A stretch of DNA of 64,000 nt. It comes from Limihaloglobus sulfuriphilus (GTDB lineage: Bacteria > Planctomycetota > Phycisphaerae > Sedimentisphaerales > Sedimentisphaeraceae). The number at the start of each line of letters is the position of its first letter. The stretch's first letter is position 1. Position numbers and translations under genes: made by a program. The notes under the pieces were generated by a model. That model searched no databases and was not told the DNA's origin. It saw nothing but the letters and a program-made list of their open reading frames with translations. Positions 1 through 64,000 of this stretch are shown piece after piece. The stretch covers positions 1,488,001 through 1,552,000 of the forward strand of contig NZ_CP019646.1 in the NCBI RefSeq assembly GCF_001999965.1. Direction: 5' to 3'.

Positions 1-1
1 G

Positions 2-814
2 ATAGAGCTGCTGGTTGTTATATCCATAATCGGCCTCTTGATGTCTATCATTATGCCTGCACTTTGGGCCGCGAGAAAAAGCGCTGCAAGAATTGTATGC
101 AAGTCCAATATACGCCAGCTCCAGCTTGCAAACCAGGGCTATGTCTCAGAAAACAAAGGACACTATGTACCCGCTGCCCGGGATATATGGGGAGAAAACC
201 TCTACCGCTGGCACGGGACACGTAAAAACAAAAATGAGCCGTTTGACCCGCTGCTTGGACCGCTTTCTGCGTATCTGGGTGAGGGAGGAGTAAAACGCTG
301 TCCGGCGTTTAAAAAGAGTGATTATTACGCGGCTTCCGGCCAGTCAAACGCTAACTTTGAAGCGGGCTGCGGCGGATACGGATACAACGACTACATAGGC
401 GGTAATACAATGACCGGAACCGGCGATTCAGTAAAAGCAGCCGCTGTCAAAAACCCTTCATCAACAATCATGTTCACCGATACCGCTTACCGCCAGAAAA
501 TAAAGGGCTCCGGCACCGCCTTTATAGAATACTCGTTTGCTCATCCTCCGTATTGGCAGTGGTACCTTGACATGCAAAGCAGAATGCCGGCCGGCCCGCC
601 CCCATCTTCTATTGGTGCACGCCCCGAGCCGACAATTCATTTCAGACACGGCAAATTTACAAACACCGTATGGTGCGACGGCCACGTCTCAAATGATACT
701 ATGGATTTAAGCGCCCCTTACGTTACTAACGCCATTATGAGCGAAAAACAAACCGCCCAAATGGCTCTGGGGTGGTTCGGCCCTGACAATAACTCTCTGT
801 TTGATCTGAAATAG
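2..814 (+). CDS. Prepilin-type N-terminal cleavage/methylation domain protein (5' end missing)
   Basis: The reading frame is open from the first full codon and begins IELLVVISIIGLL, the hydrophobic helix that follows the prepilin peptidase site in type II pseudopilins and type IV pilins. The start codon and the leader Gly/Phe lie just left of the window. After the helix comes a soluble domain with an RxxCxxNIRQLQLA stretch. Near the C-terminus is FRHGKFTNTVWCDGHV, which matches the H-X9-DG motif of the large planctomycete/lentisphaeral pseudopilin-like family. The product should be inner-membrane or periplasmic, either in a T2SS-like pseudopilus or as a surface protein. No assembly genes are in view, so the machine it serves is unknown. 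Confidence 0.88.
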   Translation: MELLVVISIIGLLMSIIMPALWAARKSAARIVCKSNIRQLQLANQGYVSENKGHYVPAARDIWGENLYRWHGTRKNKNEPFDPLLGPLSAYLGEGGVKRCPAFKKSDYYAASGQSNANFEAGCGGYGYNDYIGGNTMTGTGDSVKAAAVKNPSSTIMFTDTAYRQKIKGSGTAFIEYSFAHPPYWQWYLDMQSRMPAGPPPSSIGARPEPTIHFRHGKFTNTVWCDGHVSNDTMDLSAPYVTNAIMSEKQTAQMALGWFGPDNNSLFDLK

Positions 815-998
815 CTTAGATAAGCACGGAAATTACCAGAACAAACACGGCATAATCAGATATGCCCAATTTCACTTCAGTTTTTTAACAATTGTACTTG
901 AACAAATTATTATTTCATGCAGAATATAACATAGTAATTTCTAATATATCTTTAAATGAGAATAATAATTTTCATATTTTTTGAAAGGATAAATCACA

Positions 999-1325
999 AT
1001 GAGTGAAAACGTAATGCATATTTCAGACAGTGAATTCAGCGAACTCATAAGCAGCTCTGATGTACCGGTTCTTGTTGATTTCTGGGCAGAGTGGTGCGGC
1101 CCATGCAGAATGATCGGGCCGGTTGTCGAAGAAATCGCGGAAGAATACGCCGGCAAGGCGAAGATCTGCAAGATTGATATTGATGAACACAGAGACGCGG
1201 CCAACCAGGTTGGCGTGCAGTCTATCCCGACTGTTGTAATTTTCAAAAACGGCCAGCTCGAAAAGAAATGGGTCGGCGTTACCAGTAAGGAAGACATCAC
1301 CGAGGCACTGGACGAGCTGATGTAA
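999..1325 (+). CDS. trxA: Thioredoxin
   Basis: A 108-residue single-domain thioredoxin, normal length for the family. The redox motif WCGPC places the cysteines at residues 33 and 36, and the cis-proline loop SIPTVV is present, so it should be an active cytosolic dithiol reductase. The start ATG follows a GAAAGGA-type ribosome binding site. The gene stands alone: the pilin-like gene upstream ends 184 bp away and a strong terminator follows directly. No thioredoxin reductase gene is in the window. Confidence 0.96.
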   Translation: MSENVMHISDSEFSELISSSDVPVLVDFWAEWCGPCRMIGPVVEEIAEEYAGKAKICKIDIDEHRDAANQVGVQSIPTVVIFKNGQLEKKWVGVTSKEDITEALDELM

Positions 1326-1351
1326 ACACCATAGACGGTAAGCTCTTTACA

Positions 1352-1378
1352 GGCAGTCGTTTAACGGCTGCCTTTTTT
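1352..1378 (+). terminator. Rho-independent terminator of trxA
   Basis: An 8-bp stem (GGCAGTCG / CGGCTGCC, one G-U pair) with a 5-nt loop is followed by six Ts. It starts 27 nt after the trxA stop and overlaps the stop codon of the convergent tatD gene. The minus strand has no T-run, so it should act only on trxA. Confidence 0.85.
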
Positions 1379-2153
1379 ATTGTTTAAGCCCAAAAAATCT
1401 TACAGCGTTTCGGGTGGTTACGCGGGCAATCTCCTCAAGCTCTGTATTGTGCAGCTCTGCGAGCTTAGTCGCGGTGTGAATCATCAATGCGGGTTCGTTT
1501 GTCCGCTGTTTCCGCATAGGAGCCGGTGACATGAAAGGGCAATCCGTCTCGACCATAAGCCGCTCAAGCGGCACTGCCGTCGCGGCCTCACGGGCTGTAT
1601 CGGCATTTTTGAATGTTACTGTACCGGTAAACGAAATATAACAGCCCATCTCAACCGCTCTTTGAGCCTCAGCCGCCCCGCCGCCAAAGCAGTGAAATAC
1701 GACATCTTTGAGCCGGGGCATATACTCGGTGAGAATAGCAAATGTATCCTCAAATGCCTCGCGGCTGTGCAGAATAACCGGCATCCCGGCCGCGGCGGCG
1801 ATTTCAAGTTGTTTGCGGAAGATATCCTGTTGAATTTGCGGCTCAGAATAATTGTAATGGTAATCAAGGCCGATCTCGCCCAAAGCAACGACTTTATCAT
1901 CATTTATCTGTTTTGAAAGGGCTTGCAGGTCATCTTCAGTAATAAGCCGTGCATCGTGCGGATGGAACCCCGCCGCGGCGTACATATTGTCATACCGACG
2001 GGCAAGCTCTATGTTTTTTATATTCTCCTGCGGACTCGTGCCGACCGTAACCCAGGTATCAACACCCGCATCACGGCTGCGTCCAAGAACATCATCGAGA
2101 TTCTCAACAAGCCCCTCAAAAGTCAAATGTGCATGTGTATCTATTAAACTCAT
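1377..2153 (-). CDS. tatD: TatD family metal-dependent hydrolase/DNase
   Basis: A 258-residue TIM-barrel hydrolase of full family length. Metal-binding motifs appear in order: DTHAH at residues 5-9, GEIGLDY near 93-99, an HSRE histidine, FHCFGG and the late ETDCPF aspartate. TatD enzymes are Mg-dependent 3'-5' exonucleases linked to DNA repair and quality control. The gene is the last of a long minus-strand run and starts 22 bp after the nucleotidyltransferase gene. No convincing Shine-Dalgarno sequence precedes the ATG, so translation may depend on the upstream gene. Exact substrate cannot be told from sequence. Confidence 0.93.
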   Translation of the reverse strand: MSLIDTHAHLTFEGLVENLDDVLGRSRDAGVDTWVTVGTSPQENIKNIELARRYDNMYAAAGFHPHDARLITEDDLQALSKQINDDKVVALGEIGLDYHYNYSEPQIQQDIFRKQLEIAAAAGMPVILHSREAFEDTFAILTEYMPRLKDVVFHCFGGGAAEAQRAVEMGCYISFTGTVTFKNADTAREAATAVPLERLMVETDCPFMSPAPMRKQRTNEPALMIHTATKLAELHNTELEEIARVTTRNAVRFFGLKQ

Positions 2154-2175
2154 AAAAAGTCAGAGAAGCCGTCTC

Positions 2176-2466
2176 TCATATTGCTTTACACTCCATAAGA
2201 ACACGATCTTTTATGAGAGGATCCAAAACATCTTCATTTACTACATCTATTTTGCATCCAAGCATTTTTTCAAGGCTCCGCATTAAAGCAATATGGTCAA
2301 GCAGAGAACGGTTATCATCAATATTTACCAAAAAGTCAATATCACTTGATGCGGTATTCTCGCCTCGCAAGACTGAGCCAAAAATACGCACGTTGTGAGC
2401 TCCGTACTTTTCGGCAATATCTATTATCCTGCCGCGGTTAGCCTGAATGTCACTTAAAGATACCAT
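2176..2466 (-). CDS. Minimal nucleotidyltransferase (MntA/DUF4111-like), no HEPN partner seen
   Basis: A 96-residue protein with the core pol-beta nucleotidyltransferase motif GSVLRG followed by SDIDFLV, which carries the two metal-binding aspartates. The size fits stand-alone MNT proteins. These usually pair with a HEPN (DUF86) protein, and in characterised pairs the MNT partner AMPylates and silences the HEPN RNase toxin. Here the flanking genes are yraN and tatD, and no HEPN-like ORF is found on either side. It may be a solitary remnant, use a distant partner, or modify something else. A late aspartate (KIDVV near residue 74) could complete the active site. Confidence 0.85.
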   Translation of the reverse strand: MVSLSDIQANRGRIIDIAEKYGAHNVRIFGSVLRGENTASSDIDFLVNIDDNRSLLDHIALMRSLEKMLGCKIDVVNEDVLDPLIKDRVLMECKAI

Positions 2467-2508
2467 AGAAGTATTTTAAACCCAGATTTGACTATTTTCA
2501 AGCAAATT

Positions 2509-2958
2509 TTAAGCGTAAAACGCGTTTTCGTAGTGGGTTATTTTGGGCTTTTTCTTTTCGTCCAGAACCACTGTTACTATATCAAATCGTGAGATAAGGT
2601 CGGTGCATTTGTAGCGTTTCTTGAAGAATTTTGCCGATGCGGCAATCTTTCGCTGTTTTTTCCGGGTAACGGCATCAACCGCCCTCCAGAGTCCTTCTTT
2701 TCGGCGGCTTTTGACCTCTACAAAAACAATGACCCCTTCCGGAGTTGACATAACCGCGTCAATCTCGCCGGCTTTGCACCTGTAATTAAGGGCAAGGACC
2801 GAATAGCCCTTGCCCTTAAGGTATTTTACAGCCTTGCGTTCTCCCCATCTGCCCAGCACACGGGTTGAAGAAAGGAGTTTTTTATATGTGGTTTTAAATA
2901 ACACCGGTCTATCTCGTTTTCGCTTGAATACTAAGGACTCTAAGGTCTTTAAAGACAT
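2509..2958 (-). CDS. yraN: YraN family protein (UPF0102, nuclease-like)
   Basis: A 149-residue protein whose body matches YraN: LGRWGERKAVKYL at 35-47, GEID at 64-67 and EVKSRR at 81-86. The latter two form a PD-(D/E)XK nuclease-like active site; the biological role is unsettled. yraN downstream of rplS is a common arrangement. The first ~30 residues are not typical of the family. The ATG lies inside a 9-bp tandem array and shares one base with the stop of the upstream four-helix-bundle gene, so the leader seems to have been added by that insertion. An internal GTG near codon 19 could be the ancestral start, but its ribosome binding site is poor. Confidence 0.9.
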   Translation of the reverse strand: MSLKTLESLVFKRKRDRPVLFKTTYKKLLSSTRVLGRWGERKAVKYLKGKGYSVLALNYRCKAGEIDAVMSTPEGVIVFVEVKSRRKEGLWRAVDAVTRKKQRKIAASAKFFKKRYKCTDLISRFDIVTVVLDEKKKPKITHYENAFYA

Positions 2959-2966
2959 TAAAGACT
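2931..2966 (+). repeat. 9-bp tandem array, left boundary of the four-helix-bundle element
   Basis: Four consecutive degenerate 9-mers on the plus strand: CTAAGGACT, CTAAGGTCT, TTAAAGACA, TTAAAGACT (consensus YTAARGWCN). The array contains both the stop codon of the four-helix-bundle gene and the start codon of yraN. It matches the array at 3554-3589 when that one is read on the other strand. Confidence 0.85.
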
Positions 2967-3536
2967 TTTGCTTTGCTGCTTCCTGACCTGCTTTCTGATA
3001 CCAGTCATTTTTTCTCGCATTCCACCTTCATCGAGAAATTTTGCTTCAAGTGCTTTAAGTTGGCGAAACAGCAGGTAATCGGTCTGTTTTATGAGGATTA
3101 TCGCCATATTAGCGATTTTATCGGGAGGACGAGTAGTAACCATTGCCATAAAAAAACGGCTATCATTATGCTCCCGGCCAAGTTTCCGCATCGCCTCAAA
3201 TTGTGCTGATTTTTCCTGCCATTGCAAGTGCCCGCGAGTTCTCAAATAGTCTTCATAGTCAATAAGCAGCTCCTGCAAACTCGCTTTTGCGACATTGATC
3301 AGCTTGATCTCAAACTCACTGGATGTTGAAGAAACGGAGGAACCTTCGGCTATATTTTGCTTGCCGCTGCGAGCCGCCTGTATCATTTGGTCAACGGTAC
3401 GGTCACTTTTTTGCAGAAAAAGGGTACAGAAATAGTAGGTTATGTCGTAGATCGCCTCGGCCTTTTGATAGCTTATTAAAGATTTGAAATTCCCCTGCCG
3501 CGGTATAAAACCATCCTGATTTGCTATCCTTTTCAT
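2958..3536 (-). CDS. Four-helix-bundle (S23 / 23S rRNA intervening-sequence type) protein
   Basis: A 192-residue, mostly helical protein. The family signature is visible: YQKAEAIYDITYYFC at 23-37, QMIQAARSGKQNIAEG at 50-65 and KASLQELLIDYEDYLR at 84-99. These proteins form small helical bundles that oligomerise. Relatives are encoded in 23S rRNA intervening sequences, and others (Avd) help diversity-generating retroelements; no enzyme activity is established. The longer form here, with a C-terminal extension rich in Lys and Gln, fits the 'suffix domain' variant. The gene ends inside the left 9-bp array. A short inverted repeat (ATGGT/ACCAT, 3535-3550) overlaps its start codon. Confidence 0.88.
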   Translation of the reverse strand: MKRIANQDGFIPRQGNFKSLISYQKAEAIYDITYYFCTLFLQKSDRTVDQMIQAARSGKQNIAEGSSVSSTSSEFEIKLINVAKASLQELLIDYEDYLRTRGHLQWQEKSAQFEAMRKLGREHNDSRFFMAMVTTRPPDKIANMAIILIKQTDYLLFRQLKALEAKFLDEGGMREKMTGIRKQVRKQQSKSL

Positions 3537-3553
3537 GGTTGGTTCACCATAAA

Positions 3554-3589
3554 AAGGTCATTAAGGACCTTAGAGCCCTTAATGACCTT
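3554..3589 (+). repeat. 9-bp tandem array, right boundary of the four-helix-bundle element
   Basis: Four 9-mers: AAGGTCATT, AAGGACCTT, AGAGCCCTT, AATGACCTT. Several units are close to palindromic (AAGGACCTT). Read on the minus strand they give TTAAGGTCN-like units, matching the array at 2931-2966. It starts 17 bp upstream of the four-helix-bundle start codon, so it lies in that gene's leader. Confidence 0.85.
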
Positions 3590-3601
3590 AATCTTATTGA
3601 C

Positions 3602-3970
3602 TTACTTAGCAATGGTGTGGGTTGTGTGCCTCTGGCGAAGCCTAACAGCCTTGCCGCTGCGTTCGCGAAGATAAAACAGTTTGGCACGGCGGACTTTACT
3701 GCTTCGAATGGCTACAACATTAACTATGTTGGGCGAATGAAGCGGGAAAATACGCTCGACTCCCTCGTCGGCGATGAAACGCCTTACGGTGAATGTCTCA
3801 TTGATACCGCGGCCCTTACGGGCAATCACGATACCGCTGAATATCTGAATACGGGTTTTGTTGCCTTCCTTGATGCGGCAATGCACTTCGACATTGTCGC
3901 CAACTTCAAAGTACGGCACCTGCGTCTTCAAGCTCTTGCTTTCAACTGCATCTAAAAGTTCAGTTTTCAC
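3602..3970 (-). CDS. rplS: 50S ribosomal protein L19
   Basis: A 122-residue L19, normal size. Recognisable blocks are the N-terminal EVGDNVEVHCRIKEGNKTRIQ and the later FSGIVIARKGRG, VRRFIADEGVERIFPLHSP and KLFYLRER. L19 sits at the 30S-50S interface. The start is set at GTG because AGGAG lies 7 nt upstream and the N-terminus then matches the family. A longer frame reading back into trmD has no family support. It is 19 bp downstream of trmD, in the classic rpsP-trmD-rplS order. Confidence 0.96.
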   Translation of the reverse strand: MKTELLDAVESKSLKTQVPYFEVGDNVEVHCRIKEGNKTRIQIFSGIVIARKGRGINETFTVRRFIADEGVERIFPLHSPNIVNVVAIRSSKVRRAKLFYLRERSGKAVRLRQRHTTHTIAK

Positions 3971-3989
3971 GTCTATGCTCCTGACTTTA

Positions 3990-4688
3990 TTATTTCTTAT
4001 TATCTGGCAGTCCGTCAAGCAGATCGGGCCGCCATTTTTTCGTTCGTTCCAGAGATTTATCCTTTCGCCATTGGGCAATTTTGCCGTGGTCTCCGCTGAG
4101 CAGTATTTCCGGAACACGCATGTCACGGTAAACCTCGGGCCGCGTGTATTGGGGATACTCGAGCAATCCATCGCTGAAAGATTCATCAACGGCACTGGCA
4201 TCATCGCCGAGTACACCTTCGAGCAGTCTTGCTACAGCGTCTATTACTACCATCGCCGGCAGTTCCCCGCCGGTAAGCACATAGTCGCCGATCGATATCT
4301 GCTCGGCATCAAGCCCTTCGCGGATACGCTCGTCAAAACCTTCGTAGCGGCCGGCAATCAGCATCAGCCGTTTTTCACGGCTCAGCTCCTTTGCAAGCTG
4401 CTGGTCAAATTTGCGGCCCTGCGGCGTCATCATTATAACCCTTGGTTTATCAGTGCTTTGGGCTTTGACCGATTCGTAGCAGTCAAAAACCGGTTGGCAC
4501 ATCATCACCATTCCCGGGCCGCCGCCGTAGGGCTTATCATCGACCTTGCGGTAATTATCCGCGGCAAAATCTCTAATATTTGAAAGAACTATCTCTACTG
4601 CATTACTCTCCCGGGCACGTCTTATTATCGAATGCGCCAGGGGAGATTCAAACATCTCGGGAAAAAGTGTCAAAACGTCAATACGCAT
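3990..4688 (-). CDS. trmD: tRNA (guanine37-N1)-methyltransferase
   Basis: A 232-residue SPOUT-family enzyme that uses S-adenosylmethionine to form m1G37 and so prevents +1 frameshifting. Family motifs are clear: IDVLTLFPEMF at the N-terminus, KPYGGGPGMVM near 53-63, the trefoil-knot cofactor loop IGDYVLTGGELPAMV, and a C-terminal YPQYTRPEVY segment. It lies between rpsP and rplS with short gaps, the standard operon arrangement. Nothing unusual. Confidence 0.97.
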   Translation of the reverse strand: MRIDVLTLFPEMFESPLAHSIIRRARESNAVEIVLSNIRDFAADNYRKVDDKPYGGGPGMVMMCQPVFDCYESVKAQSTDKPRVIMMTPQGRKFDQQLAKELSREKRLMLIAGRYEGFDERIREGLDAEQISIGDYVLTGGELPAMVVIDAVARLLEGVLGDDASAVDESFSDGLLEYPQYTRPEVYRDMRVPEILLSGDHGKIAQWRKDKSLERTKKWRPDLLDGLPDNKK

Positions 4689-4712
4689 ACATCTGCCCCG
4701 AGAAGATTTGCT

Positions 4713-5081
4713 TTATTTCTTTTCAGACTCACCGGAAGCGGCCTTTTTCTCCGCACTTGTGAAGGCTTTACCCTTCTTGCGGGCGATTTTCAAGGCTCTC
4801 TCGCGGCGTGCTTTACGCGCGATCGCGTGCTTGTCTGTGATACCGTGTTTAACGAGTATCTCAGAGACGGTTTCCGAGGGTATAGCACCCTTGTCCATCC
4901 AGTACTGAGCACGCTCTACATCGAGAACAATCTGTTTTTCTTTGTCTTTTTCGATTGGGTCATAGTGGCCGATTTTCTCGAGGATACGTCCGTCACGCGG
5001 AGTGCGTGAATCGACGGCATTGATCCTGAAGAAAGGACGGTGCCTGCGGCCCATTCTTGTCATTCTAAGTTTTACTGCCAT
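4713..5081 (-). CDS. rpsP: 30S ribosomal protein S16
   Basis: A 122-residue S16. The N-terminal ~80 residues match the family (AVKLRMTRMGRRHRPFFRI, DSRTPRDGRILEKIGHYDP, LDVERAQYWMDKGAIPSETV). The remaining ~40 residues form a Lys/Ala/Glu-rich tail, longer than the usual 80-90 residue protein but common in some phyla. S16 is a primary assembly protein of the small subunit. The gene is followed by trmD after 24 bp. Confidence 0.96.
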   Translation of the reverse strand: MAVKLRMTRMGRRHRPFFRINAVDSRTPRDGRILEKIGHYDPIEKDKEKQIVLDVERAQYWMDKGAIPSETVSEILVKHGITDKHAIARKARRERALKIARKKGKAFTSAEKKAASGESEKK

Positions 5082-5163
5082 TTTTGATTCCTTTTAAATG
5101 GATATATAAATTAATTTCGCATTAGAGGCCCAATGCCTCAGCGAACACGTTTATCTAATTTAG

Positions 5164-5268
5164 TTAGGAATTAGGAATTATAACGAATCGGCTTTGCCGA
5201 TATACAAAATTGTGAGCGAAGCGAACTCCGCAATTCTTAATTCCTAATTCTTAATTCTTAATTCTTAA
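5164..5268. mobile_element. MITE-like 105-bp repeat with 7-bp terminal arrays
   Basis: Left end: TTAGGAA, TTAGGAA, TTATAAC (5164-5184). Right end: five units TTCTTAA, TTCCTAA and three TTCTTAA (5234-5268), the same 7-mer in inverted orientation. Between them is a 5-bp stem TCGGC-TTT-GCCGA (5188-5200) and a GAGCGAAGCGAACTC segment with internal symmetry. It has no coding capacity. It lies between rpsP and an upstream gene and supplies that gene's stop codon. The terminal-array layout resembles the four-helix-bundle element but with a 7-bp period. Mobility is inferred. Confidence 0.65.
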
Positions 5269-5586
5269 TTTCAACGCATAAGCATTGATAAATATCGCGA
5301 AATTCGCCCTGTCAACGCCGGCATCATCGGCTATCCGCTCGATCTGCTCGTCGCTAAGAGCCGCGACATTCCGCTTTTCTTCACTTGTCATTATAGCTAC
5401 AGCCCTTTTGAGCTGCTGATATTCCGCTCTTGTCGGGCAGCCCAGCATACCCGGCTGTGAGGTGCCGAGATTATCGGCAAAATTACGCCGGTAAGCAAGT
5501 CCATACTCATCATCAACATGCTCACCAACCCGTTCAAGATATTCGTCTATCGTCATTTTAATCAGGCCGGCAGTCTCGGCCGGCAT
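5251..5586 (-). CDS. Conserved-looking hypothetical protein between ffh and rpsP
   Basis: A 111-residue acidic, helical protein that I cannot assign. No signal peptide, membrane segment or cysteine motif is visible. A second in-frame ATG at codon 11 (5556) begins MTIDEYLERVGEHVD and may be the true start; neither start has a good ribosome binding site. A GCCGGC inverted repeat lies between the two. The last codons (LRIKN and stop) are read from the 7-bp array of the MITE-like element, so the natural C-terminus may have been replaced. Co-directional location in the ffh-rpsP operon argues for expression. Confidence 0.6.
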   Translation of the reverse strand: MPAETAGLIKMTIDEYLERVGEHVDDEYGLAYRRNFADNLGTSQPGMLGCPTRAEYQQLKRAVAIMTSEEKRNVAALSDEQIERIADDAGVDRANFAIFINAYALKLRIKN

Positions 5587-5622
5587 TTGAATCTAACACG
5601 CTATCGCAATAAAGCGGGAATT

Positions 5623-7053
5623 TTAGCGTACTTTTCTTTTTTTACCTTTTCGTTTGATGACACGTTTGCGTTTTGAACGCTGTTTAACCTTTCGCTGGCC
5701 CATGCCTCCCATAGCACCCATATCGCCGCTCATCATACCCTTCATCGCGCCGAGGCCGCCGCCACCGCCTGATGCCATCATCTTCATCATTTCGCGGCTT
5801 TGCCTGAACTGCTTGACCAGTCCGGCAACATCGGTAACATTAACACCGCTGCCTGCGGCTATCCTGCGTCTGCGAGAGGGGTTAAGCATGTCCGGCTCAC
5901 TCCGCTCCGCCGGCGTCATCGAATGGATAATACCCTCAATACGGTTAAACTCCTTATCGTCCATATTGAGCCCCTCAAGCTTATTGCCGATACCCGGCAT
6001 AAGTTTGAGCATACTCATCAAACCGCCCATTTTGCGGATTTTTGCCATCTGCTTGAGAAAATCGTCCAGCCCAAAGGTGCCTTTGGCCATCTTGTTCTGC
6101 ATTTTCTCGGCTTCTTTTTCGTCGAACTGCTCCTGTGCTTTCTCAACGAGGGTAATTACATCGCCCATGCCGAGTATGCGGCTGGCCATCCTGTCCGGGT
6201 GAAAGTGTTCGAGATTGTCAATCTTCTCGCCTAAACCGATAAATTTAACAGGCTTACCGGTTACAGCCTTGACACTCAGTGCCGCACCGCCGCGGGCATC
6301 GCCGTCGAGTTTTGTCAGAATTACGCCGTCCAGCTCAAGCCGGTTATTGAATTCCTTGGCTGAATTAACGGCATCCTGACCAATCATAGCATCGCAGACC
6401 AGGTATATCTGGTGCGGCGAGGTAGCCTTTGCAACATTGGACACCTCGGTCATCAGCTCGTCATCAACGTGCAGACGGCCGGCGGTATCGAGTATAACGG
6501 TATCGCAACCGGCTTTTTTTGCCTCTTTTACGCCGGACTTTGAGACCTTGACAGCATCTTTGGTATCAAAATCACAGTGTACCGGCACTTCAATCTGCTC
6601 GCCAAGTGTTTGAAGCTGCTGGATCGCCGCCGGACGCTGGAGGTCAACGGCAACCATCATAGGCTTGCGGCCTTCTTTTTTCAACCTGTAAGCCAGCTTC
6701 GCGGCGGTAGTTGTCTTACCGCTGCCCTGAAGACCCGCAAGGAGGATAACGGTCGGCCCGGGAGAAACAAAAAATATATTGCTGTCCTCAGGTCCCATCA
6801 GCTTAGTAAGCTCATCCTGCACGATTTTGACCATCAGCTGGCCGGGCTTGAGGCTGTTAATTACCTCGGCACCCATGGCGGCCTGCTTGACATCTTTGCA
6901 GAACTGCTTTACTACCTTATAGTTAACATCTGCTTCGAGCAGGGCCTTGCGCACCTCATTCATGGCGTCAGAGACGTTGGCTTCGGTGATCCTGCCGCGT
7001 CCCGAAAGCTTCTTGAATGTCGTATTAAACTTGTCTGTAAGGCTCTCGAACAA
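5623..7053 (-). CDS. ffh: Signal recognition particle protein Ffh
   Basis: A 476-residue SRP54-type GTPase that binds 4.5S RNA and signal peptides and docks with FtsY. The N-domain comes first, then the G-domain with the P-loop LQGSGKTTT (near 109-117), DTAGRLH, TKLDGDARGG and FIGLGEK. The Met-rich M-domain with SRRRRIAAGSG follows. The C-terminus is extended by a Gly/Met-rich linker and a strongly basic tail (last ~25 residues mostly Lys/Arg), which could strengthen RNA or membrane contact. It heads the minus-strand operon and is divergent from the TRAP genes across a 226-bp AT-rich gap. Confidence 0.97.
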   Translation of the reverse strand: MFESLTDKFNTTFKKLSGRGRITEANVSDAMNEVRKALLEADVNYKVVKQFCKDVKQAAMGAEVINSLKPGQLMVKIVQDELTKLMGPEDSNIFFVSPGPTVILLAGLQGSGKTTTAAKLAYRLKKEGRKPMMVAVDLQRPAAIQQLQTLGEQIEVPVHCDFDTKDAVKVSKSGVKEAKKAGCDTVILDTAGRLHVDDELMTEVSNVAKATSPHQIYLVCDAMIGQDAVNSAKEFNNRLELDGVILTKLDGDARGGAALSVKAVTGKPVKFIGLGEKIDNLEHFHPDRMASRILGMGDVITLVEKAQEQFDEKEAEKMQNKMAKGTFGLDDFLKQMAKIRKMGGLMSMLKLMPGIGNKLEGLNMDDKEFNRIEGIIHSMTPAERSEPDMLNPSRRRRIAAGSGVNVTDVAGLVKQFRQSREMMKMMASGGGGGLGAMKGMMSGDMGAMGGMGQRKVKQRSKRKRVIKRKGKKRKVR

Positions 7054-7279
7054 TTTTCAGTACCTAAAGTTTTATTTACAATTTATAACCGTTTAGCTGA
7101 TAACAAGCTAAGCAAGTATAGATAGAACAGCGTATTTTATGGAAATAAAACCTGTTTTCAAGCAAATATTATCTTTTTTTAAACTCTGCAATAAAGTGGT
7201 TGAATTTTTGATACATTATTGGTAACTTAATCAAATGTAGTAATTTAATAACAATAGAATCCGTATTGGAGGTATCAAG

Positions 7280-8326
7280 ATGGACCGCAAATTAGTTATT
7301 ACTCTCACGATAGTTATGATATTGTCTGCAAACCTTTTAACAGGCTGCGGCAAATCGGACGGCCAGAACGGTGAGGCTTCAGCAGAACAAAAGGCTGTTG
7401 AGCTCTCATACAGTGTCTTTTTCCCGCCCAGCCACATACAATGCGTTACCGCTCAAGAGTGGGCAGACGAGATAAAGGAGCGTTCAGACGGCAGAATCAA
7501 CATAACGATTCACTCCGGAGGCACACTCACTAAAGCTCCGCAATGCTATGAAGGTGTAGTTGCAGGCATTTCGGATATAGGCATGAGCTGTTTTGCTTAT
7601 ACACGGGGCCGTTTCCCCCTTCTTGAGGGGCTCGACCTGCCGCTTGGGTACCCAACCGGCGGTGCCGCTACTGGAATCGCAACCAAGCTGGCCTTTGATT
7701 TTAATCCGGAAGAACTTAAAGATGTAAAACTTCTTTACATACACGCTCACGGCCCGGGGATTCTTGCCTCTAAAAAGCCGGTAAAAAAACTTGAGGACAT
7801 GGCCGGACTTAAAGTGCGTGCAACCGGCCTCTCGGCAAAACTGGTAGAGAGTCTCGGAGCAACCCCTATCGCTATGAGCCAGCCGGAAACATACGAAGCC
7901 CTTCAAAAAGGAGTCGTTGATGCTACATTCTGCCCGATAGAGACATTGAAAGGCTGGAACCAGGGAGAGGTAATCAACTATGTAACTGACACTTCAGCAA
8001 TTGGTTATACAACTTCCATGTTTGTCGTCATGAACAGGGACAAATGGAACTCTCTCGATCCCGAGCTGCAGGAGATTATTGACCAGGTAAGTCAGGAATG
8101 GATAGCAAAGCATGGAGCCGCCTGGGATGAGGCGGACAGGGAAGGACTTGAATTTGTGGAAGGCCTTGGCAAAGAGGTTATAACACTTTCTGAGGAAGAA
8201 GAAAAACGCTGGGTCGAGGCAGTCTCGCCAATTCTCGATAATTTCAAGAAAAAAACCCAGGAAACAGGCCTGCCCGGAGCCCAATTCCTTGAGGCTATTC
8301 AGGTTGAATTAGAACAGCATAAGTAA
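7280..8326 (+). CDS. dctP: TRAP transporter substrate-binding lipoprotein (DctP family)
   Basis: A 348-residue periplasmic binding protein with a lipoprotein signal; the lipobox LLTGC puts the lipidated cysteine near residue 23. The DctP pattern is visible: a [18 protein letters not shown] start, [15 protein letters not shown] and a mid-protein [15 protein letters not shown] motif. It captures solutes for the DctQM permease; ligands are often organic or sugar acids, but this one cannot be assigned. A good GGAGG lies 7 nt before the ATG. dctQ follows after 30 bp. Confidence 0.93.
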
Positions 8327-8356
8327 AGAATATATCTGTACAGACCGACACCGATT

Positions 8357-8872
8357 ATGGATAAATTTCTATTTAGACTCAGAACAATATATGTCTTTTC
8401 GCTCAAACATCTGACTCTGGGTTTGGTCGTTGTATCAGGATTAGGCGTTCTGACAATGACAGCCGTAACCTGCCTTGATATAATACTGCGAATGAAACCG
8501 CTGAACAGGCCCATAACAGGAGCTTACGATATCGTACAAATAGCCGGCTGCATTAGTCTTGCCGCTGCGCTGCCCTACACGACAGCGGTAAAAGGACATG
8601 TTGCAATAGAATTCTTTTTCCAGAAATTCAACAGGCGGGGCCGCATAATTGTTGATTCGTTCATGCGGCTGATGGCAATGGCGCTATTTTATTTGATGGG
8701 ACACCACTGCATTATCTATGGTAACAGTATGCTCAAGGCCAAACAGGTTACACAGACACTTCAGCTGCCGATATTCTGGCTGCCATGGCTTATAGGCGGA
8801 TGCTGTTTTGTCGTTATCCTTGTCATTGCTTACAACCTGGTAAATCCGGGCAGGGAGATGATCAAACCATGA
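8357..8872 (+). CDS. dctQ: TRAP transporter small permease subunit (DctQ)
   Basis: A 171-residue protein with four predicted membrane segments, as expected for DctQ. A mid-protein ITGAYDIVQ motif and charged residues between helices 2 and 3 support the call. It forms the membrane complex with DctM, driven by a sodium gradient. The stop overlaps the next start (ATGA), which indicates translational coupling. Confidence 0.92.
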   Translation: MDKFLFRLRTIYVFSLKHLTLGLVVVSGLGVLTMTAVTCLDIILRMKPLNRPITGAYDIVQIAGCISLAAALPYTTAVKGHVAIEFFFQKFNRRGRIIVDSFMRLMAMALFYLMGHHCIIYGNSMLKAKQVTQTLQLPIFWLPWLIGGCCFVVILVIAYNLVNPGREMIKP

Positions 8873-10170
8873 CTCCCGTTCAAATCGGCATAATCGGGTG
8901 TGTTTTCCTGTTTGTTCTGCTGGCGGCGAGTATGCCGGTAGCCTTTTCGATGGCTATAATAGGCTTTGTCGGTTTCGCGGCCGTTGTGAACCCTGATGCC
9001 GCCGCAAGTATGCTTTCAATGAACCTTTATGACACTTTTACCTCGTACAGCCTTACTGTGATTCCGCTTTTTGTTTTCATGGGGCAGGTTTGTTTTCACT
9101 CCGGCATAAGCCGCAGGCTTTTTGACGCGGCTTATAAATGGCTCGGGCACATGCCGGGCGGGCTGGCGATAGCAACCGTTGGAGCATGCACCGGTTTTGG
9201 AGCGATATGCGGATCCGGCCCGGCAACAGCGGCTACGATGGCGGCAGTAGCTCTGCCCGAAATGAAACGATACAAATATGATATGGAGCTGGGCTGCGGT
9301 GCGGTAGCTGCCGGCGGAAGCCTTGGTATGCTTATTCCGCCAAGTGTGGTCTTTATAGTTTACGGAATCTTAACAGAAGAGTCTGTCGGAAAACTATTTA
9401 TAGCCGGTATTGGCCCTGGTCTGCTGATTGCCCTGCTGTTCTGCCTGACTATATATATAAACTGTAAACGGCGCCCTCATCTTGGACCGGCATCAGAGCC
9501 TTTCAGCTGGAAAGCCCGCCTTAAAGCCACTGCCGGCGTAGCTGAAACACTTCTATTGTTTTTACTGGTAATAGGCGGTATGTTTCTGGGGCTCTTCACC
9601 CCAACAGAAGCCGCCGCGGTAGGAGCTGCCGGAAGCATTATAGTAGCACTGATGAGAAAAAAACTCAGTTTTTCAATGCTTAAACGCTCTTTGGTTGAAA
9701 CTGCCCGAACCTCGTGCATGGTTATGATAATAGTTACAGGAGCTGTCATATTCGGACGGTTCCTTACTGTAACACACATACCTTACGAGCTGGCTTCTGC
9801 CCTTACCGGCCTTTCAGTTCCAAGCTGGGTTATAATCGGGCTGATAATATTTTTCTATTTGATTGTCGGCTGCTTCGTTGACGCTCTAGCACTTATTATG
9901 CTGACTATCCCGATTTTTTATCCGGTTGTGATCGAGCTTGGTTACAACGCTATATGGTTCGGGGTTATTATCGTTATCGTAACACAAATGGGTGTTATCA
10001 GCCCGCCGGTAGGTGTATGCGTATATGTTGTCAGCGGAATCGAACGAGATGTGCCGCTCCAGAAGATATTCAGGGGAGCAATGCCGTTTCTGGCTGCACT
10101 TATAATCGCGGCGATTCTTCTGATGATTTTTCCAAAAATATGTCTTTTCCTTCCTGAATTGATTGGTTAA
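8869..10170 (+). CDS. dctM: TRAP transporter large permease subunit (DctM)
   Basis: A 433-residue polytopic membrane protein of normal DctM size. Family motifs include the ASMPVAFSMA start, the GSGPATAATMAAVALPEMKRYKYD block, the GGSLGMLIPPSVVFIVYG loop and the second-half IISPPVGVCVYV. A longer upstream reading frame exists, but the ATG at 8869 overlaps the dctQ stop by 4 bp and gives a typical N-terminus, so I prefer it. It is the transport channel of the TRAP system. Confidence 0.95.
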   Translation: MTPVQIGIIGCVFLFVLLAASMPVAFSMAIIGFVGFAAVVNPDAAASMLSMNLYDTFTSYSLTVIPLFVFMGQVCFHSGISRRLFDAAYKWLGHMPGGLAIATVGACTGFGAICGSGPATAATMAAVALPEMKRYKYDMELGCGAVAAGGSLGMLIPPSVVFIVYGILTEESVGKLFIAGIGPGLLIALLFCLTIYINCKRRPHLGPASEPFSWKARLKATAGVAETLLLFLLVIGGMFLGLFTPTEAAAVGAAGSIIVALMRKKLSFSMLKRSLVETARTSCMVMIIVTGAVIFGRFLTVTHIPYELASALTGLSVPSWVIIGLIIFFYLIVGCFVDALALIMLTIPIFYPVVIELGYNAIWFGVIIVIVTQMGVISPPVGVCVYVVSGIERDVPLQKIFRGAMPFLAALIIAAILLMIFPKICLFLPELIG

Positions 10171-10182
10171 GGAGATTTTGCC

Positions 10183-10653
10183 ATGGCCTATGAACCTCAA
10201 ATAAAGTACAGTAAGATACTCTTTTGCACCGACTTCTCAGAGAATTCTGATTTCGCATTCGATTATGCCCTCTACGCGGCACGAAGCTGCGCCGACTCCG
10301 AGCTGTTTGTCCTGCATGTTGTGCCGGAATCACAATCACAGTTCTGGAAAACATACATCTATGAGATTGAAAACGTTGACGACAAGGCCAGGGCGGATAT
10401 CGATGCACGTATAAAAGAATCGTATCTGGTAAAAGTCCCCGAAGGGATGAAGATCGATATAGAATTCCGCATCGGTAAAGAAAACGAGGAAATCCTTGAT
10501 TTCGCAAAAGAAATCGGAGCAGACCTTATTGTAATAGGCAGGCACAACTCAAGTGTATTTGAGTCAGCTTTCTTTGGCAATATCACAGAAAAAATTGTCA
10601 GAAAAGCCCACTGCCCTATCCTGGTTGTCCCTTCCCCTTTTGCACATAAATAG
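10183..10653 (+). CDS. Universal stress protein (UspA family), coupled to the TRAP genes
   Basis: A 156-residue single Usp domain (KILFCTDFSENSDFAFDYAL at the start, HCPILVVP at the end). A good AAGGAG precedes the ATG, only 12 bp after dctM, so it is probably cotranscribed with the transporter. In the halophile Halomonas elongata the Usp protein TeaD regulates the TeaABC TRAP transporter, so a similar role is plausible here. The usual ATP-binding motif G-2x-G-9x-G(S/T) is altered: residues 119-133 read G-2x-N-9x-G-N, so nucleotide binding may differ or be lost. Confidence 0.9.
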   Translation: MAYEPQIKYSKILFCTDFSENSDFAFDYALYAARSCADSELFVLHVVPESQSQFWKTYIYEIENVDDKARADIDARIKESYLVKVPEGMKIDIEFRIGKENEEILDFAKEIGADLIVIGRHNSSVFESAFFGNITEKIVRKAHCPILVVPSPFAHK

Positions 10654-10874
10654 ACCGCAGTCAAGTGCAGCAGCTCTGCAAACCGGTTAAAATCAATGGA
10701 TTGTGATAAATACAAACCCGGGTCAATTATTATTCCGGACGAATTCTTGTACATCAATTCTTGTAATTTCAGCGGTAATTGTTATACTTGTCACCCTTAT
10801 AACGTCAAAGTTGAAAGTCAGCTTTGAAAAACAGAGATTTTATTATGTAAAGACAGATAATTCACGGAGTTGCA

Positions 10875-11435
10875 ATGAAAGCATCTGAAATGAAAAAAGG
10901 TATGACAGTAACACTGGATGACACACTCTATACGATAGTAGATTACCAGCACGTAAAACTGGGAAAAGGCGGAGCTGTTTACCAGACTAAACTGCGCAAT
11001 CTTATTGACGGCGGAATCCGTGATATCCGCCTGCGCGCCGAGGAAAATATTGAGCAGGCTTACCTCGATAAACGCAAATATGAATACCTCTATTCTGCAG
11101 GCTCAGAGCATGTAATAATGGACCTGGAGACATATGACCAGGTGAGCCTTGATGATGAGCAGTTCGGCGATGCCAAACTCTACCTCAAGCCCAATGAGCA
11201 GCTTCAGGTGTCAATGTACCAGGAAAAACCGATACAGGTCGATCTGCCAACAACGGTTGATCTCGAAGTAACCGACACCGCCCCCGAGATTAAGGGAGCT
11301 ACAGCGACAAACCAGTACAAACCCGCTACACTTGAAACAGGGCTTACGGTTTCTGTGCCGCCGTTTGTTAAAATCGGTGAAATGATCAGGATTGATACCA
11401 GAACAGGCGACTATGTCACCAGGGTTAAAGAATAA
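10875..11435 (+). CDS. efp: Elongation factor P
   Basis: A 186-residue three-domain EF-P (KOW-like N-domain, two OB folds; C-terminal signature KIGEMIRIDTRTGDYV). EF-P rescues ribosomes stalled on polyproline. The loop tip reads HVKLGKGGA with a lysine at residue 31, so a Lys-modifying or unmodified type is expected rather than an arginine type. The usual proline before GKG is Leu29. No EpmA/EpmB modification genes are in the window. secA follows after 49 bp. Confidence 0.96.
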   Translation: MKASEMKKGMTVTLDDTLYTIVDYQHVKLGKGGAVYQTKLRNLIDGGIRDIRLRAEENIEQAYLDKRKYEYLYSAGSEHVIMDLETYDQVSLDDEQFGDAKLYLKPNEQLQVSMYQEKPIQVDLPTTVDLEVTDTAPEIKGATATNQYKPATLETGLTVSVPPFVKIGEMIRIDTRTGDYVTRVKE

Positions 11436-11484
11436 TACAGAAAATGAGCTGACATCCGAGAATGTCAGTTAATAAGGATACCCA

Positions 11485-14400
11485 ATGTTTCCAGTTATCG
11501 GCAAGTTTTTAGCAAAAACATTCGGAACGCGCAACGACAGGCTGGTCAAGGCATATATGCAGACCGCTGTCAAAGCCGCCGAATTTGAAGATAAATTCAA
11601 ATCGCAAAGCGACGAGCAGCTCAAAGCCAATACACAGCGTTTTCGTGAGGAGGTAAACTCCGGAGAACGCTCTGTTAATGATATTCTGCCCGAGGCTTTT
11701 GCCGTTGTACGTGAAGCGGCAAGGCGCAACATGGAAATGCGGCATTATGATGTGCAGCTTGTCGGCGGAAACGTGCTTTCAGACGGCAAAATCGCTGAAA
11801 TGGCAACCGGTGAGGGTAAAACCCTGGTTGCAACACTGGCGGCATACCTTATACATATAACCGGAAAACGCGTGCATGTGGTTACGGTCAACGACTACCT
11901 CGCATCGCGTGACGCGGAATGGATGAGCCCTGTTTACAACGCCCTGGGGCTTTCTGTGGGGGCAATACAAAACGACATGGATCCGGGCGGAGACGAACGT
12001 AAGTCCATCTACAAAATGGATATAGTGTACGGAACTAACAACGAGTTCGGTTTCGACTATCTCCGGGACAATATGAAGATGTCCATATCGCAGATTTGCC
12101 AGGGTGAGCTCGAAAGCGCAATAATCGATGAGGTTGACTCAATCCTGATTGATGAGGCTCGTACCCCGCTTATCATCAGCGGCCCTGCGATGGACGATGT
12201 TGACCGCTACCGCAAGGCTGACGGCGTCGTAAGAGAGCTGATAAGTATGCAGCGAGGCTACACAAATATAGAGTCCCAGATAAAACAAGCGCAGCACAAA
12301 GCCGCGGAGGCCGAAGGCATCGCGGCAGATGCCAAAAAGGTCAAAGACAAGCAGCGTTCCGCAAAATATGAGGCAATAGCCCAGGAGAACCTTGCAAAAC
12401 AGCAGCAGCTCGAGGAAAAGCTCGAGGGTATGACACAATACTACGAGGTTGAGCTTGACAGAAAAGCCGTTCACCTTACACATGAAGGCGTTGGCGAAGC
12501 CCAGAAAATTGCCGGAATCGGCTCATTCTTCACCGGAAACAATATGGACTGGCCCCACCTGCTTGAACAGGGCCTGCGGGCGCACGTATGTTTTGAGCGT
12601 GAAAAGGATTACGTCGTCATGGACGGCAAGGTTGTCATCGTTGACGAGTTTACCGGCCGCCTTATGCACGGCAGGCAGTGGTCAGACGGGCTTCACCAGG
12701 CAGTAGAGGCAAAAGAACGTGTCCAGATCAAAGAAGAATCCCAGACCCTGGCAACAGTAACTCTCCAGAATTTCTTTAAGCTCTATGACCAGCTTGCAGG
12801 TATGACCGGTACTGCCATGACAGAGGCTCAGGAGTTTATGGATATCTATAAACTTGACGTAGTTTCGATACCAACAAATAGGCCGTGCATACGGGATGAC
12901 CGCGACGACCTGATTTATAAGGACATGCGGGATAAATTCAACTCCATCGTAGAAGAGATCAACGAAATCAGCGGCCAGGGACGGCCAATCCTGGTAGGTA
13001 CCGTAAGCATCGAAAAGTCCGAAGCGATATCAACCGCCCTTCACCGCAAATACGGCGTGGAACATGAGGTGCTAAATGCCAAACAGCACGCCCGTGAAGC
13101 CACGATCGTGGAAAAAGCCGGCCAGCAGCACACTGATTCTCGCGGAAACCGCCGCGGAAATGTTACAATAGCAACAAACATGGCGGGCCGAGGCACCGAT
13201 ATCAAGCTCGGCGAAGGTGTAGCAGAGCTTGGCGGACTGCATATTATTGGTACTGAACGTCATGAATCGAGACGTATCGACAACCAGCTCAGGGGACGTG
13301 CCGGAAGGCAGGGAGATAAAGGCTCAAGCCAGTTTTTCCTGTGTTTCGATGATGACCTCCTGCGCATATTCGCCCCCGATTGGGTCATTAAAGCCCTTGC
13401 CAAAAAAGGAATGCTGGAAGGCGAGGCTATCGACCATCCCTGGATAAGCAGAGGAATTGAAAAGGCTCAGAGAAAAGTAGAGGAAAAGAACTTCGAAGCC
13501 CGTAAATCACTGCTCGAATATGATGAAGTGATGGATTACCAGCGGAAAACATTCTATGGCCGCAGAAGAAAAGTCCTTGAGGGCAAAGAGCTTAGAGAGA
13601 CAATTTTCGATAAGATAGAAAACGTCGTAGAAACATTATGCGATGATGTTCTTGATGAAACGTATCCTTACAGGGCTGCGGCGGCGTGGATACTGCACAC
13701 TTTCGGCGTTGACATCGACATCAAAAAGATATACGGTCTCGAACAAAGTGAAGTTGAGGCGATTGTCCGCAAAGACGCCGCCCAGAACGCACGCGGCAAA
13801 ATATCAATGACAATAGCCGAGTTCCTGGAAGACTGGGATGATCCGAGCAGCTGGAAGCTCTCCGACCTGTCAAAATGGGCAATGTCAACATTCAACGCCA
13901 ATCTTTCTGTCTCAAAGCTCAGGGAGCTATCCGCTGACGAAATAGAAAGCGAAATAGGCGATGCCGCCCAGGAACAAATCATGAAAAAGGATTTTTCAGG
14001 CATTGTAGAATTTCTTGACGAAGACTTCGCGGTCAAAACTCTCCAGACCCATCTTCGCGAAAGATTCACCCTGGATATATCTCTTGATCAGCTCAAGTCT
14101 CTGCCAAAAAAAGAAATTAAAACTGTAATAGTTGAAAAACTTGACGAGAAATACCAACGCAAGGAAACCGCCTGCTCTGCTGATATGATGTGCCAGATGG
14201 CCTATGGTGAAAACAGGCAAAACGTTTACTCGCTTGATAATCTGGCAAACCGTGCAAACCGGCTTTATGACATCGGATTTGATTCTGACAAACTGCGTGA
14301 GATGAAACCCGAACAGGTTCATAAGCAGCTTGTGGAAGCCGCCCAGAACCTGCGGGGACAAAAGCTGCGGGATATGATTGATCGTGAATACAGCTCCCGA

Positions 14401-14967
14401 AGCCGCGAAGATTTCATAAAGTGGGCCAAAAGCCGTTTTGAAATCAAAACAGAAATCGAAATCTCCGATGATGAAGATATTCGTGCCCAGGTGTTTAGAG
14501 AGGCACAGAACTTTCTGCGTCAGGACATGTCTCGTCTGGAACAGTTTATCCTTCTGCAGGTGTACGACAGTGCATGGAAAGAGCATCTTTACGCGATGGA
14601 TAAGCTGCGGGATACAATCTTCCTGAGGTCATTCGCTGAAAAGGACCCTAAACTTGAATACAAGCAGGAAGGGTTCAGGATGTTTAATGAAATGCTTGAC
14701 ATCATTGACAGCAGCGTTACTGAAAGGATCTTCAAGGTACAGCTGGCACCGGGTGTTCGCAGCAGAAATGTTTATAACGTCTCATCTGCGAGCCATCAGC
14801 AAGCCGCCGGTTTTGATGTATCAGACAAACAGCGGGCAGCAGCGGCAGGACCTCAGAACCAGCAGGGAGTTAAGCAGATAATCAGAACCGAACGAAAAGT
14901 CGGAAGAAACGATCCTTGCCCCTGCGGCAGCGGGAAAAAATACAAAAAATGCTGTGGAAGAAACTAA
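11485..14967 (+). CDS. secA: Preprotein translocase ATPase SecA, enlarged
   Basis: An 1160-residue SecA, well above the usual 830-900. Motor motifs are intact: ATGEGKTLVA Walker A, DEVDSILIDEARTPL, TMAGRGTDIKL and RGRAGRQGD. The C-terminal SEC-C zinc motif DPCPCGSGKKYKKCC is present and binds SecB or ribosomes. Extra length lies in two places. One is an Ala/Lys/Glu-rich coiled coil (about residues 260-325) at the preprotein cross-linking domain. The other is in the helical wing region (about 730-1015), where a ~40-residue module with pattern W/L-4x-F-3x-LS-3x-L-2x-L appears about four times. E. coli SecA has one such module. Confidence 0.96.
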   Translation: MFPVIGKFLAKTFGTRNDRLVKAYMQTAVKAAEFEDKFKSQSDEQLKANTQRFREEVNSGERSVNDILPEAFAVVREAARRNMEMRHYDVQLVGGNVLSDGKIAEMATGEGKTLVATLAAYLIHITGKRVHVVTVNDYLASRDAEWMSPVYNALGLSVGAIQNDMDPGGDERKSIYKMDIVYGTNNEFGFDYLRDNMKMSISQICQGELESAIIDEVDSILIDEARTPLIISGPAMDDVDRYRKADGVVRELISMQRGYTNIESQIKQAQHKAAEAEGIAADAKKVKDKQRSAKYEAIAQENLAKQQQLEEKLEGMTQYYEVELDRKAVHLTHEGVGEAQKIAGIGSFFTGNNMDWPHLLEQGLRAHVCFEREKDYVVMDGKVVIVDEFTGRLMHGRQWSDGLHQAVEAKERVQIKEESQTLATVTLQNFFKLYDQLAGMTGTAMTEAQEFMDIYKLDVVSIPTNRPCIRDDRDDLIYKDMRDKFNSIVEEINEISGQGRPILVGTVSIEKSEAISTALHRKYGVEHEVLNAKQHAREATIVEKAGQQHTDSRGNRRGNVTIATNMAGRGTDIKLGEGVAELGGLHIIGTERHESRRIDNQLRGRAGRQGDKGSSQFFLCFDDDLLRIFAPDWVIKALAKKGMLEGEAIDHPWISRGIEKAQRKVEEKNFEARKSLLEYDEVMDYQRKTFYGRRRKVLEGKELRETIFDKIENVVETLCDDVLDETYPYRAAAAWILHTFGVDIDIKKIYGLEQSEVEAIVRKDAAQNARGKISMTIAEFLEDWDDPSSWKLSDLSKWAMSTFNANLSVSKLRELSADEIESEIGDAAQEQIMKKDFSGIVEFLDEDFAVKTLQTHLRERFTLDISLDQLKSLPKKEIKTVIVEKLDEKYQRKETACSADMMCQMAYGENRQNVYSLDNLANRANRLYDIGFDSDKLREMKPEQVHKQLVEAAQNLRGQKLRDMIDREYSSRSREDFIKWAKSRFEIKTEIEISDDEDIRAQVFREAQNFLRQDMSRLEQFILLQVYDSAWKEHLYAMDKLRDTIFLRSFAEKDPKLEYKQEGFRMFNEMLDIIDSSVTERIFKVQLAPGVRSRNVYNVSSASHQQAAGFDVSDKQRAAAAGPQNQQGVKQIIRTERKVGRNDPCPCGSGKKYKKCCGRN

Positions 14968-17780
14968 GAAAAAAACTTGCCGTCCAATCTAAAGACAGCG
15001 GCTTTGATTCGGTCAGCTCACTTCACGGGCTTCTGTTGTTTTTGTTAAGCGGCCTGGCTGTCTGTCTGTTGCTGTTGACAGTGCTGCATCATCTGGATAA
15101 AGACAAAACAGTCTTCCAGGCGGCCAAGGTCAAGTATCAGACCTGCTCTACTTATCTGTATCTATGGAACCCGGGCGGCGATTTTGAATTTCAAATCGAT
15201 ATGCTGCGGTCTTATCAAGGGGCAAATATCCCTTTTGATGAAATGCTGGTAAGGGTGTTTGACCCGCAGGAAAAACTGATTCACCGCCAAAGGCTCGCTT
15301 TTCCGCTGAAAAAAGAAGGCAAACCGGAAGGTCTTTCAACCAGGTTAAAACACAATGTCTCCGGCGGACAGAAAGGCTTCTACACAATAGCAATTACCGG
15401 AGGCCTCTCAAGCTACGGGACATTTTCTTTCAAGACTTTACCGTCGCTTGAATATGGAATATTGACAACAAAAAATGCCATAGCACCGCCAAAAAACGGG
15501 TACTCTAATTCGTGGATATATGTTCCTCAAGGGGCAAAGAGCCTTAAATTGGAACCTGTAAAATGCGATTTTGAAATTAAGGACGCCAAAGGCAAAACTC
15601 TGCTCAAAGATAAAGAGGGAACCATTAAAATCAGCGAAACTGAAACTGTATGGAGTTTTGACGCTGACCCTAAAACCTGGCCCGAAGGCTTCATCAGAAC
15701 CCTCGGATTCCCAGTAATTGTATGCCCAAGCAGAGATTTTGCGCAGCGGCTAAAAGGCTCCACGGTGAAACTCAGCACCGGACAGATAGCAGCGCATCGT
15801 TATCAGGAGCAACTCGACTCTCTGCTGCGTCAGAAATTCAGCCTCGGAGATTTCGAACTCGAATACATCCCGGAAGGGCATTTCACACAGTGGCAGGATT
15901 ATATACTTTCAGAACCATACAAGTACGCTGCTCTTTTCACTGAAACATCATCAGTTTTCGCGGCTATAAATACTGCGATTGAATCACAGGTTATAGACCC
16001 GCAAAGCCCTTATTATGGAGGAATTGCGGGAATTTATGACTACTATAAACCTGTTCACCGATACAATTCACAAGATGCAGGGGCTTTCGAAATGCCTGAT
16101 GCGACTAATCAGGAGAAATTTTCTCAAATAGCCGGATTTTCACCTAAGTACGCCGCGGCTGTGCCGGCGGTTGTCTATTCACTTGATGAACCGTTTAACC
16201 CGCTGTATAAAAACCGTGCTCTGCTCAATCGTGCGATTATAGCCTCGTGCAGAGATTTGATGCTGATGGACGAGGGGGAACTAACCGACGGACGCGGCCT
16301 CTCTGATTACTACAGCATATTCGCCGCCAATGTAAGAACGCGTTTCATAGACCCCTACGTTATTCTAAGCGATGAGGTAAAAGAGATTTACCCCGATATT
16401 CACGAGCTCTGGACTGAAGGAATACAACGCTATATTGACCGCACACTGCATATGAGCGTATCAGGTTCCGCCCATGATTGCGCCCAGCTGATATATTCAA
16501 TAGCGGCTTTCTACAAGGCAAGCGGCGATGAGTTTTATCTGGATTTCCTGAAAGATTACATCCCTGAAATGTTCAGGCAAGCCAGGGATGGTAAAACTTA
16601 CTATCCAATCCTGTACGGCCCTGCCCCCAGGTATGAATCAATAGCTTCCGCCCTCTTATCCTACACTTATAAAGATACGGGAATTGAGATTATAAAAGAG
16701 GAAATCGAGAAATCATTTTCCTTTTTCAACTACACCTCCGGCATCGAAAAGAACGGCATGTTCACCGGCTCGAGTGAATTTGGGCACTCCTGGCCGTGTC
16801 CATGGCACGCCGCACCAAATCAGGGCGGCGCAGCTGTCATCGCTCCTGATGCGCCGGCAGCAGCAGCTTATTTGAGCGGCAGAGAGAACCATCGCAAATT
16901 AGCAGAGAAAGCAATTTCAGCAAGGCTTAAAAGCCTGCCGTACAAAAGTGATTTAATAGAAAATCTCAAAGATACCAGCATAGCCGGTTATTTCTCGCCG
17001 GCATATAACGAGACAACCTATTATTCGGATATACCTTTAGAAACTGTCAAACTGCCCTGCGAGAAGGAATCACCCGTCAAGGAAATGATCGAAGATGAAT
17101 TTGCAATAATCAGGAACAAAGACTATTACGCCTGTTTCTACGTCGGCCGCCCCGGGCTCCACTCTGCAAGAGCAAACGCCTCGCCAAAATCAGGTATGGG
17201 TCCGCGAACCTCGGGCGGGATTTCACTTCTCTGGCTTCGCGGCTTAAGGACGCTGATTGCAAGCCAGGGCATGGACAGCTACACACATCACGGTGTTGTT
17301 GTAGAAAAAGAGAAAGAGAAGCAAGTCTTCTACGGCGATTACAATTCCTTCGACTACACATTCCGGCCCGAACAGAACCGTCTCACTACAACTGGAGCGA
17401 TATCATCTACGCCGCTGGAATACACGCATGACTACGTCTTCCGTGATAAATCGATCGAAGTTACAACAACCGTTAAATCCAGCTCATCCCGGAGCTATGA
17501 TGATGTTTATATACAATTGCCTCTTTTCACGACCGAAAAGGATGTATCTGTCGAGCTGGAGGGGATAGATACAACAGTCACTGTAAATGACGCAGATGGA
17601 GAATCTGCTGTAATAAAAATATACGGCACAAAAGATGTCAGCCTTCAATATCAGTACAAACGCACACTTGCCGGCACATTATACGATATAAAACAGCTGA
17701 AAATCCAGCTTCCCTTATCCTGGAAACCCGGAAGCGAGCAGACTTTACGCTATATGATCTTTATAGACAACCCAAAGTAG
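14949..17780 (+). CDS. Large membrane-anchored protein, possible polysaccharide lyase-like (alpha/alpha toroid plus beta-sandwich)
   Basis: About 943 residues from the ATG at 14949, which overlaps the end of secA by 19 bp. One transmembrane segment (LLLFLLSGLAVCLLLLTVL, near residues 29-47) is followed by a long exported part. A beta-rich N-terminal portion leads into a helical middle with repeated Tyr/Trp-rich segments. The last third has GPRTSGGISLLWLRG, YNSFDYTF and a beta-sandwich-like tail ending in PGSEQTLRYMIFID. The overall plan recalls heparinase II/III or PL8-type lyases, but I see no catalytic signature I would trust. Function is unassigned. Confidence 0.8.
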   Translation: MLWKKLRKKLAVQSKDSGFDSVSSLHGLLLFLLSGLAVCLLLLTVLHHLDKDKTVFQAAKVKYQTCSTYLYLWNPGGDFEFQIDMLRSYQGANIPFDEMLVRVFDPQEKLIHRQRLAFPLKKEGKPEGLSTRLKHNVSGGQKGFYTIAITGGLSSYGTFSFKTLPSLEYGILTTKNAIAPPKNGYSNSWIYVPQGAKSLKLEPVKCDFEIKDAKGKTLLKDKEGTIKISETETVWSFDADPKTWPEGFIRTLGFPVIVCPSRDFAQRLKGSTVKLSTGQIAAHRYQEQLDSLLRQKFSLGDFELEYIPEGHFTQWQDYILSEPYKYAALFTETSSVFAAINTAIESQVIDPQSPYYGGIAGIYDYYKPVHRYNSQDAGAFEMPDATNQEKFSQIAGFSPKYAAAVPAVVYSLDEPFNPLYKNRALLNRAIIASCRDLMLMDEGELTDGRGLSDYYSIFAANVRTRFIDPYVILSDEVKEIYPDIHELWTEGIQRYIDRTLHMSVSGSAHDCAQLIYSIAAFYKASGDEFYLDFLKDYIPEMFRQARDGKTYYPILYGPAPRYESIASALLSYTYKDTGIEIIKEEIEKSFSFFNYTSGIEKNGMFTGSSEFGHSWPCPWHAAPNQGGAAVIAPDAPAAAAYLSGRENHRKLAEKAISARLKSLPYKSDLIENLKDTSIAGYFSPAYNETTYYSDIPLETVKLPCEKESPVKEMIEDEFAIIRNKDYYACFYVGRPGLHSARANASPKSGMGPRTSGGISLLWLRGLRTLIASQGMDSYTHHGVVVEKEKEKQVFYGDYNSFDYTFRPEQNRLTTTGAISSTPLEYTHDYVFRDKSIEVTTTVKSSSSRSYDDVYIQLPLFTTEKDVSVELEGIDTTVTVNDADGESAVIKIYGTKDVSLQYQYKRTLAGTLYDIKQLKIQLPLSWKPGSEQTLRYMIFIDNPK

Positions 17781-17782
17781 CA

Positions 17783-17804
17783 GCCCAGACGGGCTTGTCT
17801 GGGC
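17783..17804. other. Inverted repeat between convergent genes
   Basis: A perfect 8-bp stem GCCCAGAC / GTCTGGGC with a 6-nt loop lies 2 nt after the stop of the upstream gene. No T-run follows on either strand, so it is not a standard intrinsic terminator. A weaker AGCCG/CGGCT pairing follows immediately. It may protect mRNA 3' ends or act as a Rho-associated structure. Confidence 0.5.
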
Positions 17805-17817
17805 AAAAGCAGCCGCA

Positions 17818-18351
17818 TCAGAAACGGCTGTCATCAGGCCGCAATATGGCAGATGTCTCTACCGCCGCCTGCCTGAAACTGGCGGCGGGCATATAAACAG
17901 TCCGCCAGCTGCTGCTCCGGCGTTTCATGGAATTACAGTAACGGTTAAAATCCACATAATAGAAAGCGTAATACCGCCCGTCAAATTCAAATATTTCAGC
18001 ACCGTTACCATCAAAATCAGCTCTTTTTATCAGATAAGCAAAGATGAAACCGGCAGCCTGAATATCTTGCGAAACACAAAGCCACCTGTCCAGCCCTTCA
18101 ATATCATCGGCACTTACCCAGCTCTGAGCTCCTTTCAATCCATCAAGAGTTTTACCATAAAAACTGCGGCCTTTAACTTCCAAAGCCATATGCGGCCCGT
18201 TAGCAAGGCGGACAAAATAATCGAAACTCTTGATCTTTCTCTCTTTCCAGCAGAACCTGCTCTCTTGCCGAATACGGGAGTAAACTACAGAGTTCACTGA
18301 CAGATAAGCCTCAAATGCCTGCTCGTAATGATTTTTTCCAGCAGTTTTCAT
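17818..18351 (-). CDS. HYExAFE family protein
   Basis: A 177-residue protein with the sequence HYEQAFE at residues 8-14, which defines the HYExAFE family described from planctomycetes; its function is unknown. I also see Asp44 (KSFDYF) followed by LEVKGR at 57-62. This gives the D-X13-E-X-K spacing typical of PD-(D/E)XK nuclease folds, so a nuclease-like role is a reasonable guess. There is no signal peptide. It converges on the secA-linked gene, and the next minus-strand gene upstream is 52 bp away. Confidence 0.85.
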   Translation of the reverse strand: MKTAGKNHYEQAFEAYLSVNSVVYSRIRQESRFCWKERKIKSFDYFVRLANGPHMALEVKGRSFYGKTLDGLKGAQSWVSADDIEGLDRWLCVSQDIQAAGFIFAYLIKRADFDGNGAEIFEFDGRYYAFYYVDFNRYCNSMKRRSSSWRTVYMPAASFRQAAVETSAILRPDDSRF

Positions 18352-18403
18352 TGCCCCGCATTGCTATAAATTATTGCCTGGTAACAGATAACAGGCCAAC
18401 GCC

Positions 18404-18772
18404 TTATTCCTCTCTGAAATTTATTTCTTTCTCCGGCACCTTTTCAACAAGCAGCCTGCCTGCCAGCTCAATACATTCGCGGCATCCCAGCTGCATGCCT
18501 AACTTGATTTCACGGCATTTAACAGAGCCGGTTTCTTTAGCGAACTCCTCGAGAATCTGCTCGTAAACAACCGTATTATCAATCAGCCGATATATCGCGT
18601 AGAGCGGGCTGCACAGACCTCCATCGACCCTGCCGCGGCCGTAAGCCGCAAACTCTTCAATATCGAACTCATCTGCACCACAAATATCCTGAAAGGCTTT
18701 AATCAGGGCCTGAGCACAGTTATACCCTTCTTTGCCATGATAGAGCATACCGGCTTTTTTCCAAACAGTCAT
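18404..18772 (-). CDS. C_GCAxxG_C_C family probable redox protein
   Basis: A 122-residue protein with the spaced cysteines of this family: YNCAQA (Cys19), a Gly-rich GRGRVDGGLC segment (Cys54), Cys86, and CREC (Cys97, Cys100). Members are thought to be redox-active, mostly in anaerobes, sometimes near oxidoreductases; no biochemical role is settled. I start at the ATG at 18772 because GGAG lies 8 nt upstream. A longer frame would need TTG with the ribosome binding site inside it. Confidence 0.9.
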   Translation of the reverse strand: MTVWKKAGMLYHGKEGYNCAQALIKAFQDICGADEFDIEEFAAYGRGRVDGGLCSPLYAIYRLIDNTVVYEQILEEFAKETGSVKCREIKLGMQLGCRECIELAGRLLVEKVPEKEINFREE

Positions 18773-18852
18773 TTTATATCTCCGCAAATACTAAAAAAAC
18801 ATTAAGGCTTCTAAGACTCATTTAATTGAAGATCATTATCGCTTCAGGTGTT

Positions 18853-19665
18853 CTATTTTCCTGAAAGTTCTTTACTTCTCTCTCTGGCGATTTCCATTGC
18901 CATCAGAACAATCGCCCCAAACTGATCTCTCTGGAATACTTTTAACGCGGCTTCTGTTGTGCCGCCCGGGGATGTGACCTGTTCCCTAAGCCGGGCCGGT
19001 GTGACACCCTCTTTGTCCGACTCAAGAGCAAGCATTGCCGCACCAAATGCTGTCTGGAGAGTAAGGGTTTTGGCTGAATCATAATCTAAACCAAGCTCCT
19101 GCGCCGAGGCTATCATTTCCTCCATCATCAAAAAGAAGTAAGCCGGCCCCGAGCCGCTCAGCGCAGTTACAATATCTATTTCATCCTCTGTCTCCACGAC
19201 GACAGCCTTACCGATCGAGTTGAAAACAGCCTCTAAATTTGCCGCTTCTTTTTGAGCGGCTTTATTGGCGTATATGCCCGCTGCACCCGCCCCGCACAAC
19301 GCGGGAGTGTTCGGCATTACCCTTATAACTGGAAAAGAACCAAGAATCTCCTCTATAAAATCTATTCTGATTCCAGCAGCTATTGAGACGATCAAGGCCG
19401 ATTCACTGATATTACCCGCTATTCCATTGAGCACACCCCTCATGCTCTGGGGTTTTGTGCAGAGAAACAGTATTTGACATTGCGAGGATGCTTCACAGTT
19501 GTCATGGCTTACATCTACACCATAATCCCTGGAGAAACAATCAAGCCTTTGGGAAGAAATATCGGTTACTATTATTTCATTGGGCTTGTATATCTTTTTT
19601 TTGAGCACGCCTTTTACGATGGCCTCTGCCATGTTTCCGCCGCCGATAAATCCTGCTTTATACAT
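18853..19665 (-). CDS. proC: Pyrroline-5-carboxylate reductase
   Basis: A 270-residue NAD(P)H-dependent enzyme for the last step of proline synthesis. The Rossmann motif GFIGGGNMAEAI is at residues 5-16. MPNTPALCGAGAAGIYAN and the C-terminal LSGSGPAYFFLMMEEM and QVTSPGGTTEAAL blocks are family signatures. It lies 17 bp after the sigma-factor gene on the same strand and may be cotranscribed with it, though no functional link is evident. Confidence 0.97.
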   Translation of the reverse strand: MYKAGFIGGGNMAEAIVKGVLKKKIYKPNEIIVTDISSQRLDCFSRDYGVDVSHDNCEASSQCQILFLCTKPQSMRGVLNGIAGNISESALIVSIAAGIRIDFIEEILGSFPVIRVMPNTPALCGAGAAGIYANKAAQKEAANLEAVFNSIGKAVVVETEDEIDIVTALSGSGPAYFFLMMEEMIASAQELGLDYDSAKTLTLQTAFGAAMLALESDKEGVTPARLREQVTSPGGTTEAALKVFQRDQFGAIVLMAMEIARERSKELSGK

Positions 19666-19682
19666 TGTAGTATCCTCTCGTA

Positions 19683-21368
19683 TTATCTCTCAAAAAGCTC
19701 ATATTCTTCCTTGCTAAGACAGTGCCGCAGCTTTTGCAGAGCTTTTAACTCGTGCAGCTTAACCTTGTCTCTGCCTATTCCAAGCTCTTCGCTGATAGTT
19801 TTAATGGTTTTTGGTTTAAACGGCAGCAAACTTCCTGTGATGCCGTAGTGATTGCGAATAATATAACTCTCTGTATTAGTAAGATTGTTTTTTATCACCG
19901 TTTCAAGATTATAAGACTTTTTCTCATCATCGCCAAGTTTTTTTAACGGACTCATCTCAGTACTGACTGCAATACCGGCAAGATCAAAGCCTTTGGGCTT
20001 GTCTTTACGGCGCCACTCCTTAGAGAGTTTCGCGGCAAAGACCTTCTGGATATACAGATTGGCAAAGCTCGCGAATCTGTGGCTGTAAACGCAGTCATAT
20101 TTTTCAACAGCACGTATCAAAGCAAGGTTACCCTCGCTTATAAGGTCATAAAACGAATACCCTTTATTGGCATACCTAAGGGCTGTATTGACAACTATTC
20201 TCAGGTTGCACTCTATTATAAAGTTCTGAATCCTCTCCGCTTCTTTCAAATAATCTTCAAATTGAGCAATATATGATGACTTTGGGTTTGATATTGAGAT
20301 CTTATCTTGAATTTTGGAACACAAATACTTCAGGCAATTGTATTTTGTAAAAGCGGCAATCTCCAGATCAGCGTTTAATACCGGCATATTGTTTATAATG
20401 TTGATATACTCCTGCATCTCATGCTCACTCGATACAGTACCCGGCATTGTATCCGAATCAAAACTTATCTTCGCGGCTAATATGGAATCGACTTTGTTTC
20501 TGTTGTCAAAGTCAGGGTTGTAAACATAGCTGAAATTATGATTCTTGATATCCCTTGCCTTTACCTGGTTGAGTATCCTGTATATTGAGCTTGTACTGCG
20601 ATTATGTTCTTGAGCGAGTTTTTCGACAGACTCTCCGGAACTGAAAGCGGTGTGTATTGATGCTGCGGTTTCAGGGTCTATCGATCCAAAGGGTTTGCTG
20701 AAAACACTTTCGGTTCCATTTTGCTTTTCATACGCCTCGAGAGTGTAGCGGACTGTTTCGCAGGAGCGGGAAACCTTTGCGGCAATCAAATCGATTATCT
20801 CTTTGCGGTTTTGATGATCTTCCGCCGCCATATCTTTTGCTAAAGAGATAATCTGCCTCTTTTCATGGTCATTCATTCGGCTGAACTTTGAGGCCCGCCT
20901 GAACATTTCGGGGTGCCTGGATATGAATTTCTTCATATCTGACTCGCGTACGCCCACGCGGCGGCGGGAATCCTCATAAATATAGGTTCGGGATACCAGT
21001 CCCTGCCGGCGCCAGCGGTCTATGGTCTTCCTCGCGACTTTGAATTTTCCCGCAAGCTCAACTACTGTGTAAACCTTTTCTGAAACTTCCTTTACAGGAA
21101 TCGATATCTGTGAGCTGAGACTTAATACAAAACCAAGTAAATCGGTATATAAATCTGAACCAGTTAAAACATCTTCAGAAAATTCATCCTCATGATAACG
21201 AAAGCCTGTTATTTTATAACATACAAAATCAAAAGGATAACTTCTATTCTTATCGATAGTATCAATAAAATTTTCAGCCGAAACCAGCTGCCTGAGCTTA
21301 GTGTTTTTAGGAGCGAATCTTACGTCCTTTAGAAGCTGTTTTATACATTTGTTGACTATCTTTGCCAT
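19683..21368 (-). CDS. Sigma-70 family RNA polymerase sigma factor with N-terminal helix-turn-helix array
   Basis: A 561-residue protein. The C-terminal half is a sigma factor: region 2 (NLRIVVNTALRYANKGYSF, DLISEGNLALIRAVEKYD, RFASFANLYIQ, about 385-455) and region 4 (TIKTISEELGIGRDKVKLHELKAL near the end). The first half is not standard. A MerR/excisionase-like helix-turn-helix (VYTVVELAGKFKVARKTIDRWRRQG) lies around 100-125. Two more HTH-like segments follow: EIIDLIAAKVSRSCETVRYTL and SVEKLAQEHNRSTSSIYRIL. It should direct RNA polymerase to a special promoter set. No anti-sigma factor gene is adjacent. Confidence 0.9.
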   Translation of the reverse strand: MAKIVNKCIKQLLKDVRFAPKNTKLRQLVSAENFIDTIDKNRSYPFDFVCYKITGFRYHEDEFSEDVLTGSDLYTDLLGFVLSLSSQISIPVKEVSEKVYTVVELAGKFKVARKTIDRWRRQGLVSRTYIYEDSRRRVGVRESDMKKFISRHPEMFRRASKFSRMNDHEKRQIISLAKDMAAEDHQNRKEIIDLIAAKVSRSCETVRYTLEAYEKQNGTESVFSKPFGSIDPETAASIHTAFSSGESVEKLAQEHNRSTSSIYRILNQVKARDIKNHNFSYVYNPDFDNRNKVDSILAAKISFDSDTMPGTVSSEHEMQEYINIINNMPVLNADLEIAAFTKYNCLKYLCSKIQDKISISNPKSSYIAQFEDYLKEAERIQNFIIECNLRIVVNTALRYANKGYSFYDLISEGNLALIRAVEKYDCVYSHRFASFANLYIQKVFAAKLSKEWRRKDKPKGFDLAGIAVSTEMSPLKKLGDDEKKSYNLETVIKNNLTNTESYIIRNHYGITGSLLPFKPKTIKTISEELGIGRDKVKLHELKALQKLRHCLSKEEYELFER

Positions 21369-21563
21369 AGACTCATTATATCAGCAATAAACACGCAATT
21401 TCAACTAAAAACTAAAAGTCCAAACATAAAACACACATATTGAATTTTTAGAAGAACAACTCCGGCAGTCCTGAAAAGAAGATGACCGCAATAACATTGA
21501 TTATCCGCCCTTAAAAAGCATGTCATAATCTCGCGAACCAGACTCCTGACACAACCGAAAAAC

Positions 21564-22376
21564 TCATATCTGTTCAGCGGCAATTATGCTGTGATAAACT
21601 TTCCTGTCAATAAAAGCGTCCTCGCCCCGGGGATTGTGCCGTGCCAGCATCTTAAGTGCGGCCTTGAACTTATCTTCCAGTTGAGCTACAAAGACACCGC
21701 CCTCAAAACCATCTTCGGCCGGAATCTCAAGCTGATATGCATGAAGTGTCAAGCGGTCTATAAGCGGTTTTTCCGGCTTACCGGGACTGGGTGTGTATTT
21801 TTTCTTAAAATCAGACAAAAGTATCGGCTCTTGCCCCCCATAAATCGGATCTATCGCCAGAGGCATGCCAATATGCTTCATGTGAACACGTATTTGGTGT
21901 GTACGGCCTGTAATCGGGCTGGCTTTAATTAAAGATACAAGACCAAAATCAGCAAGCAGCTGCCACTCTGTTACTGCCTGCTTGCCGCGTCTGGGAGCGA
22001 TATACATGGTACCCTTAAACTTACTGGAACGGTCAAGCGGCTGTTTTACCACTCCGCCCTCATCCATCGCAAACCCTTTAACAAAAGCAAGATATGTTTT
22101 TTTTATCTTTCTTTTTGCAAACATGGCGGCATAGCGGCTTTGGGCCCGGGCAGTTTTAGCGATAAGCAGAATCCCCGATGTCGCCTTGTCAATACGGTGT
22201 ATCAGCCGAAAGCTGCTCTTTTCAACATCTAACTGCAGTGACAGCAGATGGATAATATCAGCTTTTCCGGTGCGGTCTTTGGTCACGCTAACCCCCGAGG
22301 GTTTATTTATAACCAGCAGCTCGCCGCTATTGTGAATTATTTCTATTTTATTCTTAGCCAAATTGTTAAATCCCAT
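21564..22376 (-). CDS. RluA family pseudouridine synthase
   Basis: A 270-residue enzyme that converts uridine to pseudouridine in rRNA or tRNA. The catalytic segment RLIHRIDKATSGILLIAKT holds the essential aspartate, and GRTHQIRVHMKHIGMPLAIDPIYG is the second family block. No N-terminal S4 domain is visible, so it is a short RluA-type enzyme; the target base cannot be told. The gene is divergent from the NifU gene across 175 bp. Confidence 0.93.
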   Translation of the reverse strand: MGFNNLAKNKIEIIHNSGELLVINKPSGVSVTKDRTGKADIIHLLSLQLDVEKSSFRLIHRIDKATSGILLIAKTARAQSRYAAMFAKRKIKKTYLAFVKGFAMDEGGVVKQPLDRSSKFKGTMYIAPRRGKQAVTEWQLLADFGLVSLIKASPITGRTHQIRVHMKHIGMPLAIDPIYGGQEPILLSDFKKKYTPSPGKPEKPLIDRLTLHAYQLEIPAEDGFEGGVFVAQLEDKFKAALKMLARHNPRGEDAFIDRKVYHSIIAAEQI

Positions 22377-22474
22377 AATTTAGATGAAGTTAGAAGATTA
22401 TAACATCAGGACTAACTCTGTCAATCAACATAAATAGAGGCGTAATAAACGCCATTTTTTTATAAAATTAATCC

Positions 22475-22502
22475 TTGATTCAATTTGTTTTTTCTATATA
22501 AT
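22475..22502 (+). promoter_or_regulatory. Predicted sigma-70 type promoter for the NifU gene
   Basis: TTGATT and a perfect TATAAT are separated by 16 bp, about 50 bp upstream of the ATG, in an AT-rich intergenic region. Prediction from sequence only. Confidence 0.5.
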
Positions 22503-22551
22503 GCAAAATTCATAAAAAACGATAATTTAAAATCTAAATAACGGAGAACCA

Positions 22552-22815
22552 ATGACAACAGAGAGTAATGGCAATGCCGAGAACAATGGCCTGCACGCTC
22601 AGATAACTGAAACTTTAATGTCAATCCGGCCAAGCCTTCAAAGCCACGGCGGTGACCTTGAATTAGTTGAAATCACTGATGATTTGACTGTTAAGGTGAA
22701 ACTGCAGGGAGCCTGCCACGGCTGCCCCGGAGCCAGAGCAACACTCAAAAACGGTGTTGAACGAGTTCTTAAAGAACGAGTGCCGATGGTTAAAGAGGTA
22801 ATCGCAGTAAACTAA
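22552..22815 (+). CDS. NifU C-terminal domain (Nfu) iron-sulfur scaffold protein
   Basis: An 87-residue protein consisting of the Nfu domain alone. RPSLQSHGGDLELVEI and the cluster-binding CHGC (Cys55, Cys58) are clear. Such proteins carry [4Fe-4S] clusters to client enzymes; a window rich in ferredoxin-type proteins offers many clients. It is monocistronic, with a predicted promoter upstream and a strong terminator directly after the stop. Confidence 0.94.
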   Translation: MTTESNGNAENNGLHAQITETLMSIRPSLQSHGGDLELVEITDDLTVKVKLQGACHGCPGARATLKNGVERVLKERVPMVKEVIAVN

Positions 22816-22823
22816 ATAATACC

Positions 22824-22862
22824 AAAGGGCAGAAACCTGAAAACAGGTTTCTGCCCTTTTTT
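22824..22862 (+). terminator. Strong Rho-independent terminator of the NifU gene
   Basis: A perfect 16-bp inverted repeat (core GGGCAGAAACCTG / CAGGTTTCTGCCC) with an AAAA loop ends in a run of six Ts. It begins 9 nt after the stop codon. Confidence 0.95.
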
Positions 22863-22908
22863 AATTATATTATAATGAACAGTACAAAAGAAAAATCAGG
22901 AGCAATAT

Positions 22909-23646
22909 ATGGGACCAGTTCTTAACGGGCTAATTAAACTTCAGGAAGTAGAATCCCGACTTCGCGGCGTAAAACAAAAACTGGCGAGAACCCGAAGAGG
23001 GCTTACTCTACAGGAAAATCAGCTTAGAAATATCCAAAATACCCTTGAAAGCAAAAAAGACGAAGCAAAACTGATCCGCAATAAAATCGATAAGATCGAA
23101 CTTGAAATGCAAATTCGTGATGAAGCTCTCAAAAAAAGACAGGAAGAGCTCAACAATGCAAAAAACAACAAGGAATATTCGGCACTTCTGACAGAGATAA
23201 ATGTAAACAAAGCCGATAACTCCAAAAAAGAGAATGAGCTTCTTGAGCTCATGGCCGCTTTAGAAAATGAACAGGAAGAATCCAAGCAGATTGAATCGCA
23301 GATTGAAAAGCAGTCACAAAAGATTGAACAGGTCAGGGAACAGGTAAATGTAAAGGCTAAGGACATTCAGGAGTCTCTTTCTAAACTGCAAAACGAGTGG
23401 GATGAAGCAAGCCGGGGAATACCTAATGAGGTTCTGGAGTTATTCAGGCGGCTTTCAGATAATTACGACGGTGAGGCACTGGCGTATGTGGATTCAACCG
23501 GAGGTAAACGCAGAAATTATACATGCGGCGGCTGTTTTATGAGCCTTACCAATGAAACTGTCAATCAGCTTTTATCAAATGACGACATAATAAGATGCCC
23601 AAGCTGCAGCAGAATCGTTGTCCTACACCAGGATAAGGAAGATTAG
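22909..23646 (+). CDS. Coiled-coil protein with C4 zinc ribbon
   Basis: A 245-residue protein. Residues ~5-160 form a long Lys/Glu/Gln-rich coiled coil. The last ~45 residues hold two CxxC knuckles (CGGC and CPSC) of the zf-RING_7 / C4-type zinc ribbon. Homologues are widespread, often near RNase H or YbgI-type genes, and are thought to bind nucleic acid; function is unproven. The spacing pattern NNAKNNKEYSALLTEI in the coiled coil is typical of the family. purN starts 4 bp after its stop. Confidence 0.9.
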   Translation: MGPVLNGLIKLQEVESRLRGVKQKLARTRRGLTLQENQLRNIQNTLESKKDEAKLIRNKIDKIELEMQIRDEALKKRQEELNNAKNNKEYSALLTEINVNKADNSKKENELLELMAALENEQEESKQIESQIEKQSQKIEQVREQVNVKAKDIQESLSKLQNEWDEASRGIPNEVLELFRRLSDNYDGEALAYVDSTGGKRRNYTCGGCFMSLTNETVNQLLSNDDIIRCPSCSRIVVLHQDKED

Positions 23647-23650
23647 CTCT

Positions 23651-24280
23651 GTGGGCACAAATCCAACAAAACTTGGAATACTTATCAGCGGCGGCGGCAC
23701 GACCATGCTAAACCTGCATGAACAGATTGCAAACGGCAGCCTTGATGCAGAAATAGTATGTGTTATAAGCTCGCGAAGTGATGTTAAGGGAGTTGGCCTT
23801 GCCAGAGAGTTGGGATATGAACCTGAAATTGTGCGGAAAAAGGATTATGCCGACATTGACACTTTCAGCACTTCAATTGCCCAAACACTTCGTAAGTCAG
23901 GTGTAGAACTTGTTATACAGGCCGGCTGGCTTTGTCTCTGGAAGATCTACGATGACTTTGAAGGCCGCGTCATGAACATACACCCCGCCCTTCTGCCCAG
24001 CTTTGGAGGAAAGGGCATGTGGGGCCGTCATGTGCACGAAGCCGTATTGAAAGCCGGATGCAAAATAAGCGGATGCACAGTACATTTCTGCACCAATGAA
24101 TACGACAAAGGCCCGATAATTGTACAAAAAAGCTGCCCTGTTTATGACACTGACACTCCAGAGCAGCTTGCTGCCAGAGTTTTCGAACAGGAATCCCTGG
24201 CTTACCCCGAGGCTGTCAGGCTTTTTACACAGGGCAGGCTCAAAATTGATAACAGTATTGTTAGAATAGCGAGGCAATAA
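23651..24280 (+). CDS. purN: Phosphoribosylglycinamide formyltransferase
   Basis: About 209 residues. PurN transfers a formyl group from 10-formyl-THF to GAR in purine synthesis. Visible motifs are LGILISGGGTTM near the N-terminus, MNIHPALLPSF with the catalytic Asn/His, and VHFCTNEYDKGPII with the catalytic Asp. I choose the GTG at 23651, 4 bp after the previous stop with AGGAAG upstream, over a TTG inside the preceding gene. The next gene overlaps its stop by one base. Confidence 0.93.
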   Translation: MGTNPTKLGILISGGGTTMLNLHEQIANGSLDAEIVCVISSRSDVKGVGLARELGYEPEIVRKKDYADIDTFSTSIAQTLRKSGVELVIQAGWLCLWKIYDDFEGRVMNIHPALLPSFGGKGMWGRHVHEAVLKAGCKISGCTVHFCTNEYDKGPIIVQKSCPVYDTDTPEQLAARVFEQESLAYPEAVRLFTQGRLKIDNSIVRIARQ

Positions 24281-24726
24281 TGGAATATGCTGCCGGCAAA
24301 GCAGGCCGCATTTTTGCACTGCGGCTGTTTGAGGGTGAAGACGTATATGAATCAATTGAAAAGACAGCCCGTATTGAAAATATCAAACACGGGTCAGTTT
24401 TAATCACCGGCGGCATACGCAAGGCCGATGTTGTTGTAGGCCCCAGGCAGGAAAAGCCGAAACTTGAGGGCTGGTTCAAACAGTTTGCCGGCCCGGGTGA
24501 AGTTCTTGGCGTAGGTACATTATACTGGGACGAACAAGGTCCCAAACTGCACCTTCATGCCGCAATGGGAAGAGGTGACGACTATATCGTGGGCTGTCCA
24601 AGAGGCGGAGCGGAAGTGTTTCTGGTTCTTGAGGTTACGATAATAGAAATAACAGGTATCAAAGCCTCCCGGGTCAAAGATTCTCAAAGCGGAGTAAACC
24701 TGCTCAGGATAGAAGAAGACAACTGA
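24280..24726 (+). CDS. PPC (DUF296) domain protein
   Basis: A 148-residue single PPC domain: RIFALRLFEGEDVYESI at the start, HGSVLITGGIRKADV, and a LHLHAAMGRGDDYIVG histidine segment. The fold is shared with plant AT-hook proteins and stand-alone bacterial proteins. Bacterial members form trimers and may bind metal or small ligands; DNA binding is not certain without an AT-hook, which is absent here. Its ATG shares one base with the purN stop, so the two are translated together. Confidence 0.9.
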   Translation: MEYAAGKAGRIFALRLFEGEDVYESIEKTARIENIKHGSVLITGGIRKADVVVGPRQEKPKLEGWFKQFAGPGEVLGVGTLYWDEQGPKLHLHAAMGRGDDYIVGCPRGGAEVFLVLEVTIIEITGIKASRVKDSQSGVNLLRIEEDN

Positions 24727-24755
24727 TTAGCTGTTGACGAATTACCCCCGAAGAC

Positions 24756-25664
24756 TTATTTGAAGAACTCAATAGTTTTCTGCAAACCCGCCTCAAAGCT
24801 GCCCGAAGGAGAGAATCCGCACCCGAGGAGTTTATCGATACAGGCAGTGCTGTGTTTTACATCTCCGGGCCTTTCTTCCTTGAATACAATTTCAGAACTT
24901 GAACCCGTAAAGCGTATTATGCTCTGGGCGAGAGATTTTATGGTGGTGGTTTTGCCGTAAGCTACGTTGTAAACCTCTTTGAATTCAGGATTTGTCGCCA
25001 TAAAAATATTTGCCCGGGCAACATCCTCAACAAACACAAAATCCCGTGTCTGCTCGCCGTCACCAAAAATCATTATTGGCTCGTTGCGAAGTGCACGATA
25101 TATGAAGATGGGCACAGCCGCCGCATACTGGCTGTTGGGGTCCTGACGGGGACCGAACACGTTGAAATACCTTAAACATGCAGTATTGAGCAGCCCTTCT
25201 TCTGCAAACATCCGGCAGTAATACTCACCATCAAGTTTTGTTATCCCATAGGGACTCTTCGGCTCGGGATACATTGATTCGAGTTTTGGTACAACAGGGT
25301 TATCGCCGTATATAGCCGCGGAACTGCTGTGAACCAGTTTTTTTACGCCGGCATCAGCCGCCGCCTGCAATACGTTTAGAATGCCGTTAACATTTATCTC
25401 TACACACTCGGCGGGATTGGCCATTGATTCAGGAACACTTATCATTGCCGCAAGTTGAAAAATATAGTCCACACCGTCAACCGCTTCACGAACGATTTTC
25501 TTATCTGTAATCGAACCTTCTATAAATTCTACGTCAAAGGGTTCTATATTGTGTTTGAATCCACTTCGCAGATTATCGAGAATTCGGACCTGAGCCCGTC
25601 CCTGGAGCTGCTGGGCTATGTGGCTTCCGATAAAACCTGCTCCACCGGTTATCAATACTTTCAT
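24756..25664 (-). CDS. NAD-dependent sugar epimerase/dehydratase (extended SDR, GalE-like)
   Basis: A 302-residue extended short-chain dehydrogenase. GGAGFIGSHIA is the NAD-binding motif, HSSSAAIYGD and YGITKLDGEYYCR give the Ser/Tyr/Lys catalytic set, and LRYFNVFGPRQDP is typical of nucleotide-sugar epimerases. Substrate is probably a UDP-hexose or UDP-N-acetylhexosamine. It is the last gene of the five-gene operon, 15 bp after the kinase gene, with a GGAAAG ribosome binding site. Confidence 0.9.
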   Translation of the reverse strand: MKVLITGGAGFIGSHIAQQLQGRAQVRILDNLRSGFKHNIEPFDVEFIEGSITDKKIVREAVDGVDYIFQLAAMISVPESMANPAECVEINVNGILNVLQAAADAGVKKLVHSSSAAIYGDNPVVPKLESMYPEPKSPYGITKLDGEYYCRMFAEEGLLNTACLRYFNVFGPRQDPNSQYAAAVPIFIYRALRNEPIMIFGDGEQTRDFVFVEDVARANIFMATNPEFKEVYNVAYGKTTTIKSLAQSIIRFTGSSSEIVFKEERPGDVKHSTACIDKLLGCGFSPSGSFEAGLQKTIEFFK

Positions 25665-25679
25665 ATTTTGCTTTCCTTA

Positions 25680-26777
25680 TTATCTGACGGTATCTGCGAC
25701 AAGCGATTCCAGCTCGTCCTGCTGATCTGTTATCGACTGCACCAGTTTATACTGTGTGCGGCATCTGTCAAGGTTATGGCCTTCACGGTGTACCTTAAAG
25801 TATGTGTCTCCAGATAGATAGTCAGTCAGAAAACGCATACCGATTGTCATTGTAATCAGTTTGCCGGCGAATACAAGGTACTCAATCTCGGTTTTATTCA
25901 GATAATCCCGGCCCACGCTCATGAATCCGTTTAAAAGTGATTCGAATCTATCTAAACGCAGCCCGACAATATCAATATTTTTCTCATCCTCTTGTGTTGG
26001 ACTTGTTGATGTTCGCACAAGATCGCCAAAATCATACAGCGACAACCCCGGCATAACGGTGTCAAGGTCAATTACACAGACTCCCTCGGCCGTCTTATCA
26101 TCAATCAGAACATTATTGATTTTAGTATCATTGTGGGTTACCCGTATCGGGACAGCCCCCTTTTTGACCAAATCGGGCAGAACATCAAACATCCAGGCAT
26201 TATCAAGCTGGTATTTTATTTCTGCTGAAGCATTTGCGGCTCTGTTAAAGCGGTCTGCCTCCAAAGCGTTTTCAAACGCGGCGAGACGTTTTTTGCCGTC
26301 ATGGAACCCCGGGATAATCTCATAAAGCGGCTCCCCTGGAATATCTACCAACATGGACTGAAAACGGGCAAAAGCCGCACCCGCCTGGTATATCTGTTCA
26401 TTTGTTTCAGGAACATCAAAACCAGTGGCATCTTCAACAAACAGATAAACACGCCAGTACCCGCCCTCGTGGTCAAAATAAAAACTGCCGCCCGAATGAG
26501 TTTTAACCACGGTCAGACAGCGTCTGCTGATGTCACTATAGCCCATCTGGCAGAACTTCTCTGCGCAGTGCTCTGTAACACGGGTAATGTTTTCCATAAG
26601 TTTTTCAACGTTTGGGAAAATCGCGTTATTTATTCTCTGTAAAAGATAATTAACCTTTGTACCGGAGAGATTTACGCTAACTTTATAGGTATCATTGATA
26701 TGGCCGCTTCCATAAGGATGGCCCTCAACAAAATCACCATAAATCTGGAACTGCTTAACTATCTGTTCTAATTGCAT
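25680..26777 (-). CDS. Phosphotransferase (APH fold), N-acetylhexosamine 1-kinase-like
   Basis: About 365 residues from the ATG at 26777; a longer frame would need a TTG without a ribosome binding site. The N-terminal GSGHINDTYKV and YLLQRINN..FPNVEKLMENITRVTEH blocks resemble NahK-type kinases. The APH-type catalytic loop VTHNDTKINNVL and the metal-binding VIDLDTVMPG are intact. NahK phosphorylates GlcNAc/GalNAc at C1, and the neighbours (epimerase, SIS isomerase, deacetylase) fit amino-sugar use. The exact sugar is not established. Confidence 0.85.
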   Translation of the reverse strand: MQLEQIVKQFQIYGDFVEGHPYGSGHINDTYKVSVNLSGTKVNYLLQRINNAIFPNVEKLMENITRVTEHCAEKFCQMGYSDISRRCLTVVKTHSGGSFYFDHEGGYWRVYLFVEDATGFDVPETNEQIYQAGAAFARFQSMLVDIPGEPLYEIIPGFHDGKKRLAAFENALEADRFNRAANASAEIKYQLDNAWMFDVLPDLVKKGAVPIRVTHNDTKINNVLIDDKTAEGVCVIDLDTVMPGLSLYDFGDLVRTSTSPTQEDEKNIDIVGLRLDRFESLLNGFMSVGRDYLNKTEIEYLVFAGKLITMTIGMRFLTDYLSGDTYFKVHREGHNLDRCRTQYKLVQSITDQQDELESLVADTVR

Positions 26778-26803
26778 ACAACGTCTCAAAATTGTTGATA
26801 ACT

Positions 26804-27502
26804 CTAATCAAAAATAATTTTTCCGAAAAAATCCGGCTGATGAAAATCCGGCCCGGGTAAATCAACCTTTGACCATGTAAGGTAATGCGGGTTTGATGTC
26901 TCATCGCCGCATTTGTAGAAATTGGCCCGCCATTCTACACCTTTGCCGGGTTTCTCAAAAGGTGCATATGCCGGCAGTATTGAGAGCGGCAGGCTGTATT
27001 CCACAAACCATGTCAGATCTCTGCGGATTTCATCCTCAATGGGAGCCGATAAACTCGAAACCGGCTTGATTTTTCTGCAGTCTTTGACGTCAACTTCCAC
27101 ATTATCTGTGTCCCGCCGCTTCTGGTGATAGAACAGCAAGGTTCCAATACAGTTCATTTCAAGGTTAAAATAGCCCTGAGAGGTATCCGCGCCGGGTGTA
27201 AAGAAAAATTCAACGCAGCTGTCCTTACAAACATCGCTGTGGTAGTCCCGCCGGCAGGCTTTTATAAACCTGTCTTTGACTTTGAAGATAACATAAATGT
27301 TGCTCTCATCATAAAGAAGGCGAAAATTAACAGCAGGCATAAACGCCGGTTTGCCGCCCATATAAAAATCAAGACTGCCCGTGTCCGCGGCCTGCCACTG
27401 CGTGCTGTTCCAGCCTTGGCCGGGAACAACAGGCGAGTCTGATCTTTTTATTGTGTATATTTTATTTTCCCGGGCAGGCAAATTATTCGCTCTTGTATTC
27501 AT
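26804..27502 (-). CDS. Carbohydrate-binding family 9-like protein, no signal peptide
   Basis: About 232 residues. The beta-sandwich pattern of CBM9-like/DOMON-type proteins is visible: ARLLYDESNIYVIFKV-type strand pair, DSCVEFFFTP, YFNLEMNCIGTLL and the C-terminal YLTWSKVDLPGPDFHQPDFFGKI. It lacks any signal peptide, so it should be cytosolic, unlike most CBM9 modules of secreted xylanases. I place the start at the ATG at 27502 with GGAAAGTGGG upstream; it overlaps the SIS gene stop by 20 bp. The role inside the operon is unknown; it may bind the sugar substrate or be an uncharacterised enzyme. Confidence 0.82.
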   Translation of the reverse strand: MNTRANNLPARENKIYTIKRSDSPVVPGQGWNSTQWQAADTGSLDFYMGGKPAFMPAVNFRLLYDESNIYVIFKVKDRFIKACRRDYHSDVCKDSCVEFFFTPGADTSQGYFNLEMNCIGTLLFYHQKRRDTDNVEVDVKDCRKIKPVSSLSAPIEDEIRRDLTWFVEYSLPLSILPAYAPFEKPGKGVEWRANFYKCGDETSNPHYLTWSKVDLPGPDFHQPDFFGKIIFD

Positions 27503-28499
27503 TGCCCACTTTCCTTGCCCTGACTGGGTGGTCAAGATCAATTCCAAGGCTCAAGCCAGCTTCTACAAGCAGATTCCAGCCCGCACACAGATGTACAAAA
27601 GAAGCCAAGGGGCCGGTATATGGAATCTGAATTCCGTCGAAAATTGTCTTTTGCGAGCTGATAGCAAAAATCTTCACCCCGACACCTTCGCCCAGTGTCT
27701 TTCTTATCTGTTCGAGCTCCTGTTTGAATGGGTCTATCAGTATGATCACATCGTCTTTGTGCATTACCTCTTCTATACCGTGAAGAAGGTAAGTACCTTC
27801 GAGAAAATCGCTTTTCTTGCGGACAATTTCATTTGTTTTTAGAGTCAGCTCTTCTGCTACGCCGTCATTTCTGCCCGCAAAGTAAACCGTCGGAGCGGAT
27901 ATCATGGCATCGACCATCTCTTTTGGAACATCGGTCTCGAGTGCCTGGGCAACCGCGTCAGCAAGCGGGCTAAGTTCATCATCTATTTTTCTGTCCGCAC
28001 ATTCTGATACGAATTTAACATAGACAAGAGCCTGCTCAACTACACTTTTGGTAGCTGCCACAGCATCTTCTTTGCCGCAGTTCAGAACAAAACTCATATT
28101 GGACAACTTCTCTAATGGTGTCTCATAGTTTGCGGTTACAGCATAAAGATTTTGATGCCCCGCATTTGCAAGCTGATCAATCAGAGAGATCGTCTCTTTG
28201 GTTTGCCCGCTGTTCGAAGAAGCAAACACCACAAAATCGTCCAGTTTGTACTCTTTTGCCTGATAAGAGCCTTCAGTAACCATATGAATGCTGCCGCCGC
28301 GTCTGAGTGCCAGGGCCATGGCATTTTTAGAAGGGAATATCCTGCTTGAACCTTCACCGGTAAATAAAACCTTCTTCAGTTTTTTTGCCTGTTCGACCGG
28401 CTTCTCCATGCCTGAAACACGGAAGTCTCTGATTATACCCGACGTCTCGAGCATTTCGTTTACAAGTGCATAATTTCTGTATTTATCTGACTTATTCAT
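27483..28499 (-). CDS. SIS domain sugar isomerase/deaminase (AgaS/GlmS-like)
   Basis: A 338-residue protein with two SIS domains. The first contains FTGEGSSRIFPSKN and SSNSGQTKETI, the phosphosugar-binding loops shared with the GlmS isomerase half and AgaS deaminases. There is no glutaminase domain, so it is catabolic or isomerising rather than a GlcN-6-P synthase. An AGGT ribosome binding site lies within the end of the PIG-L gene and the two genes overlap by 8 bp. The context points to amino-sugar phosphates. Confidence 0.88.
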   Translation of the reverse strand: MNKSDKYRNYALVNEMLETSGIIRDFRVSGMEKPVEQAKKLKKVLFTGEGSSRIFPSKNAMALALRRGGSIHMVTEGSYQAKEYKLDDFVVFASSNSGQTKETISLIDQLANAGHQNLYAVTANYETPLEKLSNMSFVLNCGKEDAVAATKSVVEQALVYVKFVSECADRKIDDELSPLADAVAQALETDVPKEMVDAMISAPTVYFAGRNDGVAEELTLKTNEIVRKKSDFLEGTYLLHGIEEVMHKDDVIILIDPFKQELEQIRKTLGEGVGVKIFAISSQKTIFDGIQIPYTGPLASFVHLCAGWNLLVEAGLSLGIDLDHPVRARKVGNEYKSE

Positions 28500-29337
28500 A
28501 GTTTACCTCGTTATTTAAGTTTTCAAAAAAATTAACGTATTTTATCGGCTGATAAAGTTCGTATTCTACACGGCGGAAGAATTCGAACGGACCATTTTTC
28601 TCAACGATTTCTATCAGAGATGAAATCTGTTTTTGTGATTTAAACTCCCGTATTGCAGCCATTTTCGTTTTCAAAGACGATTCATCGGCTTTGAGCTGGA
28701 TATCCGGCATTTCAGGAAAATCACAATAAACGCCCATCTCATACACCTTGTCCACTGCCGGATACGGACTGCCCAGTTCCGGCCAGATTGATTCTGAGGC
28801 ATGAAATATGCTAATAAGCAGCTCTTCATGAACAAATTTATGGTCGGGATGAAGATCCGCTGATGTCGGCACAAAAATCCGAGTCGGCCTAATCTTTCTC
28901 AAGTAATACGTAAAAGCGTTCTGAAGGCCGGTAAAACCTGACATAAAACCGGGTTCACTCTCATCGGCGGGTATCTTGCCCCGATAAAGATTTACGCGGC
29001 AGTCCGGAATGCCCATCCAGGCTATATTTTCAGCCGGCAGACCAATTTTTTTATAACTCTCGAATGATTCAGCTTTTCTTATCCGGGCAATAGTATCTTT
29101 TTCTTCAAGACTGCAATACCCCATGCTTCCGTCGGTTACAATAAGCAGATTAACCTCGGCTCCGGCATCAAGAGCAGCCTGCATCATCAACCCACCGCCA
29201 AGGACGGCATCATCATCATGCGGACTCACAAACAGGAACCTCTCTTGAGATTTCCAGTTGTCCAGACATTCTTTCAAACCACCTGTTCTGGGCTCGTCAT
29301 ATTGGTCAATCTCGGTTATTTCAAAAAATTTATTCAT
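28492..29337 (-). CDS. PIG-L family deacetylase
   Basis: A 281-residue zinc deacetylase of the LmbE/PIG-L family. The metal motif at residues 40-43 reads HDDD (family form H-P/x-D-D) and the distal histidine is in HPDH at 163-166. Family members remove acetyl groups from GlcNAc-containing substrates. It is the first gene of the operon, with an AGAGGT ribosome binding site, and overlaps the SIS gene. No signal peptide is seen, so deacetylation would take place in the cytosol. Confidence 0.92.
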   Translation of the reverse strand: MNKFFEITEIDQYDEPRTGGLKECLDNWKSQERFLFVSPHDDDAVLGGGLMMQAALDAGAEVNLLIVTDGSMGYCSLEEKDTIARIRKAESFESYKKIGLPAENIAWMGIPDCRVNLYRGKIPADESEPGFMSGFTGLQNAFTYYLRKIRPTRIFVPTSADLHPDHKFVHEELLISIFHASESIWPELGSPYPAVDKVYEMGVYCDFPEMPDIQLKADESSLKTKMAAIREFKSQKQISSLIEIVEKNGPFEFFRRVEYELYQPIKYVNFFENLNNEVNYE

Positions 29338-29445
29338 TTAAATACCTCTGATTACTATAAAAACATCTCTGATTTTTGTATCAGTTTACAAAAAAACGAT
29401 ACGCTTGGAATGCAGAGATGTAACTTAGAGATAGATAAAAGTAAC

Positions 29446-31296
29446 CTAATCCTTTATTGCGGTCAGAATGCGTTCGATGCTTTCATTGTAGATATTGTCA
29501 GGGGATTGTTTCTGGATATCTTTGAATACATCCAAAGCCTGACGCCTTAGCTGAGTGGCACGCTCCTCGTCGTCTTCGATGCTGCGGGAGATGTCAAGTT
29601 TCAGCCTTGCGAGTTTGTAACGAGCCTTTATAAAAGAATCGGCGCCGCTGTTTTCTGATATAAACTTTTCCAGCTCTTCCTGTTGGGCATAAGGGTCCTG
29701 GATTTCAAGTATGATCGCCAGCTCCACATTATCCCGCAAGGGATTCTTCTCTGCGAGCCCGGCCAGAATGGATTTAAGTTTTTTCTCATACATTATATCA
29801 TTGGGGTTAAGCGAGATAAACTCGCTTATCGTGGCATTTTCGGCAGGGTCATCACTGCGGTTAGATGAAATAAGATTTAAAAGATATTCAAGCCGAAACT
29901 GCAAATCATTTGCCTTGAGGTCTGTGATCGCCGTTTTCTTTATCGGCAGGAATATCTCCCCTGACAATTCGGCAGGTTTATCTTTTAAATTCTTAATGTG
30001 TTCTTTTATCATCTCCAATGCCTTTTGAGCAAGTTCGCAGGCAGAATCTAAACTCTTGTGAGCAGCGAGATTATAAGCAATACGGCAGCGAGCCTCGATC
30101 GACTCTGGAGATTCGGGAAAATCCCTGTAAAGCCTGCCCCAGATGGGAATAACCTCAGTGTTGGCGTGGCTTGAATCAAACTCTAAAATTTCATGCATCT
30201 CAAGAATTTTCAGCGAAGGTTCCATCTCTGCAAGCATCGCCTTATGATACAACACCTGCGGAATTCGCCAGCTTTTTTTATGTTTATTGATAAAGAAATC
30301 CAGGTCTGAATCCATCCTGTCACGTGCTGCCTGGTAATTAAACTCCGGCGGCATAATCTCGGAAAACCATTGCGGCCAGTGATCCCATCTAAGCATATCC
30401 ACAATCTCACGTTTGAGTTCCGACCTGAGCATTATTGGATCCTGAGAATAGAATGAAGCGGTGAGATAACTTTTCAGTACCGGATCCTGCACTGCCTCGT
30501 CAAGTATCGGGGTTATGCTTTTTTTTGCAAATACTGTTGACTGCTGCTCGTTGTGGACTTCCACATAAATCTGGTAATCGGCCTCTGAGAAACCCACTTT
30601 ATACGTGAATAAAAATATGTTCCCCAACAGAAACAACAATGAAAGCGAGCCGATTGTACCTGGGCGGTACCTGGTATAATGCCCCACTGCCAGAGCGAAA
30701 CCCGCATACGCAAGCGCCACTATCCACGCAAACATCCACGGGAAATAAGAATAAGCCCATCTCAACGGCTCAACTGTATGCAGTCCGCCTGTAAGAAACC
30801 AGAACAGCATAGACGGAACAATACAGAGAACTATAGAGATAAACCGAGACCGAAACCGCAATGGACGGCACGATATTGCCACACAGCTTACAAGAAGAAC
30901 AACAGCAAGGCCGGGAAGCTGGGCTATCAAAGCAGCGGCGAGTATAAATAAAATACTGTGGGGAAAACTAAGCAGCAGCGAAACGCTCAAGGGAACAATC
31001 GAAAGCAGCCCAACCAAACCGCCTATTACCAACCCCTGATATCGATACTCAAAGATGCTCAAAGGTGTAGAAAGGAAAGTACTTAAATACCACCTGTCAG
31101 GCTCAAAGAGAGTGTTCAGATCAGGTATGCCAACCTGTCCATAATTTATTTTAGCCCAGAATGAGCATAAAGCCGCATAGACTATAAATGAAAACCAGAA
31201 ACTTGCCAGAACGTTGGAATGGCTGTAATGCAGGGTCGGACCTGAAGTCATAAAAGATTTGGACGGCCCCTGCTGCTTTTCCTTCTTATTTTTCAT
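29446..31296 (-). CDS. Large membrane protein with Yip1-like N-terminal half and helical soluble domain
   Basis: A 616-residue protein I cannot name. Residues ~30-235 hold about six membrane segments with Pro/Gly-rich turns, arranged like Yip1/YIF1-type domains. The remaining ~380 residues are hydrophilic and mostly helical, with spacing that suggests TPR-like repeats (for instance around SPESIEARCRIAYNLAAHKSLDSACELAQKAL). No enzyme motif is visible. It is probably transcribed alone. A role in protein handling at the membrane is only a guess. Confidence 0.85.
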   Translation of the reverse strand: MKNKKEKQQGPSKSFMTSGPTLHYSHSNVLASFWFSFIVYAALCSFWAKINYGQVGIPDLNTLFEPDRWYLSTFLSTPLSIFEYRYQGLVIGGLVGLLSIVPLSVSLLLSFPHSILFILAAALIAQLPGLAVVLLVSCVAISCRPLRFRSRFISIVLCIVPSMLFWFLTGGLHTVEPLRWAYSYFPWMFAWIVALAYAGFALAVGHYTRYRPGTIGSLSLLFLLGNIFLFTYKVGFSEADYQIYVEVHNEQQSTVFAKKSITPILDEAVQDPVLKSYLTASFYSQDPIMLRSELKREIVDMLRWDHWPQWFSEIMPPEFNYQAARDRMDSDLDFFINKHKKSWRIPQVLYHKAMLAEMEPSLKILEMHEILEFDSSHANTEVIPIWGRLYRDFPESPESIEARCRIAYNLAAHKSLDSACELAQKALEMIKEHIKNLKDKPAELSGEIFLPIKKTAITDLKANDLQFRLEYLLNLISSNRSDDPAENATISEFISLNPNDIMYEKKLKSILAGLAEKNPLRDNVELAIILEIQDPYAQQEELEKFISENSGADSFIKARYKLARLKLDISRSIEDDEERATQLRRQALDVFKDIQKQSPDNIYNESIERILTAIKD

Positions 31297-31364
31297 TTTA
31301 TCTTCAAAAACAGTGCCTTGAACCGATTATAACCTGTTCAGGCACTGCTTATAGATTTATACCG

Positions 31365-31565
31365 TTAATCCAGAGAAACCTGTTCCGCCTTGGGCCCTCT
31401 TTCGCCATTGACCAGCTTGAAGGTTACTTCTCTGCCCGGAACCAATTCCTTACTGAAATTGCCTTTGAGGTTTGAGCGATGGATAAAAACCTGTGAACCA
31501 TCGCAAAGGTTTATGAATCCATAACCTTTACGTTGGTCATACCACGATATTTTGCCAGTTTCCAT
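31365..31565 (-). CDS. Cold-shock domain protein
   Basis: A 66-residue cold-shock domain. RNP1 reads KGYGFI and RNP2 VFIHRS, with the conserved TGKISWYDQRKGYGFI start. It binds single-stranded RNA/DNA as a chaperone. The family is normally 65-70 residues. It lies 58 bp downstream of HU on the same strand, and both encode small abundant nucleic-acid binding proteins. Confidence 0.95.
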   Translation of the reverse strand: METGKISWYDQRKGYGFINLCDGSQVFIHRSNLKGNFSKELVPGREVTFKLVNGERGPKAEQVSLD

Positions 31566-31623
31566 ATTAACTCACTGACACCTTTCAGTACCAATGATTC
31601 AGATGATCATTCTCTCAGTCAGT

Positions 31624-31920
31624 TCAGGATTTATCTGCTTCCTGAAGTTTAACTTTCATCAAACGGCCCATTTTGAACTTGATGGTACGTTTTTCTGGAA
31701 CATCTACACGGTCCATAGTCTTTGGATTCTGAGCTACACGGGCTGCACGCACACGGCTCTCAAATACACCAAAGTCACGGAACTCCATACGGTTACCCTT
31801 GGCAAGCTCGTCGATCATCTCGTCCAAAAACGACTGGACAACCTTTTTTACAACTACCCTTTTCTCATTTGTTAAATCCGCAATTCTGTCGATCAGCTCT
31901 TTTTTTGTTACTGTAGCCAT
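31624..31920 (-). CDS. HU family DNA-binding protein
   Basis: About 98 residues. TKKELIDRIADLT at the N-terminus and the FGVFESRVRAARVAQNPKT arm are the HU/IHF signature. It bends and compacts DNA. The ATG at 31920 has GAGGTG just upstream; an in-frame GTG two codons earlier overlaps that site. One gene in view suggests a homodimer, though partners may lie elsewhere. Confidence 0.95.
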   Translation of the reverse strand: MATVTKKELIDRIADLTNEKRVVVKKVVQSFLDEMIDELAKGNRMEFRDFGVFESRVRAARVAQNPKTMDRVDVPEKRTIKFKMGRLMKVKLQEADKS

Positions 31921-32213
31921 TTTCACCTCTAAGAACAGCTAATTATTACTCAAAATCCGTCAAACGGCACATTACCCACCGGCAATATACCACCTGCGGC
32001 ATTTACTAACTTCTATGTTTCGCAAATCACTATACTACAAAGACTTTGATACATCAAGTTAAATTCATGAATATTTTATCTTTTTCATTGAATTTTTAAA
32101 ATCGATTTAATATATTGTATTGCATTGAGCTTAACTATAATAAGACATAAACCTTTGTAAAGAAATTTTTTATGTTTTATAAAATCTATTAGTTATCCAG
32201 AGAGAAAAATAAC

Positions 32214-33704
32214 ATGTATATTCTTGGTTTTGACCTTGGAACTTCTTCCGTAAAAGCCGTATTACTTCATGCCGCCGACGGCAAACCGGCAGCCGCCGCG
32301 ACATGGCCGACAAAAGAGATGCCAATTAAATCAGAAAAAAACGGCTGGGCGGAACAGGATCCTCTCGAATGGTGGAAAAACGTTAAAACCGTTTGCCAAA
32401 AGGTTTTATATCAGGCTTGCGTTGACAAAAAAGATATTAAGGCAATCGGAATAACCTATCAGATGCACGGCCTGGTCTGTGTAGATAAAGACCTGAACCC
32501 ACTGCGCAACTCCATAATATGGTGTGACAGCCGTGCTGTCCAAATCGGCAACACAGCTTTTGAAAACATAGGAAGCGAAAAATGTTTAAAAAGGCTTTTA
32601 AATTCTCCGGGCAATTTTACAGCATCAAAATTGAAATGGGTCAAAGATAATGAACCGGATATCTATAGTAAAATCCACAAAGTAATGCTTCCGGGGGATT
32701 TTATAGCAGCAAAAATGACCGGCAGGCCGCTGACAACTATCTCGGGACTTTCTGAAGGAATTTTATGGGATTTCTCTCAAAAGCGGCCGGCAGATTTTGT
32801 TATGGAGCATTTCGGGTTTAGCCCCGAGATTTTCTGTGAAGCCGTAGAGACCTTCTCGCTTCAAGGAGAACTAACATCGCAGGCAGCCGGCGAATTGGAG
32901 TTAAGCGAAGGAATTCCGGTAACTTACAGAGCCGGAGACCAGCCCAACAACGCATTGTCGCTCAACGTCCTCAACCCTGGTGAAATCGCGGCTACTGCCG
33001 GAACATCAGGAGTTGTATATGGAGTAGGCAGCGAACCTGAATGTGATTTAAAATCACGTGTAAATACATTTGCTCACGTTAATTATACAAAGAAATGCCC
33101 GCGTTATGGAGTTCTTCTCTGCGTTAGCGGCACAGGGATACTCAACAGCTGGATAAGGAACAATCTTTGCCCGGGCATGGATTACCATGAAATGAACAAA
33201 GCCGCCCGCCGGATACCGACCGGAAGCGGCGGACTTATTGCCCTGCCTTACGGCAACGGGGCAGAAAGAACCCTCAAAAACGTCAGTCCGGGCGCTATGT
33301 TCGCAAATATAGACTTAAACCGTCATTCGCTCGGCCATATACTGAGAGCCTCGCAGGAGGGAATCGTTTTCGCAATGACATACGGGATTAAGATTATGCA
33401 GGAAACCGGCCTGAAAGTTAATACTGTCCGTGCCGGTTACGCCAATATGTTTATGAGCGATGTTTTTACCCAGACTTTTGCCGCGGTTAATGATTCGACA
33501 GTCGAGCTCTATGAGACTGACGGCGCACAGGGCGCCTGCCGCGGAGCCGGAATAGGGGCAGGAATTTATACGTTTGAAACTGCTTTCACCGGCCTGGCCG
33601 CAAGGCAAACCGTAGAACCGGATAAGAAGATTATTGCCCCCTGCAGGCGGGCATACAGTGAGTGGTTAGAAATCTTGCAGAAAATAGTTAGTGAACGGCG
33701 GTAA
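32214..33704 (+). CDS. xylB: Xylulokinase (FGGY family)
   Basis: A 496-residue carbohydrate kinase. The ATP-binding GFDLGTSSVKAVLL at the N-terminus, IGITYQMHGLVC, IIWCDSRA and the C-terminal GGARS-like DGAQGACRGAGIGAGIY are consistent with XylB, which phosphorylates D-xylulose. No xylose isomerase or regulator is adjacent, so a related ketose is possible. A GAGAG ribosome binding site precedes the ATG after a 293-bp non-coding stretch. Confidence 0.88.
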   Translation: MYILGFDLGTSSVKAVLLHAADGKPAAAATWPTKEMPIKSEKNGWAEQDPLEWWKNVKTVCQKVLYQACVDKKDIKAIGITYQMHGLVCVDKDLNPLRNSIIWCDSRAVQIGNTAFENIGSEKCLKRLLNSPGNFTASKLKWVKDNEPDIYSKIHKVMLPGDFIAAKMTGRPLTTISGLSEGILWDFSQKRPADFVMEHFGFSPEIFCEAVETFSLQGELTSQAAGELELSEGIPVTYRAGDQPNNALSLNVLNPGEIAATAGTSGVVYGVGSEPECDLKSRVNTFAHVNYTKKCPRYGVLLCVSGTGILNSWIRNNLCPGMDYHEMNKAARRIPTGSGGLIALPYGNGAERTLKNVSPGAMFANIDLNRHSLGHILRASQEGIVFAMTYGIKIMQETGLKVNTVRAGYANMFMSDVFTQTFAAVNDSTVELYETDGAQGACRGAGIGAGIYTFETAFTGLAARQTVEPDKKIIAPCRRAYSEWLEILQKIVSERR

Positions 33705-33811
33705 AAAAATAAGAAGAAAGCAAATTTTCCCCCGTATTATAATTGTTAAGATAACCCCCTGCCAAATAACAAATTGAATGCGAAAACTGATTTTTTCCGG
33801 AACATACACTC

Positions 33812-33839
33812 TTTACTAACTATATATATGAATTATAAT
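33812..33839 (+). promoter_or_regulatory. Predicted sigma-70 type promoter for cimA
   Basis: TTTACT and a perfect TATAAT are spaced by 16 bp, ending 34 bp before the cimA ATG. Sequence prediction only; the -35 box is weak. Confidence 0.45.
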
Positions 33840-33873
33840 CGCTTTTTAAAATAAATTTAACACAGGTTTAATA

Positions 33874-35445
33874 ATGAATAGAATTGAGATATACGATACG
33901 ACTCTTCGAGACGGTATGCAGGCAGAAGGCATAAGCTTCTCGCTGCAGGACAAATTGCTTATAGCCAAATGTTTAGATGATTTTGGTGTAGATTATATTG
34001 AAGGCGGTTATGCCGCGAGCAACGAGAAAGAAATGGCATTCTTTCACGAGGCGGCCAACCTTGGGCTGAAAAACTCATTGATTGCAGGTTTCGGCAATAC
34101 CCGCCGGGCTTCAGCGTCCCTCGAAGAAGACCTTTCGCTCAAGGCCATACTCAACAGCAAAGCACCAGTTGCCACAATTGTCGGCAAATCATGGGATATG
34201 CATGTCACAGAAGTCCTTCGCTGCTCTCTTGAGGACAATCTTGCTCTATGTTCTGATTCTACAGCGTATTTAAAGAGCAAGGGGCTGAGAGTTGTCTTCG
34301 ACGCGGAACATTTTTTTGACGGCTATAAACACAACCCGCAATACAGCTTAAAGGTACTTGAAGCTGCCGCCGCGGCAGGCGCAGATGTTATCTGTCTTTG
34401 CGAAACTAACGGCGGCTGCCTTCCCAGGGATGTTTATGAAATCACAAAGACGGTTGCAGATGCCATATCAGGGCCCATAATAGGAATCCATTGCCACAAT
34501 GACACTGACTGTGCAGTGGCAAACAGCCTCGCGGCGATAGAAGCCGGAGCCCGTCACGTCCAGGGAACCATCAATGGCATGGGAGAACGTACCGGAAACG
34601 CCAATCTCTGCTCAATAATTCCAAACTTGAAGTATAAAATGGGTTATGAAGTTCTGAAAGAAGGCGCCCTGCAAAAACTGACTGAGGTTTCCAGGTATGT
34701 TCAGGAAATCGCAAATATGCAGCCGGTCGCGAATATGCCTTACGTTGGGGACAGCGCATTTGCGCACAAAGCCGGACTGCATGTAAACGCCCTGATGAAA
34801 AACAAGGCAACCTATGAGCACATAAGCCCTGAAATGGTCGGCAATGCGAGAAAGCTGCTCATCTCCGAGCTGAGCGGCATGTCGAATATTCTGGCAAAAC
34901 TTGAAAAATACAACCTCTCCAATGACCGCGACCTGGCACGCAAGATGCTTGACAAGGTACAGGAGATGGAGAGCAACGGCTATCAGTTCGAAGCTGCCGA
35001 AGCGAGTTTTGACCTTTTGATAAAGAAAACTCTGGGAACGTACAAGGAAACATTCCACCTTGTAAAATACCATGTCAACGTTGAAAGGAGCGGCTCAGGC
35101 GAGAAGACAACCGAAGCCACTATAAAACTGACTGTTGACGGCGAGACCGAACATGTAGTAAGTGAAGGCGACGGCCCGGTAAACGCACTCGACGAGGCAA
35201 TGCGTAAATCTCTTGAGCGTTTTTACCCATCGCTGGCGGATATGCGCCTTGTTGATTACAAAGTACGTGTTGTAAATGCAAAAGCTGCTACTGCCGCGAA
35301 AGTACGAGTTACTATTGAATCCCGAGACAAAAATGACATATGGGGCACAGTCGGTGTGTCCGAAAACATAATTGATGCCAGCTGGAAAGCCCTCAAAGAC
35401 AGCTTTGAATATAAGATCATCAAAGACGCCCAGGAGTCGAGATAG
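33874..35445 (+). CDS. cimA: Citramalate synthase
   Basis: A 523-residue member of the DRE-TIM aldolase family. TTLRDGMQAEGI at the start holds the metal/acyl-CoA residues, and GIHCHNDTDCAVANSL is the HxH metal motif. GTINGMGERTGNANL and a C-terminal leucine-binding-type regulatory domain follow. Length and motifs fit the CimA branch, which makes (R)-citramalate from pyruvate and acetyl-CoA for isoleucine synthesis; a 2-isopropylmalate synthase relative is the alternative. It shares its last base with the next start. Confidence 0.92.
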   Translation: MNRIEIYDTTLRDGMQAEGISFSLQDKLLIAKCLDDFGVDYIEGGYAASNEKEMAFFHEAANLGLKNSLIAGFGNTRRASASLEEDLSLKAILNSKAPVATIVGKSWDMHVTEVLRCSLEDNLALCSDSTAYLKSKGLRVVFDAEHFFDGYKHNPQYSLKVLEAAAAAGADVICLCETNGGCLPRDVYEITKTVADAISGPIIGIHCHNDTDCAVANSLAAIEAGARHVQGTINGMGERTGNANLCSIIPNLKYKMGYEVLKEGALQKLTEVSRYVQEIANMQPVANMPYVGDSAFAHKAGLHVNALMKNKATYEHISPEMVGNARKLLISELSGMSNILAKLEKYNLSNDRDLARKMLDKVQEMESNGYQFEAAEASFDLLIKKTLGTYKETFHLVKYHVNVERSGSGEKTTEATIKLTVDGETEHVVSEGDGPVNALDEAMRKSLERFYPSLADMRLVDYKVRVVNAKAATAAKVRVTIESRDKNDIWGTVGVSENIIDASWKALKDSFEYKIIKDAQESR

Positions 35446-36368
35446 TGAACAGCGGCAAATTCGCATCGAAATTAACGCTGTGGATAACAAGTGCGGTTCT
35501 TCTTACGGCTGCCGGATTTAAAATGCATCAGGTGCTGACGAGACCCTCGCTTGGAGATTCACTCTACCAGATGCGGGAATTTACCGCTGTGCAGGCGATA
35601 CTTATTACAGGTCTGGCAATATGGCTTTTAAGCGGGCTCTTTGAAAAAGCAGGCTGGCTTGCTGCTGTTATTACGTTCTTGATCTTTTGCGGATACACAA
35701 TAAACCAATGGATATCAGGCTCAGACACCTGCGGATGTTTCGGTGTCGCAACGGTTGATCCGCGAATTTCGCTTTTTCTGATTGATGTGCCGATTTTGGC
35801 GGGATTACTGATATTTCGCCCTAAAAGCGGCAAATTTTTAGGCCCGCCGTGGCCAAAGCCGGCATACTTTATCAGTATATGTGTTTTGACTTTTCTGGTT
35901 CTCGGCTCGATGGCAGTGTCTGCGGTCATGATTGTGCCGCCAAAAGAGACACAGGATTACGCTGTTATAGACCACGACGGCTGGGTGGGAGAGAGACTGC
36001 CCATGCTTGGTCAGATAGATATAGCTCCGCAGTTAGAGCAGGGAGTTTCTATTCTGTTTCTTTATCACCATGACTGCCCTACATGCCGCCAGACTGCACC
36101 CGTTTACAGCGAAATTTACGAAATGCTTGGAGCAGATGAGCAGGAAATCAAAATAGCATTCATCGAAATGCCCCCATACGGAGACGGAACCGAGACTCCA
36201 ATTCCATTAGACACAAAGTGCCTCCTGGGAATATTGGATGAATCGAAAAAGTGGTACGCCGCAAGTCCGGTGCTTATTGTAATCGAGGACGGAATAATAA
36301 AGAAATCCTGGGAAGCTCAAATCCCGACTGATTTAAACGATTTGCTCGAAGCTGTTTATAGCGAATAG
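35445..36368 (+). CDS. MauE/DoxX-type membrane protein fused to a thioredoxin-like domain
   Basis: A 307-residue protein starting with GTG directly on the cimA stop. Residues ~10-160 hold about five membrane helices with a CGCFG motif (Cys96, Cys98), the hallmark of MauE/DoxX redox-associated proteins. The C-terminal part is periplasmic and thioredoxin-like: LFLYHHDCPTCRQTAP with CPTC at 211-214. The pair could pass electrons across the membrane to a thiol exchange site, as in VKOR/DsbB-like systems. Partner and pathway are unknown. Confidence 0.85.
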   Translation: MNSGKFASKLTLWITSAVLLTAAGFKMHQVLTRPSLGDSLYQMREFTAVQAILITGLAIWLLSGLFEKAGWLAAVITFLIFCGYTINQWISGSDTCGCFGVATVDPRISLFLIDVPILAGLLIFRPKSGKFLGPPWPKPAYFISICVLTFLVLGSMAVSAVMIVPPKETQDYAVIDHDGWVGERLPMLGQIDIAPQLEQGVSILFLYHHDCPTCRQTAPVYSEIYEMLGADEQEIKIAFIEMPPYGDGTETPIPLDTKCLLGILDESKKWYAASPVLIVIEDGIIKKSWEAQIPTDLNDLLEAVYSE

Positions 36369-36402
36369 AACGATATTAACTTTTTGACACGAAAACTTAT
36401 AA

Positions 36403-38160
36403 TTGCCCACTCACAAAAAACAAATAAAAAAACAGCTCTCAAAAATCTGGAAAATTCACCCTGTCAGAACTGAACAGGCGAAACAGCTTTCCAGAGAAAC
36501 CGGCATAAGCCGAATTGTCGCACAGGTTCTGCTCAACCGCAACATAACCACCAGCGAAGAAGCCAAAAAGTTTATGAACCCTAAGCTGACAGATTTGCTG
36601 GAGCCTAACCTGCTGCCGGGAATTTCTGAGGCGGTTGAAAGAATTCAGCGAGCAATAAAGGCCGGCGAGAAAATCACCATATACGGCGATTATGACGCGG
36701 ACGGGATAACCTCGACCGCTATACTGTGGCGCCTTTTGACCATGCTCAACACTAAGGTCAATTTTTATATTCCCCACCGTATTGAAGAGGGATACGGCCT
36801 GAATACGGCTTCTATCGAAAAACTCGCTGAACAGGGCACTAACCTTATTATAACCGTTGACTGCGGAATAACAGCCTGCGGGGAGATCAGCAGGGCTTCA
36901 GAGCTCGGGATGGACGTCATCGTAACAGACCACCATAAGATCGAAAATGAAATTCCGCAGGCTTCGGCGATTGTGCACCCCCAGCTTGACATGAATTACC
37001 CTTCACCGGCCTCAGCCGGCGCTATGGTTGCTTTCAAACTGGCCTGGGCTGTATGCAACGAGTATAAAGATAACAATGATTTATATCCAAAACTTAAATC
37101 CTTTCTGATAAACGCGACAAAATTCGCAGCTGTCGGAACAATTGCAGATGTCATGGATCTCGTCGGAGAAAACCGCTCACTTGCCCATTTTGGGCTAAAA
37201 GCGATGAGCTCATCAGATATGCCGGGAGTAAAAGCTCTTATAAATACTGCCCGACTTGACGGTAAACTCCTAAGCAGCAGAGACATCGCATTTCAGATTG
37301 CACCCATGCTCAATGCCTCGGGCAGACTGGGCCACGCCCGCCTTGCGGTTGAACTTCTGACAAGCAGCAGCGAACTTAATTCCTTAAAAATTGCCCAATA
37401 TCTCAAACAGCAAAATAACGAACGCCGTAAAATTGAACGCGAGATTTTTAAACAGGCATCTCAGCTGATAACCACCGGCGGATACGACCACCCGGACCGT
37501 AAAACAATCGTAGTTGCCGGCGAAAACTGGCACCAGGGAGTAGTCGGTATCGTTGCAAGCCGCGTGGCCGAAACATATTTTCGTCCGGCTATAGTCTTTA
37601 ATAATGACGGCCAGACATGTGTCGGTTCTGCCCGCTCGGTAAGAAACTTCGATATTTACCAGGGTATAAGCAGCTGCGCCAAACATCTTATCAGCTTTGG
37701 CGGACATGCCGGGGCTGCCGGACTTAGGGTTGAATCAAAAAAACTGCCTGACTTCATCGAGGCCTTTGAACAACACGCCCGCGAGAACATACTCGAAGAT
37801 GAGGCGGTTTCAATGATCGATATTGAGGGCACCTTTGAGATAGGTGATTTCAACGAACGTACCATACAGCAGATACAACAGCTCAGCCCGTTTGGCCAGG
37901 GCAATCCGGTGCCTGTTTTCGCGGCGATGGGTGTGCGTCTGTATAATACGCCGCGGATTGTCGGAGAAAAAGGCACGCATCTTCAGCTGAGCATACGTGA
38001 CCGCAGCGGATTTGTACGGTGCATTGCTTTCGGTATGGGTAACCTGGAAAAAAAACTCATAGAAGCTGATTATTTCAACGTTGCTTTTACCGCCGAGCTT
38101 AACAGCTTCAACGGGAATTCTAACTTGCAATTCAACATATGTGATATACAATTCGAGTAA
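36403..38160 (+). CDS. recJ: Single-stranded-DNA-specific exonuclease RecJ
   Basis: A 585-residue DHH-family 5'-3' exonuclease for recombination and mismatch repair. The metal motifs are GDYDADG, VDCGIT and VTDHHK, and the DHHA1 motif GGHAGAAGL is in the C-terminal half, followed by an OB-fold segment. The start is uncertain: the only suitable start near the N-terminus is a TTG at 36403 with no clear ribosome binding site. The length agrees with the family. Confidence 0.94.
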   Translation: MPTHKKQIKKQLSKIWKIHPVRTEQAKQLSRETGISRIVAQVLLNRNITTSEEAKKFMNPKLTDLLEPNLLPGISEAVERIQRAIKAGEKITIYGDYDADGITSTAILWRLLTMLNTKVNFYIPHRIEEGYGLNTASIEKLAEQGTNLIITVDCGITACGEISRASELGMDVIVTDHHKIENEIPQASAIVHPQLDMNYPSPASAGAMVAFKLAWAVCNEYKDNNDLYPKLKSFLINATKFAAVGTIADVMDLVGENRSLAHFGLKAMSSSDMPGVKALINTARLDGKLLSSRDIAFQIAPMLNASGRLGHARLAVELLTSSSELNSLKIAQYLKQQNNERRKIEREIFKQASQLITTGGYDHPDRKTIVVAGENWHQGVVGIVASRVAETYFRPAIVFNNDGQTCVGSARSVRNFDIYQGISSCAKHLISFGGHAGAAGLRVESKKLPDFIEAFEQHARENILEDEAVSMIDIEGTFEIGDFNERTIQQIQQLSPFGQGNPVPVFAAMGVRLYNTPRIVGEKGTHLQLSIRDRSGFVRCIAFGMGNLEKKLIEADYFNVAFTAELNSFNGNSNLQFNICDIQFE

Positions 38161-38252
38161 CGCTGAACCAATGCTCAGCATATAACCGATATTATCTATG
38201 AAATCGTACATAAAAATATAAACCTGAAACTGAATCTCAAGGAGAAGAGGAA

Positions 38253-38660
38253 ATGTTTAAAGAAACTATTGTGCCCCGTTTAAGCGAGACGGACGGTTTG
38301 AAACATATTAACAATACATCGCTTTCAATCTGGTTCGAACACTGCAGGGTGCCAATATTTAAGTTCTTTGTACCAGGTGCGATAGACGATTTTGAATCAT
38401 GGAACATCATCCTTGCCAGATCGGAATACGACTTCCTCTCTCAAATATACTTTGGCAAAGACGTAGAGGTCAAAACGTGGGTCAATAAAATCGGCAATTC
38501 ATCCTTTACTGTCGAGCAGGAAGCCTGGCAAGACGGACATCGCTGTGCCCACGGGCTTGCTGTCGGCGTTCATTATGACTTTAAGACACAGAGGTCAATG
38601 CCGATTCCTGAATCTGTGCGGGAAAAACTGCAAAAACACCTGCGAGAGCCGCATGAGTGA
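38253..38660 (+). CDS. Acyl-CoA thioesterase (hotdog fold, 4HBT family)
   Basis: A 135-residue hotdog-fold protein. VPRLSETDGLKHINNTSLSIWFEHCR has the conserved Asp and the family's N-terminal strand-helix. A good GGAGA lies upstream. The substrate is an acyl-CoA that cannot be identified. The macrodomain gene begins 8 bp before its stop, so the two are coupled. Confidence 0.9.
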   Translation: MFKETIVPRLSETDGLKHINNTSLSIWFEHCRVPIFKFFVPGAIDDFESWNIILARSEYDFLSQIYFGKDVEVKTWVNKIGNSSFTVEQEAWQDGHRCAHGLAVGVHYDFKTQRSMPIPESVREKLQKHLREPHE

Positions 38661-39177
38661 TCCGTTAATCAAGATATTACAGGCAGATATAACTCTGCAG
38701 AACACCGAGGCAATAGTAAATGCCGCCAACTGCTCTCTTCTGGGCGGCGGCGGGGTTGACGGCGCAATACACAGAGCAGCAGGCCCGGAGCTTCTTGAAG
38801 AATGCCGCGGAATTGGAGGCTGCCCTACCGGAGAGGCAAGAATAACCAAAGGTTACCGTCTGCCGGCAAAATACATCATCCAGACCGCTGGACCGGTTTG
38901 GCGTGGAGGCGAACGGGACGAGTGCAGGCTTCTGGCACAATGCTACCAGAACTGCCTGCGGCTTGCCGAGAAATACAACATAGAAAACATATCTTTTCCT
39001 TCAATAAGCACCGGAGCTTACGGATTCCCCATTCAAAAGGCATCTAAAATTGCGTTAGAAGAAATCACAAATTTTATAAAATCACAAACTACTGTAAAAC
39101 AAGTATTTATCGTTACATTCTCAAGCTCTGACACGGGTGTTTACATCGCCGCGCAGGAAGATTTCGATCAACATTAA
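38653..39177 (+). CDS. Macrodomain protein (O-acetyl-ADP-ribose deacetylase-like)
   Basis: A 174-residue macrodomain. VNAANCSLLGGGGVDGAIHRAAGPELL and ISTGAYGFP are the ADP-ribose binding loops of the MacroD class. It removes ADP-ribose-linked acetyl groups or hydrolyses ADP-ribosyl esters. A longer frame starts inside the thioesterase gene, but the ATG at 38653 gives the normal N-terminus and overlaps the preceding stop by 8 bp. Confidence 0.93.
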   Translation: MSDPLIKILQADITLQNTEAIVNAANCSLLGGGGVDGAIHRAAGPELLEECRGIGGCPTGEARITKGYRLPAKYIIQTAGPVWRGGERDECRLLAQCYQNCLRLAEKYNIENISFPSISTGAYGFPIQKASKIALEEITNFIKSQTTVKQVFIVTFSSSDTGVYIAAQEDFDQH

Positions 39178-39247
39178 AGCTGTAACTTGCTAAACCACAA
39201 TATATTGTGTTTTAATACACAAATATTCTATACATATTGTTATTCAC

Positions 39248-39276
39248 TTGACTTTTAAACAAGTCTTTTATATCAT
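39248..39276 (+). promoter_or_regulatory. Predicted sigma-70 type promoter for the FlgI-like gene
   Basis: TTGACT and TATCAT are spaced by 17 bp, the optimal distance, 37 bp before the ATG at 39314. Sequence prediction only. Confidence 0.55.
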
Positions 39277-39313
39277 TTAACCAATAATAACTTATATATT
39301 AACGAGGACAATT

Positions 39314-40975
39314 ATGCGTAAATTAAAACATATATATATCCTTGTCTTACCGGCACTTATACTAAGCCTGCTCTGTGGTTGTCAAAACGGGAAAACCCAA
39401 AAGCGAAATCAGCAGGACATGAATCTTGAAGTTTCGCTCAACGACACCATCGGCAACTACGCTGAAATGCTGGTAAGCAGCGAGATACCAATTGAAGGCT
39501 TTGGTATCGTTGTCGGACTTGAAGGCAGCGGCTCTGCTGAATGCCCGCCGGCAATCAGGGACAGAGTCCTTAAATTCATACAGCAGAAGTTAAAAAACAG
39601 AAACCGCCGTGCAGCGATAGAATTTTTGGAAGATAAAGACAATTCTGTTGTAAGGGTTTACGGAGTATTGCCCTCGGGACACATGCCCGGCCAAAGGTTC
39701 GATGTTTTTGTCGAACCTTTTGCAAGCACCCAGACAATCTCGCTTGAAAACGGCAGACTCCTTGAATGCAGTCTTTACGAACGAAGCCGCGTTGGTATTG
39801 GCGGCGCAAGGACAATAGCTTTGGCGCACGGCCAGGTTTATATAGATATGATCGGCGGTGAAGACCCTAATCTCCTTGAGGGCGTTGTTATTGGCGGCGG
39901 GATTCCGTTGGAATTTCCACAGATAGCACTGGGGCTTTTCGAGCCAAACTTCCGTCTGGCCAGCATCCTGAGAAACCGGATAAATGAGCGTTTTAATGAG
40001 GACACTGCTACCGCCATAGGCCCGGGGGTGATCGAAATAAAGATGCCCAAGAGATACCTGGGCAAGTACGGCAAATTCGCTTCGCTTGTAAAAACGCTTT
40101 ACATACCCGAAAACCGCGAATCGTTAAACGATTATCTTGAGGCACTTGCCGCAAATCTCAGCAATCCCGACGTTTCGATCGACACCGAAACAGCATTGGA
40201 AGCCGTCGGCCGCCCTGCCATACCATACCTGCTGCCCTTTCTTGACTCAGAGAACCAGGAAAAACGTTTCAGAGCAGCAAGACTTCTGCTTGCACTCGAA
40301 AGAAATGAAGGTATAGACGTGCTTCATAAGTTTGCCACTGATCCTGAATTCAAATACCGCGTTGAAGCTGTTGAGGCTTTGGCACTTGCAGACAAAGATT
40401 TTGTCAGGACAACCGTTCCGCGGTTCCTCAATGATGATGATTTTGAGATAAGAATGGCAGCTTTCAGGATACTTGAAAAAATCAACGACATAAACGTATC
40501 AATGACCACTATCGGCGGCTCGTTTAAACTCTCAAACGCTTACAGCAAGGGCAAGCCGGCTGTCTATATTTCCCGCTCACAAAGACCAGAGGTTATCATA
40601 TTCGGTGATGTGAGAACCGGCAGCGATGTCTTTGTAAGGTCGGACGACAACACGATTTTTATCAATTCCTCGCCCCAGGACGACAGTGTCTCTCTGAGCA
40701 GGAAACACCCAAGCAAGCCGAATCTTATAGGCCCGCTGAAAACTTCTGCAAAACTCGAGGATATAATTATCGGCCTGTGTTCCAAGCTGCCGGCAGACGA
40801 TGTTTACAGGATTGGTTTGCAGGTTAATTACTCCCAGATGACAAGCCTGGTTAAAAAGATGTTTGACATGGGTATCATTGAAGGAGAGCTGGTAATAGGC
40901 CCTGTCGCCCGGAGGCCGTCTATCCCTTCAGAAAATCGGCCGCAGGAAACGGAACAAGAAACGCTTGCAGAATAA
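39314..40975 (+). CDS. FlgI (P-ring)-like lipoprotein with inserted HEAT repeats
   Basis: A 553-residue protein. The signal ends in a lipobox (SLLCGC, Cys near 23) instead of the usual Sec signal of FlgI. FlgI-type segments follow: EGFGIVVGLEGSGS near 60-75 and EGELVIG near the C-terminus. Between them, around residues 290-395, are two to three HEAT-like repeats (VGRPAIPYLLPFLDSENQEKR, YRVEAVEALALADKD, EIRMAAFRILEKIN). No other flagellar gene is nearby; smc follows after 19 bp. It may be a P-ring variant or a different envelope ring protein. Confidence 0.8.
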   Translation: MRKLKHIYILVLPALILSLLCGCQNGKTQKRNQQDMNLEVSLNDTIGNYAEMLVSSEIPIEGFGIVVGLEGSGSAECPPAIRDRVLKFIQQKLKNRNRRAAIEFLEDKDNSVVRVYGVLPSGHMPGQRFDVFVEPFASTQTISLENGRLLECSLYERSRVGIGGARTIALAHGQVYIDMIGGEDPNLLEGVVIGGGIPLEFPQIALGLFEPNFRLASILRNRINERFNEDTATAIGPGVIEIKMPKRYLGKYGKFASLVKTLYIPENRESLNDYLEALAANLSNPDVSIDTETALEAVGRPAIPYLLPFLDSENQEKRFRAARLLLALERNEGIDVLHKFATDPEFKYRVEAVEALALADKDFVRTTVPRFLNDDDFEIRMAAFRILEKINDINVSMTTIGGSFKLSNAYSKGKPAVYISRSQRPEVIIFGDVRTGSDVFVRSDDNTIFINSSPQDDSVSLSRKHPSKPNLIGPLKTSAKLEDIIIGLCSKLPADDVYRIGLQVNYSQMTSLVKKMFDMGIIEGELVIGPVARRPSIPSENRPQETEQETLAE

Positions 40976-40994
40976 AAAAGAGAAATAAAGATCA

Positions 40995-43900
40995 ATGCGA
41001 CTTGAAAAAATTATACTAAACGGTTTCAAAAGTTTTGCTGACAAGACAGAATTTAAATTCGACTCAAGCATCACAGCGATTGTAGGCCCCAACGGCTGCG
41101 GCAAAAGCAATGTCGTGGATGCGGTTAAATGGGTTCTTGGAGAACAGAAAAAAAAGAGCCTGCGAAGCAGCCAGATGACAGATGTCATATTTAACGGCAG
41201 CGCAAATCGCAAGCCATCGAGCATGGCTGAGGTCTCTATTGTTTTTTCCGGCGTTGACAGCAAAGCCGGCAATGACGGTTTCCTGCAAATCTCCAGGAGA
41301 ATTTACAAAAATGGGGACAGCGTCTATCTAATCAATGATAAGTCTTGCAGGCTGAAAGACATAAAAGAGCTGTTTCTAAACACTGGCATCGGCGTAAGCG
41401 CATATTCAATCATAGAGCAGGGGCAGATATCGCAGCTGCTGACCGCCAGCAAACTTGAACGCCGGTTGATTTTCGAAGAAGCGGCCGGCATCAGCAAATT
41501 TAAAGCTCAAAAGGTTGAAGCAACCCGTAAGCTCGAGAAAACCGAACAGAATCTGCTCAGGGTCGCCGACATTGTTGAAGAAGTGTCGCGGCGGCTCAGA
41601 AGTGTGAAAATGCAGGCCGGCAAGGCAAGAAATTATGTCGAATACCGTGACAGGCTTAATGAGCTCAAAATGAGTTACTACCTCGCAGAATACGACAAGT
41701 TTTTCAGAAAAGCAGAAAAGACAAAGGAAAAATATCAGCTTGTAAATGACAAATATCATGAGCTCTCAGCGATCATAAGCAGGGATGATGCGCTAAGTGC
41801 CAATATCAAAAACGATATATCGCAGACGGAAACAGAGCTCAACAGAAGCGACAATATGCTCATAGCCATTACAGGGCGGATTGAGCAGAACCTCGAAAAA
41901 ATAGAGTACCTGCGAAAACGTTCAGAAGAGCTCGAACATAGAAAGAACACAGCTTCTCAGCGAATCAGTCAGCTTGAAGAGCAAATCTTAAAACTTTCTG
42001 CAAATCACTCTGCGATACAATTTAAAATCCAGCAGAACAAAGGCTCCTTTGATGAACATCAGCAAATGTTCCGCTCATTGAGTGAGATGCTTAACCAGGC
42101 GGAAACAGGATGTATGGAGCTGGAGGCCCAGTTGGAGGATGCAAAGAACGCTTCATTTGAAGTTGTCCGGCGATCAAGCCAGATATCCAACGAAATAAAC
42201 AGCTCTGGAACATACCGTGAGAATCTTGACGCTCAGAAACTAAACACGAGCAAGCGTATTGAAAATCTAAGCAGACAGATGAAAAGTATGGAAGAGGACC
42301 GAGAGAGACTCAAAAAACTTATAGGAGAAAATGAGGGAAAAGAGTCTTATCTTCGTGAGCAGTTTGAGACCTATAATTCTAAGATATCTGAAATAAATGC
42401 CGGCGTAGCCTCTAAAAACGAGAAACTTGCCCGTCTCCGTGAAGAAAAGAGCGGCTGCATGAGTGAACTGGCCGTTCTTAGAAAAATGGAGAACGAAAGC
42501 GAAGGGCTAAACAGCTCGCTCCAGGAGATACTCTCGGAAAAGGCGGAGGGCAAACACCCGCAAATATGCGGTATAGTCGCTGAGCTGATCAAGGCAGAGC
42601 CCGGATATGACCGGCTTGTGGAATGTGTCCTCAGCGGCATGACAGACTCCCTGGTTGTCGAGTCTTTTAACGATTATCTTGAAAACCGCAAGAAGTTTAT
42701 CGAGATGGAAAACAGTCTCAAGTTTATCTGTCTTGATTCTTTAAAACCAGACGAAACAGCGGAAGCTGTCATCAATTCCGGACTTGCTGTATCAAGGCTG
42801 AGTGACCATGTAACTTCAGAGGAGAAATATGCCGGCCTGATTAAGTGCCTGCTTGGAAACACCTTTATAACCGACAGTATTGAGAATGCCCGCAAAATCA
42901 GCAATGAACTGCCCTCCGGAATAAATCTTATTACGATGGATTCGGAGATGCTCATAAACGGCTGCACAGTGACTACGGGACCGGACACAGCCGGAAGCGG
43001 CCTTATATCGAGAAAGAGCAGGATAAATGAGATTGAGTCGCTGACAGCCGAACTCGATGCAAAAATAGCGGAAATCCTCAAAGACATAGAGAACTCAAGT
43101 GATATTAAAGAGCAGATTTCAGCCGAAATGTCAGAGATACAGAATCAGCTCTTTACAGTAAACAACGAAAAGAACGAGCTCAACACGCAGCTTGAGGTAA
43201 TAAGCAGCGGCATATCAAACCTCAACACCGACCTGCCTTCAATGCAGAAAGAGCTCGAATCCATTTCAGCTCAGATATCAGAGTCTCTTGAAAAAGAGCA
43301 GTCTTTAAAACAGGAACTGGCAAAGATCGACAATTCCAAAAATGTCAATGACGAGCAGATCAGCACACTAAGCGAGCGGCTGGAGGAACAGAGAGCGGTA
43401 AGAAGTGAAATTTCCAACCGGCTCACTGATGCAAGGGTAAAACTGGCGCAGGCTTCGGTTACAAGTGACAATCTCAAACAGCAGGCCGTAAACTACGAGT
43501 CGCAAATACGAAGAAGCGAAAACAGTCTCGAATCGACCCGCCGCGAAATGAGCGGAAATGATGAGCTCGTAGATGAAACCACCAGGTCAATCCTCTACGC
43601 AGAATCTTCTGTTACAGATCTCTATTATGAGAAGGAGAAACTTCAAAGTGCGGCAATGGCTGTTAAAGAAAAACTGGCCGGCATGCATTCTGAGCTGGCA
43701 GAGGTACAGGAAAGGCTTCGTGAGCGTAACTCGCTTCACAGTGATATGGCCCAGCAGATACATGAGCTGGATTTGAGCATCAATGAACTCCGCATAAAGA
43801 CCGAAGATCTGATCACAAGAACCGGTGAAGAACTGCAAATCAATCTTCTGGAATCATATCAGGATTACCAGAGCAGGGAAATCGACTGGGCCGCGGTTAC

Positions 43901-44558
43901 TGCTGAAATTAAAGAGCTTAAAGAAAAAATCTCGAGACTGGGCAACGTCAACCTCGACGCGATTGATGAGCTTGAAGATCTTCAGAAGAGGGAAGATTTT
44001 CTCACCGAACAGGTTGGAGACCTTACAAAAAGCAGAAATAACCTCCAGCAGATAATTGACAAGATAAACGTGGAAAGCAGGGAGAAATTCCAGGAAACTT
44101 TCAACCTCGTGAGAGACAACTTCCGCAGTATATTCAGAAAACTATTCGGCGGCGGAAAGGCCGACATACAGCTTGAAGAGGATGTTGACATTCTCGAGGC
44201 GGGAATAGAAATAATTGCCCAGCCCCCGGGCAAGGGCGCCAAAACTATTTCTCTGCTCAGCGGCGGCGAAAAGACGATGACCGCAATAGCTCTTCAGTTT
44301 GCGGTATTTAACATCAAGCCAAGCCCGTTCTGTTTTCTTGATGAGGTAGATGCAGCCCTTGACGAGGCAAACAATGAAAGATTCAATCTCATCGTTAAAG
44401 AATTCGAGGAGTTCTCACAGTTTATTATCATAACCCACGCCAAAAGAACCATGAGCATCGCTGATGAACTCTTTGGAGTCACTATGCAGCAGCAGGGCGT
44501 GAGCAAAAAAATAAGTGTAAAATTCGAGAAGGACTCCGAAGAACTGTCCGCGGCGTGA
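40995..44558 (+). CDS. smc: Chromosome segregation protein SMC
   Basis: An 1187-residue SMC ATPase that organises chromosomes with ScpA/ScpB. Walker A GPNGCGKSNVVDAVKWVLG is at residues 32-50. Two long coiled coils flank a hinge near residues 515-640, and the C-terminal head has LLSGGEKTMTAIALQFA and Walker B FCFLDEVDAALDEANNERF. Full length, with no truncation. It follows the FlgI-like gene closely; no scpA or scpB is in view. Confidence 0.97.
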   Translation: MRLEKIILNGFKSFADKTEFKFDSSITAIVGPNGCGKSNVVDAVKWVLGEQKKKSLRSSQMTDVIFNGSANRKPSSMAEVSIVFSGVDSKAGNDGFLQISRRIYKNGDSVYLINDKSCRLKDIKELFLNTGIGVSAYSIIEQGQISQLLTASKLERRLIFEEAAGISKFKAQKVEATRKLEKTEQNLLRVADIVEEVSRRLRSVKMQAGKARNYVEYRDRLNELKMSYYLAEYDKFFRKAEKTKEKYQLVNDKYHELSAIISRDDALSANIKNDISQTETELNRSDNMLIAITGRIEQNLEKIEYLRKRSEELEHRKNTASQRISQLEEQILKLSANHSAIQFKIQQNKGSFDEHQQMFRSLSEMLNQAETGCMELEAQLEDAKNASFEVVRRSSQISNEINSSGTYRENLDAQKLNTSKRIENLSRQMKSMEEDRERLKKLIGENEGKESYLREQFETYNSKISEINAGVASKNEKLARLREEKSGCMSELAVLRKMENESEGLNSSLQEILSEKAEGKHPQICGIVAELIKAEPGYDRLVECVLSGMTDSLVVESFNDYLENRKKFIEMENSLKFICLDSLKPDETAEAVINSGLAVSRLSDHVTSEEKYAGLIKCLLGNTFITDSIENARKISNELPSGINLITMDSEMLINGCTVTTGPDTAGSGLISRKSRINEIESLTAELDAKIAEILKDIENSSDIKEQISAEMSEIQNQLFTVNNEKNELNTQLEVISSGISNLNTDLPSMQKELESISAQISESLEKEQSLKQELAKIDNSKNVNDEQISTLSERLEEQRAVRSEISNRLTDARVKLAQASVTSDNLKQQAVNYESQIRRSENSLESTRREMSGNDELVDETTRSILYAESSVTDLYYEKEKLQSAAMAVKEKLAGMHSELAEVQERLRERNSLHSDMAQQIHELDLSINELRIKTEDLITRTGEELQINLLESYQDYQSREIDWAAVTAEIKELKEKISRLGNVNLDAIDELEDLQKREDFLTEQVGDLTKSRNNLQQIIDKINVESREKFQETFNLVRDNFRSIFRKLFGGGKADIQLEEDVDILEAGIEIIAQPPGKGAKTISLLSGGEKTMTAIALQFAVFNIKPSPFCFLDEVDAALDEANNERFNLIVKEFEEFSQFIIITHAKRTMSIADELFGVTMQQQGVSKKISVKFEKDSEELSAA

Positions 44559-44604
44559 GATACCCCGCGGCAGTGAATAACGCTGCGGCAGATGGGAGAA
44601 TCGA

Positions 44605-45612
44605 TTACTGACCTGTCCAGAGATAAAGTATTTGCGGGCTGGTAAGCTCATTTAATGTTTCTCGCGACAATTTACTGCCGAGACTGCTTACGCCTTTAAA
44701 CTGGGACATAAGCGAGCCGCCAAAACCGAAATCCTCCGCATATTCAACTGTTTCGGGGTTTGCCACACCGGCAAATTCGCCCAGCAGTGTTATTGCGTCG
44801 TCAAGATAGCCGATCCGGTCTATAAGCCCCCCTGCCATAGCTTCTTCTGCGTGGTATATACTTCCGTCAGCCAGACTTGTAACCTGCTCTAAAGTCAACC
44901 CCGGGCGGCCCTGATTAACCAGCATTACAAACCTGTCATAGGCAGGGCCTACAAGTTTTTCCTGGAGATACGCGGCCTGCTCATCTGTGAACTCGTTAAA
45001 CATGCTGGGCCAGTCCTTTTTTTCTCCTGATTTAATTGTAATGGCCTCAACGCCTAATTTTTCACTGAAAAGGTTTTGGACATTGAATGACTGCATTACA
45101 ACCCCGATAGAACCGGTTATGGCTGTCGGCTCGGCTATTATAGAATCACAGGCAACCGAGGCATAGTAACCGCCCGAGGCGGCTATTCCCTGCATGAAGG
45201 CAACCATGGGTTTTCCGGTGCGGCTTTTGAACCGCATTATTTCATGATGGACCCTGTCGCTGGCAGCCACTGTACCGCCGGGGCTGGTAACAGAAAGAAT
45301 TACACCCTTGATTGAAGGGTCATTAACCGCACGCTCAAGATGCCGCGTAAAAGAATTCAGCGTTTGCGTGCTTATAATCCCGTTGAGCCTTACCACGGCA
45401 AACCGGCGGCTGGAACTGCCCTCGCGAAGAACCCTCTCAAGCACCATGCCATCCTGCCCGAACAATGCACGGAAAACACCTACAACCACTATTATAATCA
45501 GAACAGTTTTGATAATTGAGAGTGCAAATTTTCCTACGCCGCCCAGCAGCCTGTTAAACAGAGACGCTTTGGGCTTTGATTCAAGATTTTCTATCAGGGG
45601 ACATGTTTCCAT
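44605..45612 (-). CDS. sppA: Signal peptide peptidase SppA (S49 family)
   Basis: A 335-residue short-type SppA. A membrane anchor lies at residues 29-50. The serine nucleophile is Ser146 in AASGGYYAS and the lysine base is Lys199 in KSGEKKD, a spacing matching Bacillus subtilis SppA. It degrades cleaved signal peptides in the membrane. The SPGG oxyanion-type loop is at 110-113. It converges on smc and lies 49 bp after the secretin pair. Confidence 0.95.
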   Translation of the reverse strand: METCPLIENLESKPKASLFNRLLGGVGKFALSIIKTVLIIIVVVGVFRALFGQDGMVLERVLREGSSSRRFAVVRLNGIISTQTLNSFTRHLERAVNDPSIKGVILSVTSPGGTVAASDRVHHEIMRFKSRTGKPMVAFMQGIAASGGYYASVACDSIIAEPTAITGSIGVVMQSFNVQNLFSEKLGVEAITIKSGEKKDWPSMFNEFTDEQAAYLQEKLVGPAYDRFVMLVNQGRPGLTLEQVTSLADGSIYHAEEAMAGGLIDRIGYLDDAITLLGEFAGVANPETVEYAEDFGFGGSLMSQFKGVSSLGSKLSRETLNELTSPQILYLWTGQ

Positions 45613-45661
45613 TGATTGATTCCTTTATTGGGATTTAGCACAAAACCTTGTATTATATCTG

Positions 45662-47626
45662 CTAAGAAGAGCTCTGATTCTGGACAGGCTCTGCCTGGGA
45701 AGCGTCATCTTTCGCTTCAGGTTCCGGCTTCTCTGCGGGCTCGGTTTCGGGAGCCTTTTCTTGGCTCTCAGATTCCGGCTTCTGCTCTGAAGGTTCCGTT
45801 TCGGAGGCATCCTCTTTAGCTTCGGGTTCCGCTTGAGACTCATTCGGCACATCTTGTTCATTTTGCATGGAGCTCTCGTGTTCGGCTTTTACTCTGGAAT
45901 ATTCGTCTCTAAGCTCTTTAAGTCTGCCCTTTAACGTTTCCAGCTCAGCATTAAGAGAATCAGCTGTCTGTTTTTCCTTACTGGAGAGCGTCTTAAGATT
46001 TTCAGTCTGCTGCTTCTGCTCTGCTATCTGTGTTTTAACTTCTTCAAGTTTCTGAAGCTGACTAACGAGCTGCTGGTTTTTCTGTTTTTCGGCCTCCATC
46101 TGCTTTTGAACCTCTGCCTTGGCGGCCTTGGCGGCTTCCAATTCAGCCTGCTGACTTGCTAACAAGGCTTTCTTTTCTTCAATCTCCTTATTAAGCTGGG
46201 CTTGTGTCTTAGTATATTGAGCCCGTTCTTCATCAGTGACCTTCTCCAATGATTGCAGTGAATCACGCAGTTCGATGAGTTTAAGCTCCGCCATAGCTAT
46301 TTCGCGCTCTGTGGCGTTTACCTGAATTTCAGCCCTGATACGGCTGATTTCTTCTTCCGCGGCCTTTTTCTCAAGCATCTTGTAATAATCAAAAGTGCCC
46401 AAAGGATCTGTAAGCAGCTCGTTGAAAGGCCTGTTCATATCGGGATCTGCATGTTTATTGCGGATATAATCTATCATTTCCTGATGATCAACACCCTTTG
46501 CGACAATGCTCGGGGTTACGATAAATATGACCTCTTTTACTCTTTCTTCAAAGTCTTTACTTGAAAACAGAACTCCAATCAGAGGGATATCTTTAAAAAA
46601 TGGAACGCCGCGTATTATCGAGAGCTTTTCCGTCTTTTTAAATCCGCCTATAATCAGGCTGTTGCCGGACTTGAGCCGGCTTTCATCTGCTTTGAACACT
46701 CTCTTGGTGCGAATCGGCAATTGGGTCGCTCCCTCGGGTGTGGATTTGGCCCCCAAGGTTATTTCAGCCTTTATGCCGACAGTCCCGTCAGAATATGCCG
46801 TCGGTGTAACTTTCAGAATGTCTTCAACGTCCTCATAAGCCGTAACAGTGTACGGATTCTGGTTTCTCTGGTTTACCACTCTTGGAACCGGAACCTTGTC
46901 AGTGGATTTTATCAACGCCTCTTTGCCGTTGGCGGTTTTTACCTCCGGATTCATCAAAATCTTCATGTAGCCGCGTGATACAAGCATATCAACAAGAACG
47001 CTTACCTCATGTCCCGCCACACCTGCATTAGAGATGTAGCCTATGTCAAGACCAAAGCCCCCTCGCTGAGGTTCACGAAGAGAAGCCCCGGGGAAAAGCC
47101 CGTCAAAAGTTACTTCTTCACCAAGGAAATTCTCTATTTCTATCTTCGTTTCCCAGTCCATTGTAACGTCGGCGTAATGCTCGAGAATCATGCAGTTTAT
47201 CTTCACCTGCAGAGGGCTGACATCCGCGCTTTTAAGGAAATTTATTATCTCATTTGCTTCCTTCTCAGAACCGCATGTTATCAGCAGCTGATTTGTCTCG
47301 GCTATAACCGCTATTTTGGCTCCGAGTTTCTGCTCTGCCAATATCTTGGACAGGGTAGCCGGCGGCTGATTTTTCGTAAAATAAAAAATCTTAAATTCCT
47401 TGCCGTGCTGAATCACTTCAGGCTCCTGGGTATAGAGTCTGGGGACGGGATTCTTGGTATCCTCATCAGGCTCAATCTTGTTAGCTTCTGCGAGAATCTT
47501 CTCCGCCTGAAGTTCTGCGGCCTTGCCTGAAAACAAATCACCTGTATTACAGCCGCTTATAAGGCAGACAAGTATAAAAGCTGCCGCGGCGGCGATAAAT
47601 TTTTTGCTGCTTTTAAACATATTCAT
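45662..47626 (-). CDS. Secretin-type lipoprotein with C-terminal coiled coil (paralog 2)
   Basis: A 654-residue protein. The signal has lipobox LISGC (Cys near 26). An N-domain (about 75-180) is followed by the secretin core, with the family's GVPFFKDIPLIGVLFSS and VIFIVTPSI motifs around 350-395. After that comes about 150 residues of Gln/Glu/Lys coiled coil and an acidic Pro/Glu tail of ~65 residues. Ordinary GspD/PilQ secretins end at or near the secretin core, so the long coiled tail is unusual. The start overlaps the stop of the paralog by 4 bp (ATGA). Confidence 0.88.
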   Translation of the reverse strand: MNMFKSSKKFIAAAAAFILVCLISGCNTGDLFSGKAAELQAEKILAEANKIEPDEDTKNPVPRLYTQEPEVIQHGKEFKIFYFTKNQPPATLSKILAEQKLGAKIAVIAETNQLLITCGSEKEANEIINFLKSADVSPLQVKINCMILEHYADVTMDWETKIEIENFLGEEVTFDGLFPGASLREPQRGGFGLDIGYISNAGVAGHEVSVLVDMLVSRGYMKILMNPEVKTANGKEALIKSTDKVPVPRVVNQRNQNPYTVTAYEDVEDILKVTPTAYSDGTVGIKAEITLGAKSTPEGATQLPIRTKRVFKADESRLKSGNSLIIGGFKKTEKLSIIRGVPFFKDIPLIGVLFSSKDFEERVKEVIFIVTPSIVAKGVDHQEMIDYIRNKHADPDMNRPFNELLTDPLGTFDYYKMLEKKAAEEEISRIRAEIQVNATEREIAMAELKLIELRDSLQSLEKVTDEERAQYTKTQAQLNKEIEEKKALLASQQAELEAAKAAKAEVQKQMEAEKQKNQQLVSQLQKLEEVKTQIAEQKQQTENLKTLSSKEKQTADSLNAELETLKGRLKELRDEYSRVKAEHESSMQNEQDVPNESQAEPEAKEDASETEPSEQKPESESQEKAPETEPAEKPEPEAKDDASQAEPVQNQSSS

Positions 47627-49548
47627 TCTTGCCCGCCCGTTTTATCTGTTTGACTATTCTCTGCGGCCGGCTCTGATGTGGCGGCGGTATCCTCAGAGGC
47701 ATCTGCCTGCGGCTGTTGCTGTGAGTCCGCTGCGGCAGGACTGCCGGTTTCAGCCTGCGGTTCGGGCTTTTCCGGTTGCGGAGGCGAATCCTGCGTTCCC
47801 TGAGAATCAGCCTCTGGTTTGCCCTGAGTCTCAAGCTGTTTAAGGCCCTGGCTGAGCTGATTTATCTGAGCAGTAAGCTCATCGATCTGCTGCTGGAGCA
47901 ATTCTGCCCGCTGCCGTTCCTTATTAGTCAAATCCTGATACTGCTGATTTGACTGCTTTTGTTTTTCCAGCTCCGCCTTTAAGTTTTCAAGCTGAGAGAT
48001 TTTCTGTTCAAGCTGCTGCGAACTCGCCCGGGCAGCTTCTAACTGTTTCTCAAGTTCAGCCGTTTGCTGTTTTTCCTGTTCAAGGTTAGATTTGAGCTGG
48101 CTCAGCTCCGCCTTTTTCTCGGTTATATGCTTCTCGAGAGCGGCTTTAGTCTCAAGGTGCTTCTTTTCCTGACGCTGTGAAAGATTCTTTTGCCCGGCGA
48201 TTTCCTTTTCAAGGGCCGAGAGCTTAGACTGTGCCTCAGCAATATCCTTTTCGGTTGCGATCACCTCTATTTCAGTGTTAATACGCTTAATCTCTTCTTC
48301 GGCGACCTTCTTTTCAAGTCGTCTGTAATAATCGCCCGAACCAAACGGATCGAAAACAAAGTCCTGAAACTGCCTTTCCATTTGGGGTGCGGCGTGTTTC
48401 TGGCGAATATAATCCACCATACTCTCATGCTCAACGCCGCCGCCCGAGACACTGGGAGTCAGGACAAAGACAACTTCCTTTGCTCTGTCCTCAAAATCTT
48501 TACTCGAAAAAAGTATTCCGATAAATGGTATATCCTTCAGAAAAGGAACACCTCTTATTACTGATATGCGTTCATTCTTCCTGAAGCCGCCAATTACCAG
48601 GCTCTCACCAAATTCAAAACGGTTTTCTCCAATATTGATCTCTCTCTTTGTCAGAATCGGCAGCTGAGCCGCCCCTTCAGGAGTTGATTTAGAAGCTATC
48701 TGAATATTTGTATTCAAACCTATTGAGCCGTCCGAATACACATTGGGAGTAACTTCGAGATGGTCAACGACCGGAATGTACTCGGTTATTTCATACGGCG
48801 TGGAACTTCCTTTGTACTCTATCTTGGTAATCGGCACATTTTCCCAGGACTCAACCTTGGCAGGTTTGCCCGAAACCGTCTCTACCTTTGGATTCATCAG
48901 CACCTTTAGATACCCTCTGGATACGAGCATATCGACCAGAACCTCTATATCGCTTGACCGTGAAACATAACCGATATCAAGGCCGAATTCACTTCTGGCA
49001 GGTTCCCTCAGGCCGGCACCAGGAAAAAGACCCTGGAGCGCTAAGTCTTCTCCAAGAAAATCCAGAATCTGTACCTGCGTCTCCCAGTCAAAAGTGATAT
49101 CAGCATAATGTTCAAAAACCATACAGTCTATCTTGACCTGTATCGGGGGAATATCTACCCTGTCCAGAAACGCCACTATGGTTTCGGCGTTACTTTTATC
49201 AGCACAGGATATAATAAGCTGGTTGGTTTCAGGGGTAATGGTAACCACATTCCCGAACTGGCCCTTAATAAGCCCGCCAATCATCTGAGGGTTCTGATTC
49301 CTTGTGTAATAAAACATCTTCAGCCCCTGTGATGTTTGCACAAGCTGCGGCGGCTGGGAATATGTTTCAGGGACAGGATTTTCTACATCAGGGTCGGGTA
49401 TAACGCGGCTGGCCTCGGCGAGATATTTTCTGGCCTGAACTTCTGTGGGTTTTTGCGCAAAATGCCCCTTCAGACCGCAGCCCGTAACAAAGAACATTAC
49501 AGATGCGGCAAGACAAAGATGCCGGAATTCAATACGATATTCTGTCAT
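47623..49548 (-). CDS. Secretin-type lipoprotein with C-terminal coiled coil (paralog 1)
   Basis: About 641 residues from the ATG at 49548; a longer TTG start has no ribosome binding site. The lipobox is FFVTGC. It shares the layout of the next gene, with near-identical stretches such as VKIDCMVFEHYADITFDWE and LFPGAGLREPAR. Core motifs GVPFLKDIPFIGILFSSKDF and VVFVLTPSV are present, then a coiled coil and a Gln/Pro/Ala-rich tail. The pair looks like a tandem duplication. No gspE, gspC or pilin genes are adjacent, so the export machine is not defined. Confidence 0.87.
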   Translation of the reverse strand: MTEYRIEFRHLCLAASVMFFVTGCGLKGHFAQKPTEVQARKYLAEASRVIPDPDVENPVPETYSQPPQLVQTSQGLKMFYYTRNQNPQMIGGLIKGQFGNVVTITPETNQLIISCADKSNAETIVAFLDRVDIPPIQVKIDCMVFEHYADITFDWETQVQILDFLGEDLALQGLFPGAGLREPARSEFGLDIGYVSRSSDIEVLVDMLVSRGYLKVLMNPKVETVSGKPAKVESWENVPITKIEYKGSSTPYEITEYIPVVDHLEVTPNVYSDGSIGLNTNIQIASKSTPEGAAQLPILTKREINIGENRFEFGESLVIGGFRKNERISVIRGVPFLKDIPFIGILFSSKDFEDRAKEVVFVLTPSVSGGGVEHESMVDYIRQKHAAPQMERQFQDFVFDPFGSGDYYRRLEKKVAEEEIKRINTEIEVIATEKDIAEAQSKLSALEKEIAGQKNLSQRQEKKHLETKAALEKHITEKKAELSQLKSNLEQEKQQTAELEKQLEAARASSQQLEQKISQLENLKAELEKQKQSNQQYQDLTNKERQRAELLQQQIDELTAQINQLSQGLKQLETQGKPEADSQGTQDSPPQPEKPEPQAETGSPAAADSQQQPQADASEDTAATSEPAAENSQTDKTGGQE

Positions 49549-49744
49549 TTGCAACGCAATAAAAAACAAGTAATTATATATCCAAACAGTGTATCATCTT
49601 CCTTAAACATCTTACTGGCTGTATTGTATGCGAACTTAACCTTTATACAACAATTTTTTGCTTAATAATGAAAAAACTCCGGATATTTTCAGTTTGTTGT
49701 AAAATATTTAGACATATAGACTAATTTGTGTTAATAAATGTAAT

Positions 49745-51103
49745 ATGAACGAAAACAAAAAGACAGTTGCAATAGTTTCTCTGGGCTGCCCCAAAAACCG
49801 GGTGGACAGTGAGGTAATATTGGGCAGACTTGGAGCCTCAGGCTTTACGCTTACAGGCGACTTTGAGAATGCAAATATAATAATAATAAACACTTGCGGT
49901 TTTATCCAACCTGCCGAAGAAGAAGCGCTGGGAGAAATTGAGTATTACGCAAACCTCAAAGACAAGGGTAAGATTGAAAAACTCATAGTAACCGGCTGCC
50001 TCGCTCAGCGCAGGGCCGGCAAACTGAGTGATAAATACCCCCAAATAGATGCGGTTATTGGACTTGCCGGCAGAGATTCTGTCGCTGAGGCGATTGAGGG
50101 TCTGTATGAATCTCCAGAGACAAAAATCGTCTCGGTCTCAGGGGTACTCAACTTTATTGCCAATGACAGCGACCGTATGCTCTCAACCGCTCCCCATTGG
50201 GCTTACCTGCGTATAAGTGAAGGCTGTAACAGGACATGCTCTTTTTGCACAATACCCTCCATCAGGGGCCCTTTCAGAAGCAAACCAATGCAGAATATTC
50301 TCTCCGAAGCACAGCAGCTCGCCGGCGCCGGAGTCAAAGAAATCCATATCATTGCTCAGGACAGCAGTTTTTACGGCCGCGACCTTGGGATTAAAAACGG
50401 ACTGATTAAACTTTTAAAAGAACTGGAACAGATACAGGGCATAGAATGGATACGTGTTATGTATCTTTACCCTGCAAATATCAATGAGCAGCTGCTGGAA
50501 TGCTTTGCCGGTTCTGAAAAAATCCTCAACTATTTCGACATACCTGCCCAGCATATCAACAACCGCATCCTCAAAGCCATGAAACGCACAGACACGCGGG
50601 AAAGCACCATCGCTCTGATAGAAAATATCCGCCGCATTATACCCGATGCCGTGATCAGATCCACACTTATCACCGGTTTTCCAGGCGAGACTTATGAAGA
50701 ATTCTCCGAACTTCTTGAGTTTGTAAGCTGGGCAAAATTTGACGCCTTAGGCTGTTTTCCGTATTACGCCGAAGAAGGAACCGCCGCAGCCGAGTTAGAC
50801 AATCAGCTCGATGATGAAACCAAGAATATACGGGTTGAGCAGATAATGCTCACTCAGCAGGATATAGTATTTGAGAAAAATCAGCGGATGAGGGGCCGTG
50901 AGCTCAGGATTCTTGTGGATATGCTGAATGCAGCGGAGCTGGACGGCCGCAGTCTCGCCGCAGGAAGGTATTATGGGCAGGCCCCGGAGATTGACAGTCT
51001 CTGCTATATTAAGGGCTGCAACGCAAAACCCGGCGATTTTATAGACACAAAAGTAATACAATCAAGTGGTTATGATTTGATTGTTAAACAAATTAATCCT
51101 TGA
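49745..51103 (+). CDS. rimO: Ribosomal protein S12 methylthiotransferase
   Basis: A 452-residue radical SAM methylthiotransferase that modifies Asp89 of ribosomal protein S12. The UPF0004 domain (SLGCPKNRVDSE, INTCGFI, GCLAQR), the radical SAM triad CNRTCSFC in SEGCNRTCSFCTIPSIRGPFRSKP, and a C-terminal TRAM domain are all present. These features favour RimO over MiaB. No clear ribosome binding site precedes the ATG. Confidence 0.94.
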   Translation: MNENKKTVAIVSLGCPKNRVDSEVILGRLGASGFTLTGDFENANIIIINTCGFIQPAEEEALGEIEYYANLKDKGKIEKLIVTGCLAQRRAGKLSDKYPQIDAVIGLAGRDSVAEAIEGLYESPETKIVSVSGVLNFIANDSDRMLSTAPHWAYLRISEGCNRTCSFCTIPSIRGPFRSKPMQNILSEAQQLAGAGVKEIHIIAQDSSFYGRDLGIKNGLIKLLKELEQIQGIEWIRVMYLYPANINEQLLECFAGSEKILNYFDIPAQHINNRILKAMKRTDTRESTIALIENIRRIIPDAVIRSTLITGFPGETYEEFSELLEFVSWAKFDALGCFPYYAEEGTAAAELDNQLDDETKNIRVEQIMLTQQDIVFEKNQRMRGRELRILVDMLNAAELDGRSLAAGRYYGQAPEIDSLCYIKGCNAKPGDFIDTKVIQSSGYDLIVKQINP

Positions 51104-51207
51104 TATGAATTAACAACTCTATATATTTATAGGCATTCGATTTGAAATCAGCCTGTTTTTAATCAGTGCTTTAAAAGAAATGTACCTTATTGCTGCGTGG
51201 AAACGGC

Positions 51208-51858
51208 GTGACTGATAACAATAAAAATTTTATAAAACATGTGCCAAACATTTTAACAACCGGCAGGCTGGTTCTTACCGGTTTTTTTCTGTGGATGATT
51301 CTTATCTCGGATAACGTTTCAAACAGAGCACGTTTCATCGATATCGCTTTTGTGTTTTTTGTAATAACAGGGCTGACAGACATCGTTGACGGCTACATCG
51401 CACGCAGATTCAACGCCACCAGCAAATACGGGCGTATTGTTGACCCGCTCGCCGACAAAATACTTATCTGCGGCGCTTATATCTGTTTTGCAATTATCGG
51501 CCGGCCGCTTCTTTTCGGCTGGAGCCAGAGCACACTTTCGGCTATTCACTGGGGGATTGTTGCGGTACTTATATTCAGAGAGCTATCTGTTACAATAATC
51601 CGTCAATGGGCGGAAAACCGTAATTTCAAATTTCCCGCCTCGGTTTACGGCAAACTCAAAATGTTTACACAGTCATTCGGCGTCGGCACAATTCTGGTGA
51701 AAATGGCACATTTAGAAACGGCCCAATGGGCTTACTGGTTCACTGCTGTAACACTGTCAATTATGATTTTTGCCACCCTGGTATCTGGTTTCGAAGCTCT
51801 ATTCCGGATGTTTATCGCTGTTAAGGATTCAAAAAAGCCGCTGGTGCCTTCGGCTTAG
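51208..51858 (+). CDS. pgsA: CDP-diacylglycerol-glycerol-3-phosphate 3-phosphatidyltransferase
   Basis: About 216 residues. Membrane enzyme of phosphatidylglycerol synthesis with the CDP-alcohol phosphotransferase motif D-G-x2-A-R-8x-G-3x-D-3x-D, seen as DIVDGYIARRFNATSKYGRIVDPLADK. Several hydrophobic segments follow. I choose GTG at 51208 with a weak GGAAA nearby; a TTG 18 bp upstream is possible. It converges on queG. Confidence 0.93.
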   Translation: MTDNNKNFIKHVPNILTTGRLVLTGFFLWMILISDNVSNRARFIDIAFVFFVITGLTDIVDGYIARRFNATSKYGRIVDPLADKILICGAYICFAIIGRPLLFGWSQSTLSAIHWGIVAVLIFRELSVTIIRQWAENRNFKFPASVYGKLKMFTQSFGVGTILVKMAHLETAQWAYWFTAVTLSIMIFATLVSGFEALFRMFIAVKDSKKPLVPSA

Positions 51859-51877
51859 CGGCCCGGCACTCTGGCAT

Positions 51878-52837
51878 CTAACAGCCGCCCTCTTTCGCAT
51901 CCTTAAATTCTTTTATAATCCCGGCTGTTTCTTTTAGCTTACTCAGGCCGGCTCTTTCAAGAGCTGTCCCCGAAAAGCTGACATTAAAATCATGCTCGCT
52001 GTATTTCATTATCTCGTCAAGGTTTATATACCGGGCAACCCGATCAGGAGTGAATTCAGGATCACATTTTGTTTTGGCTCTTTGTTCGTATGGACATATT
52101 TCGACACATTTATCACAGCCGAAAAACGAATTGCAGATTTTGGCGGCCTCGCCGCGGGTCATCGCTGAGCGTTTTTCTATAGTTAGATAGCTTACGCACT
52201 TTCTCGCGTCAAGCCTCCGCCCCGCAGACAAAGCCCCGCCCGGACAGGCCCGGATACATTTATCGCAATCTCCGCACGGATCACGGTCAGTGACAAACGG
52301 CTTATCCGGCTCAATCTCAAAATCGGTAATTATCTCCGCCAGAAATAGTTGAGAGCCTAACTCCGGATTTATAAGCATGGTGTTTTTCCCTATAAACCCA
52401 AGCCCCGCACGCAGAGCCAAAGCCCTCTCAAGCAGCGGCACAGAATCGACACAAAACTTGAATCTCGCCCTCTCATCAGCAGTTTTTATAACGTCTGCGA
52501 GTTGGAAGAGTTTATTTTTAAGGTACTTATGATAATCGGCATAGATCGCATAATTGGAGACTCTGCCGCGTAAATGATCCTGCTCATTTGAGAATTGCTG
52601 CACTTCTGGTTTATAACTCTTTGCCAGACATATCACAGTCGCAGCTCCGGAAAGAAGCTCGGCAGGGCTGAGGCGCTTTTCAACATTTCTCTCCAGATAC
52701 CCCATCTCGCCATGGCAGCCGTCATGAAGCCAATTTTCAAGAGCCGCGGCATCTTTATGCCCTATGGGTTTGGCATCGGTAAAACCGGCAAGGTCAAACC
52801 CAAGCTCAAGTGCCTTTTGCCTGATGAATTCTTTCAT
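51878..52837 (-). CDS. queG: Epoxyqueuosine reductase QueG
   Basis: A 319-residue cobalamin- and iron-sulfur-dependent enzyme for the last step of queuosine synthesis in tRNA. Two [4Fe-4S] cluster motifs are visible: CGDCDKCIRACP and CDKCVEICPYEQ. The N-terminal part has the LGFDLAGFTDAK start typical of the family. Length is slightly short of 340-380, which fits the C-terminal HEAT-less form. It lies 30 bp after the Lrp gene on the same strand. Confidence 0.93.
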   Translation of the reverse strand: MKEFIRQKALELGFDLAGFTDAKPIGHKDAAALENWLHDGCHGEMGYLERNVEKRLSPAELLSGAATVICLAKSYKPEVQQFSNEQDHLRGRVSNYAIYADYHKYLKNKLFQLADVIKTADERARFKFCVDSVPLLERALALRAGLGFIGKNTMLINPELGSQLFLAEIITDFEIEPDKPFVTDRDPCGDCDKCIRACPGGALSAGRRLDARKCVSYLTIEKRSAMTRGEAAKICNSFFGCDKCVEICPYEQRAKTKCDPEFTPDRVARYINLDEIMKYSEHDFNVSFSGTALERAGLSKLKETAGIIKEFKDAKEGGC

Positions 52838-52867
52838 ACCAAGAGGTTTTTCAGTTCTAAGGCCTTC

Positions 52868-53302
52868 TTAAATCCATTTGTCATAACTCTTTAAAATGAC
52901 AAACGATTCCGTTCTGGAGACACCCTTAACTGTTGAAAGCTCCTCGGTTAGAAATTTCATAAGCCCTTTATTTGAATCAACCAATAATTCAATTATTAGA
53001 TCATACTGGCCCGAGACAATTGAAACCGACATGACATTTTTTAGTTTTGCTATTTCAGAGGCCTTTTCGTCAAGAAGCCTTGATTCGGCAACATTCGCCG
53101 AAACAATAGCTAACTGTTGATTGTCAAGCAGGTTAGGGTTCCTAACTGCTCTAAGTCTCACGAGCCCGCAATCCAGCAGCCGTTTTATACGCTGACGAAC
53201 AGTTCCTTCGCTGAGGCTTAGTTTCCTCGCTATCGCAGCGTTTGATTCATGTTGAATTGAAAGTAATTTGATGATTTTCCAGTCTGTTTCGTCCGGCTGC
53301 AT
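52868..53302 (-). CDS. Lrp/AsnC family transcriptional regulator
   Basis: A 144-residue regulator. The N-terminal helix-turn-helix (DWKIIKLL, NAAIARKLSLSEGTVRQRIKRLL) and the C-terminal RAM ligand-binding domain (VSIVSGQYDLIIELLVDS) are typical. It should bind DNA as a dimer or larger and respond to an amino acid. A 14-bp palindrome lies 33 bp upstream of its start and could be an autoregulatory site. Confidence 0.93.
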   Translation of the reverse strand: MQPDETDWKIIKLLSIQHESNAAIARKLSLSEGTVRQRIKRLLDCGLVRLRAVRNPNLLDNQQLAIVSANVAESRLLDEKASEIAKLKNVMSVSIVSGQYDLIIELLVDSNKGLMKFLTEELSTVKGVSRTESFVILKSYDKWI

Positions 53303-53695
53303 TTGTTACGCCCCAAATAAATCATATTAAACATAAACTTATAAGTTTCTAAACAAAAGTAGTTTATTGTATTTTTATCGGATTTTCAAGAAATAAATTA
53401 AAACTCTTGAGCGGCAAAAATCGCCTGCCACGAAGTACATTTCAGCGGAAATTGTTCCATTCAGCAGAGAAGCCCTTATATCTGCAAAACTGCGTTCGAA
53501 AATTAACATTTCTCATTGAAAACAAATTACTTTATAATAAAATTTACAAAACGTATCCCATCTTCAAACCGTTTGCTTAAATACAAGTATAACAGAATTC
53601 TCAGGGAACATGTACTGCGTTATTTTAATGGAAACTTATTATTTTTAAAGAGGTTATAACTAATAGCCTTAACTGCTTAGAATACTTGAATTATT
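53303..53695. other. Intergenic stretch of 393 bp: Lrp promoter side, no RNA gene seen
   Basis: AT-rich region between the divergent Lrp gene and a small ORF. Apart from the palindrome at 53335-53348 I see no tRNA, riboswitch or terminator. No long open frame with a convincing start is present. Confidence 0.6.
53335..53348. promoter_or_regulatory. 14-bp palindrome, possible Lrp operator
   Basis: The perfect palindrome AAACTTATAAGTTT, 33-46 nt upstream of the Lrp-type gene. Lrp-family sites are AT-rich palindromes and the genes are often autoregulated. The assignment is inference. Confidence 0.4.
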
Positions 53696-53875
53696 ATGAT
53701 AAACAATAATACTGCAACTAATGGCAATATCTGGAAGATTACTTTTAATGCATTTAATAGCGATGACTATTCTGCAAGCTACAAACGGGTCATAGAGGAA
53801 CTTGGAGAATTCATGGGCTATATGCTGATAATGTTCGGCAGCCTGGAAGCTCTCCTGCAGCGAAGAGGAACCTAA
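53696..53875 (+). CDS. Possible small protein, 59 residues
   Basis: An ATG-to-TAA frame of 59 codons encoding MINNNTATNGNIWKITFNAF and ending in a Met/Leu-rich helix with a basic end (LLQRRGT). No Shine-Dalgarno sequence is evident (AT-rich leader). The composition is reasonable for a real protein, but I know of no relative. It lies upstream of the two-TM protein gene on the same strand. Confidence 0.35.
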   Translation: MINNNTATNGNIWKITFNAFNSDDYSASYKRVIEELGEFMGYMLIMFGSLEALLQRRGT

Positions 53876-53960
53876 AACTACAGCTAACCGAAAACAAAAA
53901 TGAAATTAAACTGAATGCCTGATATAAACAATATTTATGATCAGCATTTCCGGGTTGATA

Positions 53961-54440
53961 ATGAGCAAAAAAAACAAAAATGAACTTTCTCAAAAACAAC
54001 AGATAAAAATGCAGCGTCTGCTCGCCGAATGGGGACTTGAACAATCCCAGCTGACTGAAGCCCAGAAAAAGGTCATATCCAACTATGTCATTGACAGCTC
54101 CAAACAGACAAAATCTTATATTTTGATTATCATCTGTGCGGCGGCTATGGCGGCAACCGCTTTTCTTAAAGTTTTTGAGACCTATCACCTCCTTCGCAGG
54201 GCATTTGACGAAAAGGTGATTTTATATAAGATTGTAACAGAAGAAATTGACCATGTAGTTGATTTAAACACATTTAAATACATGGTATTACAACATTTCG
54301 GGGCTGTTTCCTTTGCCACAGGATTTACGGTATTTGCTGTTGCTATAATTTGCATGCTGATAATTACCTGCCTCTGGTCCCGCCAGCAAAAATCAACTAT
54401 ACATGTTTTGCTGGATTCAATCGCCGAAAAGAGTAAATAA
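53961..54440 (+). CDS. Hypothetical protein with two membrane segments
   Basis: About 159 residues from the ATG at 53961; an ATG 24 bp upstream is an alternative. A charged N-terminal portion (SKKNKNELSQKQQIKMQRLL) is followed by two hydrophobic segments (SYILIIICAAAMAATAFL and ATGFTVFAVAIICMLIITCLW), with a ~55-residue loop between. Function is unknown. It precedes the ferredoxin gene by 102 bp. Confidence 0.6.
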   Translation: MSKKNKNELSQKQQIKMQRLLAEWGLEQSQLTEAQKKVISNYVIDSSKQTKSYILIIICAAAMAATAFLKVFETYHLLRRAFDEKVILYKIVTEEIDHVVDLNTFKYMVLQHFGAVSFATGFTVFAVAIICMLIITCLWSRQQKSTIHVLLDSIAEKSK

Positions 54441-54467
54441 TTCATCAAGACATTTTGAGGATATTGC

Positions 54468-54496
54468 TTGACGTGAAAATGATAGTATGTTATAAT
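54468..54496 (+). promoter_or_regulatory. Predicted sigma-70 type promoter for the 4Fe-4S protein
   Basis: TTGACG and a perfect TATAAT are spaced by 17 bp, 46 bp before the ATG. This is the best-matching promoter I see in the window. Confidence 0.65.
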
Positions 54497-54542
54497 CATT
54501 ACTTGTATAAAAATATAGAACATTTAAATTTGTGAGATAAAT

Positions 54543-55280
54543 ATGGCATTAAGAGACATCATTGTTATTGACGAAGAGAAATGCACAGGCTGCGGCAAAT
54601 GTGTTAACGCTTGCGCAGAAGGAGCTCTTCAGATGGTAAACGGCAAGGCGAAACTTGTCAGAGACGATTATTGTGACGGGCTCGGCGCGTGCATCGGCAG
54701 CTGCCCTTATGGTGCATTGACGATAGAAAAACGCGAGGCTCCTGAATTTGACATGAAAGCTGTCGAAGAATACCTCAAGGAATCTAACGCCGGACCCGGG
54801 CAAAACGCAGGCAGTGAGTTTGTATGCCCCGGCGCTGCCTCGTTCGACCTCGTAACTGACGGCTCGGCCGCTGAAGCAGCGAAATCCCCGACAGAAGAAG
54901 TCCCCTCCGCGCTGGGCAACTGGCCTGTGCAGCTTGCGCTTATTCCGCCGACAGCTCCTTATCTGAAGAACGCCGACCTGCTGGTAGCCGCTGACTGCGT
55001 GCCTTTTGCCATGCCCGACTTCCATTCAAAGTATCTCAGCGGCCGCAAACTGGTTGTAGGCTGTCCAAAACTCGATAATGTCGAGCCGTATATTGAAAAA
55101 CTTGCCCAGATGATCAAAGGCGGGCTGAATTCAATAACACTGCTTCATATGCAGGTGCCCTGCTGCTCCAAACTTGTCCGTGTTCTGGAAAAAGCCATCG
55201 AAATCAGCGGCGAGGATATTGGGTTTACAGATATAACCATAAGCCTCAAAGGCGAGGTGCTCTCTACCGAAGAAAAGTAG
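54543..55280 (+). CDS. 4Fe-4S ferredoxin-type protein with Cys-rich C-terminal domain
   Basis: A 245-residue protein. Cys14, 17, 20 and 24 (CTGCGKCVNAC) make one [4Fe-4S] site. A second, YCDGLGACIGSCPYGA (Cys44, 50, 54), is the variant site of this family. The C-terminal ~110 residues contain isolated conserved-looking cysteines in AADCVPFA, VGCPKLD and VPCCSK. Members of this family are common in anaerobes, sometimes beside hybrid-cluster protein genes, but their reaction is unproven. A strong predicted promoter lies upstream. Confidence 0.88.
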   Translation: MALRDIIVIDEEKCTGCGKCVNACAEGALQMVNGKAKLVRDDYCDGLGACIGSCPYGALTIEKREAPEFDMKAVEEYLKESNAGPGQNAGSEFVCPGAASFDLVTDGSAAEAAKSPTEEVPSALGNWPVQLALIPPTAPYLKNADLLVAADCVPFAMPDFHSKYLSGRKLVVGCPKLDNVEPYIEKLAQMIKGGLNSITLLHMQVPCCSKLVRVLEKAIEISGEDIGFTDITISLKGEVLSTEEK

Positions 55281-55316
55281 CCGCCGTTAATACCGCGGCA
55301 AATCAGAAGAAATCTG

Positions 55317-56207
55317 GTGAAAACTGAAAGAGCCACATTAAGAACAACCGAATCGCAGGTAAGAAGAATAACCCTCTATGGAATGGTTATTAACCTGCTT
55401 TTATCCGGTCTGAAATTTGCCGGCGGCACAATTGCTTCCAGCCAGGCCCTGATCGCTGATGCATTTCACAGCCTAAGTGATACGGTAACTGACCTCATTG
55501 TAATAATAGGCGTTCGTTTCTGGCAGGCCCCCCCAGACACAAAACACCCATACGGGCACGGACGAATAGAAACTGTAGCAGCTTTATTGATTGGCACATT
55601 GCTTGGAGCTGTCGGCATCGGCCTGGCTTACAACGCGATCTCTGACATCAATAAACAGCAAAGCAGGACTATCGGCTGGACTGCTTTTACGATAGCCTGT
55701 CTCTCGATAGTCCTCAAAGAAATTATCTATCGTTACACTATCGCCAAAGCCAGAAAAATCAAAAGTTCGGCTCTCGCTGCTAACGCCTGGCACCACCGCT
55801 CGGACGCTTTGAGTTCAGTTCCCGTAGCCCTCGCCGCGGCAGTCAACAGATTAACAGGAGGCTGGGAAGGTCTCGACTCAATCGCGGCAGTCATAGTCTC
55901 GCTCATGATTGTACAGGCGGCATGGAGAATCGTAAAGCCGGCCCTTGAAGAATTGGTTGACGCGGGCCTTGATAAAGATCACTGCACCGGCATCTCAAAG
56001 CTGGCACAGTCAGTCGATGGAGTAGTGGAAACCCACGCCCTTCGAAGCCGCAAACTCGGATCCGGAATCATAATTGACCTGCATGTACTTGTAAACGCAA
56101 ACCTTACAGTTGCACAAGGACATGAGATCGCGACAAATGTCAAACATAAACTAATGAACGGCGAAACCGATATACTCGATGTGATCGTACACATAGAACC
56201 GGCTTAA
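55317..56207 (+). CDS. Cation diffusion facilitator family transporter
   Basis: A 296-residue CDF protein with six membrane helices and a C-terminal cytosolic domain. The metal sites DAFHSLSDTVTD in helix 2 and WHHRSDALSS in helix 5 hold the expected His/Asp residues. It exports divalent metal (Zn, Fe, Mn or Co) in exchange for protons. The start is GTG, 36 bp after the ferredoxin stop. Confidence 0.93.
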   Translation: MKTERATLRTTESQVRRITLYGMVINLLLSGLKFAGGTIASSQALIADAFHSLSDTVTDLIVIIGVRFWQAPPDTKHPYGHGRIETVAALLIGTLLGAVGIGLAYNAISDINKQQSRTIGWTAFTIACLSIVLKEIIYRYTIAKARKIKSSALAANAWHHRSDALSSVPVALAAAVNRLTGGWEGLDSIAAVIVSLMIVQAAWRIVKPALEELVDAGLDKDHCTGISKLAQSVDGVVETHALRSRKLGSGIIIDLHVLVNANLTVAQGHEIATNVKHKLMNGETDILDVIVHIEPA

Positions 56208-56256
56208 ATCTCGCTGGAAAATGATTTATCGGTAATGTTTGAATCTTTTCAAGAAA

Positions 56257-57699
56257 TTATTGAATATTAGATTCTGCCCATTCCAGAGCGTCATCAAGCA
56301 TCTTATAGTTCCTGCTTACAACCGGCTCTTTACCTTCAAACAAAACTTTTATGCCCTGTTTAAATTCGTCTTTCAAAAGACGTGTTGCGTTTGTCTTTAT
56401 CATCGCGGCAAGCAGGAAGATGTTTGAGAGCTTTTGTGAACCGTGTTTCTTAGCCAGCTCAGTTGCCGGAACTTGAACGCCCCGAACACCTTCAGGCAGA
56501 CTCACATCTCCGGCAAGAGTGTCATAAATTATTAACCCGCCGCGTTTTACCTTTGGAGCGAATTTGTCAAATGAAGGCCTGTTCATAGCAATTAGAACAT
56601 CCGGCTCGGAGATATCTGGAGAGCCGATTTTTTTGCCGGATATCACTATCGAGCAGTTACTCGTCCCGCCCCGCTGCTCGGGCCCGTATGAGGGAAACCA
56701 TGACACAAAACGGCCGTCTCTGCATGCGGCAATCGTGGTTATTAGTCCAAGGCTAAGTACACCCTGGCCGCCAAAACCGGCGATTTTAACATCTATCTGG
56801 CCAAAATCTTCATCGAGTGCAGGCTCTGGCGAAGAATCCGTATCAAGATCAAAAACCGCGTCAATACTCTGCTTGCGGAAATCACTCTGAATCCGCTTAA
56901 ACGGCTCGGCAGTTTGGCTGCTATCTCTGAAAAGGCCAAGCGGAAACTCTTGTTCCATTTGAGTATTAACAAAATCAGCACCGTCGGCGGCATTGAGCCG
57001 CAGGTTCACCGGGCAGCTTGTAAGTATCTCAACAAAAGCATAGCCCTTGCCGTCACGCTGTATTTCCATTGCTTTGCGTATTGCTTTGCGGGCCTTGCGT
57101 ACGTGAGTAATATCTGAGACGGAAACACGTTCTATGTAAACAGGTGCCTTGAGCTGATTTATTAGCTCGCACATATGCAGCGGATAGCCTGCCAGCCGGG
57201 TATCGCGGCCGTTTGGGCAGGTTATTGTTTTCTGGTCAACAAGTGTTGTCGGCGCCATCTGGCCGCCGGTCATTCCGTAAACGGTGTTGTTTACGAAAAA
57301 TACAGCCATCTTCTCGCCGCGGTTGGCCGCCTGCATCGTTTCGTTTAGGCCGATTGATGCCAAATCTCCGTCACCCTGATATGATATAACAATAGCGTCA
57401 TCGCAGGCACGGGATATACCTGTACCGACCGCCGGCGCCCTGCCGTGGGATGCCTGGACATTGCCGCAGTCAAAATAGTAGTACGCAAATACTGTACAGC
57501 CGACAGGGCTGAGCATTACGCATCTGTCCTGTATGCCAAAATCGCTGATCGCCTCTGCTATGAGCTTATGTACAATTCCGTGTCCGCAGCCCGGGCAATA
57601 GTGAGTTGCCTTAAGTGCGGTACCGCCCTTCCGCATAAATTCGCTGTACATGGCTTCGGGGCGTTTTAATACTTTATAATCGCTTGTATTATTATCCAT
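56257..57699 (-). CDS. 2-oxoacid:ferredoxin oxidoreductase, fused beta and gamma subunits
   Basis: A 480-residue fusion. The N-terminal ~270 residues are the TPP-binding beta subunit: YCPGCGHGIVHKLI, GDGDLASIGLNE and NNTVYGMTGGQM. From about residue 305, KIAGFGGQGVLSLGLI begins the gamma subunit, which continues to the C-terminus (SNCSIVIS, IAMNRPSFDKF). It oxidises a 2-oxoacid and reduces ferredoxin with the alpha subunit encoded just upstream. The start overlaps the alpha stop by one base (TAATG). Confidence 0.92.
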   Translation of the reverse strand: MDNNTSDYKVLKRPEAMYSEFMRKGGTALKATHYCPGCGHGIVHKLIAEAISDFGIQDRCVMLSPVGCTVFAYYYFDCGNVQASHGRAPAVGTGISRACDDAIVISYQGDGDLASIGLNETMQAANRGEKMAVFFVNNTVYGMTGGQMAPTTLVDQKTITCPNGRDTRLAGYPLHMCELINQLKAPVYIERVSVSDITHVRKARKAIRKAMEIQRDGKGYAFVEILTSCPVNLRLNAADGADFVNTQMEQEFPLGLFRDSSQTAEPFKRIQSDFRKQSIDAVFDLDTDSSPEPALDEDFGQIDVKIAGFGGQGVLSLGLITTIAACRDGRFVSWFPSYGPEQRGGTSNCSIVISGKKIGSPDISEPDVLIAMNRPSFDKFAPKVKRGGLIIYDTLAGDVSLPEGVRGVQVPATELAKKHGSQKLSNIFLLAAMIKTNATRLLKDEFKQGIKVLFEGKEPVVSRNYKMLDDALEWAESNIQ

Positions 57700-58751
57700 T
57701 ATCGGGACATCTCCCTAAGTTTATCGAGTATGTTCTCGACTGTAATCATGCTTCCGCCGTACCTGTTGACCAGTTCTACCGGCCGTTTGCACTCAACCGC
57801 AAGTTTAATATCATCAAGCATCTGACCGTTGCTCATCTCTACAGAGATAAACTGCATGTTCGGTTTCTGTGCCAGTTCCGAAAGCCGCTCAGATGGGAAC
57901 GGCCAAAGACTAATCGGCCTTAACAGCCCTGTCTTTATGCCTTTCTTTCTTGAAACATCCACAGCACCGCGGGCGATACGGCTGCTTATGCCGTATGAAA
58001 CCATAACAATATCGGCATCTTCGGTCATGTACTCTTCATACCTGACCTCGCCGGCCTGGGCAATCGCGTATTTTTCCTGCAACCTAAGGTTAAGCTCCTC
58101 AAGCTCGTCAAAATCAAGCAATATCGAGGTTAGCAGGTTGCCTTTGGTTTCTTTAGTTCCGCAAACTGCCCAGCTTGTGTCGATTTTGGGTTCAACAGCT
58201 GTTTCAGGAAATTTCAGAGGTTCTACCATCTGCCCCAGCACGCCGTCGGAAAGAACTACAACTGGATTGCGGTATTTAAAAGCAATATCAAACGCCTCGT
58301 ATGTCAAATCACACATTTCCTGCACGCTGTTTGGCGCCAGCACAATATTTTTGTAATTGCCGTGTCCGCCGCCCTTTACCATTTGATTGTAATCGCCCTG
58401 CTCGCCGCCGATGTTTCCAAGACCCGGGCCCGCCCGGACGATATCAACAATTACGCAGGGCAGTTCAGTGCCCGCAAGATAGGACATACCTTCCTGCTTG
58501 AGGCTTATGCCGGGGCCCGAAGATGCCGTAAGCACGCGATGCCCTGTAGAGGCGGCGCCGTAAACCATGTTTATCGCAGCTTCTTCGCTCTCTGCCTGAA
58601 CAAATTTTCTGCCCAGCATAGGAAAATATTTAGAAGCGTCGTGCAGTATTTCACTCGCGGGGGTTATAGGGTAGCCGAAGTAGCAGTCGCAGCCGGCATA
58701 TAAAGCTCCAACTATAACCGCCGTGTTACCTTTAGCCAGTTTTGTTGCCAT
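57699..58751 (-). CDS. 2-oxoacid:ferredoxin oxidoreductase alpha subunit (KorA/VorB-like)
   Basis: A 350-residue alpha subunit. [28 protein letters not shown] at the N-terminus and [25 protein letters not shown] are the family blocks. Branched-chain (VorB) or 2-oxoglutarate (KorA) specificity cannot be separated by eye. It works with the fused beta/gamma protein and the small ferredoxin of the same operon. The preceding ferredoxin gene ends directly before its ATG. Confidence 0.92.
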
Positions 58752-59015
58752 TTATTGCTCCGAGGAAGGCTTTTTGTCGGGTTTCTTCGCCGGTATATGA
58801 ACCTCTATTGCAGAGGGTTCAGGGCAGGTATAAAAACAGTTTCCACAACCGATACAGCCGCTGCCTTTATACACGCAGAAACGGTATCCACGTTTGTTGA
58901 GCTCTTGGCCCAATTCAAGGACATTTACCGGGCACGCAAGTACGCACCGACCACAAGCCTTGCATTCTTCTATATTTATAACAGGGTAAGCCTGTTTTTT
59001 ATCTTTTTCGGACAT
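58752..59015 (-). CDS. 2[4Fe-4S] ferredoxin subunit of the oxidoreductase (KorD/VorD-like)
   Basis: About 87 residues. Two CxxCxxCxxxC clusters are intact: Cys18, 21, 24, 28 and Cys54, 57, 60, 64 ([11 protein letters not shown]). It passes electrons from the oxidoreductase to free ferredoxin. The ATG at 59015 has AGGAAT upstream; a longer frame with an extra 29 residues is unlikely. Gene order ferredoxin-alpha-beta/gamma is typical of kor/vor operons. Confidence 0.93.
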
Positions 59016-59238
59016 TTTATTCCTGTAAAATATACATATATTTACGTAACATAATAACAATTTGGCTTTTTTTTTCAAACACCAATTGTTCAATTTCCGC
59101 AATCTGCTTTAGCATTACTTTTAGTTTTTCGCAAACGCAGTGTTGATATCTGTTATATTTTCTTTATCATCTTATTGTTCTTGAATTTACCATTATTATA
59201 CAAAATTTTCAATTTAAACATAATTTAATGAGGAATGT

Positions 59239-60144
59239 ATGAAACCGACATTAGTAATTATGGCCGCGGGCATGGGCAGCAGATACGGCGGGCTCAAACA
59301 GATTGACCCAATCGGACCAAACGGCGAAATTATTATGGAATATTCTATTTACGATGCCATTAGAGCCGGTTTCGGCAAGGTTGTCTTCGTTATTCGCCAA
59401 GAGTTTGAAGATATCTTCCGTGAGAAGATCGGCTCCAAAATAGAAAAGCAAATAGAAGTAAGCTACGTACAGCAGGAGCTTGATAAGTGCCTTGGCGGAT
59501 TTGATTTACCCAAAGACCGCGAAAAACCCTGGGGCACCGGCCACGCCGTGCTTGTCTGCAAAGACGCTGTAAAAGAGCCGTTTACCGTTATAAATGCTGA
59601 CGATTTCTACGGTGCTAATGCGTTCAGGCTCATAGCAGAATACCTTACCCGCCCTGATGCAAGCCAGAGAGATTATTCCATGGTTGGATATATACTTCGC
59701 AACACGGTCAGCGAAAATGGATACGTATCACGCGGCGTATGCAAGACCGACGAAAACGAGATGCTTATTGATGTCGAGGAATATCTCAAAATTGAGAAAA
59801 ACGGCAACGAAGCAATCCATATAAAACCGGACGGCAGCACAGAAGCCATGAGCGGCGATGAGACAGTGTCCATGAATTTCTGGGGCTTTCAGCCGGGGCT
59901 CTTCCCGCAGCTTGAAGCACTGTTCGCCCAATTCCTTGCGGAAAAAGGCAAAGAACTCAAGAGCGAATTCTTCATCCCGTTTGTGGTTGATGATATGATC
60001 AAATCCGGCAAGGCAACAGTAAAAGTGCTTAAAACCAGCGATAAATGGTACGGCGTCACCTATCAGCAGGACAGAGAACCGGTTAAAGCCGGCATTAAGG
60101 CACTCATAGACAGCGGCCAATATCCCCGGAAACTATGGGAATAA
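59239..60144 (+). CDS. Sugar-phosphate nucleotidyltransferase (NTP transferase family)
   Basis: A 301-residue nucleotidyltransferase. MAAGMGSRYGGLKQIDPIGP is the NTP-binding signature, and VINADDFYGANAF holds the metal-binding aspartates. It activates a sugar-1-phosphate with an NTP; the sugar is not clear. GAGGA lies before the ATG. The gene is followed by a 12-bp inverted repeat and the convergent GH78 gene. Confidence 0.9.
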   Translation: MKPTLVIMAAGMGSRYGGLKQIDPIGPNGEIIMEYSIYDAIRAGFGKVVFVIRQEFEDIFREKIGSKIEKQIEVSYVQQELDKCLGGFDLPKDREKPWGTGHAVLVCKDAVKEPFTVINADDFYGANAFRLIAEYLTRPDASQRDYSMVGYILRNTVSENGYVSRGVCKTDENEMLIDVEEYLKIEKNGNEAIHIKPDGSTEAMSGDETVSMNFWGFQPGLFPQLEALFAQFLAEKGKELKSEFFIPFVVDDMIKSGKATVKVLKTSDKWYGVTYQQDREPVKAGIKALIDSGQYPRKLWE

Positions 60145-60169
60145 AACGAACCCAATCTTCAGAAATTCA

Positions 60170-60209
60170 GCTGTAATGCCAAACTCATTAGAGTATATGG
60201 CATTACAGC
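60170..60209. other. 12-bp inverted repeat between convergent genes
   Basis: Perfect stem GCTGTAATGCCA / TGGCATTACAGC (60170-60181 and 60198-60209) with a 16-nt loop. No T-run follows on either strand. It could stop both transcripts with Rho or protect 3' ends. Confidence 0.55.
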
Positions 60210-60218
60210 CGATATGCC

Positions 60219-63053
60219 TTAAGCTCTTTGTTTTCTGCCATTAACAATAACTTTGAGCCCTTTATGGCTCTCGTTTGGAACAAACCTGGCCTTTACGCCT
60301 GAGGGCAGAGAATAGTTGACGCTAAGTGTCTTGCCGTCTCTCTGCCAATTCAGCCTGATCTCGCCGTTTGCCGTCGCGATACTTCCTTTGGCATAGTCTA
60401 AGTTATTTACCCACGGGCTGATATCATAAGACTCGCAGCCCGGCGAGCTTTGCCGTATTCCAAGTATAATCCGAGAGATGAAATACACCGGAGCAGATGA
60501 CCACGCGTGGCAGTGACTGCGGGTCGGGCCGCCGTCAGTGTGTTCATCACCAACGCTGCTGTTGGGGAAACATTCCCACACCGTAGTCGCTCCCGACTGA
60601 ATCATAGGCAGGTACTTCTTGTGTATCGAATCAAATATCGCGTCATAAAGGCCCAGCTTCTCCAGGCAGTCATACTGATAGAATATCGCGAAGGGTGAGC
60701 CGACTTTTATCATTTCCGCGGACGGCTGGGCGGTATTCTTTATGCAGTCCTGAACCATATCCTGCTCACAGACATCATAAAGCAGCGAAAGAAAACTTGT
60801 GTGCTGGCTTATTGACTTGCTGATTGAGCCGTCATTATGTATGCTGTCCGGGTATGATCTCTTGTCTTTGTCCCAGAATTTGTTGATGCTGTCTTTGAGT
60901 TTGTCGTATTCCTGCTGCCAGAGTCTCTGAAATTCTTTTTCTCCGGTAACCTGGGCACATTTTACCGCCGCCTGAAGAGCCCCCGCCAGCAGAAGAGACG
61001 AATGAAAGACTGTATTATGACCCTGATCGATATCTGTCCAGTCAAACAAATTCCAGTGCGGCGCCGAATACAATCCGTCATCATTGATAAAACTCAGAGC
61101 CCCTTCAAGATTCTTTTTTACATAGGGCATATAATCTTTGAGGAACTTTTTGTCTCCGGTGTACCAGTAATGGTCCCAGACAGAAATACCCCAGAGAAAA
61201 CTCCATGCCGGCAACAGACAGCCCCAGCTGCTGGGCACCTGGCTGTTAACTATCGGGTACTTTTCCAGTGATTCCGCCGCGAGCCTTATACAGCGAAGGG
61301 CTATATCATCGGCCCCGAAAAGCAGATTGCCAAAGAGCGACTCATTCCTGGCATCGCCCACCCAGAGTGTCTGCTCATACAGCGGACAGTCAACGTATGT
61401 ATCCTGCATACAGAGTTTTACCGTGTACTCGGAGATCTCCCATATACGCTCAAGATTTGGGTTACTGCACTCAAAAGAGGCTTTATACTGCACGGGATAT
61501 GTAGATTCAATCATGCCTACGCGGCGTATTTTGACAGGGTTTTTGACGTTTCGCAGAGTTACATACAGATACCTGCCGGAACGGGATTTAATCGAAGTGT
61601 AACAGTTTCGCCCCTGTTTTGTTATATACCGCAGTCCGTTAATATTATTCAATGTCCTCTGCGGGCGGGAATCATCAAATATGTATTCAACGCCAAAGAT
61701 ATCTACAACAACGCCGGCATCCGCCTCGAGATCAAACTCCCAGAAACCCAGGTTCTGCGTTCCAAGATCATATATAAGCTCAACGTCACCCTCGGGCGAG
61801 GGCTTAACAACAGTAACATCTGCGTTGTCACTGATACATGCCGCCGGCGAGGAGACATCAGCACAAGATTTCTGAATCTCTCTGTTCTGAAACTTCCAGC
61901 CGGTATTCTCTACAAACATCCGTTTTGATGAAAGGGTTTTCAGTGACTGTTCCAGATTTTCCAAAAGCGATTTTTTGTCTTTAACTTTCTTGAACAGAGA
62001 GTTTTTCTGCTTTTTATATCTGTCTTGCAGCAACCCCAGTTCAGGGTCTTTATCCTCCAGGAACGGCCACCACGTATCATCTTTGCTGAAGCTGTATCCC
62101 TTGAGCCTTATCCAGGCCCATGGATTTTCAAAGCCCGATTTAAGAGGATTTATCAACTTATATGCGGCATTGGCGCCAACAGATATTGTCCAGTCATGTG
62201 AATGGAACGGAATTAGATTCTCAGACATCGCAAAGATTAAATGCCTGCCGGCGGAGAGTCTGTATTTACCTGTCTTGTTAGTCCTTCCGTCAACGGATAT
62301 ACGCATTTCATGGCTTTTTACTGTCAAAGTCGCCGGTTTGCGAAACTCAATCAGGGTTGCCATACCGCAGGCTGTCTCTGTGTTGCAGTTGCTCGGGATA
62401 ATGCCGCGGCCGCAGAGTCTTGCGGCGGGAACACAGAAGCTCTCACCCGGGGTATCTACAACATTTGAATCCACAAACCGCTTTAATGAATATGGCTGTA
62501 GAGTCAGCAGCGGTATATCGCGGGGAATCAGACCCTGCCACGGCCCTTTGTCCGCGGAACATATTTCTTTTGCCGGCGTAAACCGCAGGTTTTTATCAAG
62601 CCTGGCATCAACTAACTCAGCCGGCTCCATCTGGATAGATACTTTCGGCGTTTCGCTGATATACTGCTTAGCGGCGGCAGTCTTCCATGTCTTATCGCTG
62701 ATGATCAGCGAAGTCTTTTTGCCGCGGCTGACTTCCATCTCAAAAAGCAGTCCCGGACGCTGATAATCGCCGTGAAAATCGCCAATACCAAAATGGCGGG
62801 CTATTATTGTTATCTCGTTATCACCCTTTTGAAGATAAATCCCGGCATCTATCACGTCATATTGGAAATGGCTGTGCCAGCTTCGGCACGGGCCGTCGCC
62901 GACCCACTGGCCGTTGATACAAAGCCGGTAATAGCTGTCAGCGGTTATTTTGATTTTAGCCGAATCAAATTTCGTGAGCCTGATATTTTTTTTTGCAATT
63001 ATTGTATCGTTATACGCGCTGCGGCTGTGATGCCATATCCATTTTGCTTTCAT
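60219..63053 (-). CDS. GH78 alpha-L-rhamnosidase-like glycoside hydrolase
   Basis: A 944-residue protein of GH78 architecture: N-terminal beta-sandwich parts, then an (alpha/alpha)6 barrel, then a C-terminal beta domain (YDISPWVNNLDYAKGSI). The catalytic block DCPLYEQTLWVGDARNE has the Asp, Glu and Asp at the positions of known GH78 enzymes, although the common RE of that block is YE. A later TTVWECFP supplies the second Glu. It has no signal peptide, so the substrate must be imported. L-rhamnose is the usual product; other deoxy-hexoses are possible. Confidence 0.88.
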   Translation of the reverse strand: MKAKWIWHHSRSAYNDTIIAKKNIRLTKFDSAKIKITADSYYRLCINGQWVGDGPCRSWHSHFQYDVIDAGIYLQKGDNEITIIARHFGIGDFHGDYQRPGLLFEMEVSRGKKTSLIISDKTWKTAAAKQYISETPKVSIQMEPAELVDARLDKNLRFTPAKEICSADKGPWQGLIPRDIPLLTLQPYSLKRFVDSNVVDTPGESFCVPAARLCGRGIIPSNCNTETACGMATLIEFRKPATLTVKSHEMRISVDGRTNKTGKYRLSAGRHLIFAMSENLIPFHSHDWTISVGANAAYKLINPLKSGFENPWAWIRLKGYSFSKDDTWWPFLEDKDPELGLLQDRYKKQKNSLFKKVKDKKSLLENLEQSLKTLSSKRMFVENTGWKFQNREIQKSCADVSSPAACISDNADVTVVKPSPEGDVELIYDLGTQNLGFWEFDLEADAGVVVDIFGVEYIFDDSRPQRTLNNINGLRYITKQGRNCYTSIKSRSGRYLYVTLRNVKNPVKIRRVGMIESTYPVQYKASFECSNPNLERIWEISEYTVKLCMQDTYVDCPLYEQTLWVGDARNESLFGNLLFGADDIALRCIRLAAESLEKYPIVNSQVPSSWGCLLPAWSFLWGISVWDHYWYTGDKKFLKDYMPYVKKNLEGALSFINDDGLYSAPHWNLFDWTDIDQGHNTVFHSSLLLAGALQAAVKCAQVTGEKEFQRLWQQEYDKLKDSINKFWDKDKRSYPDSIHNDGSISKSISQHTSFLSLLYDVCEQDMVQDCIKNTAQPSAEMIKVGSPFAIFYQYDCLEKLGLYDAIFDSIHKKYLPMIQSGATTVWECFPNSSVGDEHTDGGPTRSHCHAWSSAPVYFISRIILGIRQSSPGCESYDISPWVNNLDYAKGSIATANGEIRLNWQRDGKTLSVNYSLPSGVKARFVPNESHKGLKVIVNGRKQRA

Positions 63054-63112
63054 GATTTTTCTTTTCTTTAAAATATTATTTCTCAGGATAATAATCGGGT
63101 CAGCAATTAACT

Positions 63113-63141
63113 AAAAAAGCCCCTTGTAAGATAAGGGGCTT
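63113..63141 (-). terminator. Terminator of the DUF4340 gene
   Basis: A 9-bp stem AAGCCCCTT / AAGGGGCTT with a 7-nt loop. Read on the minus strand it is followed by a T-run (six Ts), 17 nt after the stop of the gene at 63158. Confidence 0.85.
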
Positions 63142-63157
63142 ATACTCAAAAAGCAAA

Positions 63158-64000
63158 CTATTCTTCCTGTGAAACCGGTTTGCTTTCATTTTTCTCCGGG
63201 GCAGATTCGGGCTCTCCCGCTTCTGCCTCTGCCTTGTCTTCAGTTTCCGGCTCCGGCTCTTCCAGAAGAGAGTCATACGGTTTGATCAGTTTTTCAGCTG
63301 AGTATGACTCTATTTTATAAACCCAGCCCTTATGCCTGGCGGCGTAGTTCTGGGCGTTTTCGATGGCCAGAAGTTTTGCTTCTTTTTCCTTGAGCTCTTC
63401 TTCTGATTCCTCGCGGCGTTCTTTCATTATCTGCGTATCGCCTGTAAACTCCGCTTTTACTTTGAGGTAAGTATCTTCGCCGTCTTTGGCTATATCAAAT
63501 GTATAGACCGTGGTATCCTTGAGTCTGCATACAAAAGCCGAATCAAACTTTAAATCAGATTTATCCGCCGCCGCGGCGACATCGCTGAAACTCAGATAGC
63601 TCAAAGCTCCGAGGATAGAATTAAGCTCACTTTGCTTTGCCTTTCTTCCCTCAGGCACATCTGATAATTCCGGCCCGCCACCGGCATTTGTAATACGGTA
63701 AGAACCGTCGGCGGACTTGACCTGAACGTACTCTATGTCATCTTTCTTGACATCGGCAAGCTGGGTATCCATATAATCTGTCGCAGATGTACGTATCCAA
63801 GGCCTGCTTTGCGTCAGATAGACATTGGCATCGTCAAGCATCTTCACATAAACGCCGCCGCCGTCGGCAGATTTGCCTATTGATATACCTGTTATGACTG
63901 AATCTTCGTTTCCAAGCAGCTTGACCGTGTTCGCGGCGGTTTCTTCGGTAACTTCGAGGTCGGCGTAATTATCCTGATTATCCGTAACCTGCTCTTTAAC
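63158..64000 (-). CDS. DUF4340 domain protein (5' end beyond window)
   Basis: The reading frame continues to the right edge, so the N-terminus is missing. Visible parts include the GISIGKSADGGGVYVKMLDDANVYL strand pattern and LGALSYLSFSDVAAA, which match DUF4340. This domain is found in planctomycete and cyanobacterial envelope proteins, often beside ABC-type gliding/GldG genes. The last ~45 residues are acidic and Glu/Pro-rich and end in PVSQEE. Function is unknown; a terminator follows. Confidence 0.85.
   Translation of the reverse strand, partial: VKEQVTDNQDNYADLEVTEETAANTVKLLGNEDSVITGISIGKSADGGGVYVKMLDDANVYLTQSRPWIRTSATDYMDTQLADVKKDDIEYVQVKSADGSYRITNAGGGPELSDVPEGRKAKQSELNSILGALSYLSFSDVAAAADKSDLKFDSAFVCRLKDTTVYTFDIAKDGEDTYLKVKAEFTGDTQIMKERREESEEELKEKEAKLLAIENAQNYAARHKGWVYKIESYSAEKLIKPYDSLLEEPEPETEDKAEAEAGEPESAPEKNESKPVSQEE

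Follow-up and report, generated by a model that had tools for sequence, protein, structure and literature searches.

A gene-less insertion bounded by inverted heptamer arrays upstream of rpsP in Limihaloglobus sulfuriphilus, probably of an array-bounded class of elements

What is a 105-base sequence with inverted 7-bp arrays at both ends, and how did it come to lie between a conserved open reading frame (ORF) and rpsP? The sequence occupies positions 5164-5268 of the window, by which we mean the whole 64-kb stretch of DNA analyzed here, taken from the 3.87-Mb, single-contig genome of L. sulfuriphilus. A preliminary description of this stretch had called the sequence a MITE-like repeat and had likened it to a neighboring, gene-bearing element that is also bounded by short-period arrays. 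To understand its origin, we compared the locus with those of relatives, with other copies in the same genome, and with similar arrays in other phyla.

Inverted heptamer arrays enclose a noncoding interior

TRF identified a left array, (TTAGGAA)2.4, at 5164-5180 (plus strand) and an inverted right array, (AATTCTT)5.6, at 5232-5270 (plus strand). The inverted arms of 17 nt are complementary at 88-94% in several registers. With up to two mismatches allowed, TTAGGAATTAGGAA matches five times in the window, every time within the 105-bp element, compared with an expectation of 0.64 and a maximum of three in any of 100 shuffles. The element strand has a fold energy of -16.6 kcal/mol versus -7.9 for shuffled sequences (z = -3.7), and none of 200 shuffles folded as well. 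Together, the TRF arrays, the arm complementarity, and the fold confirm that the inverted TTAGGAA-type heptamers are real.

The noncoding interior (5181-5231, plus strand) holds one hairpin, ATCGGC-TTT-GCCGAT, at 5187-5201 and, beside the right array, one motif, TGTGAGCGAAGCGAACTCCGC, at 5211-5231, which is common to several other copies in the genome at 85-92% identity by blastn. Two inner stems had been described here; the first is a clean hairpin, but the second, formed by the motif, is weak. As had also been described, the ORF list contains no ORF inside the element, and an Rfam search returned no match. Each heptamer unit carries TAA or TAG on both strands; since 7 is not divisible by three, three successive units are enough to close all frames.

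The element interrupts the 3' end of a conserved ORF

The genes are ordered ffh-ORF-rpsP-trmD on the minus strand, and the element lies outside the 23S rRNA gene, between rpsP and the conserved 111-aa ORF that follows ffh (5251-5586, minus strand). In about 25 relatives, the ffh-rpsP spacer does not contain the element. Where these relatives have a full-length flank, the ORF typically ends with ...FINGYALxCKRVS* (xCKRVS*-type), and next comes a conserved rpsP leader consisting of AAACGTGTTTCGTGA, a hairpin, and AAATTGATTATA. In the window, the right array provides the final codons of the ORF and its stop, giving the end LKLRIKN* in place of the original C terminus, and the rpsP leader (AAACGTGTTCGC followed by a hairpin; 5082-5155, minus strand) picks up again past the left array, downstream of the insertion point.

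The hexamer TAATTT is present at 5156-5161 and again at 5266-5271 (both plus strand). Excision from one TAATTT to the other, with one copy kept, closes the gap and restores an ORF end of ...FAIFINAYALKLDKRVR*, like the ends in relatives. These comparisons show that the 105-bp element was inserted where the conserved ffh-rpsP spacer ORF has its 3' end. The two hexamers are a possible target-site duplication and are graded no higher because the 6-bp repeat is AT-rich, shares bases with the right array at its end, and may be due to chance.

The sequence has strong hairpin potential, and heptamers near start or stop codons have been proposed as translation regulators (PMC4679880), so we considered whether it is a regulatory device, such as a terminator, an attenuator, or a translational coupler, between the ORF and rpsP. 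This explanation is extremely unlikely given that the spacer in relatives lacks the element and has its own conserved leader hairpin. Unrelated short-array sequences at or near the same place also argue against it: G009 (L045) carries a different insertion of this kind at the same gene end upstream of rpsP, and G010 carries a (CATTCTG)n-type array upstream of rpsP. Domestication of the element after its insertion is possible.

Two observations concern the flanks themselves. The rpsP leader with its hairpin (5082-5155, minus strand; L042-L070) is conserved throughout the order, has no Rfam match, and could be a ribosomal-protein leader. The ORF at 5251-5586 resembles the SRP54 signal-peptide-binding domain (PF02978; E = 5e-4), a match that falls short of the curated cutoff.

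Related arrays are abundant in this genome and vary by whole units

A blastn search of the element against its own genome, the check proposed in the preliminary description, returned 106 matches, so second copies exist, and they are not always placed inside a different, known type of element. A three-unit pattern matched 84 times in the genome, had no match in four genomes of the same family, and matched once each in two of 54 other relatives. For many arrays, an ORF's stop codon lies within the array or right beside it (at 289911, 595921, 601238, 1291834, 2098604, 3041885, 3250246, and 3251953). Two further spacers, 3056713-3057220 and 3251954-3252194, have the same layout, with an F array past the stop of one gene and an R array ahead of the start of the next, and contain other nested repeats. 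Many of the arrays in the genome are single and unpaired, and near-identical copies differ in array length by whole units. No TTARGAA element with a gene was found in this genome.

Similar dynamics are seen between congeners in genus g28. Two genomes, G037 and G095, carry an element with an IVP gene just past the stop codon of an hlyD-like gene, and their arrays differ by 42 bp, or six units (6 x 7). In the same hlyD-like place, G093 carries an element that has no gene and whose inverted heptamers are different. Variant units are in register between the left and right arms of several elements, which fits with pairing of the arms.

Gene-bearing counterparts occur between the same arrays in other phyla

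When public genomes were scanned for runs of four TTARGAA units, at least 119 loci were identified; those listed come from Bacteroidota, Cyanobacteria, Spirochaetes, Verrucomicrobia, Acidobacteria, Patescibacteria, and others. Among the matches listed, unique inverted partners within 200 bp were arranged F..R in 26 cases and R..F in none (p = 3e-8). The interiors of gene-less elements among these matches are unlike between genomes, which indicates a shared architecture rather than one family of copies.

The preliminary description had predicted a four-helix-bundle gene between the same 7-bp arrays, and such genes were found. A profile built from IVP genes (PF05635, a four-helix bundle) was run over the 119 loci listed, and an IVP gene between TTARGAA arrays was found in three genomes. 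In Bacteroides sp. 519 (L131), the gene (ATG at 2353) lies between arms at 2285-2314 and 2738-2767. About 1 kb off, a gene-less element (3835-3960) has a left arm identical to that of the gene-bearing one over 30 nt, TTAAGAGTTAAGAATTAAAAATTAAGAATT; the variant units thus follow in identical order in two left arms 1.5 kb apart. In the second genome (L187/L345), the IVP gene has a long TTAAGAA array on one side and an inverted array, which is degenerate, on the other; in the third (L346, reached via L140, a Spirosoma MAG), it lies between degenerate TTAAGAA-type units and a run of about nine TTCCTAA units. The L131 protein matches the Avd model weakly (E = 1.4e-3), and the solved chain nearest to the L187 IVP is 2rld, which was deposited with five chains. 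A blastn search of a plasmid collection returned only array-to-array matches in unrelated taxa, and no cargo was seen in the two that we inspected.

These data bear on two further explanations. The arrays might be ordinary heptamer satellites of the STRR type that arise by slippage in spacers, their inverted pairing and association with genes being incidental. Arrays of heptamers have been described from cyanobacteria, Beggiatoaceae, and Bacteroidota (PMC4679880), and the whole-unit length variation between near-identical copies and the many unpaired arrays described above are what satellites would show. We regard this explanation as unlikely, since close pairs among the matches listed are strictly F..R (26:0), unit order is preserved between the two Bacteroides arms, and relatives have sites without the element; the excess of arm complementarity within loci over cross-locus pairs and the link between period and cargo, both described below, count against it as well. 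Alternatively, a telomerase-like or terminal-transferase-like repair process might extend broken ends by 7-nt units and join them with filler, producing F..filler..R with no mobile element involved. This would account for both the fixed polarity and the unrelated interiors, but it leaves unexplained the interior motif common to copies in this genome and the regular presence of IVP and GxxExxY genes, each with its own period, and we consider it scarcely credible.

Array period tracks cargo

To return to the reading of the 105-bp sequence as one of a class of array-bounded elements, we examined the gene-bearing loci of such a class, which were drawn from the best-scoring matches and in part from MAGs. 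IVP genes are present in 85 of 98 relatives, with a maximum of 14 per genome, and are absent from all 14 control genomes. Their flanks are inverted copies of each other, near the gene at both sides. Inverted 7/8-bp arrays bound 43 of 50 IVP loci, compared with 2 of 27 rpsP control loci (Fisher p = 8e-12), the rpsP flanks being coding, which limits their value as a control. Pairs of mismatched flanks serve this purpose better. Against the 95% level set from such cross-locus pairs, the inverted-repeat score was higher for 21 of 26 IVP loci in relatives and for 22 of 24 in array-bearing genomes of other phyla, the latter genomes having been picked, for both the flank and the period tests, for their TTARGAA arrays. 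GxxExxY genes (PF13366, PDDEXK_3) likewise lie between inverted arrays at 35 of 48 loci (14/22 and 21/26). Together, the IVP and GxxExxY loci establish that gene-bearing elements bounded by inverted short-period arrays, as the preliminary description had envisaged, are a real and common class. We found no statement of a link between such arrays and four-helix-bundle or GxxExxY genes in the open-access literature.

The period of the arrays tracks the cargo. Among loci with significant arrays, the period was 7/14 or 8 at 23 of 23 and then 21 of 22 IVP loci, and 8-10 at 17 of 18 and then 12 of 13 GxxExxY loci, with 9 and 10 the commonest. A period of 7/14 was found at 37 of 45 IVP loci versus 1 of 31 GxxExxY loci with significant arrays (p = 2e-12). 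In rpsP flanks, the periods were mostly multiples of a codon; one, of 14, was not. Unit sequence and protein similarity were not significantly correlated (Mantel r = 0.09, p = 0.12), and looser inclusion, with one mis-set arm, gave r = 0.16 (p = 0.018); as this correlation is weak or absent, we do not claim co-specificity between protein and unit sequence.

A neighboring element has a different period and a different gene

The gene-bearing element to which the 105-bp sequence had been likened lies 1.6 kb away in the window. It is of a third type ("4helix_suffix"), and its arrays have a period of 9. The gene, encoding a four-helix bundle with a suffix domain (2958-3536, minus strand), scores 66.7 bits against TIGR04258 and 28.9 bits against TIGR02436, and the 9-bp array arms lie at 2931-2956 and, inverted, at 3561-3592 (both plus strand). 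Among TIGR04258 loci, 5 of 18 have significant inverted arrays, and the best period is 9 in all five. We found no solved structure for the neighboring protein. At L293, L296, L307, L309, and L317, TIGR04258 genes are accompanied by inverted 9-bp arrays, mostly of a GGAC-type unit.

The parallel drawn between the two elements therefore holds for their architecture, but their kinship is not supported: the neighbor combines TIGR04258 with period 9, and period 7 goes with PF05635, so that the 105-bp element belongs by its period with the IVP type. The element has inverted 7-bp arrays in F..R polarity, placed within the roughly 1 kb that our definition of the IVP class allows for 7/8-bp arrays, but no ORF of its own, and we infer that it is a gene-less form of that class. 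In our view, the feature is probably a MITE-like member of the array-bounded element class, short and without a gene, that was inserted here. The earlier proposal of a non-autonomous member of such a class thus agrees with the insertion, the relatives elsewhere in the genome, and the IVP-bearing counterparts.

A possible route of insertion and a wider class

How might such an element spread? Its arms would pair into a long hairpin, in single-stranded DNA, as a cruciform, or in the RNA of a read-through operon transcript, a pairing that may be likened to that of 23S rRNA intervening sequences. An oligomer of the four-helix-bundle protein from gene-bearing copies could recognize the 7-bp-periodic stem, by its spacing more than by its exact sequence. 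An enzyme would then copy the element into gene-end and intergenic sites, leaving a short target duplication, and the arrays would afterwards lengthen or shorten by whole units. Because an array has stop codons in every frame on both strands, a gene end interrupted by one would merely stop, which may be why such insertions are tolerated. Movement in trans and a mobilizing enzyme are inferred; no such enzyme was found, and the only reverse transcriptase that we found in the genome, about 140 kb from the element, looks short, truncated, and group II intron-like.

Array-bounded, small, selfish-looking elements are widespread and, it appears, have not been described before. There is an even chance that they form an undescribed class of mobile elements across many phyla, with ends made of inverted short-unit arrays and a unit length set by the cargo (7/8 bp for IVP, mostly 9/10 for GxxExxY, and 9 for four-helix-suffix genes). 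The rRNA intervening sequence would then be a specialized branch, and orphan arrays and gene-less elements would be non-autonomous members or debris. This would offer one explanation for heptamer repeats scattered across unrelated phyla, for two very common kinds of gene to which no role is assigned, "four helix bundle" and "GxxExxY", and for how 23S rRNA intervening sequences arose; the long-standing question of how these sequences move becomes testable.

Relation to known elements

The nearest known relative in kind is the 23S rRNA intervening sequence (IVS) of Coxiella burnetii, which has terminal inverted repeats, an ORF for an IVP/S23p four-helix bundle, and, upstream of this ORF, tandem heptamers (GACAGAT) whose number varies between strains (PMC4990558). 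Both are short, selfish-looking inserts with inverted ends, an IVP ORF, and heptamers; however, the IVS sits in 23S rRNA helices and is excised by RNase III, whereas the array elements lie in spacers of protein genes and carry an array at either end, and some of them lack a gene. PF05635 also resembles Avd of diversity-generating retroelements in sequence and structure (PMC10053308), but no reverse transcriptase, template, or variable repeat was found next to the array elements.

As a tandem, intergenic heptamer array detected by TRF, the 105-bp element also qualifies as an STRR. Such repeats in cyanobacteria, Beggiatoaceae, and Bacteroidota (PMC4679880) share its period of 7, intergenic location, all-frame stops, and patchy distribution over phyla; they differ in that published descriptions present them as direct arrays and propose that they act in regulation. 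Descriptions of STRRs as inverted ends of elements, of their insertion, or of a linkage to cargo were not found in the open-access literature.

MITEs are similarly short, noncoding, and multicopy, with inverted ends, all of which is true of the 105-bp element, and they too appear to depend on gene-bearing relatives. The 105-bp element differs in its ends, which consist of iterated units whose number varies, and in having no known transposase partner. It might be a MITE derived from a conventional insertion sequence, its arrays being degenerate terminal inverted repeats, which would account for its size, its inverted ends, the 6-bp direct repeat, and the many partial copies in the genome. We nevertheless judge this derivation very unlikely, as there is no fixed terminal sequence, the iterated units vary in number and differ among elements, and the gene-bearing counterparts examined hold IVP or PD-(D/E)XK-like genes rather than a transposase.

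Finally, REP elements resemble the array elements as short intergenic palindromes, and several are nested in other copies in the genome, but they are defined by a tetranucleotide tag and a single hairpin (PMC3733652); by that definition, the 105-bp element, which has arrays and no GTAG/CGTC-tagged palindrome, is not a REP. In G000, GTAG-tagged, REP-like palindromes (GGCAAGCG-TCCC-CGCTTGCC and others) are found in array-bounded spacers at 3056600-3057300 and 3250180-3250420. G000 also contains three similar multi-kb repeats (2852074-2857996, 3313867-3319185, and 3630204-3635843); all three carry one and the same ORF of 212 aa and numerous heptamer arrays belonging to several families, and they differ in the number of units.
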